64,000 nt of DNA from Halomonas denitrificans (GTDB lineage Bacteria > Pseudomonadota > Gammaproteobacteria > Pseudomonadales > Halomonadaceae), in assembly GCF_003056305.1 (NCBI RefSeq), contig NZ_PYVX01000001.1:1178001-1242000 (forward strand). Direction: 5' to 3'. The notes beneath the pieces are model-generated. The model saw only the letters and a list, made by a program, of their open reading frames with translations. It did not search any database and was not told where the DNA came from. Below are positions 1 to 64,000 of the stretch, piece by piece. The position numbers and the translations under genes were made by a program. Numbering within the stretch: the stretch's first letter is position 1; each line of letters starts with the position of its first letter.

Positions 1-1
1 C

Positions 2-385
2 AAGGCCAAGAGCAAGCTCGGCACCCCGGGCAGCGTCAGCCACATGTTCGACCACTGCGCCATCCTCGCCTTCAAGGGCGATGACGAGGAGGCCACCCTC
101 GAGGCGCTGATGGAGGCCGATGTCGACGTCACCGACATCGAGAACGAGGCGGGCCAGATCACCGTCTTCGCCCCCCACACCGAGTACGCCAAGGCCAAGC
201 AGGCGCTGCTCGACGCCTTCGGCGAGCTCGACTTCGAGGTCGACGAGATCCAGTTCGTGCCCCAGACCGTGACCCCGGTCGCGGGCGACGACGTGGCGAT
301 GTTCGACAAGCTGATGGATACCCTCAACGACCTGGACGACGTGCAGAACGTCTTCCACAACGCCGAGGTCGAGGGCCGGGCGTAA
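2..385 (+). CDS. yebC: YebC/PmpR family regulator, 3' part
   Basis: C-terminal 127 residues of a YebC/PmpR (TACO1-like) protein; the 5' half lies before the window. The open frame runs in from base 2 through KLGTPGSVSHMF, a conserved YebC block, and continues with the acidic C-terminal domain (DVTDIENEAG, FVPQTVTP, LDDVQNVFHNAEV). Family members bind DNA as regulators or assist ribosomes at polyproline stretches; which role applies here cannot be told from sequence. The ATG at 44 is internal, not a start. Confidence 0.93.
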   Translation, partial: KAKSKLGTPGSVSHMFDHCAILAFKGDDEEATLEALMEADVDVTDIENEAGQITVFAPHTEYAKAKQALLDAFGELDFEVDEIQFVPQTVTPVAGDDVAMFDKLMDTLNDLDDVQNVFHNAEVEGRA

Positions 386-405
386 CGCCCGGGCGCTCCC
401 GGCGC

Positions 406-957
406 CTAGTCGCGGGGTCCCACCGGGACCATCAGGTGCTGGTAGTCGGTGCCCTGCCACATCAGGTAGGGGCCGCCGCCATGCGGATCGCTGGAGTAGC
501 CCTCGAGCAGCGCCGCCGGGGCGATGAGCATCAGGTGCGGTCCCTCCTCGACCCAGGCGTTGTCGCCGGTCGGCGCCTGGGCGTAGGGATCGACGAGGCT
601 CGCCCCCTCGTCGCCGGCCAGCATGTAGGCGATGCCCAGCGCATCGACCGTGATCGGCTGCTTGTGCTGCCAGGCCATGGCCCAGTGCATCCAGGCCTCG
701 TCGAGGCACATCGGGGCGGTGCCTTCGAGGGTCGGCGGCGTCGGCAGGCAGGTATAGCCGTTCGCGCCCTCCTTCAGCACCGTGCCCTCCCAGTCGACCA
801 CCTTGGCGCCCTCCGCCAGGCCCGGCGCCGCCGCCGCCAGGGCGTCGTCGATCAGCGCCTGATCGGCCAGGGCCGGCCCGCTCCCGGCCAGGCTCGCCAG
901 CAGCGCGGCCAGGCCCGCTGCAACCCCGCCCTTCCTTCCGCCATCCAGGTGTTTCAT
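406..957 (-). CDS. putative secreted protein, unknown function
   Basis: 183 residues. The N-terminus has a basic stretch followed by an Ala/Leu-rich hydrophobic segment ending at ALADQ near residue 32, consistent with a Sec signal peptide, so the product is probably periplasmic. The mature part carries two Cys (TCLPTPP, MCLDEAW) that could form a disulfide, and a C-terminus rich in Gly, His and Tyr (DPHGGGPYLMWQGTDYQHLM). I recognise no domain. It stands alone, convergent with yebC. Confidence 0.7.
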   Translation of the reverse strand: MKHLDGGRKGGVAAGLAALLASLAGSGPALADQALIDDALAAAAPGLAEGAKVVDWEGTVLKEGANGYTCLPTPPTLEGTAPMCLDEAWMHWAMAWQHKQPITVDALGIAYMLAGDEGASLVDPYAQAPTGDNAWVEEGPHLMLIAPAALLEGYSSDPHGGGPYLMWQGTDYQHLMVPVGPRD

Positions 958-1145
958 CGTCGCACCTCACCGTGACGTGCCCACGCGAGCACTCGGCTTC
1001 AGTACAGCGGCGAATGGCCTCGGCGGCCAGCGGGAGGGCGAAAAATCATCGGGAGCATCGGGCGGGCGCCTCGCGAAGGTCTGGCGCCCGGGAGGGTTGC
1101 CCGTCAGGCGCCCGAGGTCTCGGTCGGGGCCCGACGGGCGGTGGA

Positions 1146-1580
1146 TCACTCCACCGTGATGGTGATGGCCTCGGAGGTCACCGGCGGGTCGAAGCTCAGG
1201 TGGCCGGCGTCCATGAACAGCAGCTGCAGGGTGTGTTCCCCGGGCGCAAGCTCGAGCTCGACCTCGGTCTGGCCGCCGCCGAAGTGGCGCAGGGTCTCGC
1301 TTGACGGCAGCGGCTGGTCGAGGTCCACCTCGTCCAGCGGCGTGTCGACCAGCAGGTGGTGGTGGCCGGTGCCCTCACGCTCGGTCCCGGCGGGCGCCAC
1401 GCCCATGCCCGAGAGGCCCATGCGCACGGTGACAGGGCTCTCGACCGTCGCCCCCGCCTGGGGCGAGATGAAGTAGACCTCGCTGCCCTCGGGGGCCGCG
1501 CTGCGCTCCGTCTGAGCCATGGCCGTGGAGGCCAGCAACAGGCTGCCGGCCAGTCCCAGGCCTGCGATCCAGTGTTTCAT
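1146..1580 (-). CDS. DUF4399 domain secreted protein
   Basis: 144 residues starting at the ATG at 1580, which has AAGGAG about 6 nt upstream; a longer in-frame start at 1631 would put 17 unlikely residues ahead of the signal peptide. Residues 1-22 (MKHWIAGLGLAGSLLLASTAMA) form a Sec signal. The mature domain (VYFISPQAGATVESPVTVRMGLSGMGV, GHHHLLVDTPLD, LAPGEHTLQLLFMD) matches my memory of the DUF4399 beta-sandwich family of small periplasmic proteins with a conserved His cluster. Function unknown; the HHH motif could bind metal. Confidence 0.85.
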   Translation of the reverse strand: MKHWIAGLGLAGSLLLASTAMAQTERSAAPEGSEVYFISPQAGATVESPVTVRMGLSGMGVAPAGTEREGTGHHHLLVDTPLDEVDLDQPLPSSETLRHFGGGQTEVELELAPGEHTLQLLFMDAGHLSFDPPVTSEAITITVE

Positions 1581-1745
1581 GACGCCTCTCCTTGTCGCTA
1601 TACGCTGATAGGGTCCGTTGAGATCGTCCATCGAGACCCGATGGGCGAAGGGGACGGGAGCGCCGCGTCGAACGGCGCCCCGACCGCCCCAAAAGCCTAG
1701 TCGAACATCCCGGATGCCGACACGACCAGAAGCGCCGGGCGCGGC

Positions 1746-1943
1746 TCAGCGCGGGCCGTCCTCGCGGTCGCAGCCCAGCGCGCCGCCGCGGGCCCAGTGC
1801 TCGCCGTCCACCTCCTGGAAGAAGACCTGCACGGACTCCGGCGAGTTGCCGTAGACCTCCTCGAACGCCTCGGTGATGCGCCGGGCCAGCTCGCGCTTGT
1901 GCTCGACGCTGCCGGGAAACTGCTGGATGGTGACGATGGGCAT
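1746..1943 (-). CDS. 4-oxalocrotonate tautomerase-family protein
   Basis: 65 residues starting MPIVTIQQFPG; removing Met exposes Pro-1, the general base of the tautomerase superfamily. I chose the ATG at 1943 for that reason over the in-frame ATG at 1979, which would bury the proline. The rest fits a short 4-OT subunit (ELARRITEAFEEVYGNSPESVQVFFQEV). A longer C-terminal tail (GALGCDREDGPR) is atypical. Substrate unknown; such proteins isomerise enol/keto acids as small oligomers in the cytoplasm. Confidence 0.85.
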   Translation of the reverse strand: MPIVTIQQFPGSVEHKRELARRITEAFEEVYGNSPESVQVFFQEVDGEHWARGGALGCDREDGPR

Positions 1944-1981
1944 GCTCGGCTCCTCGGGGTCGCAATGATGGGCGCCCAAGA

Positions 1982-2008
1982 TAGCAGAAACCCGCCTCGC
2001 GGCGGGTT
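1982..2008 (-). terminator. intrinsic terminator after the RIO kinase gene
   Basis: Perfect 8-bp inverted repeat AACCCGCC/GGCGGGTT (1989-1996 and 2001-2008) with a 4-nt loop; on the minus strand it is followed by TTTCT. It lies 25 nt after the kinase stop. Confidence 0.7.
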
Positions 2009-2032
2009 GGCTGGGATTCTGATTGGCGGCGC

Positions 2033-2935
2033 TCAGGACTCGTCGTGGTCGGCCCGCCAGTCGGCCGCGGCCTCGGCCACGGCGGCGTCGCGGTCGCCGC
2101 TGAGCAGGGCTCGCCGCTCTTCCTCCTCCTCGCGCACGTCGTCGATCACGGTCATCAGCTCGTCCACGTCGACCTCGCTGGTGTCGTGCTCGAAGCAGCC
2201 GGTCAGCTCGCTCTCCGGGTGCAGCTCGCCGGCCTCATAGAGCGACCAGATCTCCTTGCCGTAGTCGGTGGCCAGCAGCTCCGGGGCGAAGCGGCCGAAG
2301 TAGCGGCGCATGTTGTCGACGTCGCGCTCGAACATCCAGGCGGCGCTGTTGTTGCCGGCGGCATCCACCGCCTGGGGCAGGTCGATGATCACCGGCCCGT
2401 CGGCGGCGAGCAGCACGTTGAACTCGGAGAGGTCACCGTGCACCAGGCCGGCGCAGAGCATGCGCACCACGTCACCGATCACCTTGGCGTAGTGGGCCCG
2501 GGCCTCGTCGGCCGTCAGGGTCACGTCGTCCAGCCGCGGGGCGGTCAGCCCCTCGGCGTCGGTGATCATCTCCATCAGCAGCACGCCGTCGATGAAGCCA
2601 TAGGGCCTGGGCACCCGTACCTCGGCGGCCGCCAGCCGGTAGAGGGCATCGACCTCGGCGTTGAGCCAGGCCTGCTCCTGCTCCTTCTGGCCGTAGCGGG
2701 TCTTCTTGGCCATGGCCCGGGAGCGGCGGCTGTTGCGCTCGCGGCGCCCCTCCTGGTACTGCACGGCCTGCTTGAAGCTGCGCTGCTTGGCCTCCTTGAA
2801 GACCTTGGCGCAGCGCCGCTCGCCGTGGGAGCGCACCACGAACACCTGGGCTTCCTTGCCGCTCATCAGCTGGCCCTCGACCTCGTCGATCAGGCCATCC
2901 TCTACCAGCGGCTGTAATCTCTTGGGTATCTTCAT
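2033..2935 (-). CDS. RIO1-type serine protein kinase
   Basis: 300 residues, ATG start. RIO-family hallmarks: SGKEAQVFVV in place of a normal P-loop, lysine in CAKVFKEA, catalytic loop HGDLSEFNVLL and metal-binding IIDLPQAVD. The segment between the first two (residues ~50-90) is rich in Arg/Lys/Gln and likely disordered. The C-terminus is very acidic (VDVDELMTVIDDVREEEEE). RIO1 kinases in archaea and eukaryotes act in small-subunit maturation; bacterial homologues like this one (PA4780-like) have no settled role. Monocistronic, with its own terminator. Confidence 0.9.
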   Translation of the reverse strand: MKIPKRLQPLVEDGLIDEVEGQLMSGKEAQVFVVRSHGERRCAKVFKEAKQRSFKQAVQYQEGRRERNSRRSRAMAKKTRYGQKEQEQAWLNAEVDALYRLAAAEVRVPRPYGFIDGVLLMEMITDAEGLTAPRLDDVTLTADEARAHYAKVIGDVVRMLCAGLVHGDLSEFNVLLAADGPVIIDLPQAVDAAGNNSAAWMFERDVDNMRRYFGRFAPELLATDYGKEIWSLYEAGELHPESELTGCFEHDTSEVDVDELMTVIDDVREEEEERRALLSGDRDAAVAEAAADWRADHDES

Positions 2936-3000
2936 GTCACCACGTTGGCATAGAACCCGGCGGCGGGGTACGCCCCGGGCGAATCGCGTTGCCGGCTCGC

Positions 3001-4395
3001 TCAGCGACGGAGGCGACGGGCCCGGAAGCTGCGTCCCTTGATCCTGCCGTTGGCCAGCTGGTCCAGGGCCGCAGCGACGACGTCGCGACGCACGGCCACA
3101 TAGGCGCTGTTGGCCAGCACCTTGATCTTGCCCACCTGATCGCCGGCGATCCCGCCCTCGCCGGTGAGGGCGCCGAGGATGTCGCCGGGGCGCACCTTCT
3201 GCTTCTTGCCGGCGCCGAGCTCCAGCGTCGCCATGGCCGGCGTGAAGGGCGCGCGCTCCAGCACCGCGCGGGAGGGCAGCGGCTCCGGGGCGAGGGTCTC
3301 GCCGAGGAAGTCGGCGAGGCGCGCCAGGCGGTACTCCTCCTGCTCGGCCACCAGGGTGCAGGCCACCCCGGAGCCGCCGGCGCGGCCGGTGCGCCCGATG
3401 CGGTGGACGTGCACCTCGAGCTCGCGGGCGATGCGGTAGTTGAACACCGCGTCCAGCGACGCGATGTCGAGCCCGCGGGCGGCCACGTCGGTGGCTACCA
3501 GGATCGAGGCGCTGCCGTTGGCGAACAGCGCCAGCAGGCGGTCGCGGTCACGCTGCTCCAGGTCGCCGTGCAGTGCCAGGGCGCTGAAACCCGCGTCGTT
3601 CAGGGCCTCGGCGACCTCGTCGGTCTCGCGCTTGGTGTTGCAGAAGACCGCGCTGGCGGCGGGCCGGACGTGCAGCAGCAGGCGGCGCAGCGCCTCGAAG
3701 CGCGCCGACTCGTCGGCCACCCGGTAGAAGTGCTGGCGGATGGTGGTGTCGTCATGGGGCTCGTCGACCTCCACCGTGACCGGCTCGCGCATCAGCCGCT
3801 CGGCGATGGGCCGGATGGCCTCGGCATAGGTGGCACTGAACAGCAGCAGCTGCCGGTGCGCCGGGGTCTCGGCGATGATCGCCTCCATGGCGGCCTGAAA
3901 GCCCATGTCGAGCATGCGATCGGCCTCGTCCAGCACCAGGGTCTCGAGCCCGGCGAGGTCGAGCGCGCCCTTGCGCAGGTGCTCCTCCACCCGCCCGGGA
4001 GTGCCGACGACGAGGTGGGCGCCGTGCTCCAGGGAGGCGCGCTGGGGCCCCAGGGGCGCGCCGCCGCACAGGGTCAGCACCTTGACGTTGGGCAGGCTGC
4101 GCGCCAGGCGACGCAGCTCGCCGGCCACCTGGTCGGCGAGCTCCCGGGTCGGACAGAGCACCAGCCCCTGCACCCGGGAGGACGAGAGCGTCAGCCGCGA
4201 GAGCAGCCCCAGGCCGAAGGCCGCGGTCTTGCCCGAGCCGGTCTTCGCCCGGGCGATCACGTCGCGCCCCGCCAGCATAGGCGGCAGGCTCTCGGCCTGG
4301 ATCGGCGTCATGGTGCGATAGCCCAGCGTGGCGAGGTTGGACAGCAGTTCCGGCGCCAGCGGCAGCGCGGCGAAATCGGCAGAGGAATCAGACAC
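3001..4395 (-). CDS. dbpA: ATP-dependent RNA helicase DbpA
   Basis: DEAD-box helicase of 464 residues from the GTG at 4395 (VSDSSADFAALPLAPELL), the usual DbpA N-terminus; an ATG at 4497 would add 34 atypical residues. Visible motifs: Q-motif (MTPIQAESLPP), I (AKTGSGKT), Ia (PTRELADQ), II (LDEADRMLDMGF), III (FSATY), V (ATDVAARGLD), VI (HRIGRTGRAG). The C-terminal ~75 residues match the DbpA RRM-like domain that recognises 23S rRNA hairpin 92, so the role is late 50S assembly. Divergent from the hydrogenase cluster. Confidence 0.93.
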   Translation of the reverse strand: MSDSSADFAALPLAPELLSNLATLGYRTMTPIQAESLPPMLAGRDVIARAKTGSGKTAAFGLGLLSRLTLSSSRVQGLVLCPTRELADQVAGELRRLARSLPNVKVLTLCGGAPLGPQRASLEHGAHLVVGTPGRVEEHLRKGALDLAGLETLVLDEADRMLDMGFQAAMEAIIAETPAHRQLLLFSATYAEAIRPIAERLMREPVTVEVDEPHDDTTIRQHFYRVADESARFEALRRLLLHVRPAASAVFCNTKRETDEVAEALNDAGFSALALHGDLEQRDRDRLLALFANGSASILVATDVAARGLDIASLDAVFNYRIARELEVHVHRIGRTGRAGGSGVACTLVAEQEEYRLARLADFLGETLAPEPLPSRAVLERAPFTPAMATLELGAGKKQKVRPGDILGALTGEGGIAGDQVGKIKVLANSAYVAVRRDVVAAALDQLANGRIKGRSFRARRLRR

Positions 4396-4629
4396 GTAAT
4401 AGACCTGCGGGAAGAAGCGGGCGGCGTGGCGGAACGCGATGACGGCGGGCGCCGACGGGCCGGGACCACGGAAGCGAGGATGAAAGCCGCCCATCATAGC
4501 AGAAAGTGCGGTATATCGCCCGTAAGTGGCCAGGCCGGAAGAAGCGCGCCCGCTCTTCTACAGTGACGTAGAGGAGTACCGGGCGGGACGCCTCGCCCAC
4601 GCCCGCCGAACAGGGAGCCGATGCCGACC
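4396..4629. promoter_or_regulatory. divergent dbpA / hyp intergenic region
   Basis: 234 bp between the GTG of dbpA and the ATG of hypC. Towards dbpA a TATGAT -10-like hexamer is visible on the minus strand near 4490-4500. An imperfect inverted repeat (GAAGAAGCG ... CGCTCTTC, 4538-4558) sits about 70 bp upstream of hypC and could be an operator. I see no Fnr/Anr-type TTGAT-N4-ATCAA site and no sigma-54 element. No gene is supported here. Confidence 0.35.
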
Positions 4630-4887
4630 ATGTGCCTGGCCATCCCCATGCAGATCACCCGCCTCGACGGCGACACGGCGCGCGCGACCTCGCGCGGCAT
4701 CGAGCGCGACATCGACCTGATGCTGGTCCGGGACCAGCCCCTCGCCGTGGGCGACTTCGTCATCGTGCACGTCGGCTACGCCCTGCAGCGCCTCGAGCCC
4801 GACGATGCCCTGGCGACCTGGCGATTGCTCGACGAGATGGAGGGCGCCGACGAGGCGGACGATGAGGGAGCCCCGGGACGTGCATGA
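4630..4887 (+). CDS. hypC: hydrogenase maturation factor HypC
   Basis: 85 residues beginning MCLAIPMQI. Cys2, exposed after Met removal, is essential for holding the Fe(CN)2CO precursor with HypD, so the ATG at 4630 is chosen over the one at 4621. Small OB-fold chaperone that carries the iron cofactor to the large subunit. The C-terminal tail is acidic (EMEGADEADDEGA). First gene of the maturation operon; its stop overlaps the hypA start by 8 nt. Confidence 0.95.
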   Translation: MCLAIPMQITRLDGDTARATSRGIERDIDLMLVRDQPLAVGDFVIVHVGYALQRLEPDDALATWRLLDEMEGADEADDEGAPGRA

Positions 4888-5257
4888 GCTGAGCCTCTGC
4901 CGGTCGCTGATCCGCCAGGCCGCCCGGGTCGCCGCCGAGCACGGCGCGCCGCGCATCCGCCGCCTCTGCGTGCGCATCGGGCCGCTTTCCGGCGTCGAGG
5001 TCGCGCTGATGCGCGAGGCCTTCCCGCTGGCGAGCCGCGACACCCCCGCCGAGGGCGCGCGACTGGAGATCGCGACCGCGCCGGTGCGGGTGCACTGCCC
5101 CCGCTGCGCGCAGGAAACCGAGGCCCGGGTAAACGACCTGACCTGCCCCCGCTGCGGCGACTGGCAAACCCGGCTGACCGGCGGCGACGAGCTGCTGCTG
5201 GTCAGCGTCGACCTCGCCGCATCCGCCATCGAATCTCCCACTCCCTCGAACCCCTAG
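4880..5257 (+). CDS. hypA: hydrogenase nickel-insertion protein HypA
   Basis: 125 residues from a GTG start reading VHELSLCRSL, which leaves the required M-H-E nickel-binding N-terminus (His2). The zinc site is the pair CPRC and CPRC (residues ~74-96). With HypB it inserts Ni into the large subunit. Upstream in-frame ATGs (4805, 4862) lie inside hypC and would bury His2. Overlaps hypC by 8 nt, implying translational coupling. Confidence 0.94.
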   Translation: MHELSLCRSLIRQAARVAAEHGAPRIRRLCVRIGPLSGVEVALMREAFPLASRDTPAEGARLEIATAPVRVHCPRCAQETEARVNDLTCPRCGDWQTRLTGGDELLLVSVDLAASAIESPTPSNP

Positions 5258-5268
5258 GAGGTCCAATC

Positions 5269-6108
5269 GTGTGCCAGACCTGCGGCTGCGCCCTGCCCGA
5301 CCACCTGCAGCACGCCTCGAGCGAGCACGACGTCCACACCGTGGCGGTGCTCGAGGGGCTGAAGGCCCACAACGACGCGGCCGCGGGGCACAACCGCGCG
5401 CACTTCGACCGCGCCGGGCTGCTGGTCGTCAACCTGATGTCCTCCCCCGGCGCCGGCAAGACGCGCCTGCTGGAGGCCACCATCGAGGCGCTCGGCGGCC
5501 GCCACCGGCTGGCGGTGATCGAGGGCGACCTGGAGACCGAGAACGACGCCCGGCGCATCCGCGCCAAGGGCGTGCCGGCGGTGCAGATCACCACCGGCAG
5601 CGCCTGCCACCTGGACGCGACGATGGTGCACCGCGCCCTCCACGCCTTGCCGCTGGAGGACCTCGATATCCTGTTCATCGAGAACGTCGGCAACCTGGTC
5701 TGCCCGGCGAGCTTCGACCTGGGCCAGCACGCCAGCGTCACCCTGCTCTCGACCCCGGAAGGCGACGACAAGCCGCTCAAGTACCCGGTCATGTTCCGCC
5801 AAAGCGACCTGGTGCTGATCACCAAGGCGGACCTGCTGCCGGTGCTCGACGACTTCGAGGTCGCGGCGGTGGAAGCCCACATGCGCCGGCTCGCCTCCCC
5901 CGCCCCGGTGCTCGCGCTGAGCAGCAGGACGGGGCCGCTCGATGCCTGGCTCGCCTGGCTCGAGACCGGCCTCGCCGAGCGGCGCCGGCACGTCTTTCGC
6001 CCGGCGCCGGATGGCGAACGCCTGCTGACGCGCCCCGGCGCTCCCTACCATGCGCCCGACCATGCGCAGGACCACCCGCTCGACTCTTCGAGATCGCCCG
6101 CGCCATGA
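5269..6108 (+). CDS. hypB: hydrogenase nickel-incorporation GTPase HypB
   Basis: 279 residues from a GTG with an excellent AGGAGG site 7 nt upstream. Starts MCQTCGC, the CxxCGC high-affinity nickel site of the E. coli type. G-domain: P-loop SSPGAGKT, ENVGNLVCPASFDLG (metal site C and switch), ITKADLL as NKxD. There is no His-rich nickel-storage stretch. An extra C-terminal tail of about 45 residues (after WLETGLAERRRH) is Pro/His/Asp-rich and of unknown role. Ends in an ATGA overlap with the next gene. Confidence 0.95.
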   Translation: MCQTCGCALPDHLQHASSEHDVHTVAVLEGLKAHNDAAAGHNRAHFDRAGLLVVNLMSSPGAGKTRLLEATIEALGGRHRLAVIEGDLETENDARRIRAKGVPAVQITTGSACHLDATMVHRALHALPLEDLDILFIENVGNLVCPASFDLGQHASVTLLSTPEGDDKPLKYPVMFRQSDLVLITKADLLPVLDDFEVAAVEAHMRRLASPAPVLALSSRTGPLDAWLAWLETGLAERRRHVFRPAPDGERLLTRPGAPYHAPDHAQDHPLDSSRSPAP

Positions 6109-9100
6109 CGACGCTGTCTCCCGGCGACTGGCTGTCGCGCATCCGCGCCCTGCCCCGGCCGGCGTCAGGCCGCCTGCGGATCCTCAACGTCTGCGGCGGC
6201 CACGAGCGCACCATCACCCAGGCCGGCCTGCGCACGGTGCTGCCCGACCATCTCGAGCTGATCCCCGGACCGGGCTGCCCCGTCTGCGTCTGCCCCGAGG
6301 AGGATATCCAGGCCGCGGCGGCCTTGAGCCTCACCGAGGGGGTCATCGTCGCCACCTTCGGCGACATGGTGCGCGTGCCCTGCAACGCCCCGAAGCGCGA
6401 GCCCCGCTCCCTCCAGGAAGCCCGCGCCCAGGGCGGGCGGGTGGTGCCCATCGCCTCCCCGGGCGAGGCGCTGGCCCTGGCCCGACACCATCCGGACATG
6501 CGGGTGGTCTTCTTCGCCGCCGGCTTCGAGACGACCACCGCCCCTCTCGCCGCACTCTTCTCCCGCGACGACCTGCCGGAGAACCTGCTGCTGCTGCTCA
6601 GCGCCCGTCAAACCTGGCCGGCCGTGGCCCACCTGCTGGAGGATGGCCGGGCCGGCTTCGATGCGCTGATCGCCCCGGGGCACGTGGCCACCATCATGGG
6701 CGCCGAGCAGTGGCGCTTCGTGGCCGAGGCCCACGCCCTGCCCACCGCCGTGGCCGGCTTCACCCCGGGGCTGATCCTCGAGGGCCTCTACCGGGTGCTG
6801 AAGCAGGCGCTCGACCGCGCGCCCCGGCTGGAGAATGCCTACCCCCAGTGCGTCACCGCCGAGGGCAACCCCCGGGCGCGGGCACTGATCGATGCAACCT
6901 TCGCCATCGAAGCCGCCGATTGGCGCGGCATCGGCGCGCTGGCCGACTCGGGCTATGCCTGCCCGGCGGCGCTGGCCCACCGCGACGCCCGGCGGCGGTT
7001 TCCCGCCGTGTTCGAGGCCGCCTACGCCCGCCGCGGCGAGATGCCCCCCGGCTGCGACTGTGCCGCGGTGGTGCTGGGCCGGATCCGCCCTCCCGAGTGC
7101 CGGCTCTACGGCCGCGCCTGCACTCCGGACCGGCCGGTGGGCCCCTGCATGGTCTCCGACGAGGGCGCCTGCCGGATCTGGTGGGCGGGGGGTGTCCGCA
7201 CAGGCGAGGAGGCGAGCGCCCGGCGCATCCGGGCTACCTCGGCCGAGGCCGCGCCCGAGGCGCCCCCCGCCCTCGAGACGCGCCGCTGGGTGCTGACCGG
7301 CGTCGTCCAGGGCGTGGGCTTTCGCCCCTTCGTGAAGCGCCTGGCGAGCCGACTGAAGCTTGCCGGCGAGGTGAAAAACCGCGGCGGCGAGGTGGTGATC
7401 GAGGCCCAGGGCAGCGCCGAGCGGCTGGCCGCCTTCGAGCGCGCCCTGCTCGAGGAGGCCCCGCGGCTTTCGAGCCCGCGTATCGCCCGCCGCGAGACGA
7501 TCGAGGCGGCGCGGGCGGCGTCGTTTCTGATCCGGCCAAGCGACGGCGAGGACGCACCCGCGGGCCCGGTCCACCTGCCGCTGGACTCCCCGGTCTGCCC
7601 GGCCTGCCTGGCGGAGATGTACGACCCGCAGGACCGCCACTACCGCTACCCCTTCACCCACTGCGACCAGTGCGGCCCGCGCTACAGCGTGATCGAGCGG
7701 CTGCCCTATGATCGCGCACGCACCGCCCTCGGGGCCTTCCCGCTCTGCCCGGCCTGCCAGGCGGAGTACGACGACCCCGACAATCGACGCTGCCACGCCC
7801 AGTCGATCGGCTGTCCCGACTGTGGACCGCGGCTACGCCTGGTGGAGGACGACACGGAGACGACGGGCAACCACGAGGCGCTGGCGGCCGCCGTCGCGGC
7901 CCTCGACGCCGGGCGGATCGTCGCCGTGAAGGGCGTCGGCGGCTACCACCTGATGGTGGATGCGGGCCGGGCCGAGGCGGTAGCTACCCTGCGCGTGCGC
8001 AAGCAGCGCCCCCACAAGCCGCTCGCCGTGATGTTCCCCTGGCGGGGCGAGGACGGCCTGGGCGCCGTGCGCGAGCAAGTCCTGGTCGATCCGGCGGCCG
8101 CCGAGGCCCTGCTCAGTGACGAGCGCCCCATCGTTCTGCTGGCGAAGCGGGCCGAGGTCGTCCACACCGGCGGCCTCGCCGACGAGATCGCCCCCGGGCT
8201 CGACGAGGTCGGCGCCCTGCTGCCCTACGCCCCCCTGCACCACCTGCTGCTGGAGGCGCTAGGGCGCCCGCTGGTCGCCACCTCGGCCAACCTTTCAGGC
8301 GAGCCCCTGGTCACCGACCCGAAGGAAGCGGAGGCCCGCCTCGGCCGGGTCGCCGACGCCTTCCTGCACCACGACCGCCCCATCCTGCAGCCCGTCGACG
8401 ACGGCGTGAGGCGCCCCATCGCCGGCCGGGCGCGCCCCCTGCGCCTGGGGCGCGGCGCCACCCCCCTAGAGCTCGCACTGCCCGATCGGCTCTCGCAGCC
8501 CGTGCTCGCCGTGGGCGCCCATCAGAAGGCCACGGTCTGCCTCGCCTGGGAGAGTCGGCTGGTGCTGTCGCCGCATCTCGGCGAGCTCTCGAGCCTCGCC
8601 GCCCAGCACGCCTTCGAGCGCCAGGTCGAGAGCCTCTCACGACTCTACGGCGTACGCGCCGAGCGGGTCTTCCACGACGCCCACCCCGGCTACCACACCA
8701 GCCGCTGGGCCCGGGAGAGCGGCCTGCCCTGCCACGAGGTGGCCCACCACCATGCCCACGCCGCCGCGCTGTGCCTGGAGCACGGCCGCCTCCGGGAGCC
8801 GACCCTGGTCTTCGCCTGGGACGGCACCGGCCTCGGCCCGGACGGCACCCTGTGGGGCGGCGAGGCGCTCTACGGCCGCCCCGGCCATTGGCGACGGTTC
8901 GCCTCCTTCGCACCCTTCGCCCTGCCCGGCGGCGAAGCGGCCATCCGCGAGCCCTGGCGCCTGGCCGTGACGCTCGCCTGGCAGAGCGGCCTTCCGACGC
9001 CGGACGTCCCGGCAAGCGCCGACGAGCTCGCCCTGCTGCGCGGGATCTGGGAGCGACGCCTCAATTCGCCGACCTGCTCCGCCGCGGGCCGGCTCTTCGA

Positions 9101-9620
9101 TGCCGCCGCGGCGCTGCTGCTGCCGCTGCGCCGGGTGAGCCACGAGGCCGAGGCCGCCATGCGCCTCGAGGCCTTGGCTAAGGAAAGGGCCGAAGGCGAC
9201 GCCGCGGCCCTCGAGCTGCCCCTCCGTCGCGATGCGGACGGGGTGCTACGCTGTGACTGGCGCCCGCTGATCCGCCACCTCATGGAGGAGCGCCTCGCGC
9301 CGAGCCGGCGCGCCGCGGACGTCCACGCCACCCTGGTCCGGGCGCTGCGCCGCCAGGCCGACGCGGCCCGCAGCGCGACCGGGGTGACCACCCTCGGGCT
9401 GAGCGGAGGCGTGTTCCAGAACCGCCGGCTGACCGAGGCGGCGGTGGCGGCCCTGACCGGCGACGGCTTCACGGTGCTGCTCCACGAGCGGCTGCCCTGC
9501 AACGACGCCGCCATCAGCGTCGGCCAGGTCGTAGAGGCCCTGGCCCGGGAGACGCCCGGCCACGGAGGGCCCGCCACGCCTGGTGTGGGACAAGATGCGG
9601 GACAAGGAGAAGCGCGATGA
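6105..9620 (+). CDS. hypDF: HypD-HypF fusion, hydrogenase Fe(CN)2CO maturation protein
   Basis: One uninterrupted frame of 1171 codons holds two complete maturation proteins. Residues 1 to ~375 are HypD: NVCGGHERT, GPGCPVCVCPEED, FAAGFETTTAPL, and the C-terminal 4Fe-4S cysteines (CDCAAVVLGRIRPPEC, GRACTP, GACRIWW). After a linker of ~17 residues rich in Ala/Pro/Glu, residues ~393-1171 are HypF: acylphosphatase VQGVGFRPF, two zinc fingers from Cys498 onward, YrdC-like VKGVGGYHLM/KPLAVMF, and Kae1-like carbamoyltransferase (VAHHHAHAAAL, FAWDGTGLGPDG, LSGGVFQNRRL). Between the modules there is no stop and no in-frame ATG, GTG or TTG before the HypF fold begins. HypD scaffolds the iron centre; HypF makes thiocyanate on HypE from carbamoyl phosphate. 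Normally these are separate genes. Confidence 0.93.
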   Translation: MTTLSPGDWLSRIRALPRPASGRLRILNVCGGHERTITQAGLRTVLPDHLELIPGPGCPVCVCPEEDIQAAAALSLTEGVIVATFGDMVRVPCNAPKREPRSLQEARAQGGRVVPIASPGEALALARHHPDMRVVFFAAGFETTTAPLAALFSRDDLPENLLLLLSARQTWPAVAHLLEDGRAGFDALIAPGHVATIMGAEQWRFVAEAHALPTAVAGFTPGLILEGLYRVLKQALDRAPRLENAYPQCVTAEGNPRARALIDATFAIEAADWRGIGALADSGYACPAALAHRDARRRFPAVFEAAYARRGEMPPGCDCAAVVLGRIRPPECRLYGRACTPDRPVGPCMVSDEGACRIWWAGGVRTGEEASARRIRATSAEAAPEAPPALETRRWVLTGVVQGVGFRPFVKRLASRLKLAGEVKNRGGEVVIEAQGSAERLAAFERALLEEAPRLSSPRIARRETIEAARAASFLIRPSDGEDAPAGPVHLPLDSPVCPACLAEMYDPQDRHYRYPFTHCDQCGPRYSVIERLPYDRARTALGAFPLCPACQAEYDDPDNRRCHAQSIGCPDCGPRLRLVEDDTETTGNHEALAAAVAALDAGRIVAVKGVGGYHLMVDAGRAEAVATLRVRKQRPHKPLAVMFPWRGEDGLGAVREQVLVDPAAAEALLSDERPIVLLAKRAEVVHTGGLADEIAPGLDEVGALLPYAPLHHLLLEALGRPLVATSANLSGEPLVTDPKEAEARLGRVADAFLHHDRPILQPVDDGVRRPIAGRARPLRLGRGATPLELALPDRLSQPVLAVGAHQKATVCLAWESRLVLSPHLGELSSLAAQHAFERQVESLSRLYGVRAERVFHDAHPGYHTSRWARESGLPCHEVAHHHAHAAALCLEHGRLREPTLVFAWDGTGLGPDGTLWGGEALYGRPGHWRRFASFAPFALPGGEAAIREPWRLAVTLAWQSGLPTPDVPASADELALLRGIWERRLNSPTCSAAGRLFDAAAALLLPLRRVSHEAEAAMRLEALAKERAEGDAAALELPLRRDADGVLRCDWRPLIRHLMEERLAPSRRAADVHATLVRALRRQADAARSATGVTTLGLSGGVFQNRRLTEAAVAALTGDGFTVLLHERLPCNDAAISVGQVVEALARETPGHGGPATPGVGQDAGQGEAR

Positions 9621-10642
9621 CGCCCGAGCCCGACACGGACACCGTCACCCTGGCCCACGGCAACGGCGGGCGCCTGATGCGCCGGCTGATCGAGTCGGTC
9701 TTCGTCCGCCACCTGGGCAACCCCTGGCTCGCCCCCCTCGCCGATGCCGCCGTGCTTCCCCCCTTCATGGAGGACGATCAGGAGCTGGTCTTCACCAGCG
9801 ACGGGGTCACCGTGCAGCCGCTCTTCTTCACCGGGGGCGACATCGGCAGCCTCGCCGTGCACGGCACCGTCAACGACCTCGCCGTCGCCGGCGCCACCCC
9901 CCGCTACCTGAGCCTCAACGCCTTCCTGGAGGAGGGGCTGTCCCTCGCTGAGCTCGAGCGCATCGTCGAGAGCCTCGCCGCGGCGGCCCGGGCCTGCGAG
10001 GTCCAGGTGGTGACCGGCGACACCAAGGTGCTGCCCCGCGGCCTGTGCGGCGGCGCCTACTTCGGGGTCTCGGGGATCGGCCTGCGCCCCCGCGGCCTCG
10101 CGCTCGGCGCCGAGGGCATCCGCGCCGGCGACGCGGTGCTGGTCAGCGGGCCGCTGGGCGATCACGGCATCGCCGTGATGCTCGCCCGCGAGGCCTTCGG
10201 CCTCGGCGGCACCCTGGCCTCCGACAGCGCAAGCGTCTTGCCCCTGACCCGGGCGCTGCTGGACCTGGCCGGCCTGCGCTTCCTGCGCGACCCGACCCGC
10301 GGCGGCCTGGCGACGGTGCTCCACGAGGTGATCCACGCCACGGGCCTGGGGGTGACCCTCGAGGAGGCGAGGCTGCCGATCCGCGGCGCTGTGCGCAGCG
10401 CCTGCGACATGCTGGGCTATGACCCTCTGTATATCGCCTGCGAGGGTCGGGTGGTCGCCATCGTCGCCGAGGACGAGGCCGACGAGGCCCTGCGGCGCTG
10501 GCGGGCGCTGCCCCAGGGGCACGAGGCGCAGCGGGTCGGCACCCTCGACCCGCACCACGACCGGCTGCTGCTGGTCAACGACTGGGGCGGCGAGCGCCTG
10601 CTGCAGGAGCTCGAGGACGATCCCCTGCCGCGCATCTGCTGA
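9617..10642 (+). CDS. hypE: carbamoyl dehydratase HypE
   Basis: 341 residues, AIR-synthase-like fold (LAHGNGGRLMRRLIE, FTSDGVTVQPLFF, GDIGSLAVHGTVNDLA, DPTRGGLATVL). The C-terminus ends PRIC, so the terminal cysteine that HypF carbamoylates and that is dehydrated to thiocyanate is intact. The ATG overlaps the stop of the fusion gene (ATGA), placing HypE translation next to its partner HypF. Confidence 0.96.
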   Translation: MTPEPDTDTVTLAHGNGGRLMRRLIESVFVRHLGNPWLAPLADAAVLPPFMEDDQELVFTSDGVTVQPLFFTGGDIGSLAVHGTVNDLAVAGATPRYLSLNAFLEEGLSLAELERIVESLAAAARACEVQVVTGDTKVLPRGLCGGAYFGVSGIGLRPRGLALGAEGIRAGDAVLVSGPLGDHGIAVMLAREAFGLGGTLASDSASVLPLTRALLDLAGLRFLRDPTRGGLATVLHEVIHATGLGVTLEEARLPIRGAVRSACDMLGYDPLYIACEGRVVAIVAEDEADEALRRWRALPQGHEAQRVGTLDPHHDRLLLVNDWGGERLLQELEDDPLPRIC

Positions 10643-10672
10643 GCCCCCACGAGGCCCGCACGGGAGAGAACC

Positions 10673-11815
10673 ATGAAGGTGCACCACTTCCTGGCCAGAG
10701 ACCGCTTCCAGACCCTGCTCGATGCGCTGGGGGCGGCAGGCTACGAGGTCATCGGCCCCCAGGTGCGCGATCACGCCATCGTCTTCGCGCCGCTGTCCCG
10801 GGTCGGTGAGCTCCCCGAGGGGATCCTCGACGAGCAGGCCCCCGGCCGCTATCGGCTCGAGCTCACCGACAGCGGGCGCCTCTTCGACTGGACCACGGGC
10901 CCCCAGGCGATCAAGCCGCTGACCTTCGCGCCCCGGGAGACCCTGTGGACGAGCGAGCGCCAGCCCAACGGCCGGCTGGTGTTTCGCGAGCGGCCCCCCG
11001 AGGCCCAGCCGACGGCGGTGATCGGCGTGCGCGCCTGCGACCTCGCGGCGCTGTCGATCCACGATCGCCACTTCCTGCACGACGCCCATCCCGACCCGCA
11101 TTATCGCGAGCGACGCCGGAACCTCCTGCTGGTCGCCGTCAACTGCCAGCGCTCGGCGGCCACCTGCTTCTGCACCGCCACCGGCGACGGCCCGCGGGTC
11201 CAGCACGGCTACGACCTGGCCCTCTCCGAGCTCGACGACGGCTTCGTGGTGGAGGCCCACACCCGGGAGGGCCAGGCGATCCTCGACGCCCTGGAGACGA
11301 CCCCGGCCCGCCATGACCAGCTCGAGCAGGTGGAGGCCGGCCTCGAGCGGGCCAGCGCCCAGCAGACGCGCCGCCTGCCCGAGGGCGCGCTGCCGGAGCT
11401 GCTGCAGGCGGCCGTCGAGCACCCGCACTGGCAGAGCCTCAACGACCGCTGCCTGACCTGCGGCAACTGCACCGCGGTCTGCCCCACCTGCTTCTGCCAG
11501 ACCCACGTCGACGCGCTCTCGCTGGACGGCCAGACGGCCAGCCACGACCGGCAGTGGGCGAGCTGCTTCGATCCCGACCACAGCTACATCCACGGCAGCG
11601 TGATCCGCGCCGAGCGGCCCCAGCGCTATCGCCAGTGGCTGACCCACAAGTTCGGCACCTGGGTGGAGCAGTACGGCCGCAGCGGCTGCGTGGGCTGCGG
11701 CCGCTGCATCGCCTGGTGCCCGGTGGGCATCGACGTGACGGAAGAACTGGACGCGCTTTCTAAAGCGCCCGACGATGCGCTGGCTAAAGCTCCCGACGGG
11801 GAGGAGACGCCATGA
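10673..11815 (+). CDS. hydB: group 3b hydrogenase beta subunit, 4Fe-4S dicluster protein
   Basis: 380 residues, cytoplasmic, no signal peptide. The C-terminal third has two ferredoxin-like cluster motifs, CLTCGNCTAVCPTCFC and CVGCGRCIAWCP. The N-terminal domain includes ACDLAALSIHDRHFL and TCFCTATGDGP as in sulfhydrogenase/anaerobic sulfite reductase A-type subunits. It would wire electrons between the small subunit and the flavin subunit. SD GGGAGA precedes the ATG; overlaps the next gene by 4 nt. Two near-identical tail repeats (LSKAPDDAL, LAKAPDGEE) are a local oddity. Confidence 0.9.
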   Translation: MKVHHFLARDRFQTLLDALGAAGYEVIGPQVRDHAIVFAPLSRVGELPEGILDEQAPGRYRLELTDSGRLFDWTTGPQAIKPLTFAPRETLWTSERQPNGRLVFRERPPEAQPTAVIGVRACDLAALSIHDRHFLHDAHPDPHYRERRRNLLLVAVNCQRSAATCFCTATGDGPRVQHGYDLALSELDDGFVVEAHTREGQAILDALETTPARHDQLEQVEAGLERASAQQTRRLPEGALPELLQAAVEHPHWQSLNDRCLTCGNCTAVCPTCFCQTHVDALSLDGQTASHDRQWASCFDPDHSYIHGSVIRAERPQRYRQWLTHKFGTWVEQYGRSGCVGCGRCIAWCPVGIDVTEELDALSKAPDDALAKAPDGEETP

Positions 11816-12645
11816 CCGGCGCACTGGTGCCCTTCGAGGCCGAGGTGGTCGGCCGCAAGGACGAGACCCCGGACATGTTCAGCCTGCAGCTGCGCTTCAC
11901 CGACCCCGAGGTGCAGGCCGCCTACCGCTTCACGATGGGCCAGTTCAACATGCTCTGCCTGCCGGGGATGGGCGAGGTGCCGATCTCCATCGTCTCCGAC
12001 CCCGACGAGCGGGAGTGGATCGACCACACCATCCGCAAGCTCGGCTCGATCACCAAGAACCTCGGCCGGCTCGAGGTCGGCGACCGCCTCGGCCTGCGCG
12101 GCCCCTACGGCCGCGGCTGGCCCACGGAGGCGGCCGAGGGCACCGATCTCGTGATCGTCACCGGCGGGCTCGGCTGCGCGCCCTCGGTCTCGCTGATCGA
12201 GTACGTCCTGCACCGCCGCGGGCGCTACGGCCGCCTGCACATCATCCAGGGGGTCAAGCACTCCAACGACCTGATCTGGCGCGAGCGCTACGACGCCTGG
12301 CGACAGCACCCGGACGTCGAGGTCTACCTCACCGCCGATACCGGCGACACCCTCTGGCCCTGGCACGTGGGCCCGGTGACCCAGTTCTTCGAGCGCATCG
12401 CCTTCGACCCGGCGCGCTGCTCGGTCTTCATCTGCGGCCCCGAGGGCATGATGCGCGCGGTGATCAAGGCGATGCGCGAGCGAGAGGTACCGGAGGAGCG
12501 GATCTGGCTCAGCATGGAGCGCAACATGCACTGCGCCATCGGCTCCTGCGGGCGCTGCCAGCTGGGGCCCAAGTTCGTGTGCCGCGACGGCCCGGTCTTC
12601 ACCTGCCGGGAACTGGCGCCCTACCTCTGGCATCGGGGAGTCTGA
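11812..12645 (+). CDS. hydG: group 3b hydrogenase gamma subunit, FAD/NAD(P)-binding
   Basis: 277 residues of the ferredoxin-NADP reductase superfamily: FAD-binding barrel (FTMGQFNMLCLPG, VPISIVSD), NAD(P) domain (VIVTGGLGCAPSVSLI, SVFICGPEGMMRA), and a C-terminal 2Fe-2S motif with four Cys (MHCAIGSCGRCQLG ... FVCRDGP). In group 3b enzymes this subunit exchanges electrons with NAD(P)H. Preceded by GGGGAGGAG; 4-nt overlap with the beta gene. Confidence 0.92.
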   Translation: MTGALVPFEAEVVGRKDETPDMFSLQLRFTDPEVQAAYRFTMGQFNMLCLPGMGEVPISIVSDPDEREWIDHTIRKLGSITKNLGRLEVGDRLGLRGPYGRGWPTEAAEGTDLVIVTGGLGCAPSVSLIEYVLHRRGRYGRLHIIQGVKHSNDLIWRERYDAWRQHPDVEVYLTADTGDTLWPWHVGPVTQFFERIAFDPARCSVFICGPEGMMRAVIKAMREREVPEERIWLSMERNMHCAIGSCGRCQLGPKFVCRDGPVFTCRELAPYLWHRGV

Positions 12646-12647
12646 CC

Positions 12648-13469
12648 ATGACCACCGCCTCCCGCCGACCACGCATCGCCGTGCACAAGTTCAGCTCCTG
12701 CGACGGCTGCCAGCTCGCCTTCCTCAACCTGGGCGAGCCGCTGCTCGCGCTGGCCGAGACGGTCGACATCCTGCACTTCGCCGAGGCCGGCCCCGTCGAC
12801 GAGGAGGCCGAGGTCGACATCGCCTTCGTGGAGGGCAGCGTGGCCACCTCCCAGGACGCCGCGCGGCTGCGCGGTATCCGCGAGCGCAGCCGCTACCTGG
12901 TCACCATCGGCGCCTGCGCCACCGCCGGCGGCATCCAGGCGCTGCGCAACCTGCACGACGCCGATGAGTGGGTGTCCGGCATCTACGCCAGCCCCGAGCA
13001 GATCGACCTGCTCGCCGACTCGACCCCCATCGCCGAGACCGTCAGGGTCGACCTGGAGCTCTGGGGCTGCCCGGTCAGCGGTGAGCAGGTGCTCGGCGCC
13101 ACCACCGCGATGCTCGCCGGCCACCTGCCCCGGGTCGACCACAGCGCGGTCTGCCTGGAGTGCAAGCGCCAGCAGGCGGTGTGCGTCATGGTCGCCCAGG
13201 GCCGGCCCTGCATGGGCCCGGTCACCAGTACCGGCTGCGGGGCGATCTGCCCGCGCTTCCAGCGCGACTGCTACGCCTGCTACGGGCCCGCCGTCCAGGC
13301 CAACGTCTCGGCACTGGCCACCCACCTGGCCGCTACCGGCATGCCGGCAGGCGACATCGCCCGGCGCCTGCTGTTCATCAACGGTCATGCCGAGCCGTTT
13401 CGCAGCGAGGGGCGGGACTGGCAGGCCCGGGTCATCACGCGCTCGGGCCGCGAGGAGGAACCGGGATGA
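12648..13469 (+). CDS. hydD: group 3b [NiFe] hydrogenase small (delta) subunit
   Basis: 273 residues without a Tat signal, so the enzyme is cytoplasmic. Proximal cluster ligands lie in FSSCDGCQLAF and IGACATAGG; further cysteines fall in CLECKRQQAVCVM, GRPCMGPVTSTGCGAICP and RDCYACYGP, enough for three 4Fe-4S clusters. The start is the ATG at 12648, two bases after the gamma stop; a much longer open frame upstream is only a shadow of gamma. Stop overlaps the alpha start by 4 nt. Confidence 0.93.
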   Translation: MTTASRRPRIAVHKFSSCDGCQLAFLNLGEPLLALAETVDILHFAEAGPVDEEAEVDIAFVEGSVATSQDAARLRGIRERSRYLVTIGACATAGGIQALRNLHDADEWVSGIYASPEQIDLLADSTPIAETVRVDLELWGCPVSGEQVLGATTAMLAGHLPRVDHSAVCLECKRQQAVCVMVAQGRPCMGPVTSTGCGAICPRFQRDCYACYGPAVQANVSALATHLAATGMPAGDIARRLLFINGHAEPFRSEGRDWQARVITRSGREEEPG

Positions 13470-14767
13470 GTCACACCACGCGTACCGGCGAGATCCACGT
13501 ACCGATCCTGGCGCGGGTCGAGGGCGAGGGCGCCCTGGAGCTTCGCATCGCGGCCGGTCGCATCGAGGAGTTGAAGCTGCGCATCTTCGAGCCGCCGCGG
13601 CTCTTCGAGAAGCTGCTCGAGGGGCGCGGCCCCCAGGACGTGATCGACAGCGTGGCCCGCATCTGCGGCATCTGCCCGGTGGCCTACCAGCTCAGCGCGG
13701 TGGCGGCGATCGAGTCGATCCTCGGCGTCACGCCCACTCCCTGGGTGGAGGCGATGCGCCGGGTGATGTACTGCGGCGAGTGGCTGCAGAGCCACAGCCT
13801 GCACATCCACCTGCTGGCCGCCCCCGACTTCCTCGGCTACGAGAGCGCCCCGGCGATGGCCAGGACATATCCCGACGAGGTGCGACGCGGCCTGCGCCTC
13901 CAGGGGCTCGGCAACGAGATCCTGCGCACCTTCGGCGGCCGCTCGGTGCACCCGGTCGGTGTCTGTCCCGGCGGTTTCTTCCACGCCCCCGAGGCGGCCA
14001 CCATCGAGGCGCTTCGCGAGCACCTGGCCGAGGGCCTCGAGGAGGCCCGGGCGCTGATCGCCTGGACGGCCGGCTTGCCGCTTCCCGAGGACGACCAGGA
14101 CTTCGTCTCGGTCTCGCTGCGCCATCCCCGGGACTACCCGATCACCGCGGGCCGGATCGTCTCCGACCGGGGCCTCGACCTCGACCCCGCCGACTTCGCG
14201 CAGCGCTTCCGGGAGTTCCAGGTGCCCCACTCCACCGCCCTGCACGCCCGGCTCGACGGCCACCCCTACCTGGTCGGCCCACTGGCCCGGCTCAACAACA
14301 ACCTCGACCGGCTGCCCGCCGAGCTGAGGGAGCTTCTCAAAGAGCTCGGCATCCACTTCCCCAGCTGCAACATGTTCCACAGCATTGTCGCCCGGGCGGT
14401 GGAGATCCACGTGGCCATCAGCGAGGCGCTGCGCCTCACCGAGGGGTACGCCCCCGCCGCCGAGCCCCGGGTCGAGGCACCGGCCCGGGGCGGCGTCGGC
14501 TTCGGCTGCACCGAGGCCCCCCGCGGCATCCTCTGGCACCGCTACGCGCTGGACGACGAGGCCCGGGTCCTGGAGGCGCGGATTGTCCCGCCGACCAGCC
14601 AGAACCAGGCGCGGATGGAGGAGGATTTGGTGGCAAGCCTTACCCGCGTCGGCCTCGACCGCGACGACGACGCCCTGCGCCTTCACGGCGAGATGGTGAT
14701 CCGCAACTACGACCCCTGCATCTCCTGCGCCACCCACTTCCTGGACTTCCATGTCTTGCGAAAATAA
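13466..14767 (+). CDS. hydA: group 3b [NiFe] hydrogenase large (alpha) subunit
   Basis: 433 residues carrying the NiFe site. N-terminal ligands Cys67 and Cys70 in ARICGICPVAYQ (the Y at the usual His position is, as far as I recall, normal for group 3b); C-terminal ligands Cys418 and Cys421 in DPCISCATH. Only nine residues (FLDFHVLRK) follow the His, a short extension for the maturation protease. RVEGEG near residue 18 is conserved. Length and gene order beta-gamma-delta-alpha fit the sulfhydrogenase family, which couples H2 to NADP(H) and can reduce polysulfide. Confidence 0.94.
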   Translation: MSHTTRTGEIHVPILARVEGEGALELRIAAGRIEELKLRIFEPPRLFEKLLEGRGPQDVIDSVARICGICPVAYQLSAVAAIESILGVTPTPWVEAMRRVMYCGEWLQSHSLHIHLLAAPDFLGYESAPAMARTYPDEVRRGLRLQGLGNEILRTFGGRSVHPVGVCPGGFFHAPEAATIEALREHLAEGLEEARALIAWTAGLPLPEDDQDFVSVSLRHPRDYPITAGRIVSDRGLDLDPADFAQRFREFQVPHSTALHARLDGHPYLVGPLARLNNNLDRLPAELRELLKELGIHFPSCNMFHSIVARAVEIHVAISEALRLTEGYAPAAEPRVEAPARGGVGFGCTEAPRGILWHRYALDDEARVLEARIVPPTSQNQARMEEDLVASLTRVGLDRDDDALRLHGEMVIRNYDPCISCATHFLDFHVLRK

Positions 14768-15365
14768 GCCGCCGGGGACTGAGCCGCCCATGACGGAGCC
14801 GGGTGTGACCAGGGAGGAGTCCGGCGAGCGGCCGGCGGGCCGGGCTCATCTAGTCGGGCTCGGCTCGCCCCACGGCGGCGACCGGCTCGGCTGGCTCGCC
14901 GTCGAGGCCCTGCGTGAGGCGCTGGCCGGCCGTGACGACATCAACATCGACTGCCTCGCCCAGCCCGTCGATCTCTTCCTCCCCCGGGTGGCGTCGAGCG
15001 AGCGGGTGCTGCTGATCGATGCCATGCGCGGCCGGGGCCCGCCTGGCACCCTCGAGGCATTCGCGCCGGGGGAGCTCCCCGAGACCGCCGCCCTCGCCTG
15101 CCTCTCGTCGCTCTCGTCTCATGGCCTCGACCTGGCGGGCACCCTGGCCCTGGCCGAGACCCTCGGCCTCTTCCCGGGCGGCATCCGGATCCTGGGCATC
15201 GAGATGCCGGCAGAAATACCGAAAGAAGCGGACCCCGAAATGCCTGAGCCGTGCCTCAATGAGGCCACGCGACGGCGCCTCCACGCGGCGGTCCTCGGCT
15301 GGCTCGACGGCGATGCTCACCGCGACATCGGGCCTCGGTGGCCAGCCGGCCCGGGCGTGCCATAG
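14751..15365 (+). CDS. hydrogenase maturation protease (HycI/HybD family)
   Basis: 204 residues. The HybD-type nickel-sensing core is LVGLGSPHGGDRLGWLAVEAL with the acidic residue after the Gly stretch, then LIDAMRG; a His in LSSHGLDLAGTLALAE matches the third metal ligand. It should clip the short tail of the alpha subunit. The start is uncertain: ATG 14751 overlaps the alpha gene by 17 nt, ATG 14790 follows a GGGGA; both keep the fold. A 30-residue N-terminal leader is longer than usual. Confidence 0.87.
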   Translation: MSCENKPPGTEPPMTEPGVTREESGERPAGRAHLVGLGSPHGGDRLGWLAVEALREALAGRDDINIDCLAQPVDLFLPRVASSERVLLIDAMRGRGPPGTLEAFAPGELPETAALACLSSLSSHGLDLAGTLALAETLGLFPGGIRILGIEMPAEIPKEADPEMPEPCLNEATRRRLHAAVLGWLDGDAHRDIGPRWPAGPGVP

Positions 15366-15400
15366 TGAACAGCGACACCTTGCGAGCGGAGGAGGAGCAG

Positions 15401-16864
15401 ATGCAGGAGCGACAGGTCGAGATCGCCATCATCGGGGCCGGCAGCGCCGGGCTCAGCGCCTGGCACGCCGCCCGAAAGCACAGCGACAGCGTGCTGCTGA
15501 TCGAGGGGGGCGCCTACGGCACCACCTGCGCCCGGGTCGGCTGCATGCCCTCCAAGCTGCTGATCGCCGCCGCCGACGCCGCCCACCAGGCCCGCGAGGC
15601 CGGCGGCTTCGGCGTCGCGGTCGGCCCGGTCGAGGTGGACGGGAGGGCCGTGATGGCGCGCGTCCGGCGCGAGCGCGACCGCTTCGTGGAGGGCGTGCTC
15701 GGGACGGTGGAGCGCCTCGGCGAGGCGAACCGCCTGGAGGGCCACGCCCGCTTCGTGGATCCGCACACCCTGGTGGTCGGCGAGCATACCCGGGTGACGG
15801 CCCGCACCATCGTCATCGCCACCGGCTCGCGGGGCACCTGGCCGGGCTTCTTCGAGGCGGCCGGCGACCGGCTGATCGTCAACGACGATGTCTTCGAGTG
15901 GGACGACCTGCCCGAGTCGGTGGCCGTGTTCGGCCCCGGGGTGATCGGCCTGGAGCTCGGCCAGGCGCTGCACCGGCTGGGCGTGCGCCTGCGGGTGTTC
16001 GGGGTCGGCGGCGCCCTGGGGCCCTTCCGGGACGAGACCGTCCGGGCCTACGCCGAGCGCGCCTTCCGCGAGGAGTTCTACGTCGACCCCGATGCCGAGG
16101 TGAAGCACATCGAGCGCGACGGCGACGCCGTGGCGATCACCTTCCTCGAGCGCGACACCGGCGAGCGCCTCACCGAGCGCTTCGACTACCTGCTCGCCGC
16201 TACCGGCCGGCAGCCCAACGTCGACCGGCTCGCTCTCGAGCGGGCCGGCCTGGCGCTGGACGACCGGGGCGTACCCCGCTACAACCGCTTCACCCTGCAG
16301 TGCCGCAACGCCGACGAGAGTCCCGGCCACATCTTCATCGCCGGCGACGCCAACCAGACGCTGCCGCTGCTGCACGAGGCCAACGCCGAGGGGCGCATCG
16401 CCGGCGACAACGCCGGGCGCTACCCGGAGCTGCGCGCCGGCCATCGCCACGTGCCCCTGGCGGTGGTCTTCACCGACCCGCAGATGGCCACCGTCGGCGC
16501 CGGTCGAGACGAGCTCGAACGCCAGTGCAGCGACGACGGCATCGCCATCGGCGAGGCCTCCTTCGAGGACCAGGGGCGCGCCGTGGTGATGCGCCAGAAC
16601 CGCGGCCTGATGCGCCTCTATGCCGAGCACGGCTCGGGCCAGTTCCTGGGCGCCGAGCTGTTCGGCCCGCGGGTCGAGCACCTGACCCACCTGCTGGCCT
16701 GGATGCTGGAGCAGCGGGCGAGCGTGAGCCGCCTGCTCGAGATGCCCTTCTACCATCCGGTGCTGGAGGAGGGGCTGCGCAGCGCCCTGCGCGACCTCAA
16801 CGCCAGCCTGCGCCAGGGGCCGGCGATCACCGAACGCTGCATGGAGTGCGGCCCGGGAGACTGA
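15401..16864 (+). CDS. dihydrolipoyl dehydrogenase-like flavoprotein
   Basis: 487 residues. FAD site IIGAGSAGLSAWHAAR, redox disulfide in GTTCARVGCMPSK, NAD(P) fold (VAVFGPGVIGLELGQAL), second FAD motif HIFIAGDANQ and dimer domain with YHPVLEEGLR (His/Glu base). Pyridine nucleotide-disulfide oxidoreductase class I. The ATG at 15401 has GGAGGAG 5 nt upstream; an upstream ATG at 15338 lies in the protease gene. No 2-oxoacid dehydrogenase genes are nearby; its position 35 nt after the hydrogenase operon suggests a linked redox role, for example passing electrons to a disulfide. Ends with an unusual CMECGPGD. Confidence 0.85.
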   Translation: MQERQVEIAIIGAGSAGLSAWHAARKHSDSVLLIEGGAYGTTCARVGCMPSKLLIAAADAAHQAREAGGFGVAVGPVEVDGRAVMARVRRERDRFVEGVLGTVERLGEANRLEGHARFVDPHTLVVGEHTRVTARTIVIATGSRGTWPGFFEAAGDRLIVNDDVFEWDDLPESVAVFGPGVIGLELGQALHRLGVRLRVFGVGGALGPFRDETVRAYAERAFREEFYVDPDAEVKHIERDGDAVAITFLERDTGERLTERFDYLLAATGRQPNVDRLALERAGLALDDRGVPRYNRFTLQCRNADESPGHIFIAGDANQTLPLLHEANAEGRIAGDNAGRYPELRAGHRHVPLAVVFTDPQMATVGAGRDELERQCSDDGIAIGEASFEDQGRAVVMRQNRGLMRLYAEHGSGQFLGAELFGPRVEHLTHLLAWMLEQRASVSRLLEMPFYHPVLEEGLRSALRDLNASLRQGPAITERCMECGPGD

Positions 16865-16866
16865 CG

Positions 16867-17874
16867 ATGAGACCACGACGCCTCGCCACCGCCGTCACGA
16901 CCGCAATCACGAGCGCCCTGCTCGCGATCGCGCTCCTCGGTGCCCCTGTGGCCCTCGCCGCCGAGGAGGCGGACACGGCCGCGTCCGACGTGGCGGCGCT
17001 CGTCACAACGACGCCCGATGCGCCGAGGCGCCCGACCATCGGCCTGGCGCTGGGCTCGGGCGGGGCCAACGGCCTGGCGCACATCGCCATCCTCCAGGTC
17101 TTCGACGACCTGGGGATCGTGCCCGACCGCATCGCCGGCACCAGCATCGGCGCGGTGATCGGCGGGCTCTATGCGGCGGGCCTCTCCGCCGAGGAGATCC
17201 ACGACATCTTCGACGACGTGGCCGGCTCACCGCTGGATGCCGTCTCCGGCCTGGCCGAATCGGACCTGAAGCTGAGGCAGCTGCTGCCGTTCCGGCGCGA
17301 GGAGGCCGGGCTGCTCGATTCGAGGGGCTTCCTGCGCTTTCTCGCCAGCCACACCGAGGTGCGCGCCTTCAAGGGGCTGCGTATCCCGCTCGAGATAGTG
17401 GCCACCGACTACTGGACGGCGGACAGCGTGGTCCTCGACGCGGGTCCGCTGTTCCCGGCCATCGGCGCCAGCATGGCGGTGCCGGGGCTCTTCGTGCCCG
17501 TTCGCCACGGCGAGCGGCTGCTGATCGATGGTGGCACCACGAACCCCCTGCCCTTCGACCTGCTCGAGGGCGAGGTCGACCTGATCATCGCGGTGGACGT
17601 CTCCGGCGACCAGCCGTCGGACGAGGGCGAGGAGATCGGCCTGACCGACATGCTGTTCAACAGCTTCAAGATCACCCAGAAGGCGATCATCCGGCAGTCC
17701 CTGCGCTACCACCCCCCCGACCTCTACCTGCGCCCGGAGACCCGGGGCGTGCGCCTGCTGCACTTCCATCGCCTCGACGAGATCCTGCGCCAGACCGCCC
17801 CCGACGCCGAGCGTCTGCGCGCGTGGCTCGAGAGCCGTCAGGCGATGCCGACCGGGGCGGCCCCGCCCCCCTAG
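16867..17874 (+). CDS. patatin-like phospholipase, exported
   Basis: 335 residues. Signal peptide through residue ~32 (LLGAPVALAAEE). Catalytic dyad: nucleophile in GTSIGAV and Asp in DGGTTNPLP; oxyanion hole GLALGSGGANGLAHI (GxGGxxG variant, RSSA-like). No C-terminal beta-barrel as in PlpD. Acyl-ester hydrolase acting outside the inner membrane. Starts two bases after the flavoprotein gene, so it may be cotranscribed. Confidence 0.88.
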   Translation: MRPRRLATAVTTAITSALLAIALLGAPVALAAEEADTAASDVAALVTTTPDAPRRPTIGLALGSGGANGLAHIAILQVFDDLGIVPDRIAGTSIGAVIGGLYAAGLSAEEIHDIFDDVAGSPLDAVSGLAESDLKLRQLLPFRREEAGLLDSRGFLRFLASHTEVRAFKGLRIPLEIVATDYWTADSVVLDAGPLFPAIGASMAVPGLFVPVRHGERLLIDGGTTNPLPFDLLEGEVDLIIAVDVSGDQPSDEGEEIGLTDMLFNSFKITQKAIIRQSLRYHPPDLYLRPETRGVRLLHFHRLDEILRQTAPDAERLRAWLESRQAMPTGAAPPP

Positions 17875-17883
17875 GAGCGCCCC

Positions 17884-18825
17884 ATGGCCTCGCCGCTTCC
17901 CCCGCCACGCCTGCTGTCCCGCCGGCGCCTGCTGGGCGGCCTGCTCGCCGCGGCGGCGGCCTCGACCCTGCCCGCCGCCACCCTCGCCCGATCGACCACG
18001 CCGCTGACCCGCACGCTGCCCGGCACCGACGTGGCCCTGCCCCGGGTCGGCCTCGGCAGCTGGATCACCTTCAATGTCGGCGACGACCCGCGGCTGCTCG
18101 AGGCGTGCACGGCGGTGATGGCGGCCTTCTTCGCCGCGGGCGGGCGCCTGATCGACTCCTCGCCGATGTACGGCACCTCCCAGGCGACGATCGGCCACGC
18201 CCTGGGGCGGCTCGAGGCCCTCGATCGCGTCTATGCCGCCGACAAGGTCTGGACCTCGCGGCGCGACGAGGGGCCGACGCAGATCGAGGCCTCCCGACGG
18301 GCCTGGGGCGTGCCGCGCTTCGACCTGCTGCAGGTCCACAACCTGCGGGGCTGGGAGGGCCACCTCGAGACCCTGCAGGCGATGAAGGCGGCCGGCGAGG
18401 TGCGCCACCTCGGCATCACCACCTCCCACGGGCGGCGCCATGACGAGATGGAGCACATCATGCGCCGCGCCGAGTTAGACAGCGTCCAGCTCACCTACAA
18501 CATCGTCGACCGCGAGGCCGAGCAACGCCTGCTGCCGCTGGCCCGGGAGCGCGGCATCGGCGTGATCGCCAACCGTCCCTTCCAGCGCAAGCGCCTGATC
18601 CGGCGCCTGGCGGGCCAGCCGCTGCCGCCCTGGGCCGCCGAGATCGGCGCCGCGACCTGGGCGCAGTTCATCCTCAAGTTCATCATCTCCCACCCGGCGA
18701 TCACCTGCGCCATCCCCGCCACCACCCAGGTCGAGCACGTGCGCGAGAACCTCGCCGCCGCCCGCGAGCCGCTGCCCGACGAGGCCATGCGCCGGCGCAT
18801 GGCCGAATACGTGCGGGGGCTCTAG
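17884..18825 (+). CDS. aldo/keto reductase family protein with Tat signal
   Basis: 313 residues. Twin-arginine leader LSRRRLLGGLLAAAAASTLP indicates folded export to the periplasm. AKR fold: VGLGSW, tetrad-like Asp and Tyr in LIDSSPMYG, Lys in AADKVWT, His in LLQVHNL, then SVQLTYNIVD and GVIANRPFQRKRL. Periplasmic AKRs are rare and may use another cofactor, since NADPH is cytoplasmic. AGGAG lies 6 nt before the ATG. Confidence 0.87.
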   Translation: MASPLPPPRLLSRRRLLGGLLAAAAASTLPAATLARSTTPLTRTLPGTDVALPRVGLGSWITFNVGDDPRLLEACTAVMAAFFAAGGRLIDSSPMYGTSQATIGHALGRLEALDRVYAADKVWTSRRDEGPTQIEASRRAWGVPRFDLLQVHNLRGWEGHLETLQAMKAAGEVRHLGITTSHGRRHDEMEHIMRRAELDSVQLTYNIVDREAEQRLLPLARERGIGVIANRPFQRKRLIRRLAGQPLPPWAAEIGAATWAQFILKFIISHPAITCAIPATTQVEHVRENLAAAREPLPDEAMRRRMAEYVRGL

Positions 18826-18828
18826 GCG

Positions 18829-19512
18829 GTGGGCGCCGGCGCCTGGTGGACCTATCGCCCCGATGACCTGCTGATGGTCTCGCCGCGGGTCTACGCGCGG
18901 CTGTTCGAACTGCACAACCAGGCGCTGTGGCCCGCCCAGCCGCTCGCCCTGGCGCTGGGCGGCCTGGCGCTGATCGTGCTGCTGCGCCCCGGCCCGCGAC
19001 GCACCCGCCTGCTCCTCATGCTACTGGCGCTCGCCTGGGCCTTCGTGGCCTGGACCTTCCTGTGGCAGCGCTACGCCCCCCTCCAGAGAGGCATCGCCCC
19101 GGTCGCCGCGCTGTTCGGCCTCCAGGCGCTGCTGCTGGCGGGCCTGGGCCTTCTCCGCACGGGGCTCCACCTGCCGCGACGGTGGAGCGTGCGGCGCGGC
19201 ATCGGCATCGGACTCTTCGCCTACGCCCTGGTCCTGCATCCGCTGCTCGCCCCGGCGACGGGGCGCGGCCTCGCGGGCGCCGAGCTCCTCGGCCTTACCC
19301 CCGACCCGCTCGCCATCGCCACCCTGGGTGTGATGGCCATGGCCGAACCGGCGCGGCGCGCCTGGGCGCTGCTGGCCCTGCCCGCCCTCTGGTGCCTGCT
19401 GAGCGGGCTCACCCTGACCCTGCTCGGCGCGCCCGGCGCCTGGCTGCCCCCGCTGGCCGTCGCCATGGCGCTGACGGCGCGGTGGTGGCCGACGCCGGCC
19501 GCGCTGCGTTGA
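18829..19512 (+). CDS. DUF6064-like integral membrane protein
   Basis: 227 residues from a GTG four bases after the previous stop. N-terminal WWTYRPDDLLMVSPRVYARLFELHNQALWP matches the DUF6064 signature as I remember it, followed by about six hydrophobic segments (for example LALALGGLALIVLL and LLLMLLALAWAFVAW). Function unknown; apparently in one transcription unit with the aldo/keto reductase. Confidence 0.8.
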   Translation: MGAGAWWTYRPDDLLMVSPRVYARLFELHNQALWPAQPLALALGGLALIVLLRPGPRRTRLLLMLLALAWAFVAWTFLWQRYAPLQRGIAPVAALFGLQALLLAGLGLLRTGLHLPRRWSVRRGIGIGLFAYALVLHPLLAPATGRGLAGAELLGLTPDPLAIATLGVMAMAEPARRAWALLALPALWCLLSGLTLTLLGAPGAWLPPLAVAMALTARWWPTPAALR

Positions 19513-19595
19513 CTCGCCCCGGCCGGACGCCGGGGCGGGGCTGTTAAGCTGTTACTCATCTTATGGTTTCGCTTCGACGATCAGGAGTTATCGCC

Positions 19596-21002
19596 ATGTC
19601 CAGGTTCCGCCTGCTGATCGCCCTGCTGCCGCTGGCCCTGCTCCAGGCCTGCGGCCCGGACGGGGCCTCGGTCGCCACCCTCGAGCCGCCCGTCCCCGGC
19701 GAGACGCTCCGGGTGGCCACCCGCAACGCCGCCACCACCTACTACCTCGACCGCCGCCAGGCCCCCGCCGGCCCCGAACACGACCTGGTCGCGGGCTTCG
19801 CCGAGGCCAACGACTGGGAGGTCGAGTGGGTGACCCTGGGCTCCACCGCCGAGGTGCTTGCGGCCCTGGAAGAGGGCGATGTCGACCTGGCCGCCGCCGG
19901 CCTGACCCACCTGCCCTCCCGAGACGAACGCTTCCGCCAGGGGCCGAGCCACACCGACGTCGTCGAGCAGCTGGTCTGCCATCGCGAGCGGCGCCCGATG
20001 CCCCGCGAGGTGGAGGAGATGGCCGACGTCGAAATCCGCGTCACAGCGGACTCCAGTTACGCGGAACGCCTCGAGAGCCTGGCCAACGCTCACACCGGCA
20101 TCGCCTACGCCGAGGATCCGCGCACCACCGAGATGCTGCTCGCCGCAGTGGCAAAGCGCGAGGTCGACTGCACCCTGGCCGACTCCAACATCGTGCAGGT
20201 GGTGCGCCGCCACTTCCCGCATCTGGAGGTCGCCCTGAACCTGACCCGCGGCGACCGGCTGGGCTGGTACCTGCCCGCCGGGCACGGCGCCCTCGCCGAG
20301 CGGGCCAGGGAGTGGATGGCGAGCCCCGAGGGCGAGGCTCGCCTCGAGACGATGCAGCACCGCTACTACGACTACATCGGCGATTTCGACTTCGTCGACC
20401 TGCGGGCCCTGAACCGGCGCATCGAGGAGCGCCTGCCGCCGCTGCTGTCGCACTTCCTCGCCGCGTCCGAGGAGACCGGCATGCCCGCCGACCTGCTCGC
20501 CGCCCTGGCCTACCAGGAGTCGCACTGGGACCCCCGCGCCGTCTCCCCCACCGGCGTGCGTGGCATCATGATGCTGACCCGGAACACCGCCGAGTCGCTC
20601 GGCGTCGCCAATCGCCTGGACCCGGCCGAGGCCATCGACGGCGGCGCCCGCTACCTGGCCGACCGGCACGATCGGCTGCCCGACACCATCCCCGAGCCGG
20701 ACCGCACCTACCTGGCCCTGGCCAGCTACAACATCGGCCGCGGCCACCTGCTGGACGCCCGGCAGCTGGCCCGCGAGCTCGGCAAGAACCCGGACTCCTG
20801 GGCCGACATGCGGGAGGTGCTGCCGCTCAAGGCCGACAAGCGCTACTACCCCCAGACCCGCTACGGCTATGCCCGGGGTTACGAGCCGGTGCACTACGTG
20901 CAGCGGATCCGCAACTACCTGGACGTGATCAGCGCCGCGGTGGAGTGGCTCCCCCTGGAGTCCGGGGATGCCGGGGACGAGCGCGTCGCCCGGCAAGGCT
21001 AG
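19596..21002 (+). CDS. mltF: membrane-bound lytic murein transglycosylase F
   Basis: 468 residues; the ATG at 19596 follows AGGAG, whereas the ATG at 19563 has none. Lipobox ALLQACGPD anchors it in the outer membrane. Residues ~40-270 form a periplasmic solute-binding-type (SBP_bac_3) domain (LRVATRNAATTYYL, DVDLAAAGLTHLPSR); residues ~290-440 are the SLT domain with the catalytic Glu in LAYQESHWDP, then GVRGIMMLTRNTA and SYNIGRGHL. It cleaves peptidoglycan forming 1,6-anhydromuropeptides. Confidence 0.94.
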   Translation: MSRFRLLIALLPLALLQACGPDGASVATLEPPVPGETLRVATRNAATTYYLDRRQAPAGPEHDLVAGFAEANDWEVEWVTLGSTAEVLAALEEGDVDLAAAGLTHLPSRDERFRQGPSHTDVVEQLVCHRERRPMPREVEEMADVEIRVTADSSYAERLESLANAHTGIAYAEDPRTTEMLLAAVAKREVDCTLADSNIVQVVRRHFPHLEVALNLTRGDRLGWYLPAGHGALAERAREWMASPEGEARLETMQHRYYDYIGDFDFVDLRALNRRIEERLPPLLSHFLAASEETGMPADLLAALAYQESHWDPRAVSPTGVRGIMMLTRNTAESLGVANRLDPAEAIDGGARYLADRHDRLPDTIPEPDRTYLALASYNIGRGHLLDARQLARELGKNPDSWADMREVLPLKADKRYYPQTRYGYARGYEPVHYVQRIRNYLDVISAAVEWLPLESGDAGDERVARQG

Positions 21003-21013
21003 GCCCTCCCCGC

Positions 21014-21628
21014 TCAGGCCGTTGCGGGGGTCCCCACGGCGAGGTGCACGGCGATGACCGCCATCATCACGCCGATGGTGCCGTCGATCGCCCGCCAGGC
21101 CAGCGGCCGGGAGAGCCAGGGCGAGAGCGCCGCGCCGCCCCAGGCCAGCAGGCTGAACCACAGCACTGAGGCGGTGACCGCCCCGGCCACGAAGGTGGCG
21201 GCGCTCTGCTGCTGGGCGCCGATGGAGGGGATCAGCAGCAGGGTATCCAGGTAGACCTGGGGATTGAGCAGGGTGACCGCGAGGGTGGCGAGCAGCACGC
21301 GCCTCGGGCTGCGCTCGCCCGCCCCGTCGACGGAGAGCCCCTCTCGCCCGCTGGCGGCGCGAAAAAAGCCCTGGGCCGCCAGCCAGGCGAGGAAGACCAC
21401 GCCCAGCCAACGAAGCGCCTCCAGCGCGCTCGGCATGCTCAACAGCACCGCACTGACGCCGAACATCCCGGCCAGCAGCAGCAGCGTATCGGTGCTCATG
21501 CAGAGCCCCGCCGACCACCAGTGGTGCTCGCGGCGCACGGCCACCCCCAGCACATAGGCGTTCTGCGCGCCGATGGCGACGATGATGCCGCCGCATACCA
21601 AAAGCCCCGTGAGATAGCTCTCCAACAT
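21014..21628 (-). CDS. argO: LysE/ArgO-type amino-acid exporter
   Basis: 204 residues, six predicted TM segments; family blocks MLESYLTGLLVCGGIIVAIGAQNAYVLG, HHWWSAGLC and LLNPQVYLDTLLLIP. The ATG at 21628 follows an AGGAGGGGGG tract. It would export L-arginine or lysine. Divergent from the argP-type regulator, the classical argP-argO/lysG-lysE arrangement, so it is likely induced by basic amino acids via ArgP. A paralogue lies at 23160-23792. Confidence 0.9.
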   Translation of the reverse strand: MLESYLTGLLVCGGIIVAIGAQNAYVLGVAVRREHHWWSAGLCMSTDTLLLLAGMFGVSAVLLSMPSALEALRWLGVVFLAWLAAQGFFRAASGREGLSVDGAGERSPRRVLLATLAVTLLNPQVYLDTLLLIPSIGAQQQSAATFVAGAVTASVLWFSLLAWGGAALSPWLSRPLAWRAIDGTIGVMMAVIAVHLAVGTPATA

Positions 21629-21679
21629 CGCCTGCCCCCCCTCCTGATTCGTCGAGAGAGGCCAGCATAGCGACGCCCT

Positions 21680-21709
21680 GATATGCTGAAAAATCATCCT
21701 GCTAATATC
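21680..21709. promoter_or_regulatory. candidate ArgP operator between argO and argP
   Basis: An AT-rich imperfect dyad, GATAT at 21680-21684 facing AATATC at 21704-21709, lies in an otherwise GC-rich 124-bp divergent intergenic region. Its position and LysR-type symmetry fit a binding site for the adjacent ArgP. Binding is inferred only. Confidence 0.45.
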
Positions 21710-21752
21710 ACATCAGTTTTACTTATACCGAACGCCTGCCGAAGGAGGCCCC

Positions 21753-22622
21753 ATGCTGGACTACAAGCTGCTCCAGGCGCTGGCCACGGTGATCGAGTGC
21801 GGCGGCTTCGAGCGCGCCGGCGAGCAGCTGGGGCTCTCCCAGTCGGCCATCTCCCAGCGCATCAAGGCGCTGGAGGTCCGCCTGGGCCAGCCGGTGCTGA
21901 TCCGCCACCCCCGGCTCGCCCCCACCCCCGCGGGCCAGCGGCTGCTCAACCATGTCCAGCAGGTACAGCTGCTGGAGCGCGACCTGCGCACCACGCTGCC
22001 GACCCTGGAGGAGGCCGCGCCGCGCCTGCGCATCGCCCTCAATGCCGACAGCCTGGCCACCTGGTGGGCCGAGGCCGTGGGCGACTTCTGCCGGGCCAGG
22101 GGCCTGCTGCTGGACCTGGTGATCGAGGACCAGGACGTGGGGCTCAAGCGGCTGCGCGACGGCGAGGTGGCGGCCTGCCTGTGCGCCAGCGACCGCCCCA
22201 TCGCCGGGGCGCGCTGCGTGCCGCTGGGCACCATGGTCTACCACCCCTACGCCACCCCGGCCTACATCGCCCGCCACTTCCCGGACGGGCCGACGTCCGA
22301 GGCCTTCCAGCGCGCCCCGGCCATCGTCTACGGCCCCCATGACCAGCTGCAGCACCGCTTCCTGGCGAGCTGCGGCTACCACGGCCGCTTTCCCTACCAC
22401 CTCTGCCCCTCGTCGGAGGGGTTCGTGGGCCTGACGCTCGCCGGCATGGGCTACGGCATGATGCCGCGCATGCAGGTGACGTCGCTGGTGGCCGAGGGCC
22501 GGCTGGCCAGCCTGGCGCCGGAGCAGGCGCTCTCCGTGCCGCTCTACTGGCACTTCTGGCGCCACAGCGGCGAGGTGCTGGAGCAGCTGACCGATGTGCT
22601 GAGCAGGGTTCGACTGGAGTGA
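21753..22622 (+). CDS. argP: LysR-family regulator ArgP
   Basis: 289 residues. N-terminal winged HTH with the ArgP-type sequence MLDYKLLQALATVIECGGFERA, LSQSAISQRIKALE; effector domain with RIALNADSLATWW, the ArgP block lining the basic amino-acid pocket. In E. coli ArgP activates argO with arginine and is trapped by lysine. Here it is divergent from an exporter of the same family, which supports the assignment. Confidence 0.92.
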   Translation: MLDYKLLQALATVIECGGFERAGEQLGLSQSAISQRIKALEVRLGQPVLIRHPRLAPTPAGQRLLNHVQQVQLLERDLRTTLPTLEEAAPRLRIALNADSLATWWAEAVGDFCRARGLLLDLVIEDQDVGLKRLRDGEVAACLCASDRPIAGARCVPLGTMVYHPYATPAYIARHFPDGPTSEAFQRAPAIVYGPHDQLQHRFLASCGYHGRFPYHLCPSSEGFVGLTLAGMGYGMMPRMQVTSLVAEGRLASLAPEQALSVPLYWHFWRHSGEVLEQLTDVLSRVRLE

Positions 22623-22783
22623 GTACCGGCTCGGGTACGCCCGAGGCGCCGAAGCGCCCATCGCCCCGTGGGGCGCGATGGCCCCGCGGGCGAAAGCCTG
22701 TATGATGGCCGGGCAACACCTTTTACCCGCAGGGAGCAGCAGACACGATCGAGCATTCTTTCCAGCCAGCACGGGAGGTTCAC

Positions 22784-23095
22784 ATGAAGGTCTACAAACC
22801 TGAATGGCAGTGCACGTTTAGCGTCAACGAAGGCATGGAAGAATCCGCCAGCTGGAAACAGCGAATGGCCTGGCGCTTGAGGGCCTTCGCCGATCGGCTG
22901 GACGGCGGTGGTAGAACGCTGAAGATTGACTGCAACGTGACCCCCGAAGTGAGCCGCGAGGAGGTCGACACCTGCCTGGAGAAGGGCTTCGCCCTGACCC
23001 AGGGCCTGCTTCTCCAGCTCGCCCACCAGGCCGCCTGCGAGAACGTGATGCGCGATGCCAAGGCGGAACTCTTCGAGCAGCAGCCTCAACGCTGA
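22784..23095 (+). CDS. small protein of unknown function
   Basis: 103 residues, ATG with GGGAGG 6 nt upstream. Soluble; Trp-rich N-terminus (KPEWQCTFSV, SASWKQRMAWRLRAFADRLDGG) and a helical acidic C-terminus. No known domain recognised. A TATGAT hexamer near 22700 could be its -10. Ends in a strong terminator. Base composition is slightly lower in GC than its neighbours. It looks real because of the clean SD, promoter-like region and own terminator. Confidence 0.65.
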   Translation: MKVYKPEWQCTFSVNEGMEESASWKQRMAWRLRAFADRLDGGGRTLKIDCNVTPEVSREEVDTCLEKGFALTQGLLLQLAHQAACENVMRDAKAELFEQQPQR

Positions 23096-23123
23096 GGCCA
23101 TGAGCACGAGACGGTGCTCACCG

Positions 23124-23156
23124 CACCCCATTCGGCCCCGCCGGATGGGGTGTTTT
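23124..23156 (+). terminator. intrinsic terminator of the small unknown gene
   Basis: 12-bp stem (23124-23135 with 23141-23152, one wobble pair) with a CCCCG loop and then TTTT on the plus strand. It separates the small gene from the convergent exporter gene. Confidence 0.85.
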
Positions 23157-23159
23157 GCG

Positions 23160-23792
23160 TCAGGGCGGCGGCCACGCCACCTCGAACAGCCGCGACTCGC
23201 GAACCAGGTGCACGACGATGGCCAGCATCATCAGGCCGGTGGCGATCTCGATGGCGCGCCAAGCCGCCGGGCGCGACAGCCAGCCGGAGAGCCGGGCGCC
23301 GCCCCACGCCAGCATCGCGAACCAGGCCACCGACGCGGTCGCCGCCCCCAGCATGAAGATGGCCGCGCTCCTGAGCTGGATGCCCACCGAGGGAATGACC
23401 AGCAGGGTCTCGAGGTAGACCTGGGGATTGAGCAGCGTGACCGCCGCCGTCGCCAGCAGCACCTGGCGGCGGCTGCGCAGCCGGCCCCGGGCCGAGACCA
23501 GCCGGTCGTTGCCGCTGATCGCTCGCCCCAGGGCCTGGGCGCCGAGCACGACGAGAAACGCCACCCCCAGCCAGCGCATCACCTCCATGGTCACCGGCAG
23601 GGTCACCAACAGGGCGCTGATCCCGAACATCCCGGCCGCGAGCAGCAGCACGTCGCTGCCGATGCACAGCCCCGCCGACCACCAGTGGTGCTGGCGTCGA
23701 ATCGCCTGGCCGAGCAGGTAGGCGTTCTGGGCACCGATGGAGGCGACGAGGCCACCGTTCAGCGCCACTCCCGTGAGGTAGCTCTCGAGCAT
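23160..23792 (-). CDS. second LysE/ArgO-type exporter
   Basis: 210 residues from the ATG at 23792 (MLESYLTGVALNGGLVASIGAQNAYLLG). It shares with the copy at 21014-21628 the N-terminus, HHWWSAGLC and LLNPQVYLETLLVIPS, so it is a paralogue. It has six TM segments, with a charged loop (RGRLRSRRQ) in place of the other copy's. Substrate probably a basic or other amino acid; no private regulator is adjacent. Confidence 0.88.
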   Translation of the reverse strand: MLESYLTGVALNGGLVASIGAQNAYLLGQAIRRQHHWWSAGLCIGSDVLLLAAGMFGISALLVTLPVTMEVMRWLGVAFLVVLGAQALGRAISGNDRLVSARGRLRSRRQVLLATAAVTLLNPQVYLETLLVIPSVGIQLRSAAIFMLGAATASVAWFAMLAWGGARLSGWLSRPAAWRAIEIATGLMMLAIVVHLVRESRLFEVAWPPP

Positions 23793-23966
23793 GGGGTCGC
23801 TTTCCGTAGCGGGGTACACCACACCCGACGCGGGCGCAGCCTCCTCAGGCTAGTTGAGCCGGCCCTTTGCGCCAGGATTTACCTGACTTTCCCGTGCCGC
23901 ATCGTCCGCCGACGGTGGGTCACGCGATGCTATCCCAGCGCGATCGCGACGCGAGTCGCATACGGC

Positions 23967-24004
23967 TTGGCGCGCCCGGCGTTCTGAATTAGACTGGTCG
24001 TCTA
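23967..24004 (+). promoter_or_regulatory. promoter with overlapping TAGAC-N5-GTCTA operator
   Basis: -35 TTGGCG (23967-23972), 17-bp spacer, -10 TAGACT (23990-23995). A perfect inverted repeat TAGAC-TGGTC-GTCTA (23990-24004) covers the -10, the layout of a repressor site; the half-sites resemble operators of TetR-family electrophile sensors such as NemR. The ATG of the reductase is about 40 nt further on. Confidence 0.65.
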
Positions 24005-24042
24005 GTACGACACGTACCCCGCACACCGACAGGAGTCGCACG

Positions 24043-25041
24043 ATGCAGACCCGCTTCTTCACCATCTCCGATCACCCCCAGGGCACCCCGGCCCGCGAGC
24101 TCTTCGAGCTGCACGAGCAGGCGCTGCCCGACCTCGCCGAGGGCGAGGTGCGCATCCGCAACACCTGGCTGTCGGTGGACCCCTACATGCGCGGCCGCAT
24201 GGACGGCGTGACCACCTACATCGAGCCGTTCGAACTGGGTGCGCCCCTTGAGGGGGCAGCCATCGGCGAGGTGATCGAGTCCCGCGCGGCGGACTTCCCC
24301 GTGGGCACCAAGGTGCGCCACATGGGCGGCTGGCGTGACGTTGCCCAGCTGCCCGCCGGCGAGCTCGAGACTCTGCCCACCTTCGAGGTGCCGGAGCAGG
24401 CCTACCTGGGCGTGCTCGGCATGCCGGGCATGACCGCCTGGAGCGGCCTCAACCTGATCGCCGAGATGAAGGAAGGCGACAACGTGCTGGTCAGCGGCGC
24501 CGCCGGCGCGGTGGGCTCGCTCGCCGTGCAGCTGGCCAAGGCCAAGGGCGGCACCGTGGTCGGCATCGCCGGCTCCCAGGAGAAGCTCGACTGGCTCGAG
24601 GCGCACGGCGTCAAGGCCGTCGGCTACAAGGGCAAGGACGCCGCCCAGCTCACCGCGGCCCTCAACGAGGCCTGCCCCGAGGGCTTCGATGTCTACTACG
24701 AGAACGTCGGCGGCACCTGCCTCGAGGCGGCGCTGAACACCCTGCGGGTCGGCGCGCGCATCGCCGTGTGCGGCATGATCTCCCGCTACAACGCCGACGG
24801 GCCTAGCGCCGGCCCGGGCAACTTGGCGATGATCCTGATTCGCCGCGCCCGCATGCAGGGCTTCATCGTCTTCGATCACTGGGCGCACTACCCGCAGTTC
24901 CTCGAGGAGGTCGGCCCGCAGGTCGAGAAGGGCCAGATCGACTACGAGGAGACCGTCGAGGAGGGTCTCGAGCGCACCCCGGACGCCTTCCTCAAGCTGT
25001 TCGAGGGCGCCAACCGCGGCAAGATGCTGGTCAAACTCTGA
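24043..25041 (+). CDS. NADP-dependent MDR oxidoreductase (CurA-like)
   Basis: 332 residues, zinc-free medium-chain reductase of the leukotriene-B4 12-hydroxydehydrogenase/curcumin reductase type: SVDPYMRGRM, VSGAAGAVGSLAVQLAK (Rossmann), GIAGSQEKLDWL, YENVGG, CGMISRYN. It reduces activated C=C bonds of enones with NADPH, probably as detoxification, which suits the repressor-type operator over its promoter. ATG with AGGAG upstream. Confidence 0.9.
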   Translation: MQTRFFTISDHPQGTPARELFELHEQALPDLAEGEVRIRNTWLSVDPYMRGRMDGVTTYIEPFELGAPLEGAAIGEVIESRAADFPVGTKVRHMGGWRDVAQLPAGELETLPTFEVPEQAYLGVLGMPGMTAWSGLNLIAEMKEGDNVLVSGAAGAVGSLAVQLAKAKGGTVVGIAGSQEKLDWLEAHGVKAVGYKGKDAAQLTAALNEACPEGFDVYYENVGGTCLEAALNTLRVGARIAVCGMISRYNADGPSAGPGNLAMILIRRARMQGFIVFDHWAHYPQFLEEVGPQVEKGQIDYEETVEEGLERTPDAFLKLFEGANRGKMLVKL

Positions 25042-25078
25042 TCCGCACCGCCCGACATGAGCACGACGTGAGCTGAAA

Positions 25079-25112
25079 GGGGGCGCCGGCCGAGCCGGCG
25101 CCCCCGTTGCGT
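25079..25112 (+). terminator. intrinsic terminator after the MDR gene
   Basis: Perfect 12-bp GC stem (25079-25090 and 25094-25105) with CGA loop; only a weak T-run (GTTGCGTT) follows. Confidence 0.65.
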
Positions 25113-25169
25113 TGGCCCCTCCGGGCTGGAATCCTGGCGATACGCCCCACCCGCCCCGAGGAGACGGCC

Positions 25170-25385
25170 ATGAACGCCATCAACCCCGAGAAGCTCCACC
25201 ACAGCAAGTGGACCGCCGTCGCGCCTCGCCACAAGGAGAAGCACTTCCTGGTGACGAAACTGCTGCGCGACGAGGAGGAGACCGTGGTCGAGGTGATCCT
25301 CGAGGCGGTCTATACCCGCCGCGAGACCCTCCTGCCCTGGCAGGCCCTCAAGGACGACGCCACCTGGCGGGTGGGCTGGCGCTAG
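25170..25385 (+). CDS. TIGR02450-type Trp-rich small protein
   Basis: 71 residues from the ATG at 25170 (AGGAG upstream). Sequence KLHHSKWTAVAPRHKEKHFLVTKL ... LEAVYTRRETLLPWQALKDDATWRVGW matches the tryptophan-rich conserved family of unknown function. Cytoplasmic, basic N-terminal half. Monocistronic, convergent with the glutamate-synthase-like gene. Confidence 0.88.
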   Translation: MNAINPEKLHHSKWTAVAPRHKEKHFLVTKLLRDEEETVVEVILEAVYTRRETLLPWQALKDDATWRVGWR

Positions 25386-25415
25386 CCGCCGGCCCGGTCC
25401 CCGGTAACGCAAGAC

Positions 25416-26984
25416 TTAGCCGCGCGGGTCCATCACCCCGGCGTAGCGCACCCCGCTGAGCAGGGCCATCTCGCGCTGCCAGGTGGCGAGATCCTCCGGG
25501 TTGAACTGATCCAGGCGGTGGTGGCCGCAGGCCCGGGCCAGCACCTGCATCAGCGCGACGGAGGACTCGAGGAAGGTCGTCAGCTGGCGGGCCGACTTCT
25601 CGACGTCGAGGCGCTGGCGCAGGTCCTTTCGCTGGGTGGCGATCCCCGCCGGGCAGTTGTTGGTGTTGCAGATCCGCGCGGCCACGCAGCCGATCGACTG
25701 GATGGCGCTGTTGGCGATGGCGATGCCGTCGGCGCCCAGCGCCAGCGCCTTGACGAAGTCGCTCGGCACCCTGAGCCCGCCGGTGACGATCAGGGTGACC
25801 CGGCCGCTGGCGCCCCGGGCGTCCAGGTGGCGCCGGGCCCGCGCCAGCGCCGGGATGGTGGGCACGCTGATGTGGTCGCGAAAGAGCGTCGGGGCCGCCC
25901 CGGTGGCGCCGCCGCGGCCGTCGAGGATGAGGTAGTCGGCGCCGGCGTCCAGCGCGAACTGGATGTCCCGCTCGATATGGTTGGCGCTGAGCTTGAAGCC
26001 GACCGGGATGCCGCCGCTGAGCTCCCGCACCCGGTCGGCGAAGCGGCGGAAGTCCTCCACCGAGTGCAGGTCCTCGAAGGTGGGCGGCGAGACGGCCGGC
26101 TCGCCCTCGGGGATGCCGCGCACCTTGGCGATCCTGGCGGTGTTCTTGTTGCCCGGCAGGAAGCCGCCGGTGCCGGTCTTGGCGCCCTGCCCGCCCTTGA
26201 AGTGGAAGGCCTGGACCTTCTCGAGCAGCGCCTCGTCGTAGCCGAACCGGGCGCTGGCGAGCTCGTAGAAGTAGCGCGAATTCTCCTGCTGCTCCTCGGG
26301 CAGCATGCCCCCCTCGCCGGAGCAGATTCCGGTGCCGGCGTGCTCGGCGCCGCGGGCCAGGGCGATCTTGGCCTCCTCGGAGAGGGCCCCGAAACTCATG
26401 TCCGAGACCAGCAGCGGCATCGAGAGCGTCAGCGGCTTCTTGGCCTCGGGGCCGATCACGAGCTCGGTGGCGACCTCGGCGTCCTCCATCAGCGGCTGGG
26501 TCGCCAGCTGGGCGGCCATGATCTGCAGGTCGTCCCAGTGCGGCAGGGTATGGCGCGGCACGCCCATGGCGGCGGTCGGCCCGTGGGGGCCCATCTGCTC
26601 GAGCCCCTCCCGGGCCAGCTGGTGGATGAAGGCCACCGTGGGCTCCTCCTCGGTGGGCTTGGCCTCGGGGGCCTGGTCGCCATCCTGCGCGTCCTCCGAC
26701 TCGTCGGCGGCGTCCCCGGGGCCTTCCTTCCCCACCTCGTCGTCGTCGAAGCGCGCGTGGGTGCCGTCACAGTAGGGCGCATCGGCGGTGTGCTTGCAGC
26801 GACACAGGGTCGCCTCGCCGTCCTCCTCGGCCACGAAGCTCAGCGGCGTGAAGCCCGTGCCGGCGTGAGAGCCGTCGCAGAAGGGCTGGTCGGCCGAGCG
26901 GCCGCAGCGGCAGAAGGCATACTCCTTGTCCTTGGTCAGGGTCACGGTGGCGGGCGAATTGGCGGCTATCACGGGCGTCTTCAT
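25416..26984 (-). CDS. double-CDGSH / FMN glutamate synthase-domain fusion
   Basis: 522 residues. Residues ~23-42 and ~60-80 each hold a CDGSH-type iron-sulfur motif (CRCGRSADQPFCDGSH and CRCKHTADAPYCDGTH, both C-x-C-x9-CDGxH). An acidic, Pro/Glu-rich linker follows. Residues ~130-515 are the glutamate synthase alpha FMN domain: SDMSFGALSEEAK, GTGICSGEGG, GQGAKTGTGG, DGRGGATGAAP, and 3Fe-4S-type cysteines in CVAARICNTNNCPAGIATQ. It lacks the glutaminase domain, so it is not a complete GOGAT; likely an FMN oxidoreductase fed by the CDGSH clusters. Substrate unknown. Confidence 0.9.
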   Translation of the reverse strand: MKTPVIAANSPATVTLTKDKEYAFCRCGRSADQPFCDGSHAGTGFTPLSFVAEEDGEATLCRCKHTADAPYCDGTHARFDDDEVGKEGPGDAADESEDAQDGDQAPEAKPTEEEPTVAFIHQLAREGLEQMGPHGPTAAMGVPRHTLPHWDDLQIMAAQLATQPLMEDAEVATELVIGPEAKKPLTLSMPLLVSDMSFGALSEEAKIALARGAEHAGTGICSGEGGMLPEEQQENSRYFYELASARFGYDEALLEKVQAFHFKGGQGAKTGTGGFLPGNKNTARIAKVRGIPEGEPAVSPPTFEDLHSVEDFRRFADRVRELSGGIPVGFKLSANHIERDIQFALDAGADYLILDGRGGATGAAPTLFRDHISVPTIPALARARRHLDARGASGRVTLIVTGGLRVPSDFVKALALGADGIAIANSAIQSIGCVAARICNTNNCPAGIATQRKDLRQRLDVEKSARQLTTFLESSVALMQVLARACGHHRLDQFNPEDLATWQREMALLSGVRYAGVMDPRG

Positions 26985-27142
26985 GGGCGCGGGCTCCTCG
27001 ATCGGCGCGTGGGTCCTCCTGCCAAGATAGCCACCGACCGCGGCCGGCGAAAACCCCGCGGCCTCGATGCGCTCGATCGTCCCTGGCTATCGTCCCCGCT
27101 CCTTGCGCCCCGGAGACGTCTGGGAAAATCCGCGGGCTCAGA

Positions 27143-27481
27143 TCAGGAGTCGGCGAACAGCGCCGCGTAGGGGCGCTCGAGGGCACGGCGCACCTCGGCC
27201 AGCGAGAAGACCCGCGCGAAGGTCGCGAAGCGCTGCCCGTCGAACCACAGCTCGACCACCGGCAGCGAGAAGATGCGCCGCTGGGCGCAGAGCGCCGCGG
27301 CCTCGCCCTGGCAGTCGGCGTAGCAGGCCTCCAGGCGGGGAAACTCGGCGGCCAGCAGCGCCTCGAGGCGAGGCTTGATGGCCTGGCAGACCCCGCAGGC
27401 CCGGCCGCCGAAGAGCACCAGCACCGCGGGGTGCGCGGCCAGGGTGGCCTCGAAGGCGGCCCGATCCGCGACGGGCGTCAC
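27143..27481 (-). CDS. thioredoxin-family protein
   Basis: 112 residues from a GTG that overlaps the stop of the upstream methyltransferase gene (GTGA). Thioredoxin fold with active site CGVC in FGGRACGVCQAIKP and cis-Pro in SLPVVELWFDGQ; extra cysteines in ACYADCQGEAAALC. The active site is preceded by Ala rather than Trp, so it is probably a specialised disulfide reductase. Last gene of a three-gene minus-strand operon. Confidence 0.85.
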   Translation of the reverse strand: MTPVADRAAFEATLAAHPAVLVLFGGRACGVCQAIKPRLEALLAAEFPRLEACYADCQGEAAALCAQRRIFSLPVVELWFDGQRFATFARVFSLAEVRRALERPYAALFADS

Positions 27482-28386
27482 GCCGCCGGCTCCTCGGCAC
27501 CCTGGCGCACGTAGCGCGTCAGGCGCACCTCCACGGTGACGGTGAGGGCGTCGAGCGCCGCCGCCCGCTCCCGGCCCTCGACGCTGGCGCGATAGAGGTG
27601 CGGGGTCATCGCCAGCAGGTCGGCGATGGTTTCTGCGCCCTCGAGCGCGAGGGGGTAGCGCAGGGTCTCGGTATCGAGGTGCGCGAAGCCCGCCGGCGCG
27701 GCGGGCTCTGCGGTGCGCTCGGGCTTCAGGCGGGGGTAGATGATCTCGCGCAGCTCGCGCAGGTGATCCGGTCCCGCCTCGGCCGTCAGCAGCACCCCGC
27801 CGGGCTTCATCACCCGGGCGAACTCCGCGGCCACCGGGAAGCCGAACAGGCAGAGCAGCCGGTCCAGGGTGCCCGTCAGCACCGGCAGGTGGGCGTTGCT
27901 GCCGACCACCCAGCTCGCCGGCACCCCCGCCTGCTTGCCCTGCCGGGCGGCGGCGAGCACCGCCCACTTGGAGATGTCGAGGCCCAGCAGCGAGAGCGAC
28001 GGCGGCGCCTCGCCCTCCTCTGCGCCCACTTCGTCACGCTTCTCGTCACAGGTGCGGGCCAGCTCGCGCAGGTAGTAGCCCTCGCCACAGCCGGCATCGA
28101 GGCAGCTCAGCGGCTCGGGGCCCGCCCCGGCCAGCACCGCGCGGCCGACCGCGTCGGCGATCGGCCGGTAGTGGCCGGCCTCGAGGAAGCGCTGGCGCGC
28201 CGCGACCATCGCCTTGCTGTCGCCGGGATCCCGGGAGCGCTTCTGCTGCACCGGCAGCAGGTGCACGTAGCCCTGGCGGGCGATATCGAAGCTGTGCCCG
28301 GCGCTGCAGCGCCAGGCACCGTCGCGGCGCGTCAGCGCCTCGCCGTCGAGGGGACAGGCCAGCGCCTCGAAGGGGGTGCTGCTCAT
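27478..28386 (-). CDS. rlmA: 23S rRNA (guanine-N1)-methyltransferase RlmA-like
   Basis: 302 residues. N-terminal zinc-finger-like region ACPLDGEAL ... WRCSAGHSFDIARQGYVHLLPV; the second Cys of the E. coli CxxC is Asp here. Then the conserved KRSRDPGDS, SAM-binding LDAGCGEGYYL and LGLDISKWAV. E. coli RlmA methylates G745 of 23S rRNA. An insertion between the SAM strands (DEKRDEVGAEEGEAPPS) is unusual. Overlaps the symporter stop by 4 nt. Confidence 0.87.
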   Translation of the reverse strand: MSSTPFEALACPLDGEALTRRDGAWRCSAGHSFDIARQGYVHLLPVQQKRSRDPGDSKAMVAARQRFLEAGHYRPIADAVGRAVLAGAGPEPLSCLDAGCGEGYYLRELARTCDEKRDEVGAEEGEAPPSLSLLGLDISKWAVLAAARQGKQAGVPASWVVGSNAHLPVLTGTLDRLLCLFGFPVAAEFARVMKPGGVLLTAEAGPDHLRELREIIYPRLKPERTAEPAAPAGFAHLDTETLRYPLALEGAETIADLLAMTPHLYRASVEGRERAAALDALTVTVEVRLTRYVRQGAEEPAA

Positions 28387-29669
28387 GAGGCGTCGCCCTG
28401 GCCGGCGACGGCCGCCGCCTGCGACGCGGCGCGGGTCTCGATGCGCTCGCCCTCGCTGCGGCCGATCACGGCGGTGCCGACGAGATCGCCGGTGACGTTG
28501 AGCGCCGTGCAGCCCATACCGACCAGCGCATCGATGGCGGTGAGCAGCGCCACGGCCTCGATGGGCAGGCCGACCTGGGAGAACACCGTGGCGATCATCA
28601 CGATGCCGGCGCCCGGCACCCCGGCGGTGCCCACCGAGATCAGCGTGCCCACCACCACGATCTGCAGCATGCTCGACCAGTCCAACGGCGCGCCCATCAC
28701 GTTGGCGGCGAACACCGCCGAGATGGCGATGCGGATCGCCGCCCCGTCCATGTTGAGCGTCGCGCCCAGCGGCAGGCTGAAGCCGTAGAGGCTGCGCGGC
28801 AGGCCCAGGCGGCTCGCGGCGTCCAGGGTCAGCGGCAGGGTGCCGGAGCTGCTCTGGGTGGCGAAGGCGGTGGCCATGGGCGTGCGCGCCTCGCGAAAGA
28901 AGGCCCGCACCGGCACGCCGAAGCCGCGCAGCAGGCCGAGATAGACCAGCAGCTGCACGCCCAGCGCCAGGTAGAGCACCACCACCATGTCGCCCAGCGA
29001 CAGCAGGGTCTCGAGGCCCTGCTCGGCGACGGTGCCGACCACGATGGCAAAGACCCCGACCGGCACCACGTGCAGGATGCCGCCCATCACCTTGAGCGTG
29101 GCGGCGTTGAGCGCCTCGATCAGCCCGTAGAGCTTCTCGCCGAGCTCGGACTGGGACTCCGACTGGCGCATCTTCGCCACGGCCAGGCCGAACACCAGCG
29201 CGATGAAGATGATGCCGAGCAGGTCCTGCTCGGCGAAGGCGGCGACGATGTTGGTCGGCACGATGCCGAGCACCACCGAGAGGATGCCGGGGTTGTCGGG
29301 CACCGAGACCGAGCCCGCGCCCTGAAGCGACATGCCCTCCCCCGGGGAGAGCAGGGTGGCCACGGCCAGGCCCACGGCGATGGCCAGCGCCGAGGTCGCC
29401 AGGTAGTAGAGAAACACCTTGCGGCCGATGCGCCCGAGGCTGCCGGCCCGCCCCTGGTTGACCCCGGCCATCAGGGTGAAGAGCACGATGGGCAGGATGA
29501 TGAACTTCAACAGCCGCATCAGCAGCTCGCCCAGCGGGGCCAGCCAGTCGGCCACCGCGGGCCCGCCGAGCAGGCCGACCACCACGCCCAGCACCAGGGC
29601 GAGGCTCACGCGCAGGATCAACGAGGCATCGCGGTAGCCGCGCCACAGGGGGGACAGAAGAGTAGACAT
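28383..29669 (-). CDS. sodium:dicarboxylate symporter (DAACS family)
   Basis: 428 residues, about eight TM segments plus re-entrant loops. Family motifs: FIILPIVLFTLMAGV, the serine-rich QSSSGTLPLTL (hairpin 1), LGATLNMDGAAI (NMDG in TM7) and GIVMIATVFSQVGLP. It takes up glutamate, aspartate or C4-dicarboxylates with Na+. The ATG at 29669 follows AGAGGT. First gene of the operon with rlmA and the thioredoxin-like gene, an unusual partnership. Confidence 0.92.
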   Translation of the reverse strand: MSTLLSPLWRGYRDASLILRVSLALVLGVVVGLLGGPAVADWLAPLGELLMRLLKFIILPIVLFTLMAGVNQGRAGSLGRIGRKVFLYYLATSALAIAVGLAVATLLSPGEGMSLQGAGSVSVPDNPGILSVVLGIVPTNIVAAFAEQDLLGIIFIALVFGLAVAKMRQSESQSELGEKLYGLIEALNAATLKVMGGILHVVPVGVFAIVVGTVAEQGLETLLSLGDMVVVLYLALGVQLLVYLGLLRGFGVPVRAFFREARTPMATAFATQSSSGTLPLTLDAASRLGLPRSLYGFSLPLGATLNMDGAAIRIAISAVFAANVMGAPLDWSSMLQIVVVGTLISVGTAGVPGAGIVMIATVFSQVGLPIEAVALLTAIDALVGMGCTALNVTGDLVGTAVIGRSEGERIETRAASQAAAVAGQGDAS

Positions 29670-29741
29670 CTTGACCTCTTGGGAAACGATAAGCGCCGCG
29701 GACCTTAGGCCCACGGCGCTCGGTGTGCAACGACCGGATGA

Positions 29742-30611
29742 TTAAGAGCTTATAACGTCCTGCGTCTTGTGCTCGAAGTCGCTGGCGTCGTGGCGCTCAT
29801 GGAGCTGCATGGAGGGCTCACCGAAGGTGCGGTTGACCATGCGCCCGCGCTGCACCGCCGGGCGGGAGTCGATCTCCTTGGCCCAGCGCATCACGTGCTC
29901 GTACTCCTGCACCTGCAGGAACTCGCCGGCGTCGTAGATCCGGCCCAGCACCAGCTGGCCGTACCAGGCCCAGTTGGCGATATCGGCGATGGTGTAGGTG
30001 TCGCCGGCCAGGTAGCGCGTCTCCGCCAGGCGGCGGTTCAGCACGTCGAGCTGGCGCTTGACCTCCATGGCGTAGCGGTCGATGGGGTACTCCATCGGCT
30101 CGGGCGCGTAGGCGTAGAAGTGGCCGAAGCCGCCGCCCAGGAAGGGCGCGCTGCCCATCTGCCAGAACAGCCAGTTGAGCGTCTCGGTGCGTGCCGCGTG
30201 CTCACTCGGCAGGAACTCGCCGAAGCGCTCGGCCAGGTAGAGCAGGATGGCCCCGGACTCGAACACCCGGATCGGCTCGTCGCCGCTGCGGTCGACCAGC
30301 GCCGGGATCTTGGAGTTGGGGTTGATCTCGACGAAACCGCTGCCGAACTGGTCGCCCTCGCCGATGCGGATCAGCCAGGCATCGTACTCGGCGTCCCGGT
30401 GACCGAGCGCCAGCAGCTCCTCGAACATCGTCGTGACCTTCACTCCGTTGGGCGTGCCCATGGAGTAGAGCTGGAATGGATGCTCGCCGACCGGCAGCTC
30501 CTGCTCGTGGGTGGGCCCGGCGACGGGGCGATTGATGCTGGCGAAGGTGCCGCCACTGGCCTTCTCCCAGGTCCAGACCTTCGGCGGAGTGTAGTCGTTG
30601 CCTTGGCTCAT
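29742..30611 (-). CDS. yghU: YghU-type glutathione S-transferase / disulfide-bond reductase
   Basis: 289 residues from the ATG at 30611 (GAGGAGG upstream), close to the E. coli YghU length. Conserved N-terminal extension DYTPPKVWTWEKASGGTFASINRP and the thioredoxin domain GTPNGVKVTTMFEELLA (Thr-based disulfide reductase site), FVEINPNSKIPALVD, FESGAILLYLAERF, and the C-terminal NWLFWQMGSAPFLGGGFGHFY. Nu-class GST with disulfide reductase activity on glutathione adducts. Confidence 0.93.
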   Translation of the reverse strand: MSQGNDYTPPKVWTWEKASGGTFASINRPVAGPTHEQELPVGEHPFQLYSMGTPNGVKVTTMFEELLALGHRDAEYDAWLIRIGEGDQFGSGFVEINPNSKIPALVDRSGDEPIRVFESGAILLYLAERFGEFLPSEHAARTETLNWLFWQMGSAPFLGGGFGHFYAYAPEPMEYPIDRYAMEVKRQLDVLNRRLAETRYLAGDTYTIADIANWAWYGQLVLGRIYDAGEFLQVQEYEHVMRWAKEIDSRPAVQRGRMVNRTFGEPSMQLHERHDASDFEHKTQDVISS

Positions 30612-30739
30612 GGGCCCTCCTCGATAGCGAAGCGTGTGCTGAGAACCAATATGGGGACGCATTAGCCTGCTATCAACCTGCGACGCACCGCCCCCTGCGC
30701 CACGCCCCACCGCGAACGCGCCTCGTCAGCACCTTCCAT

Positions 30740-30766
30740 TAAAGGCGCCATTACGTTTGCCGATAA
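30740..30766 (+). promoter_or_regulatory. sigma-28 (FliA) promoter of the MCP gene
   Basis: TAAA (30740-30743), 15-bp spacer, GCCGATAA (30759-30766): an exact match to the flagellar sigma-28 consensus, with the TAAA and GCCGATAA elements perfect. It lies about 110 bp upstream of the chemoreceptor start. Confidence 0.9.
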
Positions 30767-30878
30767 CGTTATAAGAATTTATTCCACCAATAACGCCTAT
30801 TCAACACCCTCCCCCTCTCCCGGCCCACAAGAACTCGAACTGGCCGTACCCCTGTTGATGACGACTTCGGGAAATCAA

Positions 30879-32846
30879 ATGAAACTGAATAACCATTCGA
30901 TCAAGCTGCGCATCATGGCGAGTCTCGCCGTCGTGCTGCTGCTCGCCATTACCATCATCGTGCCCTTCCTGTTGAACCGCATCGCCAGCGTCATCGAGCA
31001 GGCCGAGCAGCGGGAACTCGAGTCCCTGCAGGAGAGCTTCAACGCCAAGTTGAGGGCCGAGGCGCGGCTCGCCACCTCGATGAGTCACCTGGTCGGCGGC
31101 ATTCCCGAGGTGCAGGCGGCCCTCGCCGGCGAGGACAGGGACCGGCTCGCCGCGCTCTTCGCGCCGGGCTTCGCCGCCCTGAAGGAGGGCGGCGTTCGCC
31201 AGTTCCAGTTCCACCTGCCGCCCGCGACCTCGCTCCTGCGGGTGCACAGGCCCGAGAAGTTCGGTGACGACTTGAGCGCCCTGCGCCCGACCATCGTCGA
31301 GACCAACCGGACCCGGGCGCCGGTATCGGGGGTCGATCAGGGCGTGGCGGGCCTCGGCATCCGCGGCCTGGTGCCCGTCTTCCATCGCGACGAGCACGTG
31401 GGATCGCTCGAGTTCGGCATGGGCCTGGGACAAGGCTTCTTCGAGAGCTTCGCCGCTCAGTATGGCGTCGAGGCCGGCCTGCACCTGAAGACGGCCGACG
31501 GCTTCTCCCCTTACGCCTCGACCCTGGAAGAGGGCGCGCTGCTGCCCGCCCCGGCCCTTCAGGCGACCCTTCAGGGCGAGGGCGAGATTCACTACGCCTC
31601 TCGCGGCGATGTGCCCCTGGCCGTCATGGGCCATGTCGTGAACGACTATGCGGGCACGCCCATCGGCGTCGTCGAGATCGCCCTGGATCGCTCCAACTAT
31701 GTCGCCATCATGGACCTGGCCCGCAACGCCGCGCTGCTGATCGCGACGCTGACCCTGGGCGCCGGCCTGCTCGTGGCCTACTGGCTCTCCCACACGATCA
31801 CCCGCCCGATCCAGCGCACCGTGACCGCCATGGAGAACATCGCCGCCGGCGAGGGCGACCTGACCCGCCGGCTGGACGACAGCGGCCGCGACGAGCTGAG
31901 CGAGCTGGCCCGGCAGTTCAACGCCTTCGTGGCGCGCATGCAGCAGACGCTGCGCGAGGTGCGCGGGACCACCTACAGCGTCTATCGGGCGGCCGGCGAG
32001 ATCAGCCAGAGCAGCGAGGAGCTGGCGACGCGCACCGAGCAGTCCGCGGCGAACCTGCAGGAGACCTCCGCCTCCATGGAGGAGATCACCTCCACGGTCA
32101 CGCACAGCGCCGAGTCGGCCTCCCAGGCCAACCAGCTGGTGCAGTCCACCGCGGACGTCGCCCGCCAGGGCGAGGCCGCGATGGAGCAGGTCGAGCGCAC
32201 GATGGACGACATCAACGCCTCCTCGGCCAAGATCAGCGACATCATCACGATGATCGATGCCATCGCCTTCCAGACCAACATCCTGGCCCTGAACGCCTCG
32301 GTGGAGGCCGCCCGCGCCGGCGAGCACGGCCGCGGCTTCGCCGTGGTCGCCGAGGAGGTGCGCACCCTGGCCAGCCGCTCCAGCGAGGCCTCACGGGAGA
32401 TTCGCCAGCTGATCGATGCCTCGACCGCGCACACCCACTCCGGCGCCGAGCTGGTGCGCTCCGCCGGGCAGACCATGAAGGAGATCGTGGAGAGCGTGTC
32501 ACGGGTGACCGACGTCATCGCCGAGATCAGCGCCGGCGCCCGGGAACAGAGCAGCGGCATCGGCCAGATCAATACCGCCGTGGCGGAGATGGATACCATG
32601 ACCCAGCAGAACGCGGCGATGGTGCAGCAGTCCTCGTCGTCCGCTGGCGAGATGAAGGATCACGCCCAGCGCCTGAGCCAACTGGTCGACTCCTTCGTGC
32701 TCGGCGAGTATCACCCCCAGACGAGGGCGGCGTCGCGCAGCGAGCAACGCCCCGCGGCTCGCCCGTCGCCGCAGCCCGATGACGCATCGCGCCCGACTGA
32801 CCGGCCGATGGCGGCGGCCCAGGCCGACGACTGGGAGGCGTTCTAG
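30879..32846 (+). CDS. methyl-accepting chemotaxis protein with double-Cache-like sensor
   Basis: 655 residues from ATG 30879 (starts at TTG 30855 or ATG 30858 are possible). TM1 ~13-35 (SLAVVLLLAITIIVPFLL), periplasmic domain ~36-285 resembling dCache_3 (RVHRPEKFGDDLSALR), TM2 ~286-310, HAMP, then the MCP signalling domain with hairpin tip IDAIAFQTNILALNASVEAARAGEHG. The C-terminus ends DDWEAF, like the NWETF pentapeptide that tethers CheR, so it is a high-abundance-type receptor. Ligand unknown. Under a sigma-28 promoter. Confidence 0.94.
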   Translation: MKLNNHSIKLRIMASLAVVLLLAITIIVPFLLNRIASVIEQAEQRELESLQESFNAKLRAEARLATSMSHLVGGIPEVQAALAGEDRDRLAALFAPGFAALKEGGVRQFQFHLPPATSLLRVHRPEKFGDDLSALRPTIVETNRTRAPVSGVDQGVAGLGIRGLVPVFHRDEHVGSLEFGMGLGQGFFESFAAQYGVEAGLHLKTADGFSPYASTLEEGALLPAPALQATLQGEGEIHYASRGDVPLAVMGHVVNDYAGTPIGVVEIALDRSNYVAIMDLARNAALLIATLTLGAGLLVAYWLSHTITRPIQRTVTAMENIAAGEGDLTRRLDDSGRDELSELARQFNAFVARMQQTLREVRGTTYSVYRAAGEISQSSEELATRTEQSAANLQETSASMEEITSTVTHSAESASQANQLVQSTADVARQGEAAMEQVERTMDDINASSAKISDIITMIDAIAFQTNILALNASVEAARAGEHGRGFAVVAEEVRTLASRSSEASREIRQLIDASTAHTHSGAELVRSAGQTMKEIVESVSRVTDVIAEISAGAREQSSGIGQINTAVAEMDTMTQQNAAMVQQSSSSAGEMKDHAQRLSQLVDSFVLGEYHPQTRAASRSEQRPAARPSPQPDDASRPTDRPMAAAQADDWEAF

Positions 32847-32860
32847 GCCCGACCCGTCGC

Positions 32861-33616
32861 TCAGGACGCGTCGAGCAGCGACTCGACCAGCGCCTCGAGG
32901 CTCGCCTCGCAGCGGGCCTCGGGCGCGCGCTCCTCGTCGCCCGGGCGATACTTGCCGGAGCGCACCAGGCAGGCCGAAAGACCGACCGCCTGGGCGGCGA
33001 GCACGTCGCACTCCACGTCGTCGCCCACCATCAGCGCCTCGTCGGGTTTCACCCCGGCCTCATCGAGCACGGCATGGAAGAAGTCGGCCGAGGGCTTGCC
33101 GAGGATACGCGCCTCGACGTCGGCGGCGTACTCCAGGGCGCGCACGAAGGGGCCGGCGTCCAGGTGCAGGGAGCCCTTTGCTCGGAAGTAGCGATTGGTG
33201 CCCACGGCGAGCAGCGGCGCCCCCTCGAGCAGCAGCCGGAAGGCGGCGTCGAGGTGGGCGTAGTCGAGGCGCTGCTCGGCGTCGCCGAGCACCACGGCGT
33301 CGGGCTCGCCCTCCGGCAGGCCCGCGAACTCCGGCTCGAGCCGCTCGTGGACCAGCAGGTAGGGCGTCAGCCGATGGCGCTCGAGGTGGCGGCGGATCGC
33401 CCCCGGCGCGGTGAATACCTGTGCCGGCGTCACCGCGAAGCCGAGGCGTTCGAGCTCCTCGCAGACCGCCGCCGAGGTCTTGCGCGAGGTGTTGGTGAGA
33501 AAGCGCAAGCTGAGCTCGCTCGCCGCGAGCCGCGAAACCGCTTCCACGGCGCCGGGCAGGGCCTTGCCGTCCTCGGTCAACACGCCGCTGATATCGAGAA
33601 GTACCGCCTTGAGCAT
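32861..33616 (-). CDS. HAD-IIA hydrolase, TIGR01458/LHPP-like
   Basis: 251 residues from ATG 33616. HAD motif I is LLDISGVL (Asp-Ile-Ser), motif II LRFLTNTSRK, then a C2-type cap, motif III Lys in LGKPSADFF and motif IV ALMVGDDVECDVLAAQAVG. Resembles phospholysine/phosphohistidine phosphatase-like HAD proteins. Cytoplasmic; convergent with the MCP gene. An earlier in-frame ATG (33718) is rejected as it adds 34 residues with no fold. Confidence 0.87.
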   Translation of the reverse strand: MLKAVLLDISGVLTEDGKALPGAVEAVSRLAASELSLRFLTNTSRKTSAAVCEELERLGFAVTPAQVFTAPGAIRRHLERHRLTPYLLVHERLEPEFAGLPEGEPDAVVLGDAEQRLDYAHLDAAFRLLLEGAPLLAVGTNRYFRAKGSLHLDAGPFVRALEYAADVEARILGKPSADFFHAVLDEAGVKPDEALMVGDDVECDVLAAQAVGLSACLVRSGKYRPGDEERAPEARCEASLEALVESLLDAS

Positions 33617-33794
33617 CGTCGCGTCCTCCGCCGCCGCCTCGTCTCCCACCAGACTAGCCGCTGGCGGCCGGCACGGCCGCGCGCCGCGATCGACCACAAC
33701 GTTGATCGGGATCGTCATATCGGTGACAGAGAGAGGCTGCCGCGTTGATCGTTCGATGATAGGGTCATTGTTAGCTAATCAAGGAGGATCCGCG

Positions 33795-33866
33795 ATGATG
33801 GGCTGTCATGGCGGAGACTCACGGCAACCTTCAAGGCCCCTTCCGCCCCATGACCCTCTTCCATGA
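33795..33866 (+). other. possible short upstream ORF overlapping the cyclase start
   Basis: A 23-codon frame (MMGCHGGDSRQPSRPLPP...) opens 7 nt after a perfect AAGGAGG (33781-33787) and ends inside the diguanylate cyclase gene in another frame. The cyclase ATG at 33808 has no SD at normal distance. This may be a leader peptide coupling translation, or the true cyclase start may use the distant SD. Confidence 0.4.
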
Positions 33867-35466
33867 CGCGCCCTACGCGGCCACCTCGGGCGACGACGCC
33901 CTGCTCGACCGTCTCCAGACGCCCGTCTGGATCTTCGACATCGAGCAGGAGAGGATGCGCTACGCCAACGCCGCGGCGCTGAGGTTCTGGGAGGCCGAGA
34001 CGCCGCAGGCCCTCTACACCCGTGACTTCTCGGCGACGATGAGCGAGGCGACGCGGCGGCGCCTGGCGGACTACCTCCCGCGCCTGGCGAACGGCGAGGT
34101 GATCGACGAGCACTGGAGCTTCTACCCCGGCGGCCAGGCCGTCTCGCTGCACTGTCGCTGCAGCCGGCACCTGATGCACGACGGGCGCGTCGGCATGCTG
34201 GTGGAGGGGGGCGAGGGCGGCATCTCCCTGGACGCCTCCAGCCTGCGCGCCCTCGAGGCCGTGCGGCACTCGCCGATGATGGTCTCGGTGTTCGACGCCC
34301 GGGGGGAGCTGCTGGTGCGCAACCCGGCCGCCCTCGAGGCGCGCCATGGGCCGGCCGCCTTCGCGGAGTCCTTCGCCGATCGCGACCTGGGCGAGGGGCT
34401 CCTGCGCCGGCTCGCGGGCGAGCCGCGCTGCTCCCTGGAAGCGATGATGCGGATCCGCGGCGGCGAGCGCTGGCACCATATCGACCTGTGCCGCGCCGCC
34501 GACCCCCAGACGGGCGCCCCGATGATCGTGATGGGCGAGCTCGACATCACCTCGCGCAAGGCGCTGGAGGCCGCGCAGCGCGTCTCGCAGCGGCAGCTGG
34601 AGGTGGTCATCGAGGGGTTGGACCTGGGGCTGATGCTCGAGGATGAGCATCGCCGGGTTGTCATGGCCAACCAGGCGTTCTGCGATCTCTTAGGCCTCGA
34701 GACGTCCCCCAAGCGCCTCCCGGGCGTGGACTGTCGGGAGGCGCTCCAGGCCACCAAGGGGCAATTCACGGAGCCGGAGGCCTTCGTGGCGCGCATCGAG
34801 GAGCTGGTCGACGAGCGGCGCAAGCAGGCCCGCGACCTGCTGGCCATGGCGAACGGCCGCTATCTCGAGCGCTGCTACACGCCGCTGTTCATCGCCGATG
34901 AGTACCACGGCCACCTCTGGGTCTATCGCGACGTCACCCGGCAGAAACGCCAGCAGGCCTACTGGGCCCGCCAGGCCAGCACCGACTCCCTGACGGGGCT
35001 GGCCAACCGCCGCTCCTTCGACGAGGCCGCGGGCGAGGTCGCGCGCTCGGTCGAGCGCGAGGAGATCGAGGCGGCCCTGCTGATGATCGACATCGATCGC
35101 TTCAAGGCCATCAACGACAGCCTGGGCCACGCCGAGGGCGACAAGGGCCTGAAGCTGCTGGCGAACACCCTGCGCGACCACCTGCGCCCCGGCGACCTGC
35201 CCTGCCGCACCGGCGGGGAGGAGTTCATGGTGATCATGCCCGACATGGTCCCCGATCAGGCCGAGAGCGTCGCCTGGCGCCTGCTGCGCCAGATCGCCGA
35301 GGCCTCGGTCGACGCGGACGACCTCCCCTTCCACTTCACGGTGAGTATCGGCGTCACCCGCTTCCGGCCGAACGACGCGAACGTCCAGGCCGTGACCCAG
35401 CGGGCCGATGCTGCCATGTACCAGGCCAAGCGCGAGGGCAGGAACCGCGTGGCGGTGCACTGGTAG
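33808..35466 (+). CDS. PAS-GGDEF diguanylate cyclase
   Basis: 552 residues, soluble, no TM segment. Three PAS-like modules by eye (~25-125, ~140-255, ~260-380; e.g. LQTPVWIFDIEQERMRYAN, VIEGLDLGLMLEDEHRRVV), each with sensory potential, then a GGDEF domain (TDSLTGLANRRSFD) with active site GGEEF at 469-473. The inhibitory I-site RPGD at 460-463 lies exactly five residues before it, so product inhibition is expected. Makes c-di-GMP from GTP. The signal sensed is unknown; the start may be at 33808 or at ATG 33850. Confidence 0.92.
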   Translation: MAETHGNLQGPFRPMTLFHDAPYAATSGDDALLDRLQTPVWIFDIEQERMRYANAAALRFWEAETPQALYTRDFSATMSEATRRRLADYLPRLANGEVIDEHWSFYPGGQAVSLHCRCSRHLMHDGRVGMLVEGGEGGISLDASSLRALEAVRHSPMMVSVFDARGELLVRNPAALEARHGPAAFAESFADRDLGEGLLRRLAGEPRCSLEAMMRIRGGERWHHIDLCRAADPQTGAPMIVMGELDITSRKALEAAQRVSQRQLEVVIEGLDLGLMLEDEHRRVVMANQAFCDLLGLETSPKRLPGVDCREALQATKGQFTEPEAFVARIEELVDERRKQARDLLAMANGRYLERCYTPLFIADEYHGHLWVYRDVTRQKRQQAYWARQASTDSLTGLANRRSFDEAAGEVARSVEREEIEAALLMIDIDRFKAINDSLGHAEGDKGLKLLANTLRDHLRPGDLPCRTGGEEFMVIMPDMVPDQAESVAWRLLRQIAEASVDADDLPFHFTVSIGVTRFRPNDANVQAVTQRADAAMYQAKREGRNRVAVHW

Positions 35467-35515
35467 CCGCCGGCGCGGCGCTGCCCCGCGGCGCCGCCTT
35501 CCCAATTTCCGGCGG

Positions 35516-35962
35516 CTAGACCACGCCCCTCCCCCAGCCGTAGACGGCGCCCATCACCGCCCCGAAGATGAGGTGGGCGACCAGCATGGAGAGCGGAGCC
35601 ACCAAGCCGAGGCCCAGGCCGAACAGGCCGGAGCCCGCCAGGGGAAAGACCGTGAGCATCACCACCAGCCAGCTCGCCACGCCGAACTCCAGCCCCCGGC
35701 GCGTGGGCGTGCGGCCGGGGAGATAGGGCACCAGCAGCGCGAACAATCCCCCCCAGATCAGCGTACCCACCGCGAAGTGGATGACCCAGGCCAGCAGGTG
35801 GCTGTCCGGCGTGCCGAGCAGGTCCTGGGCGGCCAGGTTCATGACTTCGATGGGGTCGTACCAGGGAATGATGCCCGCCGCGAGGCGCAGCACCAGGATC
35901 AACGAGATGACCAGGGTGGCCGTGAACCCGGCCATCAACCCGCGTAACAGACGAGCCATCAT
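35516..35962 (-). CDS. DUF6789-like integral membrane protein
   Basis: 148 residues with four hydrophobic segments (GFTATLVISLILVLRLAAG, WVIHFAVGTLIWGGLFALL, ASWLVVMLTVFPLAGSGLF, MLVAHLIFGAVMGAVYGW). Fits the DUF6789 family, function unknown. SD GGAGGA precedes a double ATG. About 55 bp covering its 5' end are repeated at 40548-40602 ahead of a guaA fragment. Confidence 0.8.
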   Translation of the reverse strand: MMARLLRGLMAGFTATLVISLILVLRLAAGIIPWYDPIEVMNLAAQDLLGTPDSHLLAWVIHFAVGTLIWGGLFALLVPYLPGRTPTRRGLEFGVASWLVVMLTVFPLAGSGLFGLGLGLVAPLSMLVAHLIFGAVMGAVYGWGRGVV

Positions 35963-35995
35963 GGCGTCCTCCCGCTGTCACCGTGTCTTTTCAGT
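35940..35995 (+). repeat. DUF6789 5'-end sequence, copy 1 of a ~55-bp duplication
   Basis: Starts CGCGTAACAGACGAG and ends GTCACCGTGTCTT. The same blocks recur in the same order and strand at 40548-40602 with a few substitutions and a ~2-nt gap. This copy holds the intact start and SD of the membrane protein gene. Confidence 0.75.
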
Positions 35996-36144
35996 GTAGC
36001 CCCTCCCCGAAAGGCCCGGCGCGGGGGCAGGCCCCTGCTCCGCATTACAAAGCTGTCATCTTCGCGTCAGCGGTTTGACGAGGCCCGCGTGTCACGATGC
36101 CGGAAACCTGCCGCGTCGACGTCCGGCGCCAGTGGAGGCCTGCC

Positions 36145-37161
36145 ATGCTGATCAAGATCGCCAAACCCAGCGACCTGCGTGAATCCGATGTGACCCCGGA
36201 ATCCGTCTACCTCTCCCGCCGCCGCTTCATGGGCGGCATGGCGGGCCTGGGGGCGGGGCTCGCCCTCTCCGGTCGGGCCAGGGCCAGCGCCGACTACTCG
36301 GACGTGCCCGACGGCGACGCCCCCGACTGGCTCGAGGAGAAGCTCGGGGCCGCCCGCCGGCGCGCCATCGTGCCGGACGACCCCGAGACGGACGCGATCG
36401 CCCCCTTCCGCGACGCCAGCGGCTACAACAACTTCTACGAATTCGGCACCGGCAAGTCCGACCCGGCCCGCCACGCCGACGGCCTCGAGACCCGGCCGTG
36501 GAGCGTGGTGATTGACGGCGAGGTGAACAACGGCGGCCGCTTCGCCCTGGAGGACCTCGCCCGCCCTTCCCGCTTCGAGGAGCGCATCTATCGCCTGCGC
36601 TGCGTCGAGGCGTGGTCGATGGTGATTCCGTGGCTCGGCATCTCGCTGGCCGACGTCATCCGGCGCGCCGAGCCGACCAGCAAGGCCAGGTACGTGCGCT
36701 TTGAGACCCTGGTCGACCCCGAGCAGATGCCCGGGCAGCGCTCCTCGTTCTCGCTGATCGACTGGCCCTACGTGGAGGGGCTGCGCCTGGACGAGGCCAT
36801 GCATCCGCTGACGCTGCTGGCGCTCGGCATGTATGGCCGCGAGCTGCCCAACCAGAACGGCGCGCCCCTGCGGCTGGTGGTGCCGTGGAAGTACGGCTTC
36901 AAGAGCATCAAGTCGATCGTGCGCATCTCGCTGATGGAGGAGCAGCCCGTCAACTCCTGGCAGCGGATCGCGCCGGAGGAGTACGGCTTCTACGCCAACG
37001 TCAATCCCGAGGTCGACCACCCCCGCTGGAGCCAGGCCACCGAACGGCGCCTGCCCAACAGCCTGTTCAACCCCAACACCCTCGATACCCGGATGTTCAA
37101 CGGCTATGCCGACGAGGTGGCGGAGCTGTACGCCGGAATGGACCTTCGGAAGCACTTCTGA
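36145..37161 (+). CDS. msrP: periplasmic methionine sulfoxide reductase, catalytic subunit MsrP
   Basis: 338 residues from ATG 36145 (GGAGG 7 nt upstream). Tat leader [19 protein letters not shown]. Molybdopterin sulfite-oxidase fold; the Mo-ligand Cys is in [16 protein letters not shown], with [13 protein letters not shown] and [14 protein letters not shown]. Repairs oxidised Met in periplasmic proteins using electrons from MsrQ. The next gene overlaps its stop by one base. Confidence 0.95.
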
Positions 37162-37781
37162 TGGCCGCACAGCGCAAATGGCAGCTCTGGCGCGTCGGCG
37201 TGTTTCTGGCGGCGCTGGCGCCCCTGCTGCTGTGGAGCTGGCAGGTCGCCAGCAACACCGCCGGCCCCGAGCCGGGGCGCTACCTGCTGCTGAACATCGG
37301 CCTGGGCGGGCTCTGGATGCTGCTGCTTACCCTGAGCCTGACGCCGCTCACCAAGCTGACGCGCTGGAAGGGCTTTGCGCTGATCCGCCGGCAGCTCGGC
37401 CTCTGGACGCTGGCCTACGCCTGCCTGCACGTGCTCAGCTACGCCCTGTTCATCCTGGGGCTCGACTGGGCCATGCTCGGCAGCGAGCTGATCGAGCGCC
37501 CCTACATCCTCGTCGGCCTGCTCGCCCTGATCGGCCTTGTCGCGCTGGGTGCGACCTCGAACCGCTGGTCGATGCGCAAGCTCGGCAAGCGCTGGAAGCC
37601 GCTGCACAAGCTCGCCTACCCCATCCTGGGGCTGATACTGCTGCACTTCTTCTGGGGGGTGCGCGCCGACCTCGGCGAATGGACCCTCTACGCCACCGTA
37701 TCCGCCCTGATCATGGCGACCCGCCTGCCGCCGGTGGCCCGCAGCCTGCCGAGGGTTCGTCAACGGCTCACCGGCGTCTAA
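37161..37781 (+). CDS. msrQ: heme-binding membrane subunit MsrQ
   Basis: 206 residues, about six TM segments. Conserved His in LAYACLHVLSY, LHKLAYPILGLILLHFFWG ligate heme b; TKLTRWKGFALIRRQLG is a family block. Passes electrons from the quinone pool or flavin reductase to MsrP. ATG overlaps the msrP stop (TGATG). Confidence 0.95.
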   Translation: MAAQRKWQLWRVGVFLAALAPLLLWSWQVASNTAGPEPGRYLLLNIGLGGLWMLLLTLSLTPLTKLTRWKGFALIRRQLGLWTLAYACLHVLSYALFILGLDWAMLGSELIERPYILVGLLALIGLVALGATSNRWSMRKLGKRWKPLHKLAYPILGLILLHFFWGVRADLGEWTLYATVSALIMATRLPPVARSLPRVRQRLTGV

Positions 37782-38018
37782 GCGAAAGCGATAGTGGGCG
37801 ATTTCGCGAAGAGGCGGCATGGTCAGATGGCAGAAGAGGCGAGTCTGGGTGTGACGTGGCGCCGCAACACCGAGGGTCTGTCGGTCATTACTGCTCTATT
37901 CCTAAAACTTCGGTGCGCCCCTATGAAGTTCGTCATGAAAGCCCCTTCACACCTCTGGGGTCTTTCAGACTACTTTGGCAAACTTCTCTTGGCTCTTCAC
38001 GGCCACCACCCGATTGAA
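37782..38018. other. GC-content transition between msrQ and the acyltransferase
   Basis: 237 bp between convergent genes where composition shifts from GC-rich to AT-rich. A bulged inverted repeat (AAAGCCCC ... GGGGTCTTT, about 37939-37967) could terminate either gene. A frame crossing it (37794-38159) runs antisense into the acyltransferase and shows no family features, so no gene is called. Confidence 0.5.
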
Positions 38019-39986
38019 TCACCTCAAGTGATCGAATATCTCCTCCACAACAAGCCTTGCCCCAAATTCAGACAGGTGATTACTGTCATAGTAAAGATTT
38101 CTTCCATTCAAATGAGTCACGCATCGACCTTCCAGGTAGGACTCACAAAATATTTCTGATGGCAGGACCTTTGCGAAATCAAAGTCAAATCCATCGAATA
38201 ATGAGAATATCTCGGAATTTCGTACAGCGAATAACGAACTGCTGGTTGACAGCGTGGCTTCATTCACATCCATCTCCCAAAGGTGGAGTGCGCTCAAGCG
38301 CTTGGGCACATTCCAGCCCGCTTCCGGGACCGGATAAACCAAAACCAGGTTGGAAATATCACTCAAATATCGTAAAGACTTTTCATAGAGCTGCGATATT
38401 TCACTCTTGTCCGTCGTGGCTTCACCGTTTATCACCCCTGTCAGTGGCCCTCCCGCCACACGAAAGACCTCTACCCCACCTTCACCATTATCGAATGGCG
38501 TGCCTTCCCAATGAGACGTCCAACGAGAAATTACGACAATATTCTTGAAACCATAGCTATCGACAACGGCGGAGTAGACACGATCATTCAAATCAACGCA
38601 ATCTTCAAACACGGAAGGATGCAAAATAGCGACACCTCTTATAGGTGTGCATCCAGGCATACCGACAAATACTGCACTTTCATCTTTCTCCAGAAACGCA
38701 TTGGCCAATGAAGACTTCATTGCTCTTGCATGACTATCACCGACAATCAAAGTCTTTGGCGATGTATCCACGTCACCTATGACCGAACAGTTTTCATCCA
38801 CCATTGGGTCACCAAATGCGCAGCTTCGCTTGAACTCGGTACTCTCCTCACTGAAGGCAAGGTTCTCCAAGCTGTTTATCCGATGGCCTTGCACCTCAAC
38901 CATGTGCCCGTATAGCCCGAGGCCAACGAAAAAAACAACGCCCGCCAACGAACCCGACAAGATGCGCCGCCTGGTAAAGTTATACTTATTGAGGAAAGGA
39001 GTCTCAACATATTTCCAGCTAAAATATGCCAAGACAAAGGTTGCCGCTATTGCGACCATGAAAACATGAGGCATCACGGCCTCGACGTGAGCAATCCGAA
39101 TAAAGGCAAATAACGGTTGATGCCAGAGGTAAACCGAATAGCTTATCAAGCCAATTCCCACGAGCACCTTGCTACTCAAAAACCTTGCCGCCAACGTTTC
39201 CTTATCGGCATAAAGCACCAACAGCACGACGCCGACAACAGGCACCAGTGAATACAGGCTCGGGAATGGCGTATGCTCATCGTATGCCAATATGGCAAAC
39301 ATGATGGCCACCAGGCCTATCATTGACAGAAGGTTATTAGCTTGAATGCCACGCTTCTGCACGATGAACGCTGCGATCGAACCCGACAACAGCTCCCAGG
39401 CACGCATCGGCGCCAGATAGAAGTTAGCCGAAGGGCTGTTACGCCACCCCCATTCACTCAACGCCAGGCTGATTGCTGAAAAAACAACGATAAGCCAAAA
39501 AACCCTGTCCTTTCCAAGACGCCAGGCCAAGAAAAGGAATATTGGGAAGAGCACATAGTACTGTTCTTCTACAGCCAAGCTCCAGGTATGTAACAGCGGT
39601 TTTTCTTCTGCAGATTCAGCAAAGTAATCGGTTTCATGCCAAAATAAAATGTTAGATGCAAAAAAACTTACTGCAACAAAACTTTGAGAAAAATCTTTTA
39701 GTTGACTCGGTAACATCAAAAACCAGGCAAACGGAATACAGGCGAACATGACAAAAAACAGCGCGGGCAATATTCTTCTTGCTCGCCGTTCGTAAAACCT
39801 AACGATACTGAAGCGATTGCCTTCAATATCTTCGACAATTATAGTTGTGATCAGATAACCACTAATCACAAAGAAGACGTCTACGCCAACAAAGCCGCCA
39901 CTAAAGGAATCGAACCCCGCATGGAATAGAATCACTGGAACGACAGCAAGGGCTCGCAATCCATCAATTTCGGCACGGTATCTCAA
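38019..39986 (-). CDS. OafA-type membrane O-acyltransferase with SGNH domain
   Basis: 655 residues from a TTG at 39986 (AGGAGA 8 nt upstream), giving the usual YRAEIDGLRALAV start; ATG 40001 is the alternative but the SD lies inside it. N-terminal acyltransferase-3 domain with ~10 TM segments: FHAGF, GVDVFFVISGYLIT, RRARRILPALF, LLHTWSLAVEEQYY. C-terminal SGNH domain: GDSHARAMKS and DSNHLSEFGARL (Asp/His). It probably acetylates surface polysaccharide (O-antigen, capsule or peptidoglycan). AT-rich with codon use unlike neighbours: likely horizontally acquired. Confidence 0.92.
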   Translation of the reverse strand: MRYRAEIDGLRALAVVPVILFHAGFDSFSGGFVGVDVFFVISGYLITTIIVEDIEGNRFSIVRFYERRARRILPALFFVMFACIPFAWFLMLPSQLKDFSQSFVAVSFFASNILFWHETDYFAESAEEKPLLHTWSLAVEEQYYVLFPIFLFLAWRLGKDRVFWLIVVFSAISLALSEWGWRNSPSANFYLAPMRAWELLSGSIAAFIVQKRGIQANNLLSMIGLVAIMFAILAYDEHTPFPSLYSLVPVVGVVLLVLYADKETLAARFLSSKVLVGIGLISYSVYLWHQPLFAFIRIAHVEAVMPHVFMVAIAATFVLAYFSWKYVETPFLNKYNFTRRRILSGSLAGVVFFVGLGLYGHMVEVQGHRINSLENLAFSEESTEFKRSCAFGDPMVDENCSVIGDVDTSPKTLIVGDSHARAMKSSLANAFLEKDESAVFVGMPGCTPIRGVAILHPSVFEDCVDLNDRVYSAVVDSYGFKNIVVISRWTSHWEGTPFDNGEGGVEVFRVAGGPLTGVINGEATTDKSEISQLYEKSLRYLSDISNLVLVYPVPEAGWNVPKRLSALHLWEMDVNEATLSTSSSLFAVRNSEIFSLFDGFDFDFAKVLPSEIFCESYLEGRCVTHLNGRNLYYDSNHLSEFGARLVVEEIFDHLR

Positions 39987-40157
39987 GACACATCTCCTCA
40001 TGCATTTGCATTATTATTCGAGGATGAGCAATTAAACAAAGCTTATGCTTGACAGGAAACCCGCTCCAAACATTAATTAAGACCTTGGCAGCCATCACTA
40101 GCCGTGGAACATCAACCTGGTCGCCAAAACTTATTGTGACATCTTGTGCACGGGCGT

Positions 40158-40192
40158 AAAAAATCGCAAGGACCTCAACGACTGAGATCCTT
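40158..40192 (-). terminator. intrinsic terminator, minus strand
   Basis: 9-bp stem with one wobble (40068-type layout: arms 40184-40192 and 40068+100 to 40176, i.e. 40168-40176), 7-nt loop, then GCGATTTTTT read on the minus strand. It sits between the guaA fragment and the acyltransferase, isolating the latter from upstream transcription. Confidence 0.75.
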
Positions 40193-40254
40193 ACGCCTTG
40201 CCCTCTTAAAACTTAATACTACCTATATTGATAAATTATTTAGGACACACGACT

Positions 40255-40557
40255 CCCACTCGATCGTCGCGGGCGGCTTGCTGCTCACGTCATAGGTCAC
40301 GCGGGAGAGGCCGATGATCTCGTTGATGATGCGGCGGGAGACCTTCTCCAGAAGCTCGTCGGGCGGGTGCGCCCAGCGGGCGGTCATGACGTCGAGGGTC
40401 TCCACGGCGCGAAGCGCGGTGACCCTCTGGTGGCGGCCGTCGCCGACCACGCCTAAGGACTTCACCAGCAGGAAGACGGCGAAGACCTGGCGGGTCTTGT
40501 GGTACCAGCCGGCGTTGTTCAGCTCCTCGATGAAGATGGCGTCCGCCCCGCGTAACA
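40255..40557 (-). repeat. guaA 3'-end repeat, diverged copy
   Basis: Direct repeat of 43622-43922 in the same orientation, about 300 bp. Together with the intact copy it brackets the amidohydrolase/LysR segment, as expected for an insertion at the 3' end of guaA. Confidence 0.8.
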
Positions 40558-40602
40558 GACGAGTCATCACGGCGCCCCGGCGGTCACCGTGTCTTCCAGG
40601 GT
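40548..40602 (+). repeat. DUF6789 5'-end sequence, copy 2
   Basis: Diverged copy of 35940-35995, here joined directly to the guaA fragment. It supplies the GTG/ATG start region of the chimeric frame but not the rest of the membrane protein. Confidence 0.75.
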
Positions 40603-40612
40603 GGGCACTCAC

Positions 40613-40881
40613 TTACGGGACAGGGCCGGCCATGGAGAGTCCCGTGGATTACCGGCCGGATGCCCGAGACCGGACATCCCGCGGTCGCCGCATCCGGAGG
40701 GGCACGGCATGCCCCCTCCTTCGCATTAGCGATCGACTCTCTCGGCCGAAGACATGGAGATATTTGGTTATCGAATATGGGGCATTCAGAAATATTGATG
40801 GGAAACGCCAGGCTCGCAAATTACCGTCTAGGAAGAACTCCAATAACCAGATATCACCACCCACATAAGGGCCGTAACACC
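40613..40881. other. upstream region of the amidohydrolase gene
   Basis: 269 bp. AT content rises towards the gene (ATATTTGGTTATCGAATATGGGG near 40761-40783, too loose to call a promoter). The long frame that runs through it in phase with the amidohydrolase lacks any protein signature before MGISNN. No separate gene seen. Confidence 0.4.
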
Positions 40882-42288
40882 ATGGGGATTTCCAACAATG
40901 TCAGCCGTCGAGGCTTTCTCGGGGCCACGGGAAAACTGACGGGCGCATGTGCCATGACAGGTATGCTCGGCGGCATGGCCAGTGCCTCCTACGCATCCAG
41001 CATGGGCTCTCAAGGCTGCCAACAGGCCTCTGGCAGCCAGGACAGTATCACTGAACGTCACTATTACCTCACCGACGTCACCCTCGAGGAAGGATTCGAG
41101 TACGAGGGAAGTATCGTCGTCGGCACCCGTACCGGCAGGCATACGCTGGAGATCAAGGAAGGACGGATCACCGATGTCATCGCCGTGGGGCAAGAACCGA
41201 ATGGACAGCTGCCCCGATACAGTGCCTGGGGCCACCTGCTGCTTCCCGCGACCCGGGACATGCACATCCATCTGGACAAGACATTCTACGGTGGCCCCTG
41301 GAGAGCCCCTCGGTCGCGCCAGGGGAAGACCATCAGCGACATGATTGCCCTGGAGGAGAAGCTGATACCGCAGCTGCTCCCAACGTCACGGGAGCGGGCG
41401 GAAGCCTTGATTGCGCTGCTGCTGTCGAAAGGCAGTACGGTCGCCAGAAGTCATTGCAACATCGATCTGGTCAGCGGCCTGAAAAGCCTCGAGCACCTCC
41501 AACAGGCGCTCGACAACCATCGCGATGAATTCTCCTGTGAGATCGTCGCTTTTCCCCAGCATGGTCTGCTGCGCGCCGATGTCGATGGCCTGATGCGCGA
41601 GGCCATGCAGATGGGCGTGCAGTATGTCGGCGGCCTGGACCCGACGAACGTGGATGGCGATATGGAGGGATCGCTGGATGCGATGTTCCAGATCGCTATC
41701 GATCACGATGCCAAGATCGATATCCACCTGCACGAGACCGGCCCCTCTGGCCCCGCGGCCATTCGCTACATGATGGACACGGTGGAGAACACCCCCTCGC
41801 TGAAAGGCAAGTTGACCATCAGCCATGCGTTCGCCCTGAGCACACTGGACGCGGCCGAGGTGAAGGAATTGGCCAGCCGGTTCGCCGCCCAGCAGGTAAC
41901 GATTGCCTCGACGGTCCCGATCGCGGGCCTGGTCATGCCGCTTCCCACGCTGTATGAGGAAGGCGTCTCCGTCATGACCGGCACGGATAGCGTGGTGGAT
42001 CACTGGTCGCCGTTTGGCACCGGGGATGTCATGGACAAGGCCAACCTCTATGCCCGGCTGTACGGTGGCATCGATGAATTCCAGCTCAGCCGGGCCATGT
42101 CGATCGCCACGGGCGGCATACTCCCCCTGGATGCCAATGGGCAACGGGCATGGCCCCGGTCAGGCGATAGCGCAGAGTTCATGCTGGTGGACGCGAGCTG
42201 CTCGGCGGAGACCGTTGCACGTGTCTCACCGCGCGTGGCCACCTTCCACCAGGGTCGTCTGGTGGCAGGAAACGTGCATCAAGCCTGA
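40882..42288 (+). CDS. Tat-exported amidohydrolase, cytosine-deaminase-like
   Basis: 468 residues from ATG 40882. Tat-like leader VSRRGFLGATGKLTG, ending near ASASYAS. Metal-dependent hydrolase fold of the CodA type: DMHIHLDKTF (metal His pair), SHCNIDLV, DIHLHETG (His/Glu), TISHAFALS, and GTDSVVDHWSPFG (metal Asp and substrate pocket). CodA-like enzymes deaminate cytosine, creatinine or related rings and are normally cytoplasmic; this one seems periplasmic. Lies between guaA repeats and next to a convergent LysR gene. Confidence 0.88.
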   Translation: MGISNNVSRRGFLGATGKLTGACAMTGMLGGMASASYASSMGSQGCQQASGSQDSITERHYYLTDVTLEEGFEYEGSIVVGTRTGRHTLEIKEGRITDVIAVGQEPNGQLPRYSAWGHLLLPATRDMHIHLDKTFYGGPWRAPRSRQGKTISDMIALEEKLIPQLLPTSRERAEALIALLLSKGSTVARSHCNIDLVSGLKSLEHLQQALDNHRDEFSCEIVAFPQHGLLRADVDGLMREAMQMGVQYVGGLDPTNVDGDMEGSLDAMFQIAIDHDAKIDIHLHETGPSGPAAIRYMMDTVENTPSLKGKLTISHAFALSTLDAAEVKELASRFAAQQVTIASTVPIAGLVMPLPTLYEEGVSVMTGTDSVVDHWSPFGTGDVMDKANLYARLYGGIDEFQLSRAMSIATGGILPLDANGQRAWPRSGDSAEFMLVDASCSAETVARVSPRVATFHQGRLVAGNVHQA

Positions 42289-42387
42289 GACGCAGGGGAT
42301 GACAACGCCCCCGATGCCAGAGACAGGATGGAAGACAACAGGCCGCTGTCTTTGATCCTGTCGTTCCCTCGACGGCCGATAGCCGCC

Positions 42388-43245
42388 CTACCGCCCGTGC
42401 TCCACCAGCTCCGCCAGCATGGAGGCCACCCGCAGCGTCAACGACGAAGCCCCCCTCGGGTAGTGGATGGCGACTTCCATGGGCGCCGGCACGGGCAAAC
42501 CGGACCCGTCGGACAGGATACGGTGGCCAGAAATCACGGTGCGTCGCGGAAGCAGGCTGACGCCCATGCCCGCGGCCACGGCTCGCTGAACGCTTGCCAG
42601 GCTGGAACTGGTATAGACGATCTGCCACTGGCGCCCTTGGGAGTCGAGCGCATCCGTCATGTCTCGGCGATAGAGGCCATCGGCAGGAAAGGCCACCAGG
42701 GGCAGGGGATCCAGGTCCACCACCGGGTAGGACGCACTGTCGATCCAACACAACGGCTCGGGCCAATGCATCGTGGTGCCCTCGACGCCCGGTGGTTGTT
42801 TCACCAGCACCAGGTCGAACTCGCCCAGGTCATAGGCACGCTTCAGATCACGACTCAACCCGCTGGTGACTTCCAGCCTGACGCGCGGATTCTCCCTCAT
42901 GAAACTCGCCAGCATGGGCGTTGCGACCGACGAGGCGAAGTCCTCGGGCAGGCCTAGACGCAACGTCTCGCTGAGGGCATGGCCGGATAATGCGCTCACC
43001 GCCTCGGCATTGAGGCACAGGATTTTCCTCGCGTATCCCTGTAGCTGTTCTCCCGCTTCCGTCGGCCGGACATGGTGATGCTCCCTCTCCAGCAGGCGTT
43101 GCCCCACCGCCGACTCGAGCCGCAGGATTTGCTGACTGACCGTCGACTGTGTCGAGTTGAGGCGTTTTGCCGCCGCAGTGAAGCTCCCCGTATCGATGAC
43201 CGTGATAAAGGTATAGAGGAGATCGTGATTGAGAGGCCTATTCAT
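42388..43245 (-). CDS. LysR-family transcriptional regulator
   Basis: 285 residues. N-terminal HTH: LLYTFITVIDTGSFTAAAKRLNSTQSTVSQQILRLE; effector domain ~90-285 (LRLGLPEDFASSVATPML, YTSSSLASVQRAVAAGMGVSLLP). Convergent with the amidohydrolase gene, which it may regulate, though it is not divergent as usual. Slightly lower GC than the core genes. Effector unknown. Confidence 0.9.
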   Translation of the reverse strand: MNRPLNHDLLYTFITVIDTGSFTAAAKRLNSTQSTVSQQILRLESAVGQRLLEREHHHVRPTEAGEQLQGYARKILCLNAEAVSALSGHALSETLRLGLPEDFASSVATPMLASFMRENPRVRLEVTSGLSRDLKRAYDLGEFDLVLVKQPPGVEGTTMHWPEPLCWIDSASYPVVDLDPLPLVAFPADGLYRRDMTDALDSQGRQWQIVYTSSSLASVQRAVAAGMGVSLLPRRTVISGHRILSDGSGLPVPAPMEVAIHYPRGASSLTLRVASMLAELVEHGR

Positions 43246-43619
43246 CGCATCGCTGCCGGCTGTCCACGCCTGACACGTCCATTCGTCGAGGGAAGCGATG
43301 ATCTTTTCAGCCTAATCACCACGGTGCAATATCGTTCGGTATCCCGACATGCACGTTGCCCCCTCCACAGTGCCGTCGGTCCCTCGTGCGCGGCAGCGTC
43401 CCTGGACCGCGCCGGCATGCGCCCAGCCACCGGAAAGCCCGCCATGGGTGGGCGGCGGGAAACTCTCGGCCGTTGGGCGTCATTGATGCCGTCCTCGGCG
43501 ATGAAGCGGGAGAGCAGACGCAGGTTGTACTCCAGCCCTTCGCATATGGTCTTCTCGGACACGAAGAACCCGCCATAGGGCGGGTTCTCGTCGTGCAGCA
43601 CGCTAAGTGAACGGAATGC
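43246..43619. other. right junction of the accessory segment
   Basis: 374 bp between the LysR start and the guaA stop. It holds the guaA terminator (43566-43587) and otherwise no recognisable gene. A minus-strand frame of 119 codons (43242-43601) begins within the terminator; part of it (VSEKTICEGLEYNLRLLSRFI) looks protein-like but I cannot place it, so it might be a fragment of a lost gene. Confidence 0.45.
43566..43587 (-). terminator. guaBA operon terminator
   Basis: Perfect 9-bp stem GAACCCGCC/GGCGGGTTC with a 4-nt loop, followed on the minus strand by TTCGT; 33 nt past the guaA stop. The T-run is short. Confidence 0.6.
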
Positions 43620-45197
43620 TCACTCCCACTCGATGGTGGCCGGCGGCTTGCTGCTCACGTCGTAGGTGACGCGGGAGACGCCGGTGATCTCGTTGATGAT
43701 GCGGTTGGAGACCTTCTCCAGCAGCTCGTAGGGCAGGTGCGCCCAGCGAGCGGTCATGAAGTCGATGGTCTCCACGGCGCGCAGCGCGATCACCCACTCG
43801 TAGCGGCGGCCGTCGCCGACCACGCCCACGGACTTCACCGGCAGGAAGACGGCGAAGGCCTGGCTGGTCTTGTGGTACCAGCCGGCGTTGTGCAGTTCCT
43901 CGATGAAGATGGCATCGGCCTCGCGCAGGATGTCGGCGTACTCCTTCTTCACCTCGCCGAGGATGCGCACGCCCAGGCCGGGCCCCGGGAAGGGGTGACG
44001 GTAGACCATGTCGTAGGGCAGGCCGAGCTCGACGCCTAGCTTGCGCACCTCGTCCTTGAACAGCTCGCGCAGCGGCTCGACGAGCTTGAGCTTCATGGTC
44101 TCGGGCAGGCCACCCACGTTGTGGTGCGACTTGATCACGTGCGCCTTGCCGGTCTTGGCGGCGGCGGACTCGATCACGTCCGGGTAGATGGTGCCCTGGG
44201 CCAGGAAGTCCACGCCCTCGATCTTGGCGGCCTCGGCATCGAACACGTCGATGAAGGTGTTGCCGATGATCTTGCGCTTGGCCTCGGGCTCGTCAACGCC
44301 CTCGAGCTTGTCGAGGAACAGCGCCTCGGCGTCGACGCGGATCACCTTCACGCCCATGTGCTTGGCGAAGGTCTCCATCACCTGGTCGCCCTCGGCCTTG
44401 CGCAGCAGGCCGTTGTCGACGAACACGCAGGTCAGCTGATCGCCGATGGCCTTGTGCAGGAGGGCGGCGACCACGGAGGAGTCGACACCGCCGGAGAGGC
44501 CGAGCAGCACGTGGCGGTCGCCCACCTGGTCGCGCACGCGGGCGATCTGGTCCTCGATGATCTGCGCCGGGGTCCAGTTGCGCTCGCTGCCGCAGATATC
44601 CAGCACGAAGTGCTCGAGGATGCGCTGGCCCTGCAGGGTGTGGGTCACCTCGGGGTGGAACTGCACGCCGAAGAAGCGCTTCTCCTCCCAGCTCATGGCG
44701 GCGATCGGGCAGCTCGGGGTGGAGGCGGTCACCGTGAAGGTGTCCGGCACCTCGGCCACCTTGTCGCCGTGGCTCATCCAGACGTCGAGCAGGCTGCGGC
44801 CGGTCTCGTGGTCGATGTGGTCCGAGATGTCCTTGAACAGCGCGGTCTCGGCGTCGAGGCGGATCTGGGCATAGCCGAACTCACGCACGTTCGACCCGGC
44901 CACCTTGCCGCCGAGCTGCTCGGCCATGGTCTGCATGCCGTAGCAGATGCCCAGCACCGGCAGGCCCATCTCGAACACGCACTGCGGGGCACGGGGCGAA
45001 TCCAGCTCGGTGACCGACTCGGGGCCGCCGGCGAGGATGATGCCGTTGGGGGCGTACTCGCGAATCTCGGCCTCGGTGATGTCGAAGGCGCGAACCTCGG
45101 AGTAGACCCCGATCTCGCGCACGCGGCGGGCGATCAGCTGGGTGTACTGGGAGCCGAAGTCGAGGATCAGGATCTTGTGGGCGTGAATATCGGTCAT
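43620..45197 (-). CDS. guaA: GMP synthase (glutamine-hydrolysing)
   Basis: 525 residues. Class I glutamine amidotransferase domain ([18 protein letters not shown], nucleophile in LGICYGMQ, His/Glu in GVQFHPEV), ATP-pyrophosphatase with P-loop SGGVDSSV, and the C-terminal dimerisation domain ending KPPATIEWE. Converts XMP to GMP. 82 nt after guaB, same operon. Its 3' end is duplicated as a fragment at 40.25 kb; guaA 3' ends are known integration hot spots. Confidence 0.98.
43622..43922 (-). repeat. guaA 3'-end repeat, intact copy
   Basis: Partner of the diverged direct repeat at 40255-40557. The matched stretch ends at the codons for ADAIF, where the other copy switches to DUF6789 sequence. 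Confidence 0.8.
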
Positions 45198-45279
45198 GGG
45201 AACGTCTCGGTGTGGCGGCAGGCCGGATCCAAAAGCGAGCGGCGGGGTTGCCCCCGCCGCGGTCGTACTGAGGTCGGGA

Positions 45280-46749
45280 TCACCCGGCCCGGTAGTTCGG
45301 GGCTTCCTTGGTGATCTGCACGTCGTGCACGTGGGACTCGTTGAAGCCGGCCCCGGTGATCTGCACGAACTGCGGCTTGGTGCGCATCTCCTGGATGTCG
45401 CGGCAGCCGGTGTAGCCCATGGAGGCGCGCAGGCCGCCCATCAGCTGGTGGACGATGGCGCTCATCATGCCCTTGTAGGGCACGCGGCCTTCGATGCCTT
45501 CCGGCACCAGCTTCTCGGCGCCCTCGCTCTTGTCCTGGAAGTAGCGGTCGGCGCTGCCCTGGGTCTGGGACATGGCGCCCATGGAACCCATGCCGCGGTA
45601 GGCCTTGTAGGTACGGCCCTGGAAGAGCTCGATCTCGCCCGGCGCCTCCTCGGTGCCGGCCAGCAGGCCACCGGCCATCACGGTGCTGGCACCGGCCGCC
45701 ACGGCCTTGGCCAGGTCGCCGGAGAAGCGCACGCCGCCGTCGGCGATCAGCGGGATGTCGTAGGGCACCAGGGCCGCGGCGACGTTGGAGACGGCGGTGA
45801 TCTGCGGCACGCCGACGCCGGCCACCACGCGGGTGGTGCAAATGGAGCCCGGGCCGATGCCGACCTTGACGGCGTCGGCGCCGGCCTCGGCCAGCGCCTT
45901 GGCGGCCTCGGCGGTGGCGATGTTGCCGCCGATCACCTGGATCTGCGGGAAGTTCTCCTTCACCCAGCGCACGCGCTCGATCACGCCCTTGGAGTGGCCG
46001 TGGGCGGTGTCGACCACCACCACGTCGACCCCGGCCTCGGCCAGGGCGGCCACGCGATCCGGCGTCTCGGGGCCGGTGCCGACCGCGGCGCCGACCAGCA
46101 GGCGGCCGTCGGCATCCTTGGCGGCGAGCGGGAAGGTGCGGGCCTTCTCGATGTCCTGGAAGGTGACCAGGCCGCGCAGGCGCTGCTGGTCATCCACCAC
46201 CAGCATCTTCTCGATGCGGTGCTCCTGCATCTTGCCCTTGATGACGTCGAGGGTGGTGCCCACCGGCACGGTGACGAGCTTCTCGCCGGGGGTCATGATG
46301 TCGGCGACGCTGTCGCCGTGGTTGGGCTGGAAGCGCATGTCGCGCTGGGTCACCAGGCCCACCAGGGTCTCTCCTTCCACCACCGGGAAGCCGGAGAAGC
46401 CGTGCTCCTCGGCCATCGCCAGCAGGTCGGCCAGCTTGGCCTTGGGCCCGACGGTGACCGGGTCCTTCACGATCACGCTCTCGTGCTTCTTGACCTTGCG
46501 CACCTCGGCGGCCTGCTGCGCCATGGTCATGCTCTTGTGGATGATGCCGATGCCCCCTTCCTGGGCCATGGCGATGGCCAGACGCGCCTCGGTGACGGTG
46601 TCCATGGCCGCGGAGACCAGCGGGATGTTCAGGTAGAGATCCCGGGTCAGGCGGGTCCGAAGGCTGACGTCGTTGGGCAGGACCTCGGAATACCCGGGGA
46701 CGAGTAATACGTCATCGAACGTAAGAGCTTCTTGGGCCATACGTAGCAT
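45280..46749 (-). CDS. guaB: IMP dehydrogenase
   Basis: 489 residues from ATG 46749 ([23 protein letters not shown], the usual start). TIM barrel with two CBS domains inserted (~95-200); active-site loop [11 protein letters not shown] with the catalytic Cys; flap region MGSMGAM. NAD-dependent IMP to XMP, first step to GMP. No Shine-Dalgarno precedes the ATG; the leader is instead CU-rich. Confidence 0.97.
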
Positions 46750-46798
46750 ATGCGGCAACACCCATGGAGGTAGGAGGAGGGAGTGAAGTTAATCCCCC

Positions 46799-46829
46799 AT
46801 TATAGCGGCCGGCCCGGGGGTCCGGCAAT
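46799..46829 (-). promoter_or_regulatory. guaB: guaB promoter
   Basis: On the minus strand: -35 TTGCCG (46829-46824), 19-bp spacer, perfect -10 TATAAT (46804-46799), then a G-rich discriminator GGGGG, a feature of stringently controlled promoters. Predicted leader about 42 nt. Confidence 0.65.
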
Positions 46830-46844
46830 CCGTGGCGTGCTTGC

Positions 46845-47891
46845 TCACTCCTCCTCGGCGCGGCGAAACTCGCGGCGCCAGCGCTCCAGGAAGGCGGCAC
46901 GACGCTGGGGGTCGACGAAGGCCAGCAGCGAGGCGTTCAGGGGAATCGGGAACAGCCGCTCGCCCACCTGGTCGCGCAGCCGCGCCGCCGTGAAGGGCCC
47001 GACGATGTCGGGGCGCACGCTGAACAGCGGCGTCTGGCCGGCCAGCACCCGCTGCCCCTCGCGGCCGAGCAGGAAGTCGACGAAGGCCTCGGCGGCCACC
47101 GGGTGCGGCGCGTCGCGGTGGATGAAGGCCATGCGCATCATCACCAGCGAGTAGTCCTGCGGCACCTGCACGATCACCTCGGGATGCGTCTGGGCCCAGA
47201 CCATGGCGTAGGAGCCGAGCAGGTTGTAGCCGAGCCAGTAGCGCCCGTCGGATAGCCCCTCGAGCATCGCCCGGGTGCTGCCCTCGAGGCGGGCGTCGAC
47301 CCGCCCCATGCCGGCCACCAGGTCCCAGAAGCGCGGGGTGTAGCGGGCGTCCTGCTGGTGGAGGGTGTAGCCCACCCCGCTCTCCAGCGGCGAGTAAGTG
47401 GTCACCTTGCCCGCGAGGGCGTCGCGCTCTGTGGTCAGCAGGGTGTGCAGGTCGGCGTGGGTCTGGGGTGGGGCCATGTGGCGTGAGAGGTCGAGCCGGT
47501 AGGCCATGACGATGGGCTCGAAGGTGAAACCGAACACCTCGTCGCGCCACTTGGCCCAGGCCGGCCAGCGCCGCGCCGCCGGCGAGTCGAGCCGCCGTGC
47601 ATAGCCTTGGTTGACCCGGGCCATCTGCCAGGGCATCGCCGAGCTGATCACCACGTCCGGCGCCGGGTCGGCCTCGGCGACGAGGGCGTCGACCTCCAGG
47701 GTGGTGCGGTCGCGGAAGTCCAGAGCGATCTCGGGATGGGCGGCGCGGAAGGCGTCGAGCAGCGGCGCGACCACCTCGCGATCGAGTGCGGCCTCCACCA
47801 CCAGCGGCGTCGGCGCCGCGCGCAGCGGGCCGGCGCCGACAAGCAGCAGCGTCAGCACAATGAACGAGAGAGCGGTTCGCCGGGCCATCAT
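46845..47891 (-). CDS. periplasmic solute-binding protein linked to TctDE
   Basis: 348 residues from ATG 47891, which overlaps the kinase stop. Signal peptide through RAAPTP. Type 2 periplasmic binding fold of the ferric/phosphoglycerate (PgtC-like) type: LVVEAALDREVVAPLLDAFRAAHPEIAL, VISSAMPWQMARVNQGYA, GYNLLGSYAMVWA. No permease or ATPase gene is nearby, so it may present a ligand to the TctE sensor rather than feed a transporter. Third gene of tctD-tctE-SBP. Confidence 0.87.
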   Translation of the reverse strand: MMARRTALSFIVLTLLLVGAGPLRAAPTPLVVEAALDREVVAPLLDAFRAAHPEIALDFRDRTTLEVDALVAEADPAPDVVISSAMPWQMARVNQGYARRLDSPAARRWPAWAKWRDEVFGFTFEPIVMAYRLDLSRHMAPPQTHADLHTLLTTERDALAGKVTTYSPLESGVGYTLHQQDARYTPRFWDLVAGMGRVDARLEGSTRAMLEGLSDGRYWLGYNLLGSYAMVWAQTHPEVIVQVPQDYSLVMMRMAFIHRDAPHPVAAEAFVDFLLGREGQRVLAGQTPLFSVRPDIVGPFTAARLRDQVGERLFPIPLNASLLAFVDPQRRAAFLERWRREFRRAEEE

Positions 47892-49306
47892 GGCGCCTCC
47901 TCGGGATCGCACAGCGGAAGAGAGAGCCTCACCCTGAGGCCATGGGATTCTCGGGCGCCGAGGCTCAGCCGCCCGTCGAGCCGCCGTGCGATGGAGTCGA
48001 CGATCGAGAGGCCGAGCCCGGAGCCCTCGGTGTCCTGGCGCCCGCCCCGCTCGAAGGGCTGCAGCAGCCGCTCGCGGGCCTTGGCCGGCACGCCCGGGCC
48101 GTCGTCCTCGACGAAGAGCGCCACCTCGCCTCGCCCCTCTCGCCCCTCGAGCACTTCAAGCCCCAGGGTGATCACGCTGCCCGGCGGCGTGTAGCGCAGG
48201 GCGTTGTCGATCAGGTTGCCGAGCAGCTCACGGATCGCCCACCCCTCGGCGCGCACCCAGACCGGCCCGGCGGGAAGCGGAGCGAGGCCCAGGTCGTGAT
48301 CGCGGGCCGCCTCGCGCTCGGCCCAGTCGAGCACCGTCTCGCGCAGCACGGCGGCCAGATCCAGCGGCGCCACTGCCTCGGCCTCGCCGAGGTGGCGCAG
48401 CCGGGCCAGGCTCAACAGCTGCCCGGCGAGCCGGCTGGTGCGCCCGGCGCCCTCGTGCACCGCGGCGAGTGCCGCCCGCCACTCGGCCGGGTCCTCGCTC
48501 GTGAGCGCCAGCTCGCTTACGCTCTGCAGCCCTGCCAGCGGCGTCTTGAGCTGGTGGCTGGCGTCGGCGGTGAAGCGCAGCAGCGCCTCGCGGCTCTGGC
48601 GCTGGCGGGCGAAGAGGTGATCGAGGGTCTGGGCCAGCTCGCGCATCTCCTCGGGCACCCGGGCGTCCAGCGGGCGCATGTCGTCGGCGTCGCGGCGGCG
48701 CAGCACCCGGCGCAGCCGGCGCATCGGCCCCAGCGCCACCCGCAGGGCCAGGGCCATCAGCACCCCGGCCAGCAGCACCATGGCCACGAAGCGGGTCAGG
48801 GTGCGCTCGAAGAGCTCGTCGGCCAGCGCCATCCGCCCGGCCCGGGTATGGCCGACCCAGACCTGCACCGGCTCCTGGGAGACCCAGCCCGCGGAGTCCA
48901 CCTCGCGGCCGTAGAGTCGCCAGGCCTCGCCGTCGAGGCGCGCGGTCAGCGCCAGGGGCGCGTCGGCCGCCCGCTCGCGCCAGCCGGGCTCGAGGGTGAA
49001 CGGCAGGTTGGTAGAGACGGGCGCGCCGTCGGCGTCGAGCACGGCGTAGAAGACCCGCTCCTGGTGCCGGGTGGCGAGAATCTGCAGGGCCGCCGCCGGC
49101 ACCTCGATCAGCGGCTCGCCCTGCTGCCACTGCACCGCCTCGGCGATGGTCAGGGCGGCGGCCTCGAGCTGGCTGTCATAGGCGCGCTCGGCGGCGCGAT
49201 GGCTGCTCACCCGGGCCTCGATCATCAGCAGCGCCCCGAGCCCGGTGACGGTGACCAGCAGCCACACCGCCAGGCGGCGCTTGAGCGAGCCCGTGACCTC
49301 GATCAC
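47888..49306 (-). CDS. tctE: sensor histidine kinase TctE-like
   Basis: 472 residues from a GTG overlapping the regulator's stop (GTGA). TM1 ~10-30, periplasmic sensor ~31-165 (TctE 2CSK_N type), TM2 (FVAMVLLAGVLMALALRVAL), HAMP, HisKA with H-box ASHQLKTPLAGL, and HATPase (NLIDNALRYTPPG, DDGPGV, GSGLGLSI). Likely senses tricarboxylates and phosphorylates TctD. Confidence 0.92.
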   Translation of the reverse strand: MIEVTGSLKRRLAVWLLVTVTGLGALLMIEARVSSHRAAERAYDSQLEAAALTIAEAVQWQQGEPLIEVPAAALQILATRHQERVFYAVLDADGAPVSTNLPFTLEPGWRERAADAPLALTARLDGEAWRLYGREVDSAGWVSQEPVQVWVGHTRAGRMALADELFERTLTRFVAMVLLAGVLMALALRVALGPMRRLRRVLRRRDADDMRPLDARVPEEMRELAQTLDHLFARQRQSREALLRFTADASHQLKTPLAGLQSVSELALTSEDPAEWRAALAAVHEGAGRTSRLAGQLLSLARLRHLGEAEAVAPLDLAAVLRETVLDWAEREAARDHDLGLAPLPAGPVWVRAEGWAIRELLGNLIDNALRYTPPGSVITLGLEVLEGREGRGEVALFVEDDGPGVPAKARERLLQPFERGGRQDTEGSGLGLSIVDSIARRLDGRLSLGARESHGLRVRLSLPLCDPEEAP

Positions 49307-49971
49307 CCGGCCTCGTCCTCCAGCCGGTAACCGAGCCCACGGAAGGTGCGAATCCTGAGCCCGGAGCCGGCGAGCCGCTTGCGCAGCCGGCTGACGTAGA
49401 CCTCCAGGGCGTTGGAGCCCACATCGTCGAAGCCGAACAGCCGCCGCTCCAGCGCCTCCCGAGGGGCGATGCTGCCGGCGTGCAGCAAAAGCCCCTCGAG
49501 CAGCAAGAGCTCGCGGCGCGGCAGCGCCAGCGGCGCCTCATCGAGGGTCGCCACGCCGGTGGCCGGATCGAAGACCAGGCCCCCGAAGCGCAGGCGATTG
49601 TCGCTGCGCTGCTGGCTGCGCCGCAGCAGGGCGCGCACCCGGGCCTCCAGCTCGGCAATCGAGAAGGGCTTGGCGAGGTAGTCGTCGGCACCGAGGTCGA
49701 GGCCGGAGACCCGGTCGTCGATGCCGTCCCGGGCGGTGAGGATCAGCACCGGGGTGGTGTCGCCGCGATCGCGCAGCGCGGCCAGCAGCCCGAGGCCGTC
49801 GCCGTCGGGCAGGCCGAGGTCGAGCAGGATCAAATCGAAGCGGTCGTGGCGCAGGGCGGCCCGGGCCTCGGCGCAGGTGGCAAAGACCTCGACGGTATTG
49901 CCCAGGGGCGCGAGCGCCCGCTCCAGGGAGCGCGCGATCAGCGCATCGTCCTCGATGACCAGCAGGCGCAT
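49303..49971 (-). CDS. tctD: OmpR-type response regulator TctD-like
   Basis: 222 residues. Receiver with phospho-Asp in LILLDLGLPDGDG, acidic pair EDDAL, Lys in YLAKPF; C-terminal winged helix (LLEGLLLHAGS, NALEVYVSRLRKRL, TFRGLGYRLE). Divergent from tctC across 135 bp, the classical arrangement for tricarboxylate-induced control. Confidence 0.93.
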   Translation of the reverse strand: MRLLVIEDDALIARSLERALAPLGNTVEVFATCAEARAALRHDRFDLILLDLGLPDGDGLGLLAALRDRGDTTPVLILTARDGIDDRVSGLDLGADDYLAKPFSIAELEARVRALLRRSQQRSDNRLRFGGLVFDPATGVATLDEAPLALPRRELLLLEGLLLHAGSIAPREALERRLFGFDDVGSNALEVYVSRLRKRLAGSGLRIRTFRGLGYRLEDEAG

Positions 49972-50106
49972 ACGACCAATGTCTCAGACGGTGAGGGGGA
50001 AGGTGACAGGTTCATGAAAGGTGGCGGCCCTAGCATCGCCCTGGCCATCACGCGAGGCAGAAGCGGGCCTCGCCCACCTCGCATAACAAGAGAACAGGAG
50101 TTCGCC
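49972..50106. promoter_or_regulatory. tctD / tctC divergent control region
   Basis: 135 bp expected to contain both promoters and TctD sites. A TTCATGAA palindrome at about 50010-50017 is the only symmetric element I see. An AGGAG precedes tctC. Confidence 0.4.
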
Positions 50107-51087
50107 ATGAAGATCAACACGGCCATCCGCCACGCCTCCGGCCTCGCCCTGCTGGGCGGCGCCCTGCTCGCCGGCTCCGCCCAGGCCGCCGGCGATGCCG
50201 AGTGCATCGCCCCCGCCAAGCCCGGCGGCGGCTACGACCTGACCTGCCGACTGGCCGCCAACGGCCTGCTCGAGACCGGCCGCATCGACTCGCCGATGCT
50301 GGTGACCTACATGCCCGGCGGTATCGGCGCCGTGGCCTACAACCACGTCAACGGCGTGCGCACCGACGACGAGAACCTGATCGTCGCCGCCAGCACCGGC
50401 GCCGCGGTCAACCTGGCGCTGGGCAAGTTCGGCCAGTACGACGCCGACGAGGTGCGCTGGCTGGGGGCCCTGGGGGTCGACTACGGCGCCATCGTGGTCG
50501 GCGCCGACGCGCCCTGGCAGTCGCTGGACGAGCTGATGGCCGATCTTCAGGCCAATCCCGGCGAGATCGCCTTCGGCGCCGGCGGCACCGTGGGCAGCCA
50601 GGACTGGATGAAGGCCGCGCTGACCGCCAAGGCCGGCGACATCGACCCGCGCGACCTGCGCTACGTGGCCTTCGAGGGCGGCGGCGAGGCGCTGGCCGCG
50701 CTGCTCGGCAACCACATCCAGGTCTTCACCGGCGATCTCTCCGAGCTCCAGTCGCAGCTCGAGAGCGGCAAGGTCCGCGTGCTGGCCGCCCTCTCCGAGG
50801 AGCGCATGGGCGGCCCCTACGCCGAGATCCCCACCGCCGCCGAGCAGGGCTACGACGTGCAGTGGCCGATCTGGCGCGGCTACTACATGGGCCCGGAGGT
50901 CAGCGACGAGGCCTACCAGGCGTGGGTCGAGCGCATGCAGGCCCTGGCCGAGGACCCGGCCTTCGCCGAGATCCGCGAGGCGCGCGGCCTCTTCCCGATG
51001 TCGCGCTTCGGTGACGACTTCGACACCTACGTGAAGGAGCAGGTCGCCGGCTTTAAGTCACTGGCCGAGGAAGTGGGGCTGAAATGA
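50107..51087 (+). CDS. tctC: tripartite tricarboxylate transporter, binding protein TctC
   Basis: 326 residues from ATG 50107. Signal peptide ends GSAQAAG. TctC fold: APAKPGGGYDLTCRL (carboxylate site), VTYMPGGIGAVAYNHV, FGAGGTVGSQDWMKAAL, VFTGDLSELQSQLESGKVRVLA. High-affinity periplasmic capture of citrate-like tricarboxylates for TctAB. Overlaps tctB by 4 nt. Confidence 0.95.
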   Translation: MKINTAIRHASGLALLGGALLAGSAQAAGDAECIAPAKPGGGYDLTCRLAANGLLETGRIDSPMLVTYMPGGIGAVAYNHVNGVRTDDENLIVAASTGAAVNLALGKFGQYDADEVRWLGALGVDYGAIVVGADAPWQSLDELMADLQANPGEIAFGAGGTVGSQDWMKAALTAKAGDIDPRDLRYVAFEGGGEALAALLGNHIQVFTGDLSELQSQLESGKVRVLAALSEERMGGPYAEIPTAAEQGYDVQWPIWRGYYMGPEVSDEAYQAWVERMQALAEDPAFAEIREARGLFPMSRFGDDFDTYVKEQVAGFKSLAEEVGLK

Positions 51088-51545
51088 GCCAAGTCGCCAA
51101 GCCGGTCGCCGACCGGCTGTTGGGGATCGTGCTGATCGGCCTGGCGGCGTTCGTCGCCGTCCAGGCCATCAACCTCGAGGTCCCGTTCAGCTACGAGCCC
51201 GTGGGTCCACGGGCCTTTCCGCTCGGTCTTTCGATCCTGCTCGCCGGCCTCTCGCTGGTGCTCGTCGTCAGGCCCGGTGCCGACGGCCACTGGCCGCACA
51301 AGGCGCTGGCGCTGCGCCTGCTGCTGGTGCTGGGCCTGCTGCTGGCCTACGCCATGCTCTTCACCCGCCTGGGCTTCATCCCCACCTCGCTGCTGGTGGT
51401 GGCCGCCCTGGCAAGGCTCTTCGGCGCCAGCAACGGCAAGGCACTGATCACCGGCGTGCTGCTCTCCGCGGGCAGCTATGTGCTGTTCACCGAGGGCCTG
51501 GGCATCGCCCTGCCCGCCGGCACCTGGCTTGCCGCGCTCATCTAG
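51084..51545 (+). CDS. tctB: tripartite tricarboxylate transporter, small membrane subunit TctB
   Basis: 153 residues, four TM segments (LLGIVLIGLAAFVAVQ; FPLGLSILLAGLSLVLVV; LLLVLGLLLAYAMLF; ALITGVLLSAGSYVLF), motif EPVGPRAFPLG. Obligate partner of TctA. Confidence 0.93.
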   Translation: MSQVAKPVADRLLGIVLIGLAAFVAVQAINLEVPFSYEPVGPRAFPLGLSILLAGLSLVLVVRPGADGHWPHKALALRLLLVLGLLLAYAMLFTRLGFIPTSLLVVAALARLFGASNGKALITGVLLSAGSYVLFTEGLGIALPAGTWLAALI

Positions 51546-51557
51546 AGGACTGCCACC

Positions 51558-53066
51558 ATGTTCGATTTCCTGATCGAGGGCTTCGGCGTCGCCCTGACGC
51601 CGCTCAACCTGGGGCTGGCCTTCCTCGGCGCGCTGCTCGGCACCCTGTTCGGGGCGCTGCCGGGCATCGGGCCGATCAACGGCATCGCCATCCTGATGCC
51701 GCTGGCCTACACCCTGGGGCTGCCGGCCGAGTCGGCGCTGATCCTGCTGGCCGGCATCTACACCGGCGCCGAGTACGGCGGGCGGATGTCGAGCATCCTG
51801 CTCAACGTGCCGGGCGACGCCGGCGCGGTGATGACCACCCTGGACGGCCACCCGCTGGCCAAGAAGGGCCTGGCCGGCCCGGCGCTCGGCCTCTCGGCGG
51901 TCAGCTCCTTCGTCGGCGCCACCATCGCCATCATCGGCCTGACGCTGTTCGCGCCGCTGCTCGCCGAGGTGGCCGTGATGTTCGGCCCCGCCGAGTTCTT
52001 CGCGCTGATGGTGTTCGCCTTCTCGTCGATGTCGGTGATGATGGGCAAGGACCCGATCAAGACCGCCATCGGCGCGGTACTCGGCGTGCTGATCGCCACC
52101 GTGGGCGTCGATTCCGGCACCGGCGTGATGCGCTACACCTTCGGCATGCCCGAGCTCTACGACGGCATCGACTTCGTGGTGATGATCATCGGCCTGTTCG
52201 CGATCAGCGAGATCCTGCTGATGCTCGAACACGCCCACCGCAAGGACAGCGACGGCGAGCTGCCGCCGCTGGGCCGGGTCTTCGTCAGCCTCAAGGAGGT
52301 GCTCTACTGCAAGGGCGCCATGTGGCGGTCGGGGCTGCTCGGCTTCATCATCGGCGTGCTGCCCGGCACCGGCGCCTCGGTGGCCGGCGCGGTCTCCTAC
52401 ACCACCGAGAAGCGCCTCTCCGACCAGGAAGGCACCTTCGGCAAGGGCGACATGCGCGGCCTGGCGGCCCCGGAGTCGGCCAACAACGCCGCGGCGGCGG
52501 GCTCCTTCGTGCCGATGCTGACGCTCGGCATCCCCGGCTCCGGCACCACCGCCGTGCTGCTCGGCGCGCTGATGCTCTACAACATCACCCCCGGGCCGAT
52601 GATGTTCACCGAGCGGCCCGAGGTCGCGGGCGGGCTGATCGCCTCGCTCTACATCGGCAACATCGTGCTGCTGGCGCTCAACCTGCCGCTGGCCGGGGTG
52701 TTCGCCCGGGTGCTGACCATCCCGCGCTGGGTGCTGGTGCCGGCCATCGCCATCCTCGCCTTCGTCGGCGTCTACCAGCTGCACTCCGACCTGACCGCCA
52801 TCTACCTGATGCTGATCATCGGCGTGTTCGGCTACCTGCTGCGCAAGCTCGGCTTCTCTCTGGCCCCGGTGATCCTGGGCTACGTGCTGGGCGGGCTGAT
52901 GGAGCAGAACCTGCGCCGGGCGCTGTCGATCAGCGGCGGCGAGGTCGACATCCTCTGGCAGTCCGGCATCTCGCTGGGCCTGTGGCTCGCCGCCGCCGCG
53001 CTGCTGGTGCTGCCCTGGCTGGTGCCGAAGCTGCTTGCCGCCCGCGCTCGCCGCCACGCCGGCTGA
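51558..53066 (+). CDS. tctA: tripartite tricarboxylate transporter, large permease TctA
   Basis: 502 residues, about 11-12 TM segments. Family signatures [58 protein letters not shown] and [13 protein letters not shown]. Na+- or H+-coupled import with TctB and TctC. Start 12 nt after tctB. Confidence 0.96.
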
Positions 53067-53122
53067 CACCCTCTCGGGCCCGCTACGGCGGGCCCGAACC
53101 GTTGCGACGGGAGATCGCCGAC

Positions 53123-54190
53123 GTGCCTCTTGCCTTGCCCTCCCCCCTGACCGCCCTGCGGCGCTTCCTGCCCACCCTGGCGCTGGGCCTCGCCGGTGGC
53201 GCGGCGGCCTTCGCCGTCGACCTGCCGCTGCCCTGGCTGCTCGGCGCCATGCTCGCCACCACCCTGGCGAGCCTCTCCGGCATGCGGCTACGCTCGCCCG
53301 GGCGCGGCCGCCAGTGGGTCCTGGTGGTGATCGGGGTGATGCTGGGGACGGCCTTCACTCCCGAGATGGCCGGCGACCCGCGCCTGTGGGCCGTCAGCCT
53401 GAGCGCGATGCTCGGGGCCACGGCGGTGATGATGGGCTTCTCGGTGTGGTTCTCGCGGCGCATCGCCGGCCACTCGCTGGATACCGCCCTCTACGCCGGG
53501 GTGCCCGGCGGGGTATCGGCGGTCACCGGCATGGCGCTCTCCTCGGGTGCCGACCTGCGGGTGGTCGCCATGACCCACGCTGTGCGCATCCTGGTGCTGC
53601 TGGTCGCCATTCCGCCGGTGCTCGACGGTCTCGGCCACGTCAGCCTGAGCGCCGCCACCCCCGACCCGGCGCAGTGGCTGTGGCTGCCCGGCCCGGCGGA
53701 TGCCGCCTGGCTAGCCGGCGCCGGGGTGCTGGGTGCCTGGCTGGGACGGCGACTGCGCCTGCCCAACGCCCTGCTGTTCGGCCCCGCGCTAGTCTCGTCG
53801 GCGCTGCACCTCACCGGCGTCACCCACGCCGCCCTCCCGCCGACGCTGATCGCCCTGGCCCAGGTGATCATCGGGGTCTCGGTGGGGGTGCGCTTCAGCG
53901 GGACCTCGCTTGCCACCCTGGGCCACACCCTGGCGATGGCCGCGCTGCAGGCGCTGGGCCTGCTGGCGATCGCCATCCTCGCCGCCTGGGCGATCCACGA
54001 AGCGACGGGAGTGTCGCTGCCGGCGGCGCTGATCGCCTACATGCCGGGCGGGGCGCCGGAGCTGAGCCTGGTGGCGCTGTCACTCGGCATCGATCCGGCC
54101 TTCGTGACCGCCCATCACCTGCTGCGCATCACGCTGCTGATCCTGCTGATGCCGGTGCTGCTGGCCGCCTGCCGGCGCCTCGGTGCCTAG
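53123..54190 (+). CDS. AbrB-family membrane protein
   Basis: 355 residues from a GTG at 53123 (GGGAGA upstream); the open frame further upstream is a shadow of tctA. Ten or so TM segments, a duplicated AbrB-type (PF05145) domain: PLPWLLGAMLATTLASL with RLPNALLFGPALVSSALHL, and GVPGGVSAVTGMAL with YMPGGAPELSLVAL. Often found beside tctCBA; probably transport-related, function unproven. Confidence 0.88.
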   Translation: MPLALPSPLTALRRFLPTLALGLAGGAAAFAVDLPLPWLLGAMLATTLASLSGMRLRSPGRGRQWVLVVIGVMLGTAFTPEMAGDPRLWAVSLSAMLGATAVMMGFSVWFSRRIAGHSLDTALYAGVPGGVSAVTGMALSSGADLRVVAMTHAVRILVLLVAIPPVLDGLGHVSLSAATPDPAQWLWLPGPADAAWLAGAGVLGAWLGRRLRLPNALLFGPALVSSALHLTGVTHAALPPTLIALAQVIIGVSVGVRFSGTSLATLGHTLAMAALQALGLLAIAILAAWAIHEATGVSLPAALIAYMPGGAPELSLVALSLGIDPAFVTAHHLLRITLLILLMPVLLAACRRLGA

Positions 54191-54244
54191 ACCACGCCGC
54201 CATCCGTGCTAGGCTGGGCGGCGATTCCGCCGGAGACCCGCCCC

Positions 54245-55618
54245 ATGCCGCCGCCCCTCAACGACACGCCCCTCGATGCCGGACGCGATGACGAGGCGCT
54301 GACCGTCAGTGAGCTCAACCAGCGCGCCCGACGGGCCCTCGAGCAGGACGTCGGCGAGGTGTGGGTGGAGGGCGAGCTCTCCGGGGTGTCGCGGCCGAGC
54401 TCGGGACACGTCTACTTCACCCTGAAGGACGAGCGCGCCCAGCTGCGCTGCGCGCTGTTTCGTACCCGCGCGCGCTTCGTCGCCGCGCCCATGCGCGACG
54501 GCGACCGGGTCAAGGTGCGCGGCCAGGTGTCGCTCTTCGAGCCCCGCGGCGACTACCAGCTGATCGTCGAGGCGGTGCGCGCGGCGGGCGAAGGCGAGCT
54601 GCTGGCGGCCTACGAGCGGCTCAAGGCGCGCCTCGCCGCCGAGGGGGTGTTCGCCAACGCGCGCCCCCTGCCCTTCCCGCCGCGCCACCTGCTGGTACTC
54701 ACCTCGCCCACCGGCGCGGCGATCCGCGACGTGCTGGCGGTGCTGGCGGCGCGCTGGCCGCTCGCCCAGGTCACGCTGATCCCGGTGCCGGTGCAGGGCC
54801 GCGAGGCGGCGCCGGCGATGATCTCGGCCCTGGGCCTGCTCAACCGCCAGCAGGCGCTGGACCCCGCCCGGGACGCCATCCTGATCACCCGCGGCGGCGG
54901 CAGCCTCGAGGACCTGTGGGCCTTCAACGACAAGCACCTGGCCCGGGCGATCTTCCACTCCCGGCTGCCGGTGATGGCCGCGGTGGGCCACGAGGTGGAC
55001 ACCACGCTCGCCGACTTCGCCGCCGACGCCCGCGCCCCCACGCCCTCGGCCGCGGCCGAGCAGCTGGTGCCCGACCGCCGCGAGCGGCTGCAGCGCCTCG
55101 AGGGGCTGGCCGAGCGACTGGCCCGCGCCCAGCGCGCCCGCCTCGACACCGACGCCCAGCGCCTGGATCACCTGCGCGCCCGGCTGCGCCACCCTGGCGA
55201 GGTGCTGGCGGCGCGTCGCCAGCAGCTCGATCAGCTGGAGGCGCGGCTGCACCGGGCCGTGCGCTCGCGCCTCGACCAGCAGCGGCGCCGCACGCACGAC
55301 CTGCACCGGCGCCTGGCGCTGCGCTCGCCGGATCGGCTGACCGACCAGGCCGGACAGCGGCTCGCGCGCGCCACCCAGCGCCTGCATCAGGCGATGCCCC
55401 GGGCGCTGGCCCGCCACCGCGAGCGGCTGGGCGGCGTCGTCCGCGAGCTGCAGGCGGTGAGCCCGCTGGCGGTGCTGGGGCGCGGCTACGCGATCCTCGA
55501 GAACGACGCGGGCCGGGTGGTCCGCCGGGCGGCCGATACCGCCCCCGGGGAGCGCCTCGAGGCGCGCCTGGGCGAGGGACGCCTCGCGCTCGAGGTGCTC
55601 GAGGCGCGCGACGAGTGA
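54245..55618 (+). CDS. xseA: exodeoxyribonuclease VII large subunit
   Basis: 457 residues from ATG 54245 (GGAGA upstream). N-terminal OB fold (VWVEGELSGVSRPSSGHVYFTLKD), catalytic core with ITRGGGSLEDLWAFND and GHEVDTTLADFAAD, then a long Arg/Gln-rich coiled coil (~290-420) and a C-terminal strand domain (VLGRGYAILEN). Degrades single-stranded DNA with XseB, which is not in the window. Confidence 0.96.
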   Translation: MPPPLNDTPLDAGRDDEALTVSELNQRARRALEQDVGEVWVEGELSGVSRPSSGHVYFTLKDERAQLRCALFRTRARFVAAPMRDGDRVKVRGQVSLFEPRGDYQLIVEAVRAAGEGELLAAYERLKARLAAEGVFANARPLPFPPRHLLVLTSPTGAAIRDVLAVLAARWPLAQVTLIPVPVQGREAAPAMISALGLLNRQQALDPARDAILITRGGGSLEDLWAFNDKHLARAIFHSRLPVMAAVGHEVDTTLADFAADARAPTPSAAAEQLVPDRRERLQRLEGLAERLARAQRARLDTDAQRLDHLRARLRHPGEVLAARRQQLDQLEARLHRAVRSRLDQQRRRTHDLHRRLALRSPDRLTDQAGQRLARATQRLHQAMPRALARHRERLGGVVRELQAVSPLAVLGRGYAILENDAGRVVRRAADTAPGERLEARLGEGRLALEVLEARDE

Positions 55619-55696
55619 GCGTTCGCAGGCTGCGCGGGGCCGGCTCCATCGTCTAACGTTAAAACATCACAGTACGAGAGAGACGCCACCCGCCCG

Positions 55697-55724
55697 TTGT
55701 CGGGAACCCCGCGAGCCCCGACAA
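55697..55724 (+). repeat. inverted repeat in the peroxiredoxin leader
   Basis: TTGTCGGG (55697-55704) and CCCGACAA (55717-55724), a perfect 8-bp dyad with 12-nt spacer, 86 nt before the peroxiredoxin ATG. Could be a leader hairpin or operator; no T-run follows. Confidence 0.5.
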
Positions 55725-55810
55725 TGAGGAGAGGACCCGAACGGCCCGCACCGCCCGAGGGAGAGGCGGCGGGCCGGCAGCTTCACCCACCCAGAGAAGG
55801 GAGTTGCACC

Positions 55811-56464
55811 ATGTCACTGCGCATCAACGACGTTGTACCCGATTTCGAGGCCGAGACCAGCCAGGGCCCGATCCGCTTCCACGAGTGGATCGGCGACAGC
55901 TGGGCGATCCTGTTCTCGCATCCGAAGGACTTCACCCCGGTCTGCACCACCGAGTTCGGCGCCGTGGCCCGGCTCAACGCCGAGTGGCAGAAGCGCGGCA
56001 CCAAGGTGATCGGCGTCTCCGTGGACGGCGTGGAAGACCACAAGAAGTGGAGCCAGGACATCTCGAGCCTCGCCGGCTGCGACGTCGGCTTCCCGATCAT
56101 CGCCGACGAGGACCTCAAGGTCGCCAAGCTGTTCGACATGCTGCCGGCCGAGGCCTACCTGCCGGACGGCCGCACCCCGGCCGACAGCGCCACCGTGCGC
56201 ACCGTGTTCATCATCGGCCCGGACAAGCAGCTCAAGCTCTCCATGACCTACCCGATGAACGTGGGCCGCAACTTCGCCGAGGTGCTGCGCGCCCTGGACG
56301 CCCTGCAGACCGCCAACGGCAAGGGCGTGGCCACGCCGGCCGACTGGAACGTCGGCGAGGACGTGATCATCCCGCCGACGGTCTCCGACGAGGACGCCAA
56401 GGCGAAGTTCGGCGAGTACGAGACCGTCTTCCCCTACCTGCGCCGCACCAAGCTGCCCAAGTAA
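55811..56464 (+). CDS. 1-Cys peroxiredoxin (Prx6 type)
   Basis: 217 residues. Peroxidatic Cys in FSHPKDFTPVCTTEFG; Arg partner in TVRTVFIIGPDKQLK; C-terminal dimer arm (DWNVGEDVIIPPTVSDEDAK, YLRRTKLPK) typical of Prx6. Only one conserved Cys plus a second in LAGCDVGF that is not a standard resolving Cys. Reduces H2O2 and organic peroxides. Strong start context and its own terminator suggest high expression. Confidence 0.95.
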   Translation: MSLRINDVVPDFEAETSQGPIRFHEWIGDSWAILFSHPKDFTPVCTTEFGAVARLNAEWQKRGTKVIGVSVDGVEDHKKWSQDISSLAGCDVGFPIIADEDLKVAKLFDMLPAEAYLPDGRTPADSATVRTVFIIGPDKQLKLSMTYPMNVGRNFAEVLRALDALQTANGKGVATPADWNVGEDVIIPPTVSDEDAKAKFGEYETVFPYLRRTKLPK

Positions 56465-56490
56465 GGCACGCTCAGGCCGCGCACGACGAC

Positions 56491-56520
56491 GACCCCCTGC
56501 CGAGGCAGGGGGTCTTGCGT
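56491..56520 (+). terminator. intrinsic terminator of the peroxiredoxin gene
   Basis: Near-perfect dyad GACCCCCTGCC (56491-56501) and GGCAGGGGGTC (56504-56514), then TTGCGTT; the apex must open to a 4-nt CGAG loop. Confidence 0.75.
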
Positions 56521-56575
56521 TGCGGGGGAGTGACGAGGCCAGCGGGGCGAACGGCGAGCCGAGCGCCCGGCGGGC

Positions 56576-57970
<1,395 letters not shown>

Positions 57971-57985
57971 GTCATCTCTCCGGGG

Positions 57986-58555
57986 TTATTCACTCTGCTG
58001 TCGCAGGTTGATGTTCTGTTCGATGGCGGTGAGCTGCTCGAGCTTCTCGGCCATCGCCTCGAGTTCCTGGCTGAGCGCCTCCTTCTCCTCCACGGCGGCA
58101 TCCGCGGCGCGACGCCGCTCGGCCAGCTGGCCGGCCAGGCTGCGGCGCCCCTCCAGCTCGTTGAGCCAGTAGCGCAGCAGCGGCTGCAGCTCGCTCGGGG
58201 CGCTCGCCAGGTCGGCCTTGAAGAGCTCCGAGGCGCGGTTCCACTGCTGCTCGCTCCCCCAGGCGAGCAGCACGGCGCGCGACAGGCGGCGCACCTTGCC
58301 CTCGCCTTCCAGGCGCAGCAGGGTGGCCTCCCGCCACGCCCGGTCGCCCCGCTGGGAGGTCAGGCCGAAGGCCACCCACTCGGGCAGCAGGCAGTCGTCG
58401 TCCTCGAAATCCGGCAGCGCATCGGTGCAGGCTAGCGTGCCGTTAGGGGCATTCGGCATCGCCACGCCCGAATGGGGCGCGAGCGGCGCGGGCAGATACT
58501 GACATCCGGTCAGCCACAGCGTGGTCAGACACAGCAGCCAGGGGCGTACGGTCAT
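57986..58555 (-). CDS. qseG: QseG-like outer-membrane lipoprotein
   Basis: 189 residues; lipobox LWLTGCQY. C-terminal helix/coiled coil rich in Glu and Ala (RRRAADAAVEEKEALSQELEAMAEKLEQL). Identified mainly by position between glrK and glrR; in E. coli QseG interacts with the kinase periplasmic domain. ATG overlaps the glrK stop (ATGA). Confidence 0.85.
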   Translation of the reverse strand: MTVRPWLLCLTTLWLTGCQYLPAPLAPHSGVAMPNAPNGTLACTDALPDFEDDDCLLPEWVAFGLTSQRGDRAWREATLLRLEGEGKVRRLSRAVLLAWGSEQQWNRASELFKADLASAPSELQPLLRYWLNELEGRRSLAGQLAERRRAADAAVEEKEALSQELEAMAEKLEQLTAIEQNINLRQQSE

Positions 58556-60057
58556 GACAGGTCCTTGGTAGCAGCGTCACCCGCCAGGGCGGGTTGCGAG
58601 TTCGGGTCGCCCGACTCGGGCGACGGGGTCGGCCAGGGCAGGGTGAGCCGGAAGCAGACCGCCAGCCGCGGATCGTCCACCAGCGCCAGCTGGCCCTGCT
58701 GGAGGCGGGCGCAGTCGGCGGCCACCGAGAGGCCGATGCCGGAGCCCTTGAGCGGGCCCTTGCGGCGCGTCCGGCCCTGATAGAAGGCGTCGAAGAGTCG
58801 ATCGCGGTCCTCCTCGGCGATCGGTTCGCCGCTGTTGGCGACCTCGATCACCAGGCGATCCTGAAGCGCGCGGGCGCGGATCTCGAGCTCGCCGCCATCC
58901 TCGCCGTAGGCCACGGCGTTGGAGATCAGGTTGTCGAGCACCCGGGCGGTGGCGGTGCCGTCGAGCGCCCAGGTCAGCGGGCCGTGGAAGCAGCTGACCC
59001 GCATCTCCTTGTTGTCGAGCGCCAGGCGATGCTTGGCCAGCACCTCCTTGACCACGGTGGCGACGTCCAGCCGGGCAATGTCGAGCTGACGGCTGTGCTT
59101 GAGCAGGTTGTAGTCGAGCAGCTGCTCGATCAGCTGCTGCAGCTCGCGCCCGCTGGTGTCGATCAGGTCGAGGATCTCGCGCTGGCGAGGCGTGACCTCG
59201 CCGGCCACGCCGTCGGAGAGCAGCGACGAGCCCTCGCGCACGCTGGCCAGCGGCGTCTTGAGTTCGTGGGACATGTGGCGCAGGAACTGCTGCTTCTGGG
59301 CTTCGAGGTCGTCGAGCCGGGAGGCCAGCCAGTCCAGGCGCTCGCCCAGGGTGACCAGCTCCGCCGGCCCCTTGAGGGGACGGGGCTGGCGCTCGGTGTC
59401 GCCGCCCAGGCTGCCGATGCCGAGGATGCGCCGCTCGAGCTGGCGGATCGGCTGGATGATCAGCCGGGTGAACAGCAGCATCAGCACCAGGCTCGCCGAG
59501 ACCAGCGCCGCGGTCTGCCACCAGAGGCGGATCTGCACGGCCTCGGCACGGGCGCTGATGGCGTCGATGCGCTCGTCGATGCGGCGGTTGGTGGCCTGTC
59601 GCATCTCCTCGGTATGCTGGGCGAAGGGCAGGAAGTCGGAGAGCCGCGCCTTGAACTCTTCCAGCGGCAGATCGGGCAGCTCGGCGAGGTCGTCCAGCGC
59701 CTGCTCCAGGGCCGCCACGTGGGGATCATCGGGCAGCAGCTGGCGCTGCTGGGCCAGCAGCTGCCGGAACTCGGCGAGGCGCTCGTCGAAGATGTCCAGC
59801 AGCCCCTCCTGCTCGACCACCGCGTACTGCCGGGCGCCGCGCTCCATCTCCAGCGCCAGGGCGCCCAGCGAGCGGGCACGCCGGGTCTCCTCCACCGCCT
59901 GGCGGGCACTCTCGTCGGCCAGCCGAGAGAGCTCGGAGAGCGCCTGACCGGCTTGGATCATCAGCACCGCCAGCGGCAGCATCACCACCAGAAAGGCCAG
60001 CAACACCAGCTGCAACAGCGAGCGCGGACGCCAGCGGCGCGTAACGGCTGTGGTCAT
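58552..60057 (-). CDS. glrK: sensor histidine kinase GlrK (QseE)
   Basis: 501 residues from ATG 60057. TM1 ~14-36 (LLQLVLLAFLVVMLPLAVLMI), helical periplasmic domain ~37-180 rich in Leu/Gln/Asp, TM2 (TAALVSASLVLMLLFTRLII), HAMP (IRQLERRILGIGSL), H-box RHMSHELKTPLASV, ATPase (LISNAVAYGEDGG, KGSGIGLSVAADC). Phosphorylates GlrR; cell-envelope cue. An in-frame ATG at 60096 lies within the likely leader. Confidence 0.94.
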   Translation of the reverse strand: MTTAVTRRWRPRSLLQLVLLAFLVVMLPLAVLMIQAGQALSELSRLADESARQAVEETRRARSLGALALEMERGARQYAVVEQEGLLDIFDERLAEFRQLLAQQRQLLPDDPHVAALEQALDDLAELPDLPLEEFKARLSDFLPFAQHTEEMRQATNRRIDERIDAISARAEAVQIRLWWQTAALVSASLVLMLLFTRLIIQPIRQLERRILGIGSLGGDTERQPRPLKGPAELVTLGERLDWLASRLDDLEAQKQQFLRHMSHELKTPLASVREGSSLLSDGVAGEVTPRQREILDLIDTSGRELQQLIEQLLDYNLLKHSRQLDIARLDVATVVKEVLAKHRLALDNKEMRVSCFHGPLTWALDGTATARVLDNLISNAVAYGEDGGELEIRARALQDRLVIEVANSGEPIAEEDRDRLFDAFYQGRTRRKGPLKGSGIGLSVAADCARLQQGQLALVDDPRLAVCFRLTLPWPTPSPESGDPNSQPALAGDAATKDLS

Positions 60058-60163
60058 GAAGAGCGTTCTTTGCAGGAGAGTAAAGGGAACCACCATCGTC
60101 CATCCCTTAGGATACCAGAGATCGGCCGGCCACCTCGCGATCGTTCGGCCTCACCCGCAGGCG

Positions 60164-60190
60164 AAAAAAAAGGGCCGGCATGGCCGGCCC
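60164..60190 (-). terminator. strong intrinsic terminator upstream of glrK
   Basis: On the minus strand: GGGCCGGC (60190-60183), CAT loop, GCCGGCCC (60079+100 to 60172, i.e. 60179-60172), then eight T (60171-60164). The strongest terminator in the window. It ends a transcript coming from the argA-glrK gap, 107 nt before the glrK start. Confidence 0.9.
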
Positions 60191-60634
60191 AATACGCAGG
60201 GAACTGAAGGGTCTGGCGGTGTCACCGATCGACGGCCTGGTCCGACCACCGCTGACCTCACCATGGGCCAGAGGCCCCCGAAGCCATGGGAACGCCCTCT
60301 GCCACCAGGGGCCGGTCGCTCTCATGCGGGTGGCCGACCGGCCACCCCGCTTCGTTACTGGCGGCAGCGCCACGAGGGCGATGCCGCGCGATTCGATCCC
60401 CCCTGACCGGGTCGAGACCCGCGGGGGAGAGGCATCCTTGCCAGGGCATCCTTGCCCTCTCGATACCGATCCTTGCCTCTCGGCGGTACCGTCTCATCGC
60501 AACCTAAAGTCACACATCGCTTGGAGCAGACACTGGTCGCGTTCGGGGGACCGGGCGCACAGGGTAGTGATGACGCGGCGCCCCCTCGGCAACCGGAAAA
60601 CGGATCGAGCCGTATGACCCGCTTCCCTTGCTCA
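60164..60634 (-). ncRNA. candidate sigma-54-dependent structured sRNA with CsrA-type loops
   Basis: About 470 nt from the start predicted by the sigma-54 element (near 60634) to the terminator. No credible coding frame. Three CAAGGAU motifs (plus-strand ATCCTTG at 60434, 60448, 60469) all fall in hairpin loops: two are GGC-AAGGAU-GCC hairpins (one extended to AGGGC/GCCCU), the third sits between GGUACCG and CGGUAUC. CARGGAUG is the core CsrA/RsmA site. A further hairpin is GCGGGGUGGCCG/CGGCCACCCGC near 60328-60352. Could instead be a long attenuated glrK leader. Resembles CsrB/RsmZ in motif and glmY in position. Confidence 0.6.
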
Positions 60635-60644
60635 CCCTACCTAT

Positions 60645-60660
60645 TGCCAGGCGCGTGCCA
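60645..60660 (-). promoter_or_regulatory. sigma-54 promoter
   Basis: Minus strand TGGCAC-GCGCC-TGGCA against consensus TGGCAC-N5-TTGCA: perfect -24 box, invariant GC at -12, one mismatch, correct spacing. Directed towards the candidate sRNA and glrK. Confidence 0.8.
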
Positions 60661-60681
60661 ACGACCTCGCAACACCTTAAG

Positions 60682-60694
60682 AATCAGCAGGTTA
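60682..60694 (+). promoter_or_regulatory. IHF-like site upstream of the sigma-54 promoter
   Basis: AATCAG-CAGG-TTA matches WATCAR-N4-TTR exactly and is flanked by A-tracts. It lies 22 bp upstream of the -24 box, where IHF commonly bends DNA to bring a bound activator to the polymerase. Confidence 0.6.
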
Positions 60695-60892
60695 AAAAGG
60701 CAAAAAAACGGCATGGTCGAGCGAGGGAGGCCCGAGCGGGGGAAAACGGGGGTGTGGGCGGCCTGCTTCGTCGCCGAACGGCGACGCCTTTCGAGCCTTG
60801 ACGAAAAAGCCTTTCATTATCAGCGCCTTGACACGTCCCCCTACGGAGACGCCGCGGCGCCGGGCGACGCCTTCCGGCGACAGCCCGGCCCG
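60695..60892. other. argA 3' intergenic region, possible activator-binding stretch
   Basis: About 200 bp between the IHF-like site and the argA stop. A perfect 8-bp inverted repeat CGTCGCCG/CGGCGACG (60769-60786, 2-nt centre) could be an operator or part of the argA terminator, but no T-run follows. I found no exact TGTC-N10-GACA pair, the enterobacterial GlrR site. No gene seen. Confidence 0.4.
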
Positions 60893-62206
60893 TCAGGCGA
60901 GGGTCTTGATCAGGATCTTGGACTTGCGGGCGTGGTTGTAGGTATCGCGACGCAGGGTGGGCAGCGCCTCGATGCCGGCCAAGCGGAAGTCGTGCTCGAA
61001 GAACCAGTGGGTGGTGTGGGTGGTCAGGGCGAACAGCGACGAGAGCCCGAGCCGGTGGGCCCGGCGCTCGATCTCGGCGAGCAGCCGCTCGCCGCGGGCG
61101 CCGCCGCGGTAGTCGTCGTGCACGGCCACGCAGGCCAGCTCGCCCATCTCGGCCTCGTCGAAGGTGTGCAGGGCGGCGCAGCCGATGATCATGCCGTCGC
61201 GGTCGATCACCAGGTAGTCGTCGATCTCGTACTCCAGCCGCTCGCGGGAGCGCGGCACCAGCATGCCCCGCGACTCCAGTGGCTCGAGCAGCTCCAGCAG
61301 CCCGCCGATGTCGCCGAGCTCGGCCGGGCGCAGCTGCTCGTAGCGATGCTCGGTGATCATGGTGCCCACCCCGTCGCGGGTGAACAGCTCGCCGAGCAGG
61401 GCATCGTGATCGTGCCAGGAGAGCAGGTGGGTGCGGGCGACCCCGTGGCGCGCCGCCGCGCAGGCCGCGCCGAGGTGGCGGGCCAGCTCGCTGGCGGGGT
61501 CGGCCTGGCGGAGCAGCGGCGCGGCCTCGGCCGGGGTGAGCTGGCGCTGCAGCCGGCCGCCGGCATCGACCAGCCCGCAGGCCTCGCCGAGCAGGATCAG
61601 CTTGTCGGCGCCGAGCGCCGTGGCGGCGTGGTGCGCCACCTCGGCGGCGTCCAGGTCGAAGACCTCGCCGGTGCTGGAGAAGCCCAGCGGCGGCAGCACC
61701 ACCAGCGCCCCCCGCTCGAGCAGGCCCTCGATCGCCTGATCGCGCACCCGGCGCACCTCGCCGCTGCGATCGAAGTCGACGCCGTCGCGCACCCCCAGCG
61801 GCTTGGCCATCACCAGGTTGCCCGAGACCACGGTCATCTCGATGCCGTGCAGCGGCGTGTTGGGCAGGCCGGGGGAGAGCCGCGCCTCGAGCCACAGCCG
61901 CTGCTCGGCGGCCACGCGCTCGACCCACGCCATGATCGCCTCGTCGGCGACCCAGCGCCCGCGGTGGCGGGCCGGCACGATGCCCGCCTCGTCCAGCGCC
62001 CGCTGCACCTGGGGGCGGATGCCGAACACCACCACCAGGCGCACGCCCAGGGTATGCAGCAGCGCCAGGTCCTGGATCAGCTGCTCGCCTCGGCCGCTCG
62101 CCATGGCCTCCCCCTCGATCAGGATGACGAAGGTTCGTCCCCGATGGGCGTTGATGTAGGGCGAGGAGTTGCGAAACCAGTCGACAAAGGGGAAACGAGT
62201 ATCCAA
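60893..62206 (-). CDS. argA: amino-acid N-acetyltransferase (N-acetylglutamate synthase)
   Basis: 437 residues from a TTG at 62206 (GGAG 8 nt upstream) giving xDTRFPFVDWFRNSSPYINAHRGRT, the family start. N-terminal amino-acid-kinase-like domain (~20-290; FVILIEGEAMASG, VFGIRPQV), which binds the inhibitor arginine, and C-terminal GNAT domain (~295-437; LACVAVHDDYRGGARGERLL, the acetyl-CoA loop). First step of arginine synthesis. Frames extending upstream of the TTG are shadows of the Pit gene. Confidence 0.94.
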   Translation of the reverse strand: MDTRFPFVDWFRNSSPYINAHRGRTFVILIEGEAMASGRGEQLIQDLALLHTLGVRLVVVFGIRPQVQRALDEAGIVPARHRGRWVADEAIMAWVERVAAEQRLWLEARLSPGLPNTPLHGIEMTVVSGNLVMAKPLGVRDGVDFDRSGEVRRVRDQAIEGLLERGALVVLPPLGFSSTGEVFDLDAAEVAHHAATALGADKLILLGEACGLVDAGGRLQRQLTPAEAAPLLRQADPASELARHLGAACAAARHGVARTHLLSWHDHDALLGELFTRDGVGTMITEHRYEQLRPAELGDIGGLLELLEPLESRGMLVPRSRERLEYEIDDYLVIDRDGMIIGCAALHTFDEAEMGELACVAVHDDYRGGARGERLLAEIERRAHRLGLSSLFALTTHTTHWFFEHDFRLAGIEALPTLRRDTYNHARKSKILIKTLA

Positions 62207-62265
62207 GGCCGCGCTCCGGCAGCAGGTGAACGAGGGAGGGTCGAGCCTCACTATATCAGAGCCAT

Positions 62266-62297
62266 AAAAACGGCGGCACCACCGAGGTGATGCCGCC
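62266..62297 (-). terminator. terminator of the phosphate-transporter operon
   Basis: 12-bp stem with one wobble (62272-62283 and 62286-62297), followed on the minus strand by GTTTTT (62271-62266). Confidence 0.8.
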
Positions 62298-62322
62298 GCC
62301 TGGCCGGTCGGGCGAGATCGGG

Positions 62323-63588
62323 CTAGCCGAACATGCCCTTCAGCGTGAAGAAGAACAGGATAGCGAGACCCGCACCCGCCGGCAGCGTGATCAGCCACGA
62401 CATGGCGATGGTGCCGATGACCCGCAGGTTGAGCGCCGCCATGCCGCGGGCCAGGCCCACGCCGAGCACCGCTCCGACCAGGGTGTGGGTGGTGGAGCTC
62501 GGCAGGCCGGTGCCCGAGGCCAGCACCACGGTGGTGGCGGCCGCCAGGGTGGCGGCGAAGCCGCGGCTCGGCGTCAGCTCGGTGATACCGGTGCCCACGG
62601 TGGCGATGACCTTGTGGCCGTAGGTGACCAGGCCGACGACGATGCCGCCGCCGCCCAGCACCAGCACCCACCAGGGCACCAGGGCGGCGCCCTCGACCTT
62701 GCCGCCGGTCTGCACCACGCTGATCACCGCCGCCAGCGGACCCACGGCGTTGGCCACGTCGTTGGAGCCGTGGGCGAAGGCCATGGCGCAGGCGGTGAAG
62801 ATCATCAGCACGCCGAAGACCCGCTCCACGCCGGAGAAGCCGAACTGGTCGGCCTGGCGGCTGGAGGCCTTGACGCGCCGTTCCATGAACACGCCGAGCG
62901 CCGCGATCAGCAGGCCGGCGAGGATGGCGAGCAGCAGGCTGGTGCCGAAGCTCAGGTCCAGGCCGACGTGCTTGAGGCCCTTGGTGAGGGTCACCATGGT
63001 CACCGCGAAGCCGACCAGGAAGATGTACATCGGCACGTAGCGCTTGGCCGCGGCGAAGGGATCCTGGGCCTCGAAGATCAGGTGCTGGACCGACTTGAAG
63101 AGCGTGAAGGCGATGGTGCCGGAGAGCAGCGGCGAGACCACCCAGCTGGCGGCGATGGTGCCCACCGCGCCCCAGTCCACCGCGGCCGCGCCGAGGCCCG
63201 CCACCGCGAAGCCGACGATGGCGCCGACGATGGAGTGGGTGGTGGAGACCGGCCAGCCCTTCATGGAGGCGACCAGCAGCCAGGTCGCCGCCGCGAGCAG
63301 CGCCGCCAGCATGCCGTAGACCAGCAGCTGCGGGTCATCGCGCAGCAGCTCGGGATCGATGATCCCCTTGCGGATGGTGTTGGTGACCTCGCCGCCGGCG
63401 AGCCACGCGCCGAGGAATTCGAAGATCACGGCGATGATGATCGCCTGCTTGATGGTGATGGCCCGGGAGCCCACCGAGGTGCCCATGGCGTTGGCCACGT
63501 CGTTGGCGCCGACGCCCCAGGCCATGAAGAAGCCGAAGAGACAGGCGAGGATGATGAAGACCTCGCCGTGCTGAGCAATGATCGACAT
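62323..63588 (-). CDS. pit: low-affinity inorganic phosphate transporter (Pit)
   Basis: 421 residues from ATG 63588 (AAGGGA upstream), about ten TM segments. The two inverted PHO4 repeats are clear: GANDVANAMGTSVGS with STTHSIVGAIVG, and GSNDVANAVGPLAA with SSTTHTLVGAVLG. H+- or Na+-coupled metal-phosphate import. Follows the DUF47 gene by 73 nt, the usual pairing. Confidence 0.95.
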   Translation of the reverse strand: MSIIAQHGEVFIILACLFGFFMAWGVGANDVANAMGTSVGSRAITIKQAIIIAVIFEFLGAWLAGGEVTNTIRKGIIDPELLRDDPQLLVYGMLAALLAAATWLLVASMKGWPVSTTHSIVGAIVGFAVAGLGAAAVDWGAVGTIAASWVVSPLLSGTIAFTLFKSVQHLIFEAQDPFAAAKRYVPMYIFLVGFAVTMVTLTKGLKHVGLDLSFGTSLLLAILAGLLIAALGVFMERRVKASSRQADQFGFSGVERVFGVLMIFTACAMAFAHGSNDVANAVGPLAAVISVVQTGGKVEGAALVPWWVLVLGGGGIVVGLVTYGHKVIATVGTGITELTPSRGFAATLAAATTVVLASGTGLPSSTTHTLVGAVLGVGLARGMAALNLRVIGTIAMSWLITLPAGAGLAILFFFTLKGMFG

Positions 63589-63661
63589 AGGGAGTGTTCC
63601 CTTGTTGCGGTCAGAAGAAGAGCGAAACAACGAGGCCCCGGGATCGCCGGGGCCGCTGCGT

Positions 63662-64000
63662 TCAGTTGGCCGTCATGATCTGCAGTCGGCTGCCGACGCG
63701 CTCGGCGCGGTCGGAGAGCTCGCCCACCCAGTCGATGATCTTGTAGAGGAACATCACGTCCACCGGCGGCAGGCGATCCTCGAGCTCGAAGAGCTGGCGG
63801 CGGATCGCCACCTGCTGGCCGTCGGCCTGCTGCTCGAGCACGTGCAGCTCGCGGATCAGCTTCTGCATCACGTCGGAGACGTTGCGCCCGAAGCCGGACT
63901 CGAGCAGGTCCTTGAGCTCCTCGAGGGCGTGGCGCGCCTGGGCCACGCAGGCCACCGAGGTGCGCATGTAGTCACGCATCGGCTGGGCCAGCTCCTCGGG
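63662..64000 (-). CDS. TIGR00153/DUF47 PhoU-like protein, 3' part
   Basis: C-terminal 112 residues of a PhoU-like helical-bundle protein; the frame is open to the window end, so the 5' part is missing and the ATG at 63979 is internal. Sequence ARHALEELKDLLESGF, LHVLEQQADGQQVAIRRQLFELEDRLPPVDVMFLYKIIDWVGELSDRAERV is typical. Predicted chaperone/regulator of the adjacent Pit transporter. Confidence 0.93.
   Translation of the reverse strand, partial: PEELAQPMRDYMRTSVACVAQARHALEELKDLLESGFGRNVSDVMQKLIRELHVLEQQADGQQVAIRRQLFELEDRLPPVDVMFLYKIIDWVGELSDRAERVGSRLQIMTAN

Follow-up and report, generated by a model that had tools for sequence, protein, structure and literature searches.

The window examined here, a stretch of DNA of 64 kb to which all coordinates refer, raises the question of what lies in the gap between argA and glrK and what its product would do. 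A preliminary description had proposed a small RNA controlled by GlrR, sigma-54 and IHF and carrying CsrA-type sites, and this proposal is supported by conservation across the family Halomonadaceae, as far as sequence goes; the IHF-like site, −24/−12 element, CAAGGAU motifs and terminator on which it rested were all found in the window at the positions it gave. With high confidence, the argA-glrK gap can be said to hold a real, conserved small-RNA gene, predicted at 60164–60635 on the minus strand (about 470 nt, with a start inferred from the −12 element), which is apparently undescribed, as far as literature searches go. Transcription of this gene is inferred. The fold energy predicted for the whole RNA corresponds to z = −3.5. 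The gap had been described as containing no credible ORF. ORFs of 79 and 88 aa are open in it, yet a conserved protein is unlikely because the spacing of the ANGGA motifs (20, 21, 22 or 23 nt) shifts from locus to locus by steps other than multiples of three, and a protein-coding gap was rejected on this out-of-frame variation.

The predicted RNA precedes, on the same strand, the sensor kinase gene glrK (58555–60057), the product of which has HisKA and HATPase domains and the start of which was set at 60057 by conservation; no GlrK-specific NCBIfam model scored above its cut-off for this product. Next come a small lipoprotein-like ORF at the qseG position (57986–58555, minus strand), with a lipobox recognized by eye and no family match, and glrR (56576–57970, minus strand), which encodes a sigma-54 activator matching the GlrR equivalog NF011695 with 807 bits (cut-off 763). 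The order of RNA, kinase, small lipoprotein-like ORF and GlrR resembles that of glmY-qseE-qseG-qseF. Motif counts in one sequence are not decisive, so the locus was compared with its relatives. Loci were collected with the first 352 aa of GlrK as the query, and the best 80 of 141 were kept; one of them (L042) starts too near glrK to hold the promoter and the motif triplet, leaving 79 testable loci, which together with the window form an alignment of 80 rows, 74 of them distinct and used for covariation.

The −24/−12 element (60645–60660, minus strand), described earlier as near-perfect, is the sole match without mismatch across the 64 kb to the consensus used; matches with two or fewer mismatches numbered 7, against 12.7 expected by chance. 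Its strict pattern recurs in all 79 testable loci (from the best 80 of 141), of which L078 was covered by one of two scans for the box and the rest by both, and in the same 79/79 both the box and the ANGGA triplet are kept, which bears out the conservation in relatives that the proposal would need. The RNA gene can be assigned with high confidence to the predicted −24/−12 (sigma-54) promoter class, and no GacA palindrome with two or fewer mismatches was found at the RNA locus. Upstream lie three phased GlrR-type palindromes on the minus strand, called where at least 6/8 letters of TGTC-N10-GACA occur at the given phase. The first (60769–60786, CGTC-N10-GACG) is met in 69/80 sequences (shuffled 3.2), the second (60834–60851, CGTC-N10-GACG) in 74/80 (shuffled 3.0) and the third (60865–60882, TGTC-N10-GTCG) in 47/80 (shuffled 3.7), the phases across the 80 sequences being −126, −191 and −222, or closer by one turn of the helix. 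Palindromes with at least seven letters occur anywhere in 260 nt in 77.5% of sequences versus 7.8% after shuffling, and those with all eight letters in 22.5% versus 0.4%, the letters being shuffled singly in this control. The window's own three palindromes have just 6/8 letters each, which counts against the two-part reading given below. The IHF-like site claimed at 60682–60694 (minus strand, at −34) is present, and the IHF consensus stands at −34 or −33 in 35/80 sequences; a second such site lies at 60818–60830 (minus strand), with the consensus about there, ~170 nt upstream, in 17/80. Within 120 nt, 45% of sequences contain the IHF consensus, versus 0.9% when shuffled. A glmY-type setting, that is, a position before glrK with a sigma-54 box, GlrR-type sites and IHF, is met; this promoter architecture can be read from the DNA, while activation by GlrR is inferred.

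The motif of a CsrA site is A(N)GGA. The predicted RNA carries three CAAGGAU motifs (60475–60434, minus strand), and three ANGGA elements with spacings of 20–23 and 13–16 nt occur in 79/79 testable loci (from the best 80 of 141). The letters A, G, G and A are identical at each of the three sites in all 80 alignment rows, while N (as A/T/C/G) is distributed 46/17/12/5, 71/3/6/0 and 44/33/1/2 at sites 1, 2 and 3, respectively; only N varies freely, as expected of a CsrA site. Four ANGGA in the predicted RNA are not exceptional in number, being reached by 97/1000 shuffles; three within 36 nt were reached by 14/1000. The three elements are, from their sequence, putative CsrA sites with good confidence, and binding is inferred. 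The window's genome has one CsrA match, which is 91% identical over 57 residues to H. hydrothermalis CsrA.

The claim that all three motifs stand in hairpin loops holds for two of them, which occupy hexaloops on short GC stems, and the first lies in a bulge. A conserved block (GATGTGTGACTTTAGGTTGCGATGAGAC, 60491–60520, minus strand), of which GGTTGCGATGAGA is kept in 78/80 loci (best 80 of 141), precedes hairpin 1 (60462–60490). Here, AAGGA (60474–60470) forms the bulge on the 3′ side, between an inner stem and a covarying outer stem in which 4/6 pairs are changed on both sides. Hairpin 2 (60444–60457) presents AAGGA (60453–60449) in its hexaloop with 99.7% of cells paired, and hairpin 3 (60431–60442) does so (60439–60435) on three invariant GC pairs; an extra pair proposed for hairpin 3 was unsupported, 59/73 cells being unpaired. 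In a structure set by hand and tested on the 74 distinct rows, 91.6% of cells were paired (shuffled 87.8; slid versions at most 44.4) and 8/17 pairs were changed on both sides, a number reached by 1/500 shuffles. The covariation score was 0.154 versus 0.087 shuffled, with 0/500 shuffles as high. RNAalifold unaided recovered 10 pairs, namely the inner stem and hairpins 2 and 3, without the outer stem.

The window's genome also holds two further stretches that, by eye, are candidates for Rsm-type RNAs. One (L082/L095, G000:C8:219962–220066, plus strand) is an RsmZ-like candidate by eye with many GGA and a terminator; it scores 20 bits against RF00166 (cut-off 44) with no Rfam match at E 0.5, and at this low threshold RF00166 also matches in 8/14 control genomes. 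A second candidate by eye (L097, minus strand, near 1106–1553; G000:C1, ~1286.2–1286.5 kb), with an enolase-like neighbor by eye, lies downstream of a one-mismatch GacA palindrome and likewise matched no Rfam family at E 0.5. A single GacA palindrome in the genome is exact (L096), and it has no adjoining ANGGA cluster, and the GacA palindrome pattern is no commoner than its control.

The most conserved part of the RNA, absent from the preliminary description, is its 3′ segment CCCUUCAGUUCCCUGCGUA (60193–60211, minus strand), a candidate mRNA-pairing seed. Among the best 80 of 141 loci, GUUCCCUGCGUA before the terminator and GTTCCCTGCGTA within the segment are each kept in 80/80, and CTTCAGTTCCCTGCGTA in 77/80; the 20 letters ACCCTTCAGTTCCCTGCGTA are identical across 12 aligned sequences. 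In the predicted fold (60635–60164, minus strand), the 3′ segment (UUCCCUGC) is base-paired to GCAAGGGAA at the 5′ end, and the seed could be self-masked. In one metagenome-assembled genome (L028), the segment CCCTGCGTAT stands twice in tandem at the RNA 3′ end, as if the seed had been duplicated. The 3′ ends of two further loci (L051:2744–2821 and L070:2671–2747) resemble SorY with 36 and 35 bits, perhaps through a shared 3′ design; homology to SorY was not accepted at these scores, the cut-off being 111.

In many RNA-carrying genera, the 3′ segment is complementary to the Shine-Dalgarno region of flhD, and it is poorly so in genus g3, where the RNA is missing but for one weak match. The complement TACGCAGGGAACTG was searched in four genomes with two or fewer mismatches, which gave in G237 a site, TACGCAGGGAATTATATG, covering the Shine-Dalgarno region of a gene named flhD by eye from its protein; no genome-wide enrichment of the segment complement was found, the totals being below the reversed control in all four genomes. 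A screen of six genomes for GCAGGGAA placed 3–12 nt before an ATG (ORFs of at least 50 aa, 45 entries) recovered flhD in 5/6, the exception being the window's own genome; every other gene turned up in two genomes at most. That flhD recurs is in part an effect of selection, since flhD leaders had already been read when five of these six genomes were picked; the absence of other recurring genes is not a product of genome choice. FlhD was found in 209/275 genomes, from which 70 leaders were taken (the 30 most similar and 40 chosen), 54 from RNA-carrying genomes and 16 from g3. The mean duplex energy was −20.0 kcal/mol for the 54 versus −10.2 for the 16, and the mean over 13 genera was −19.3 versus −12.9 (sd 1.1) for shuffled segments, with 0/300 as strong. 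Energies of −20 or better were reached by 59% of the 54 flhD leaders versus 7.6% of 198 other leaders, which were taken from the glrK loci (best 80 of 141) and average −15.5.

Several points temper this result. Genus g3 is one lineage, and its contrast counts as one event. AGGGA, present in many of the flhD leaders, also fits the ANGGA pattern, and its conservation could thus stem from direct binding of CsrA. For the window's own species the flhD pairing is weak, at −13.1 kcal/mol, worse than the background mean; the window's genus (g1) averages −17.2 and genus g153 −12.4. The complementarity is observed and the pairing is inferred, and flhD is held to be a predicted target with moderate confidence in many genera and with low confidence in the window's own species. 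A second screen for AGGGAACT before ATG in 10 genomes gave 77 sites, of which the loci of 30 plus five further sites were read. One homologous ORF in G381, G413 and G431 was taken as antisense, the opposite strand presumably encoding the end of a threonyl-tRNA synthetase. The sequence AGGGAACTTCCATG occurs in G000, G364 and G431, where the ORFs of G000 (acyltransferase-like) and G364 are unrelated and G431 gave none.

The most likely reading, to which we give a probability of roughly 0.6 in the absence of transcript, binding or mutant data, is a two-part small RNA driven by GlrR and sigma-54, in which a CsrA-binding domain is joined to a 3′ end that pairs with mRNA; its transcription, GlrR activation, CsrA binding and mRNA pairing all remain inferred. 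With IHF assisting, GlrR, probably in a form phosphorylated by GlrK, would activate the RNA gene with sigma-54 RNA polymerase, as for enterobacterial glmY. The ANGGA elements, of which two lie in hairpin loops and the third in a bulge, would bind one or two CsrA dimers, while the near-invariant UUCCCUGCGUA before the terminator would pair with mRNA. In many genera its target would be the flhD Shine-Dalgarno region, where pairing would block translation, and both arms would lower flagellar synthesis during an envelope signal, if CsrA supports flhDC as in E. coli; this direction of effect is likewise inferred.

The RNA might instead be purely an antagonist of CsrA, which by titration alone would place other Rsm RNAs alongside one with a GlrR input, while the 3′ segment would serve stability or Hfq. 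This is unlikely, if not negligible: the ANGGA triplet with its structure and the presence of CsrA are in its favor, yet the 3′ segment is better conserved and is kept where ANGGA are reduced, only three sites are conserved, and the flhD complementarity would be left aside. The number of CsrA sites, three or four and far below that of CsrB, also counts against the two-part reading, as does the reduction of ANGGA in genus g2, where the 3′ segment is kept. Titration of CsrA, as first proposed, is probably just part of the function, because there are three conserved sites and the same genome offers two more candidates for RNAs of Rsm type; the conserved ANGGA-type sites stand, and binding to them is inferred. 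The opposite case, a purely base-pairing small RNA in which the ANGGA hairpins are there for folding or for some other protein, with CsrA bound only weakly or incidentally, appears improbable. Genus g2, which keeps the 3′ segment with one to three ANGGA, would fit it, but N being free with A, G, G and A fixed at three sites is what a CsrA site predicts. The two-part reading is kept.

The intrinsic terminator (60164–60190, minus strand), placed 107 nt before glrK in the preliminary description, was confirmed at that distance from the glrK start set by conservation (60057). In 80/80 loci (best 80 of 141), the 3′ segment is followed by a terminator-like run of at least five T. These T runs speak against transcription that simply continues into glrK, in which case the RNA would be a long 5′ leader and not an independent RNA. 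Such a leader would be consistent with an RNA on the coding strand before glrK, and glmY of P. mirabilis is co-transcribed with qseEGF, according to the part of that article available (PMC8745638). It is very doubtful all the same, as G347 has a second copy elsewhere in its genome, again with a box-like element and with a 3′ end much like the first, and as for E. coli the accessible portion of the report describes virtually no read-through from glmY to qseE (PMC6075780).

A model of the RNA (R1) matched 162/275 genomes of the family and 17/24 genera under strict filters, some with two or three copies. Twenty-two genomes were inspected, 17 without and 5 with an R1 match. In six of them, all of genus g3, only kinase-domain-type GlrK matches were found (best E 3.5e-27 to 4.2e-20), and the other 16 gave E 1.8e-187 to 2.9e-99. 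The box and 3′ segment lie before glrK in 10/16 genomes with GlrK, the ANGGA being reduced in those of g2, and 6/16 have neither; in the four printed of these six box-less loci, an argA-like frame (by eye) ends near glrK in three and ~150 nt off in one. In genus g3, R1 finds the RNA just once, weakly. Over 390 genomes of the order, R1 matched 16 times. The 10 strong matches all fall within the family; the six weak ones lie elsewhere and were set aside, two as of CsrB/Rsm type by eye (L091, L092) and four as chance-like. With an E limit of 0.01, the model of the 3′ end (R2) matched 107 of 369 genomes of the class; only the window's genome and G036, both of the family, exceeded 31 bits, and many of the rest among the matches listed cover the terminator only. 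Nothing convincing was found outside the family with R1 in the 390 genomes or R2 in the 369. L092 (G128:C1:360556 on) is CsrB-like, with 17 ANGGA in the printed stretch and 27 bits to RsmY, below the cut-off of 57. L094 (G347:C18:78646–78745) is a second RNA copy at an unrelated locus, with the box-like element CGGCATG and the similar 3′ end GTTCCTGCGTA, and the two copies in G347 are reminiscent of GlmY/GlmZ. No Rfam family reached its cut-off for the RNA, a tRNA beside L092 being the sole hit above cut-off, and in the comparison with known RNA models that had been suggested, those of the CsrB/RsmY/RsmZ clan gave no match up to E 10 in the 2-kb region. A diverged GlmY or GlmZ acting via RapZ on glmS is hardly credible despite the position and promoter class shared with glmY, as the GlmY/GlmZ models, included in that comparison, gave no match up to E 10 in the 2 kb either, no GlmY feature was recognized, and such homology was rejected.

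A bolder extension of the two-part reading would be that in Halomonadaceae GlrK/GlrR acts on a promoter like that of glmY, in the place where glmY would stand, to produce a different RNA; this RNA would couple envelope state to CsrA and silence flhD directly by covering its Shine-Dalgarno sequence, and it would be absent together with GlrK from one large genus. We put this tentatively, at somewhat under an even chance. If the two-part reading is true, CsrA gains a sigma-54/GlrR input not found described in literature searches, GlrR gains a small-RNA output besides GlmY, and a second RNA joins CsrA binding with flhD pairing; if the bolder one is true, one transcript acts twice against motility.

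Among known systems, CrcZ of Pseudomonas is also a sigma-54-driven RNA capturing a post-transcriptional regulator; it differs in that CbrB drives it and its partner is Hfq/Crc instead of CsrA. The promoter of McaS is CRP-driven, unlike the sigma-54-type promoter here. The CsrB, RsmY and RsmZ RNAs share ANGGA in hairpin loops, a trait met here with fewer sites, and R1 weakly matches two such RNAs in other families; the halomonad RNA differs in having three conserved sites and not many, a sigma-54/GlrR-type and not GacA-type promoter, and a conserved pairing-like 3′ end. The csrB gene of E. amylovora is under GacA and IHF, with RpoN named in connection with type III secretion, in the available part of the source (PMC5109040). 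In a literature search with subscription journals mostly outside its scope, and with sources available only in part, neither an RNA of this kind in Halomonas or Chromohalobacter nor a GlrR- or RpoN-driven CsrA-binding RNA was found described. A 2020 table, from a source accessible in part, gives the GacS-GacA sRNA of Halomonas anticariensis as unknown (PMC7366521); strain FP35 of this species carries the RNA (L033).

GlmY and McaS are likewise among the closest known systems. As far as the portions of the reports available go, glmY of P. mirabilis has three QseF sites (consensus TGTCN10GACA) and two IHF sites, and its sigma-70 and sigma-54 promoters overlap (PMC8745638), while that of E. coli is described with QseF, IHF and sigma-54 (PMC6075780). 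The halomonad RNA is similarly placed before glrK/qseE, with a sigma-54 box, three QseF/GlrR-type sites and IHF-like sites, but it has no GlmY Rfam match and carries CsrA-type elements. McaS, in the accessible part of its description, has four GGA motifs, sequesters CsrA and targets csgD and flhD, the mRNA of the latter being stabilized by CsrA (PMC10729762). Both are non-CsrB RNAs with few GGA motifs that combine, in McaS, or would combine, here, CsrA binding with mRNA pairing, including flhD; the difference is that in the halomonad RNA the predicted pairing takes in the Shine-Dalgarno region of flhD, so that its effect would be repression. The Rfam search, the only one made for a relation to McaS, gave no family above cut-off for the halomonad RNA. 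With no relation to either RNA demonstrated, the best reading is of an RNA that would be controlled like GlmY and would work like McaS.
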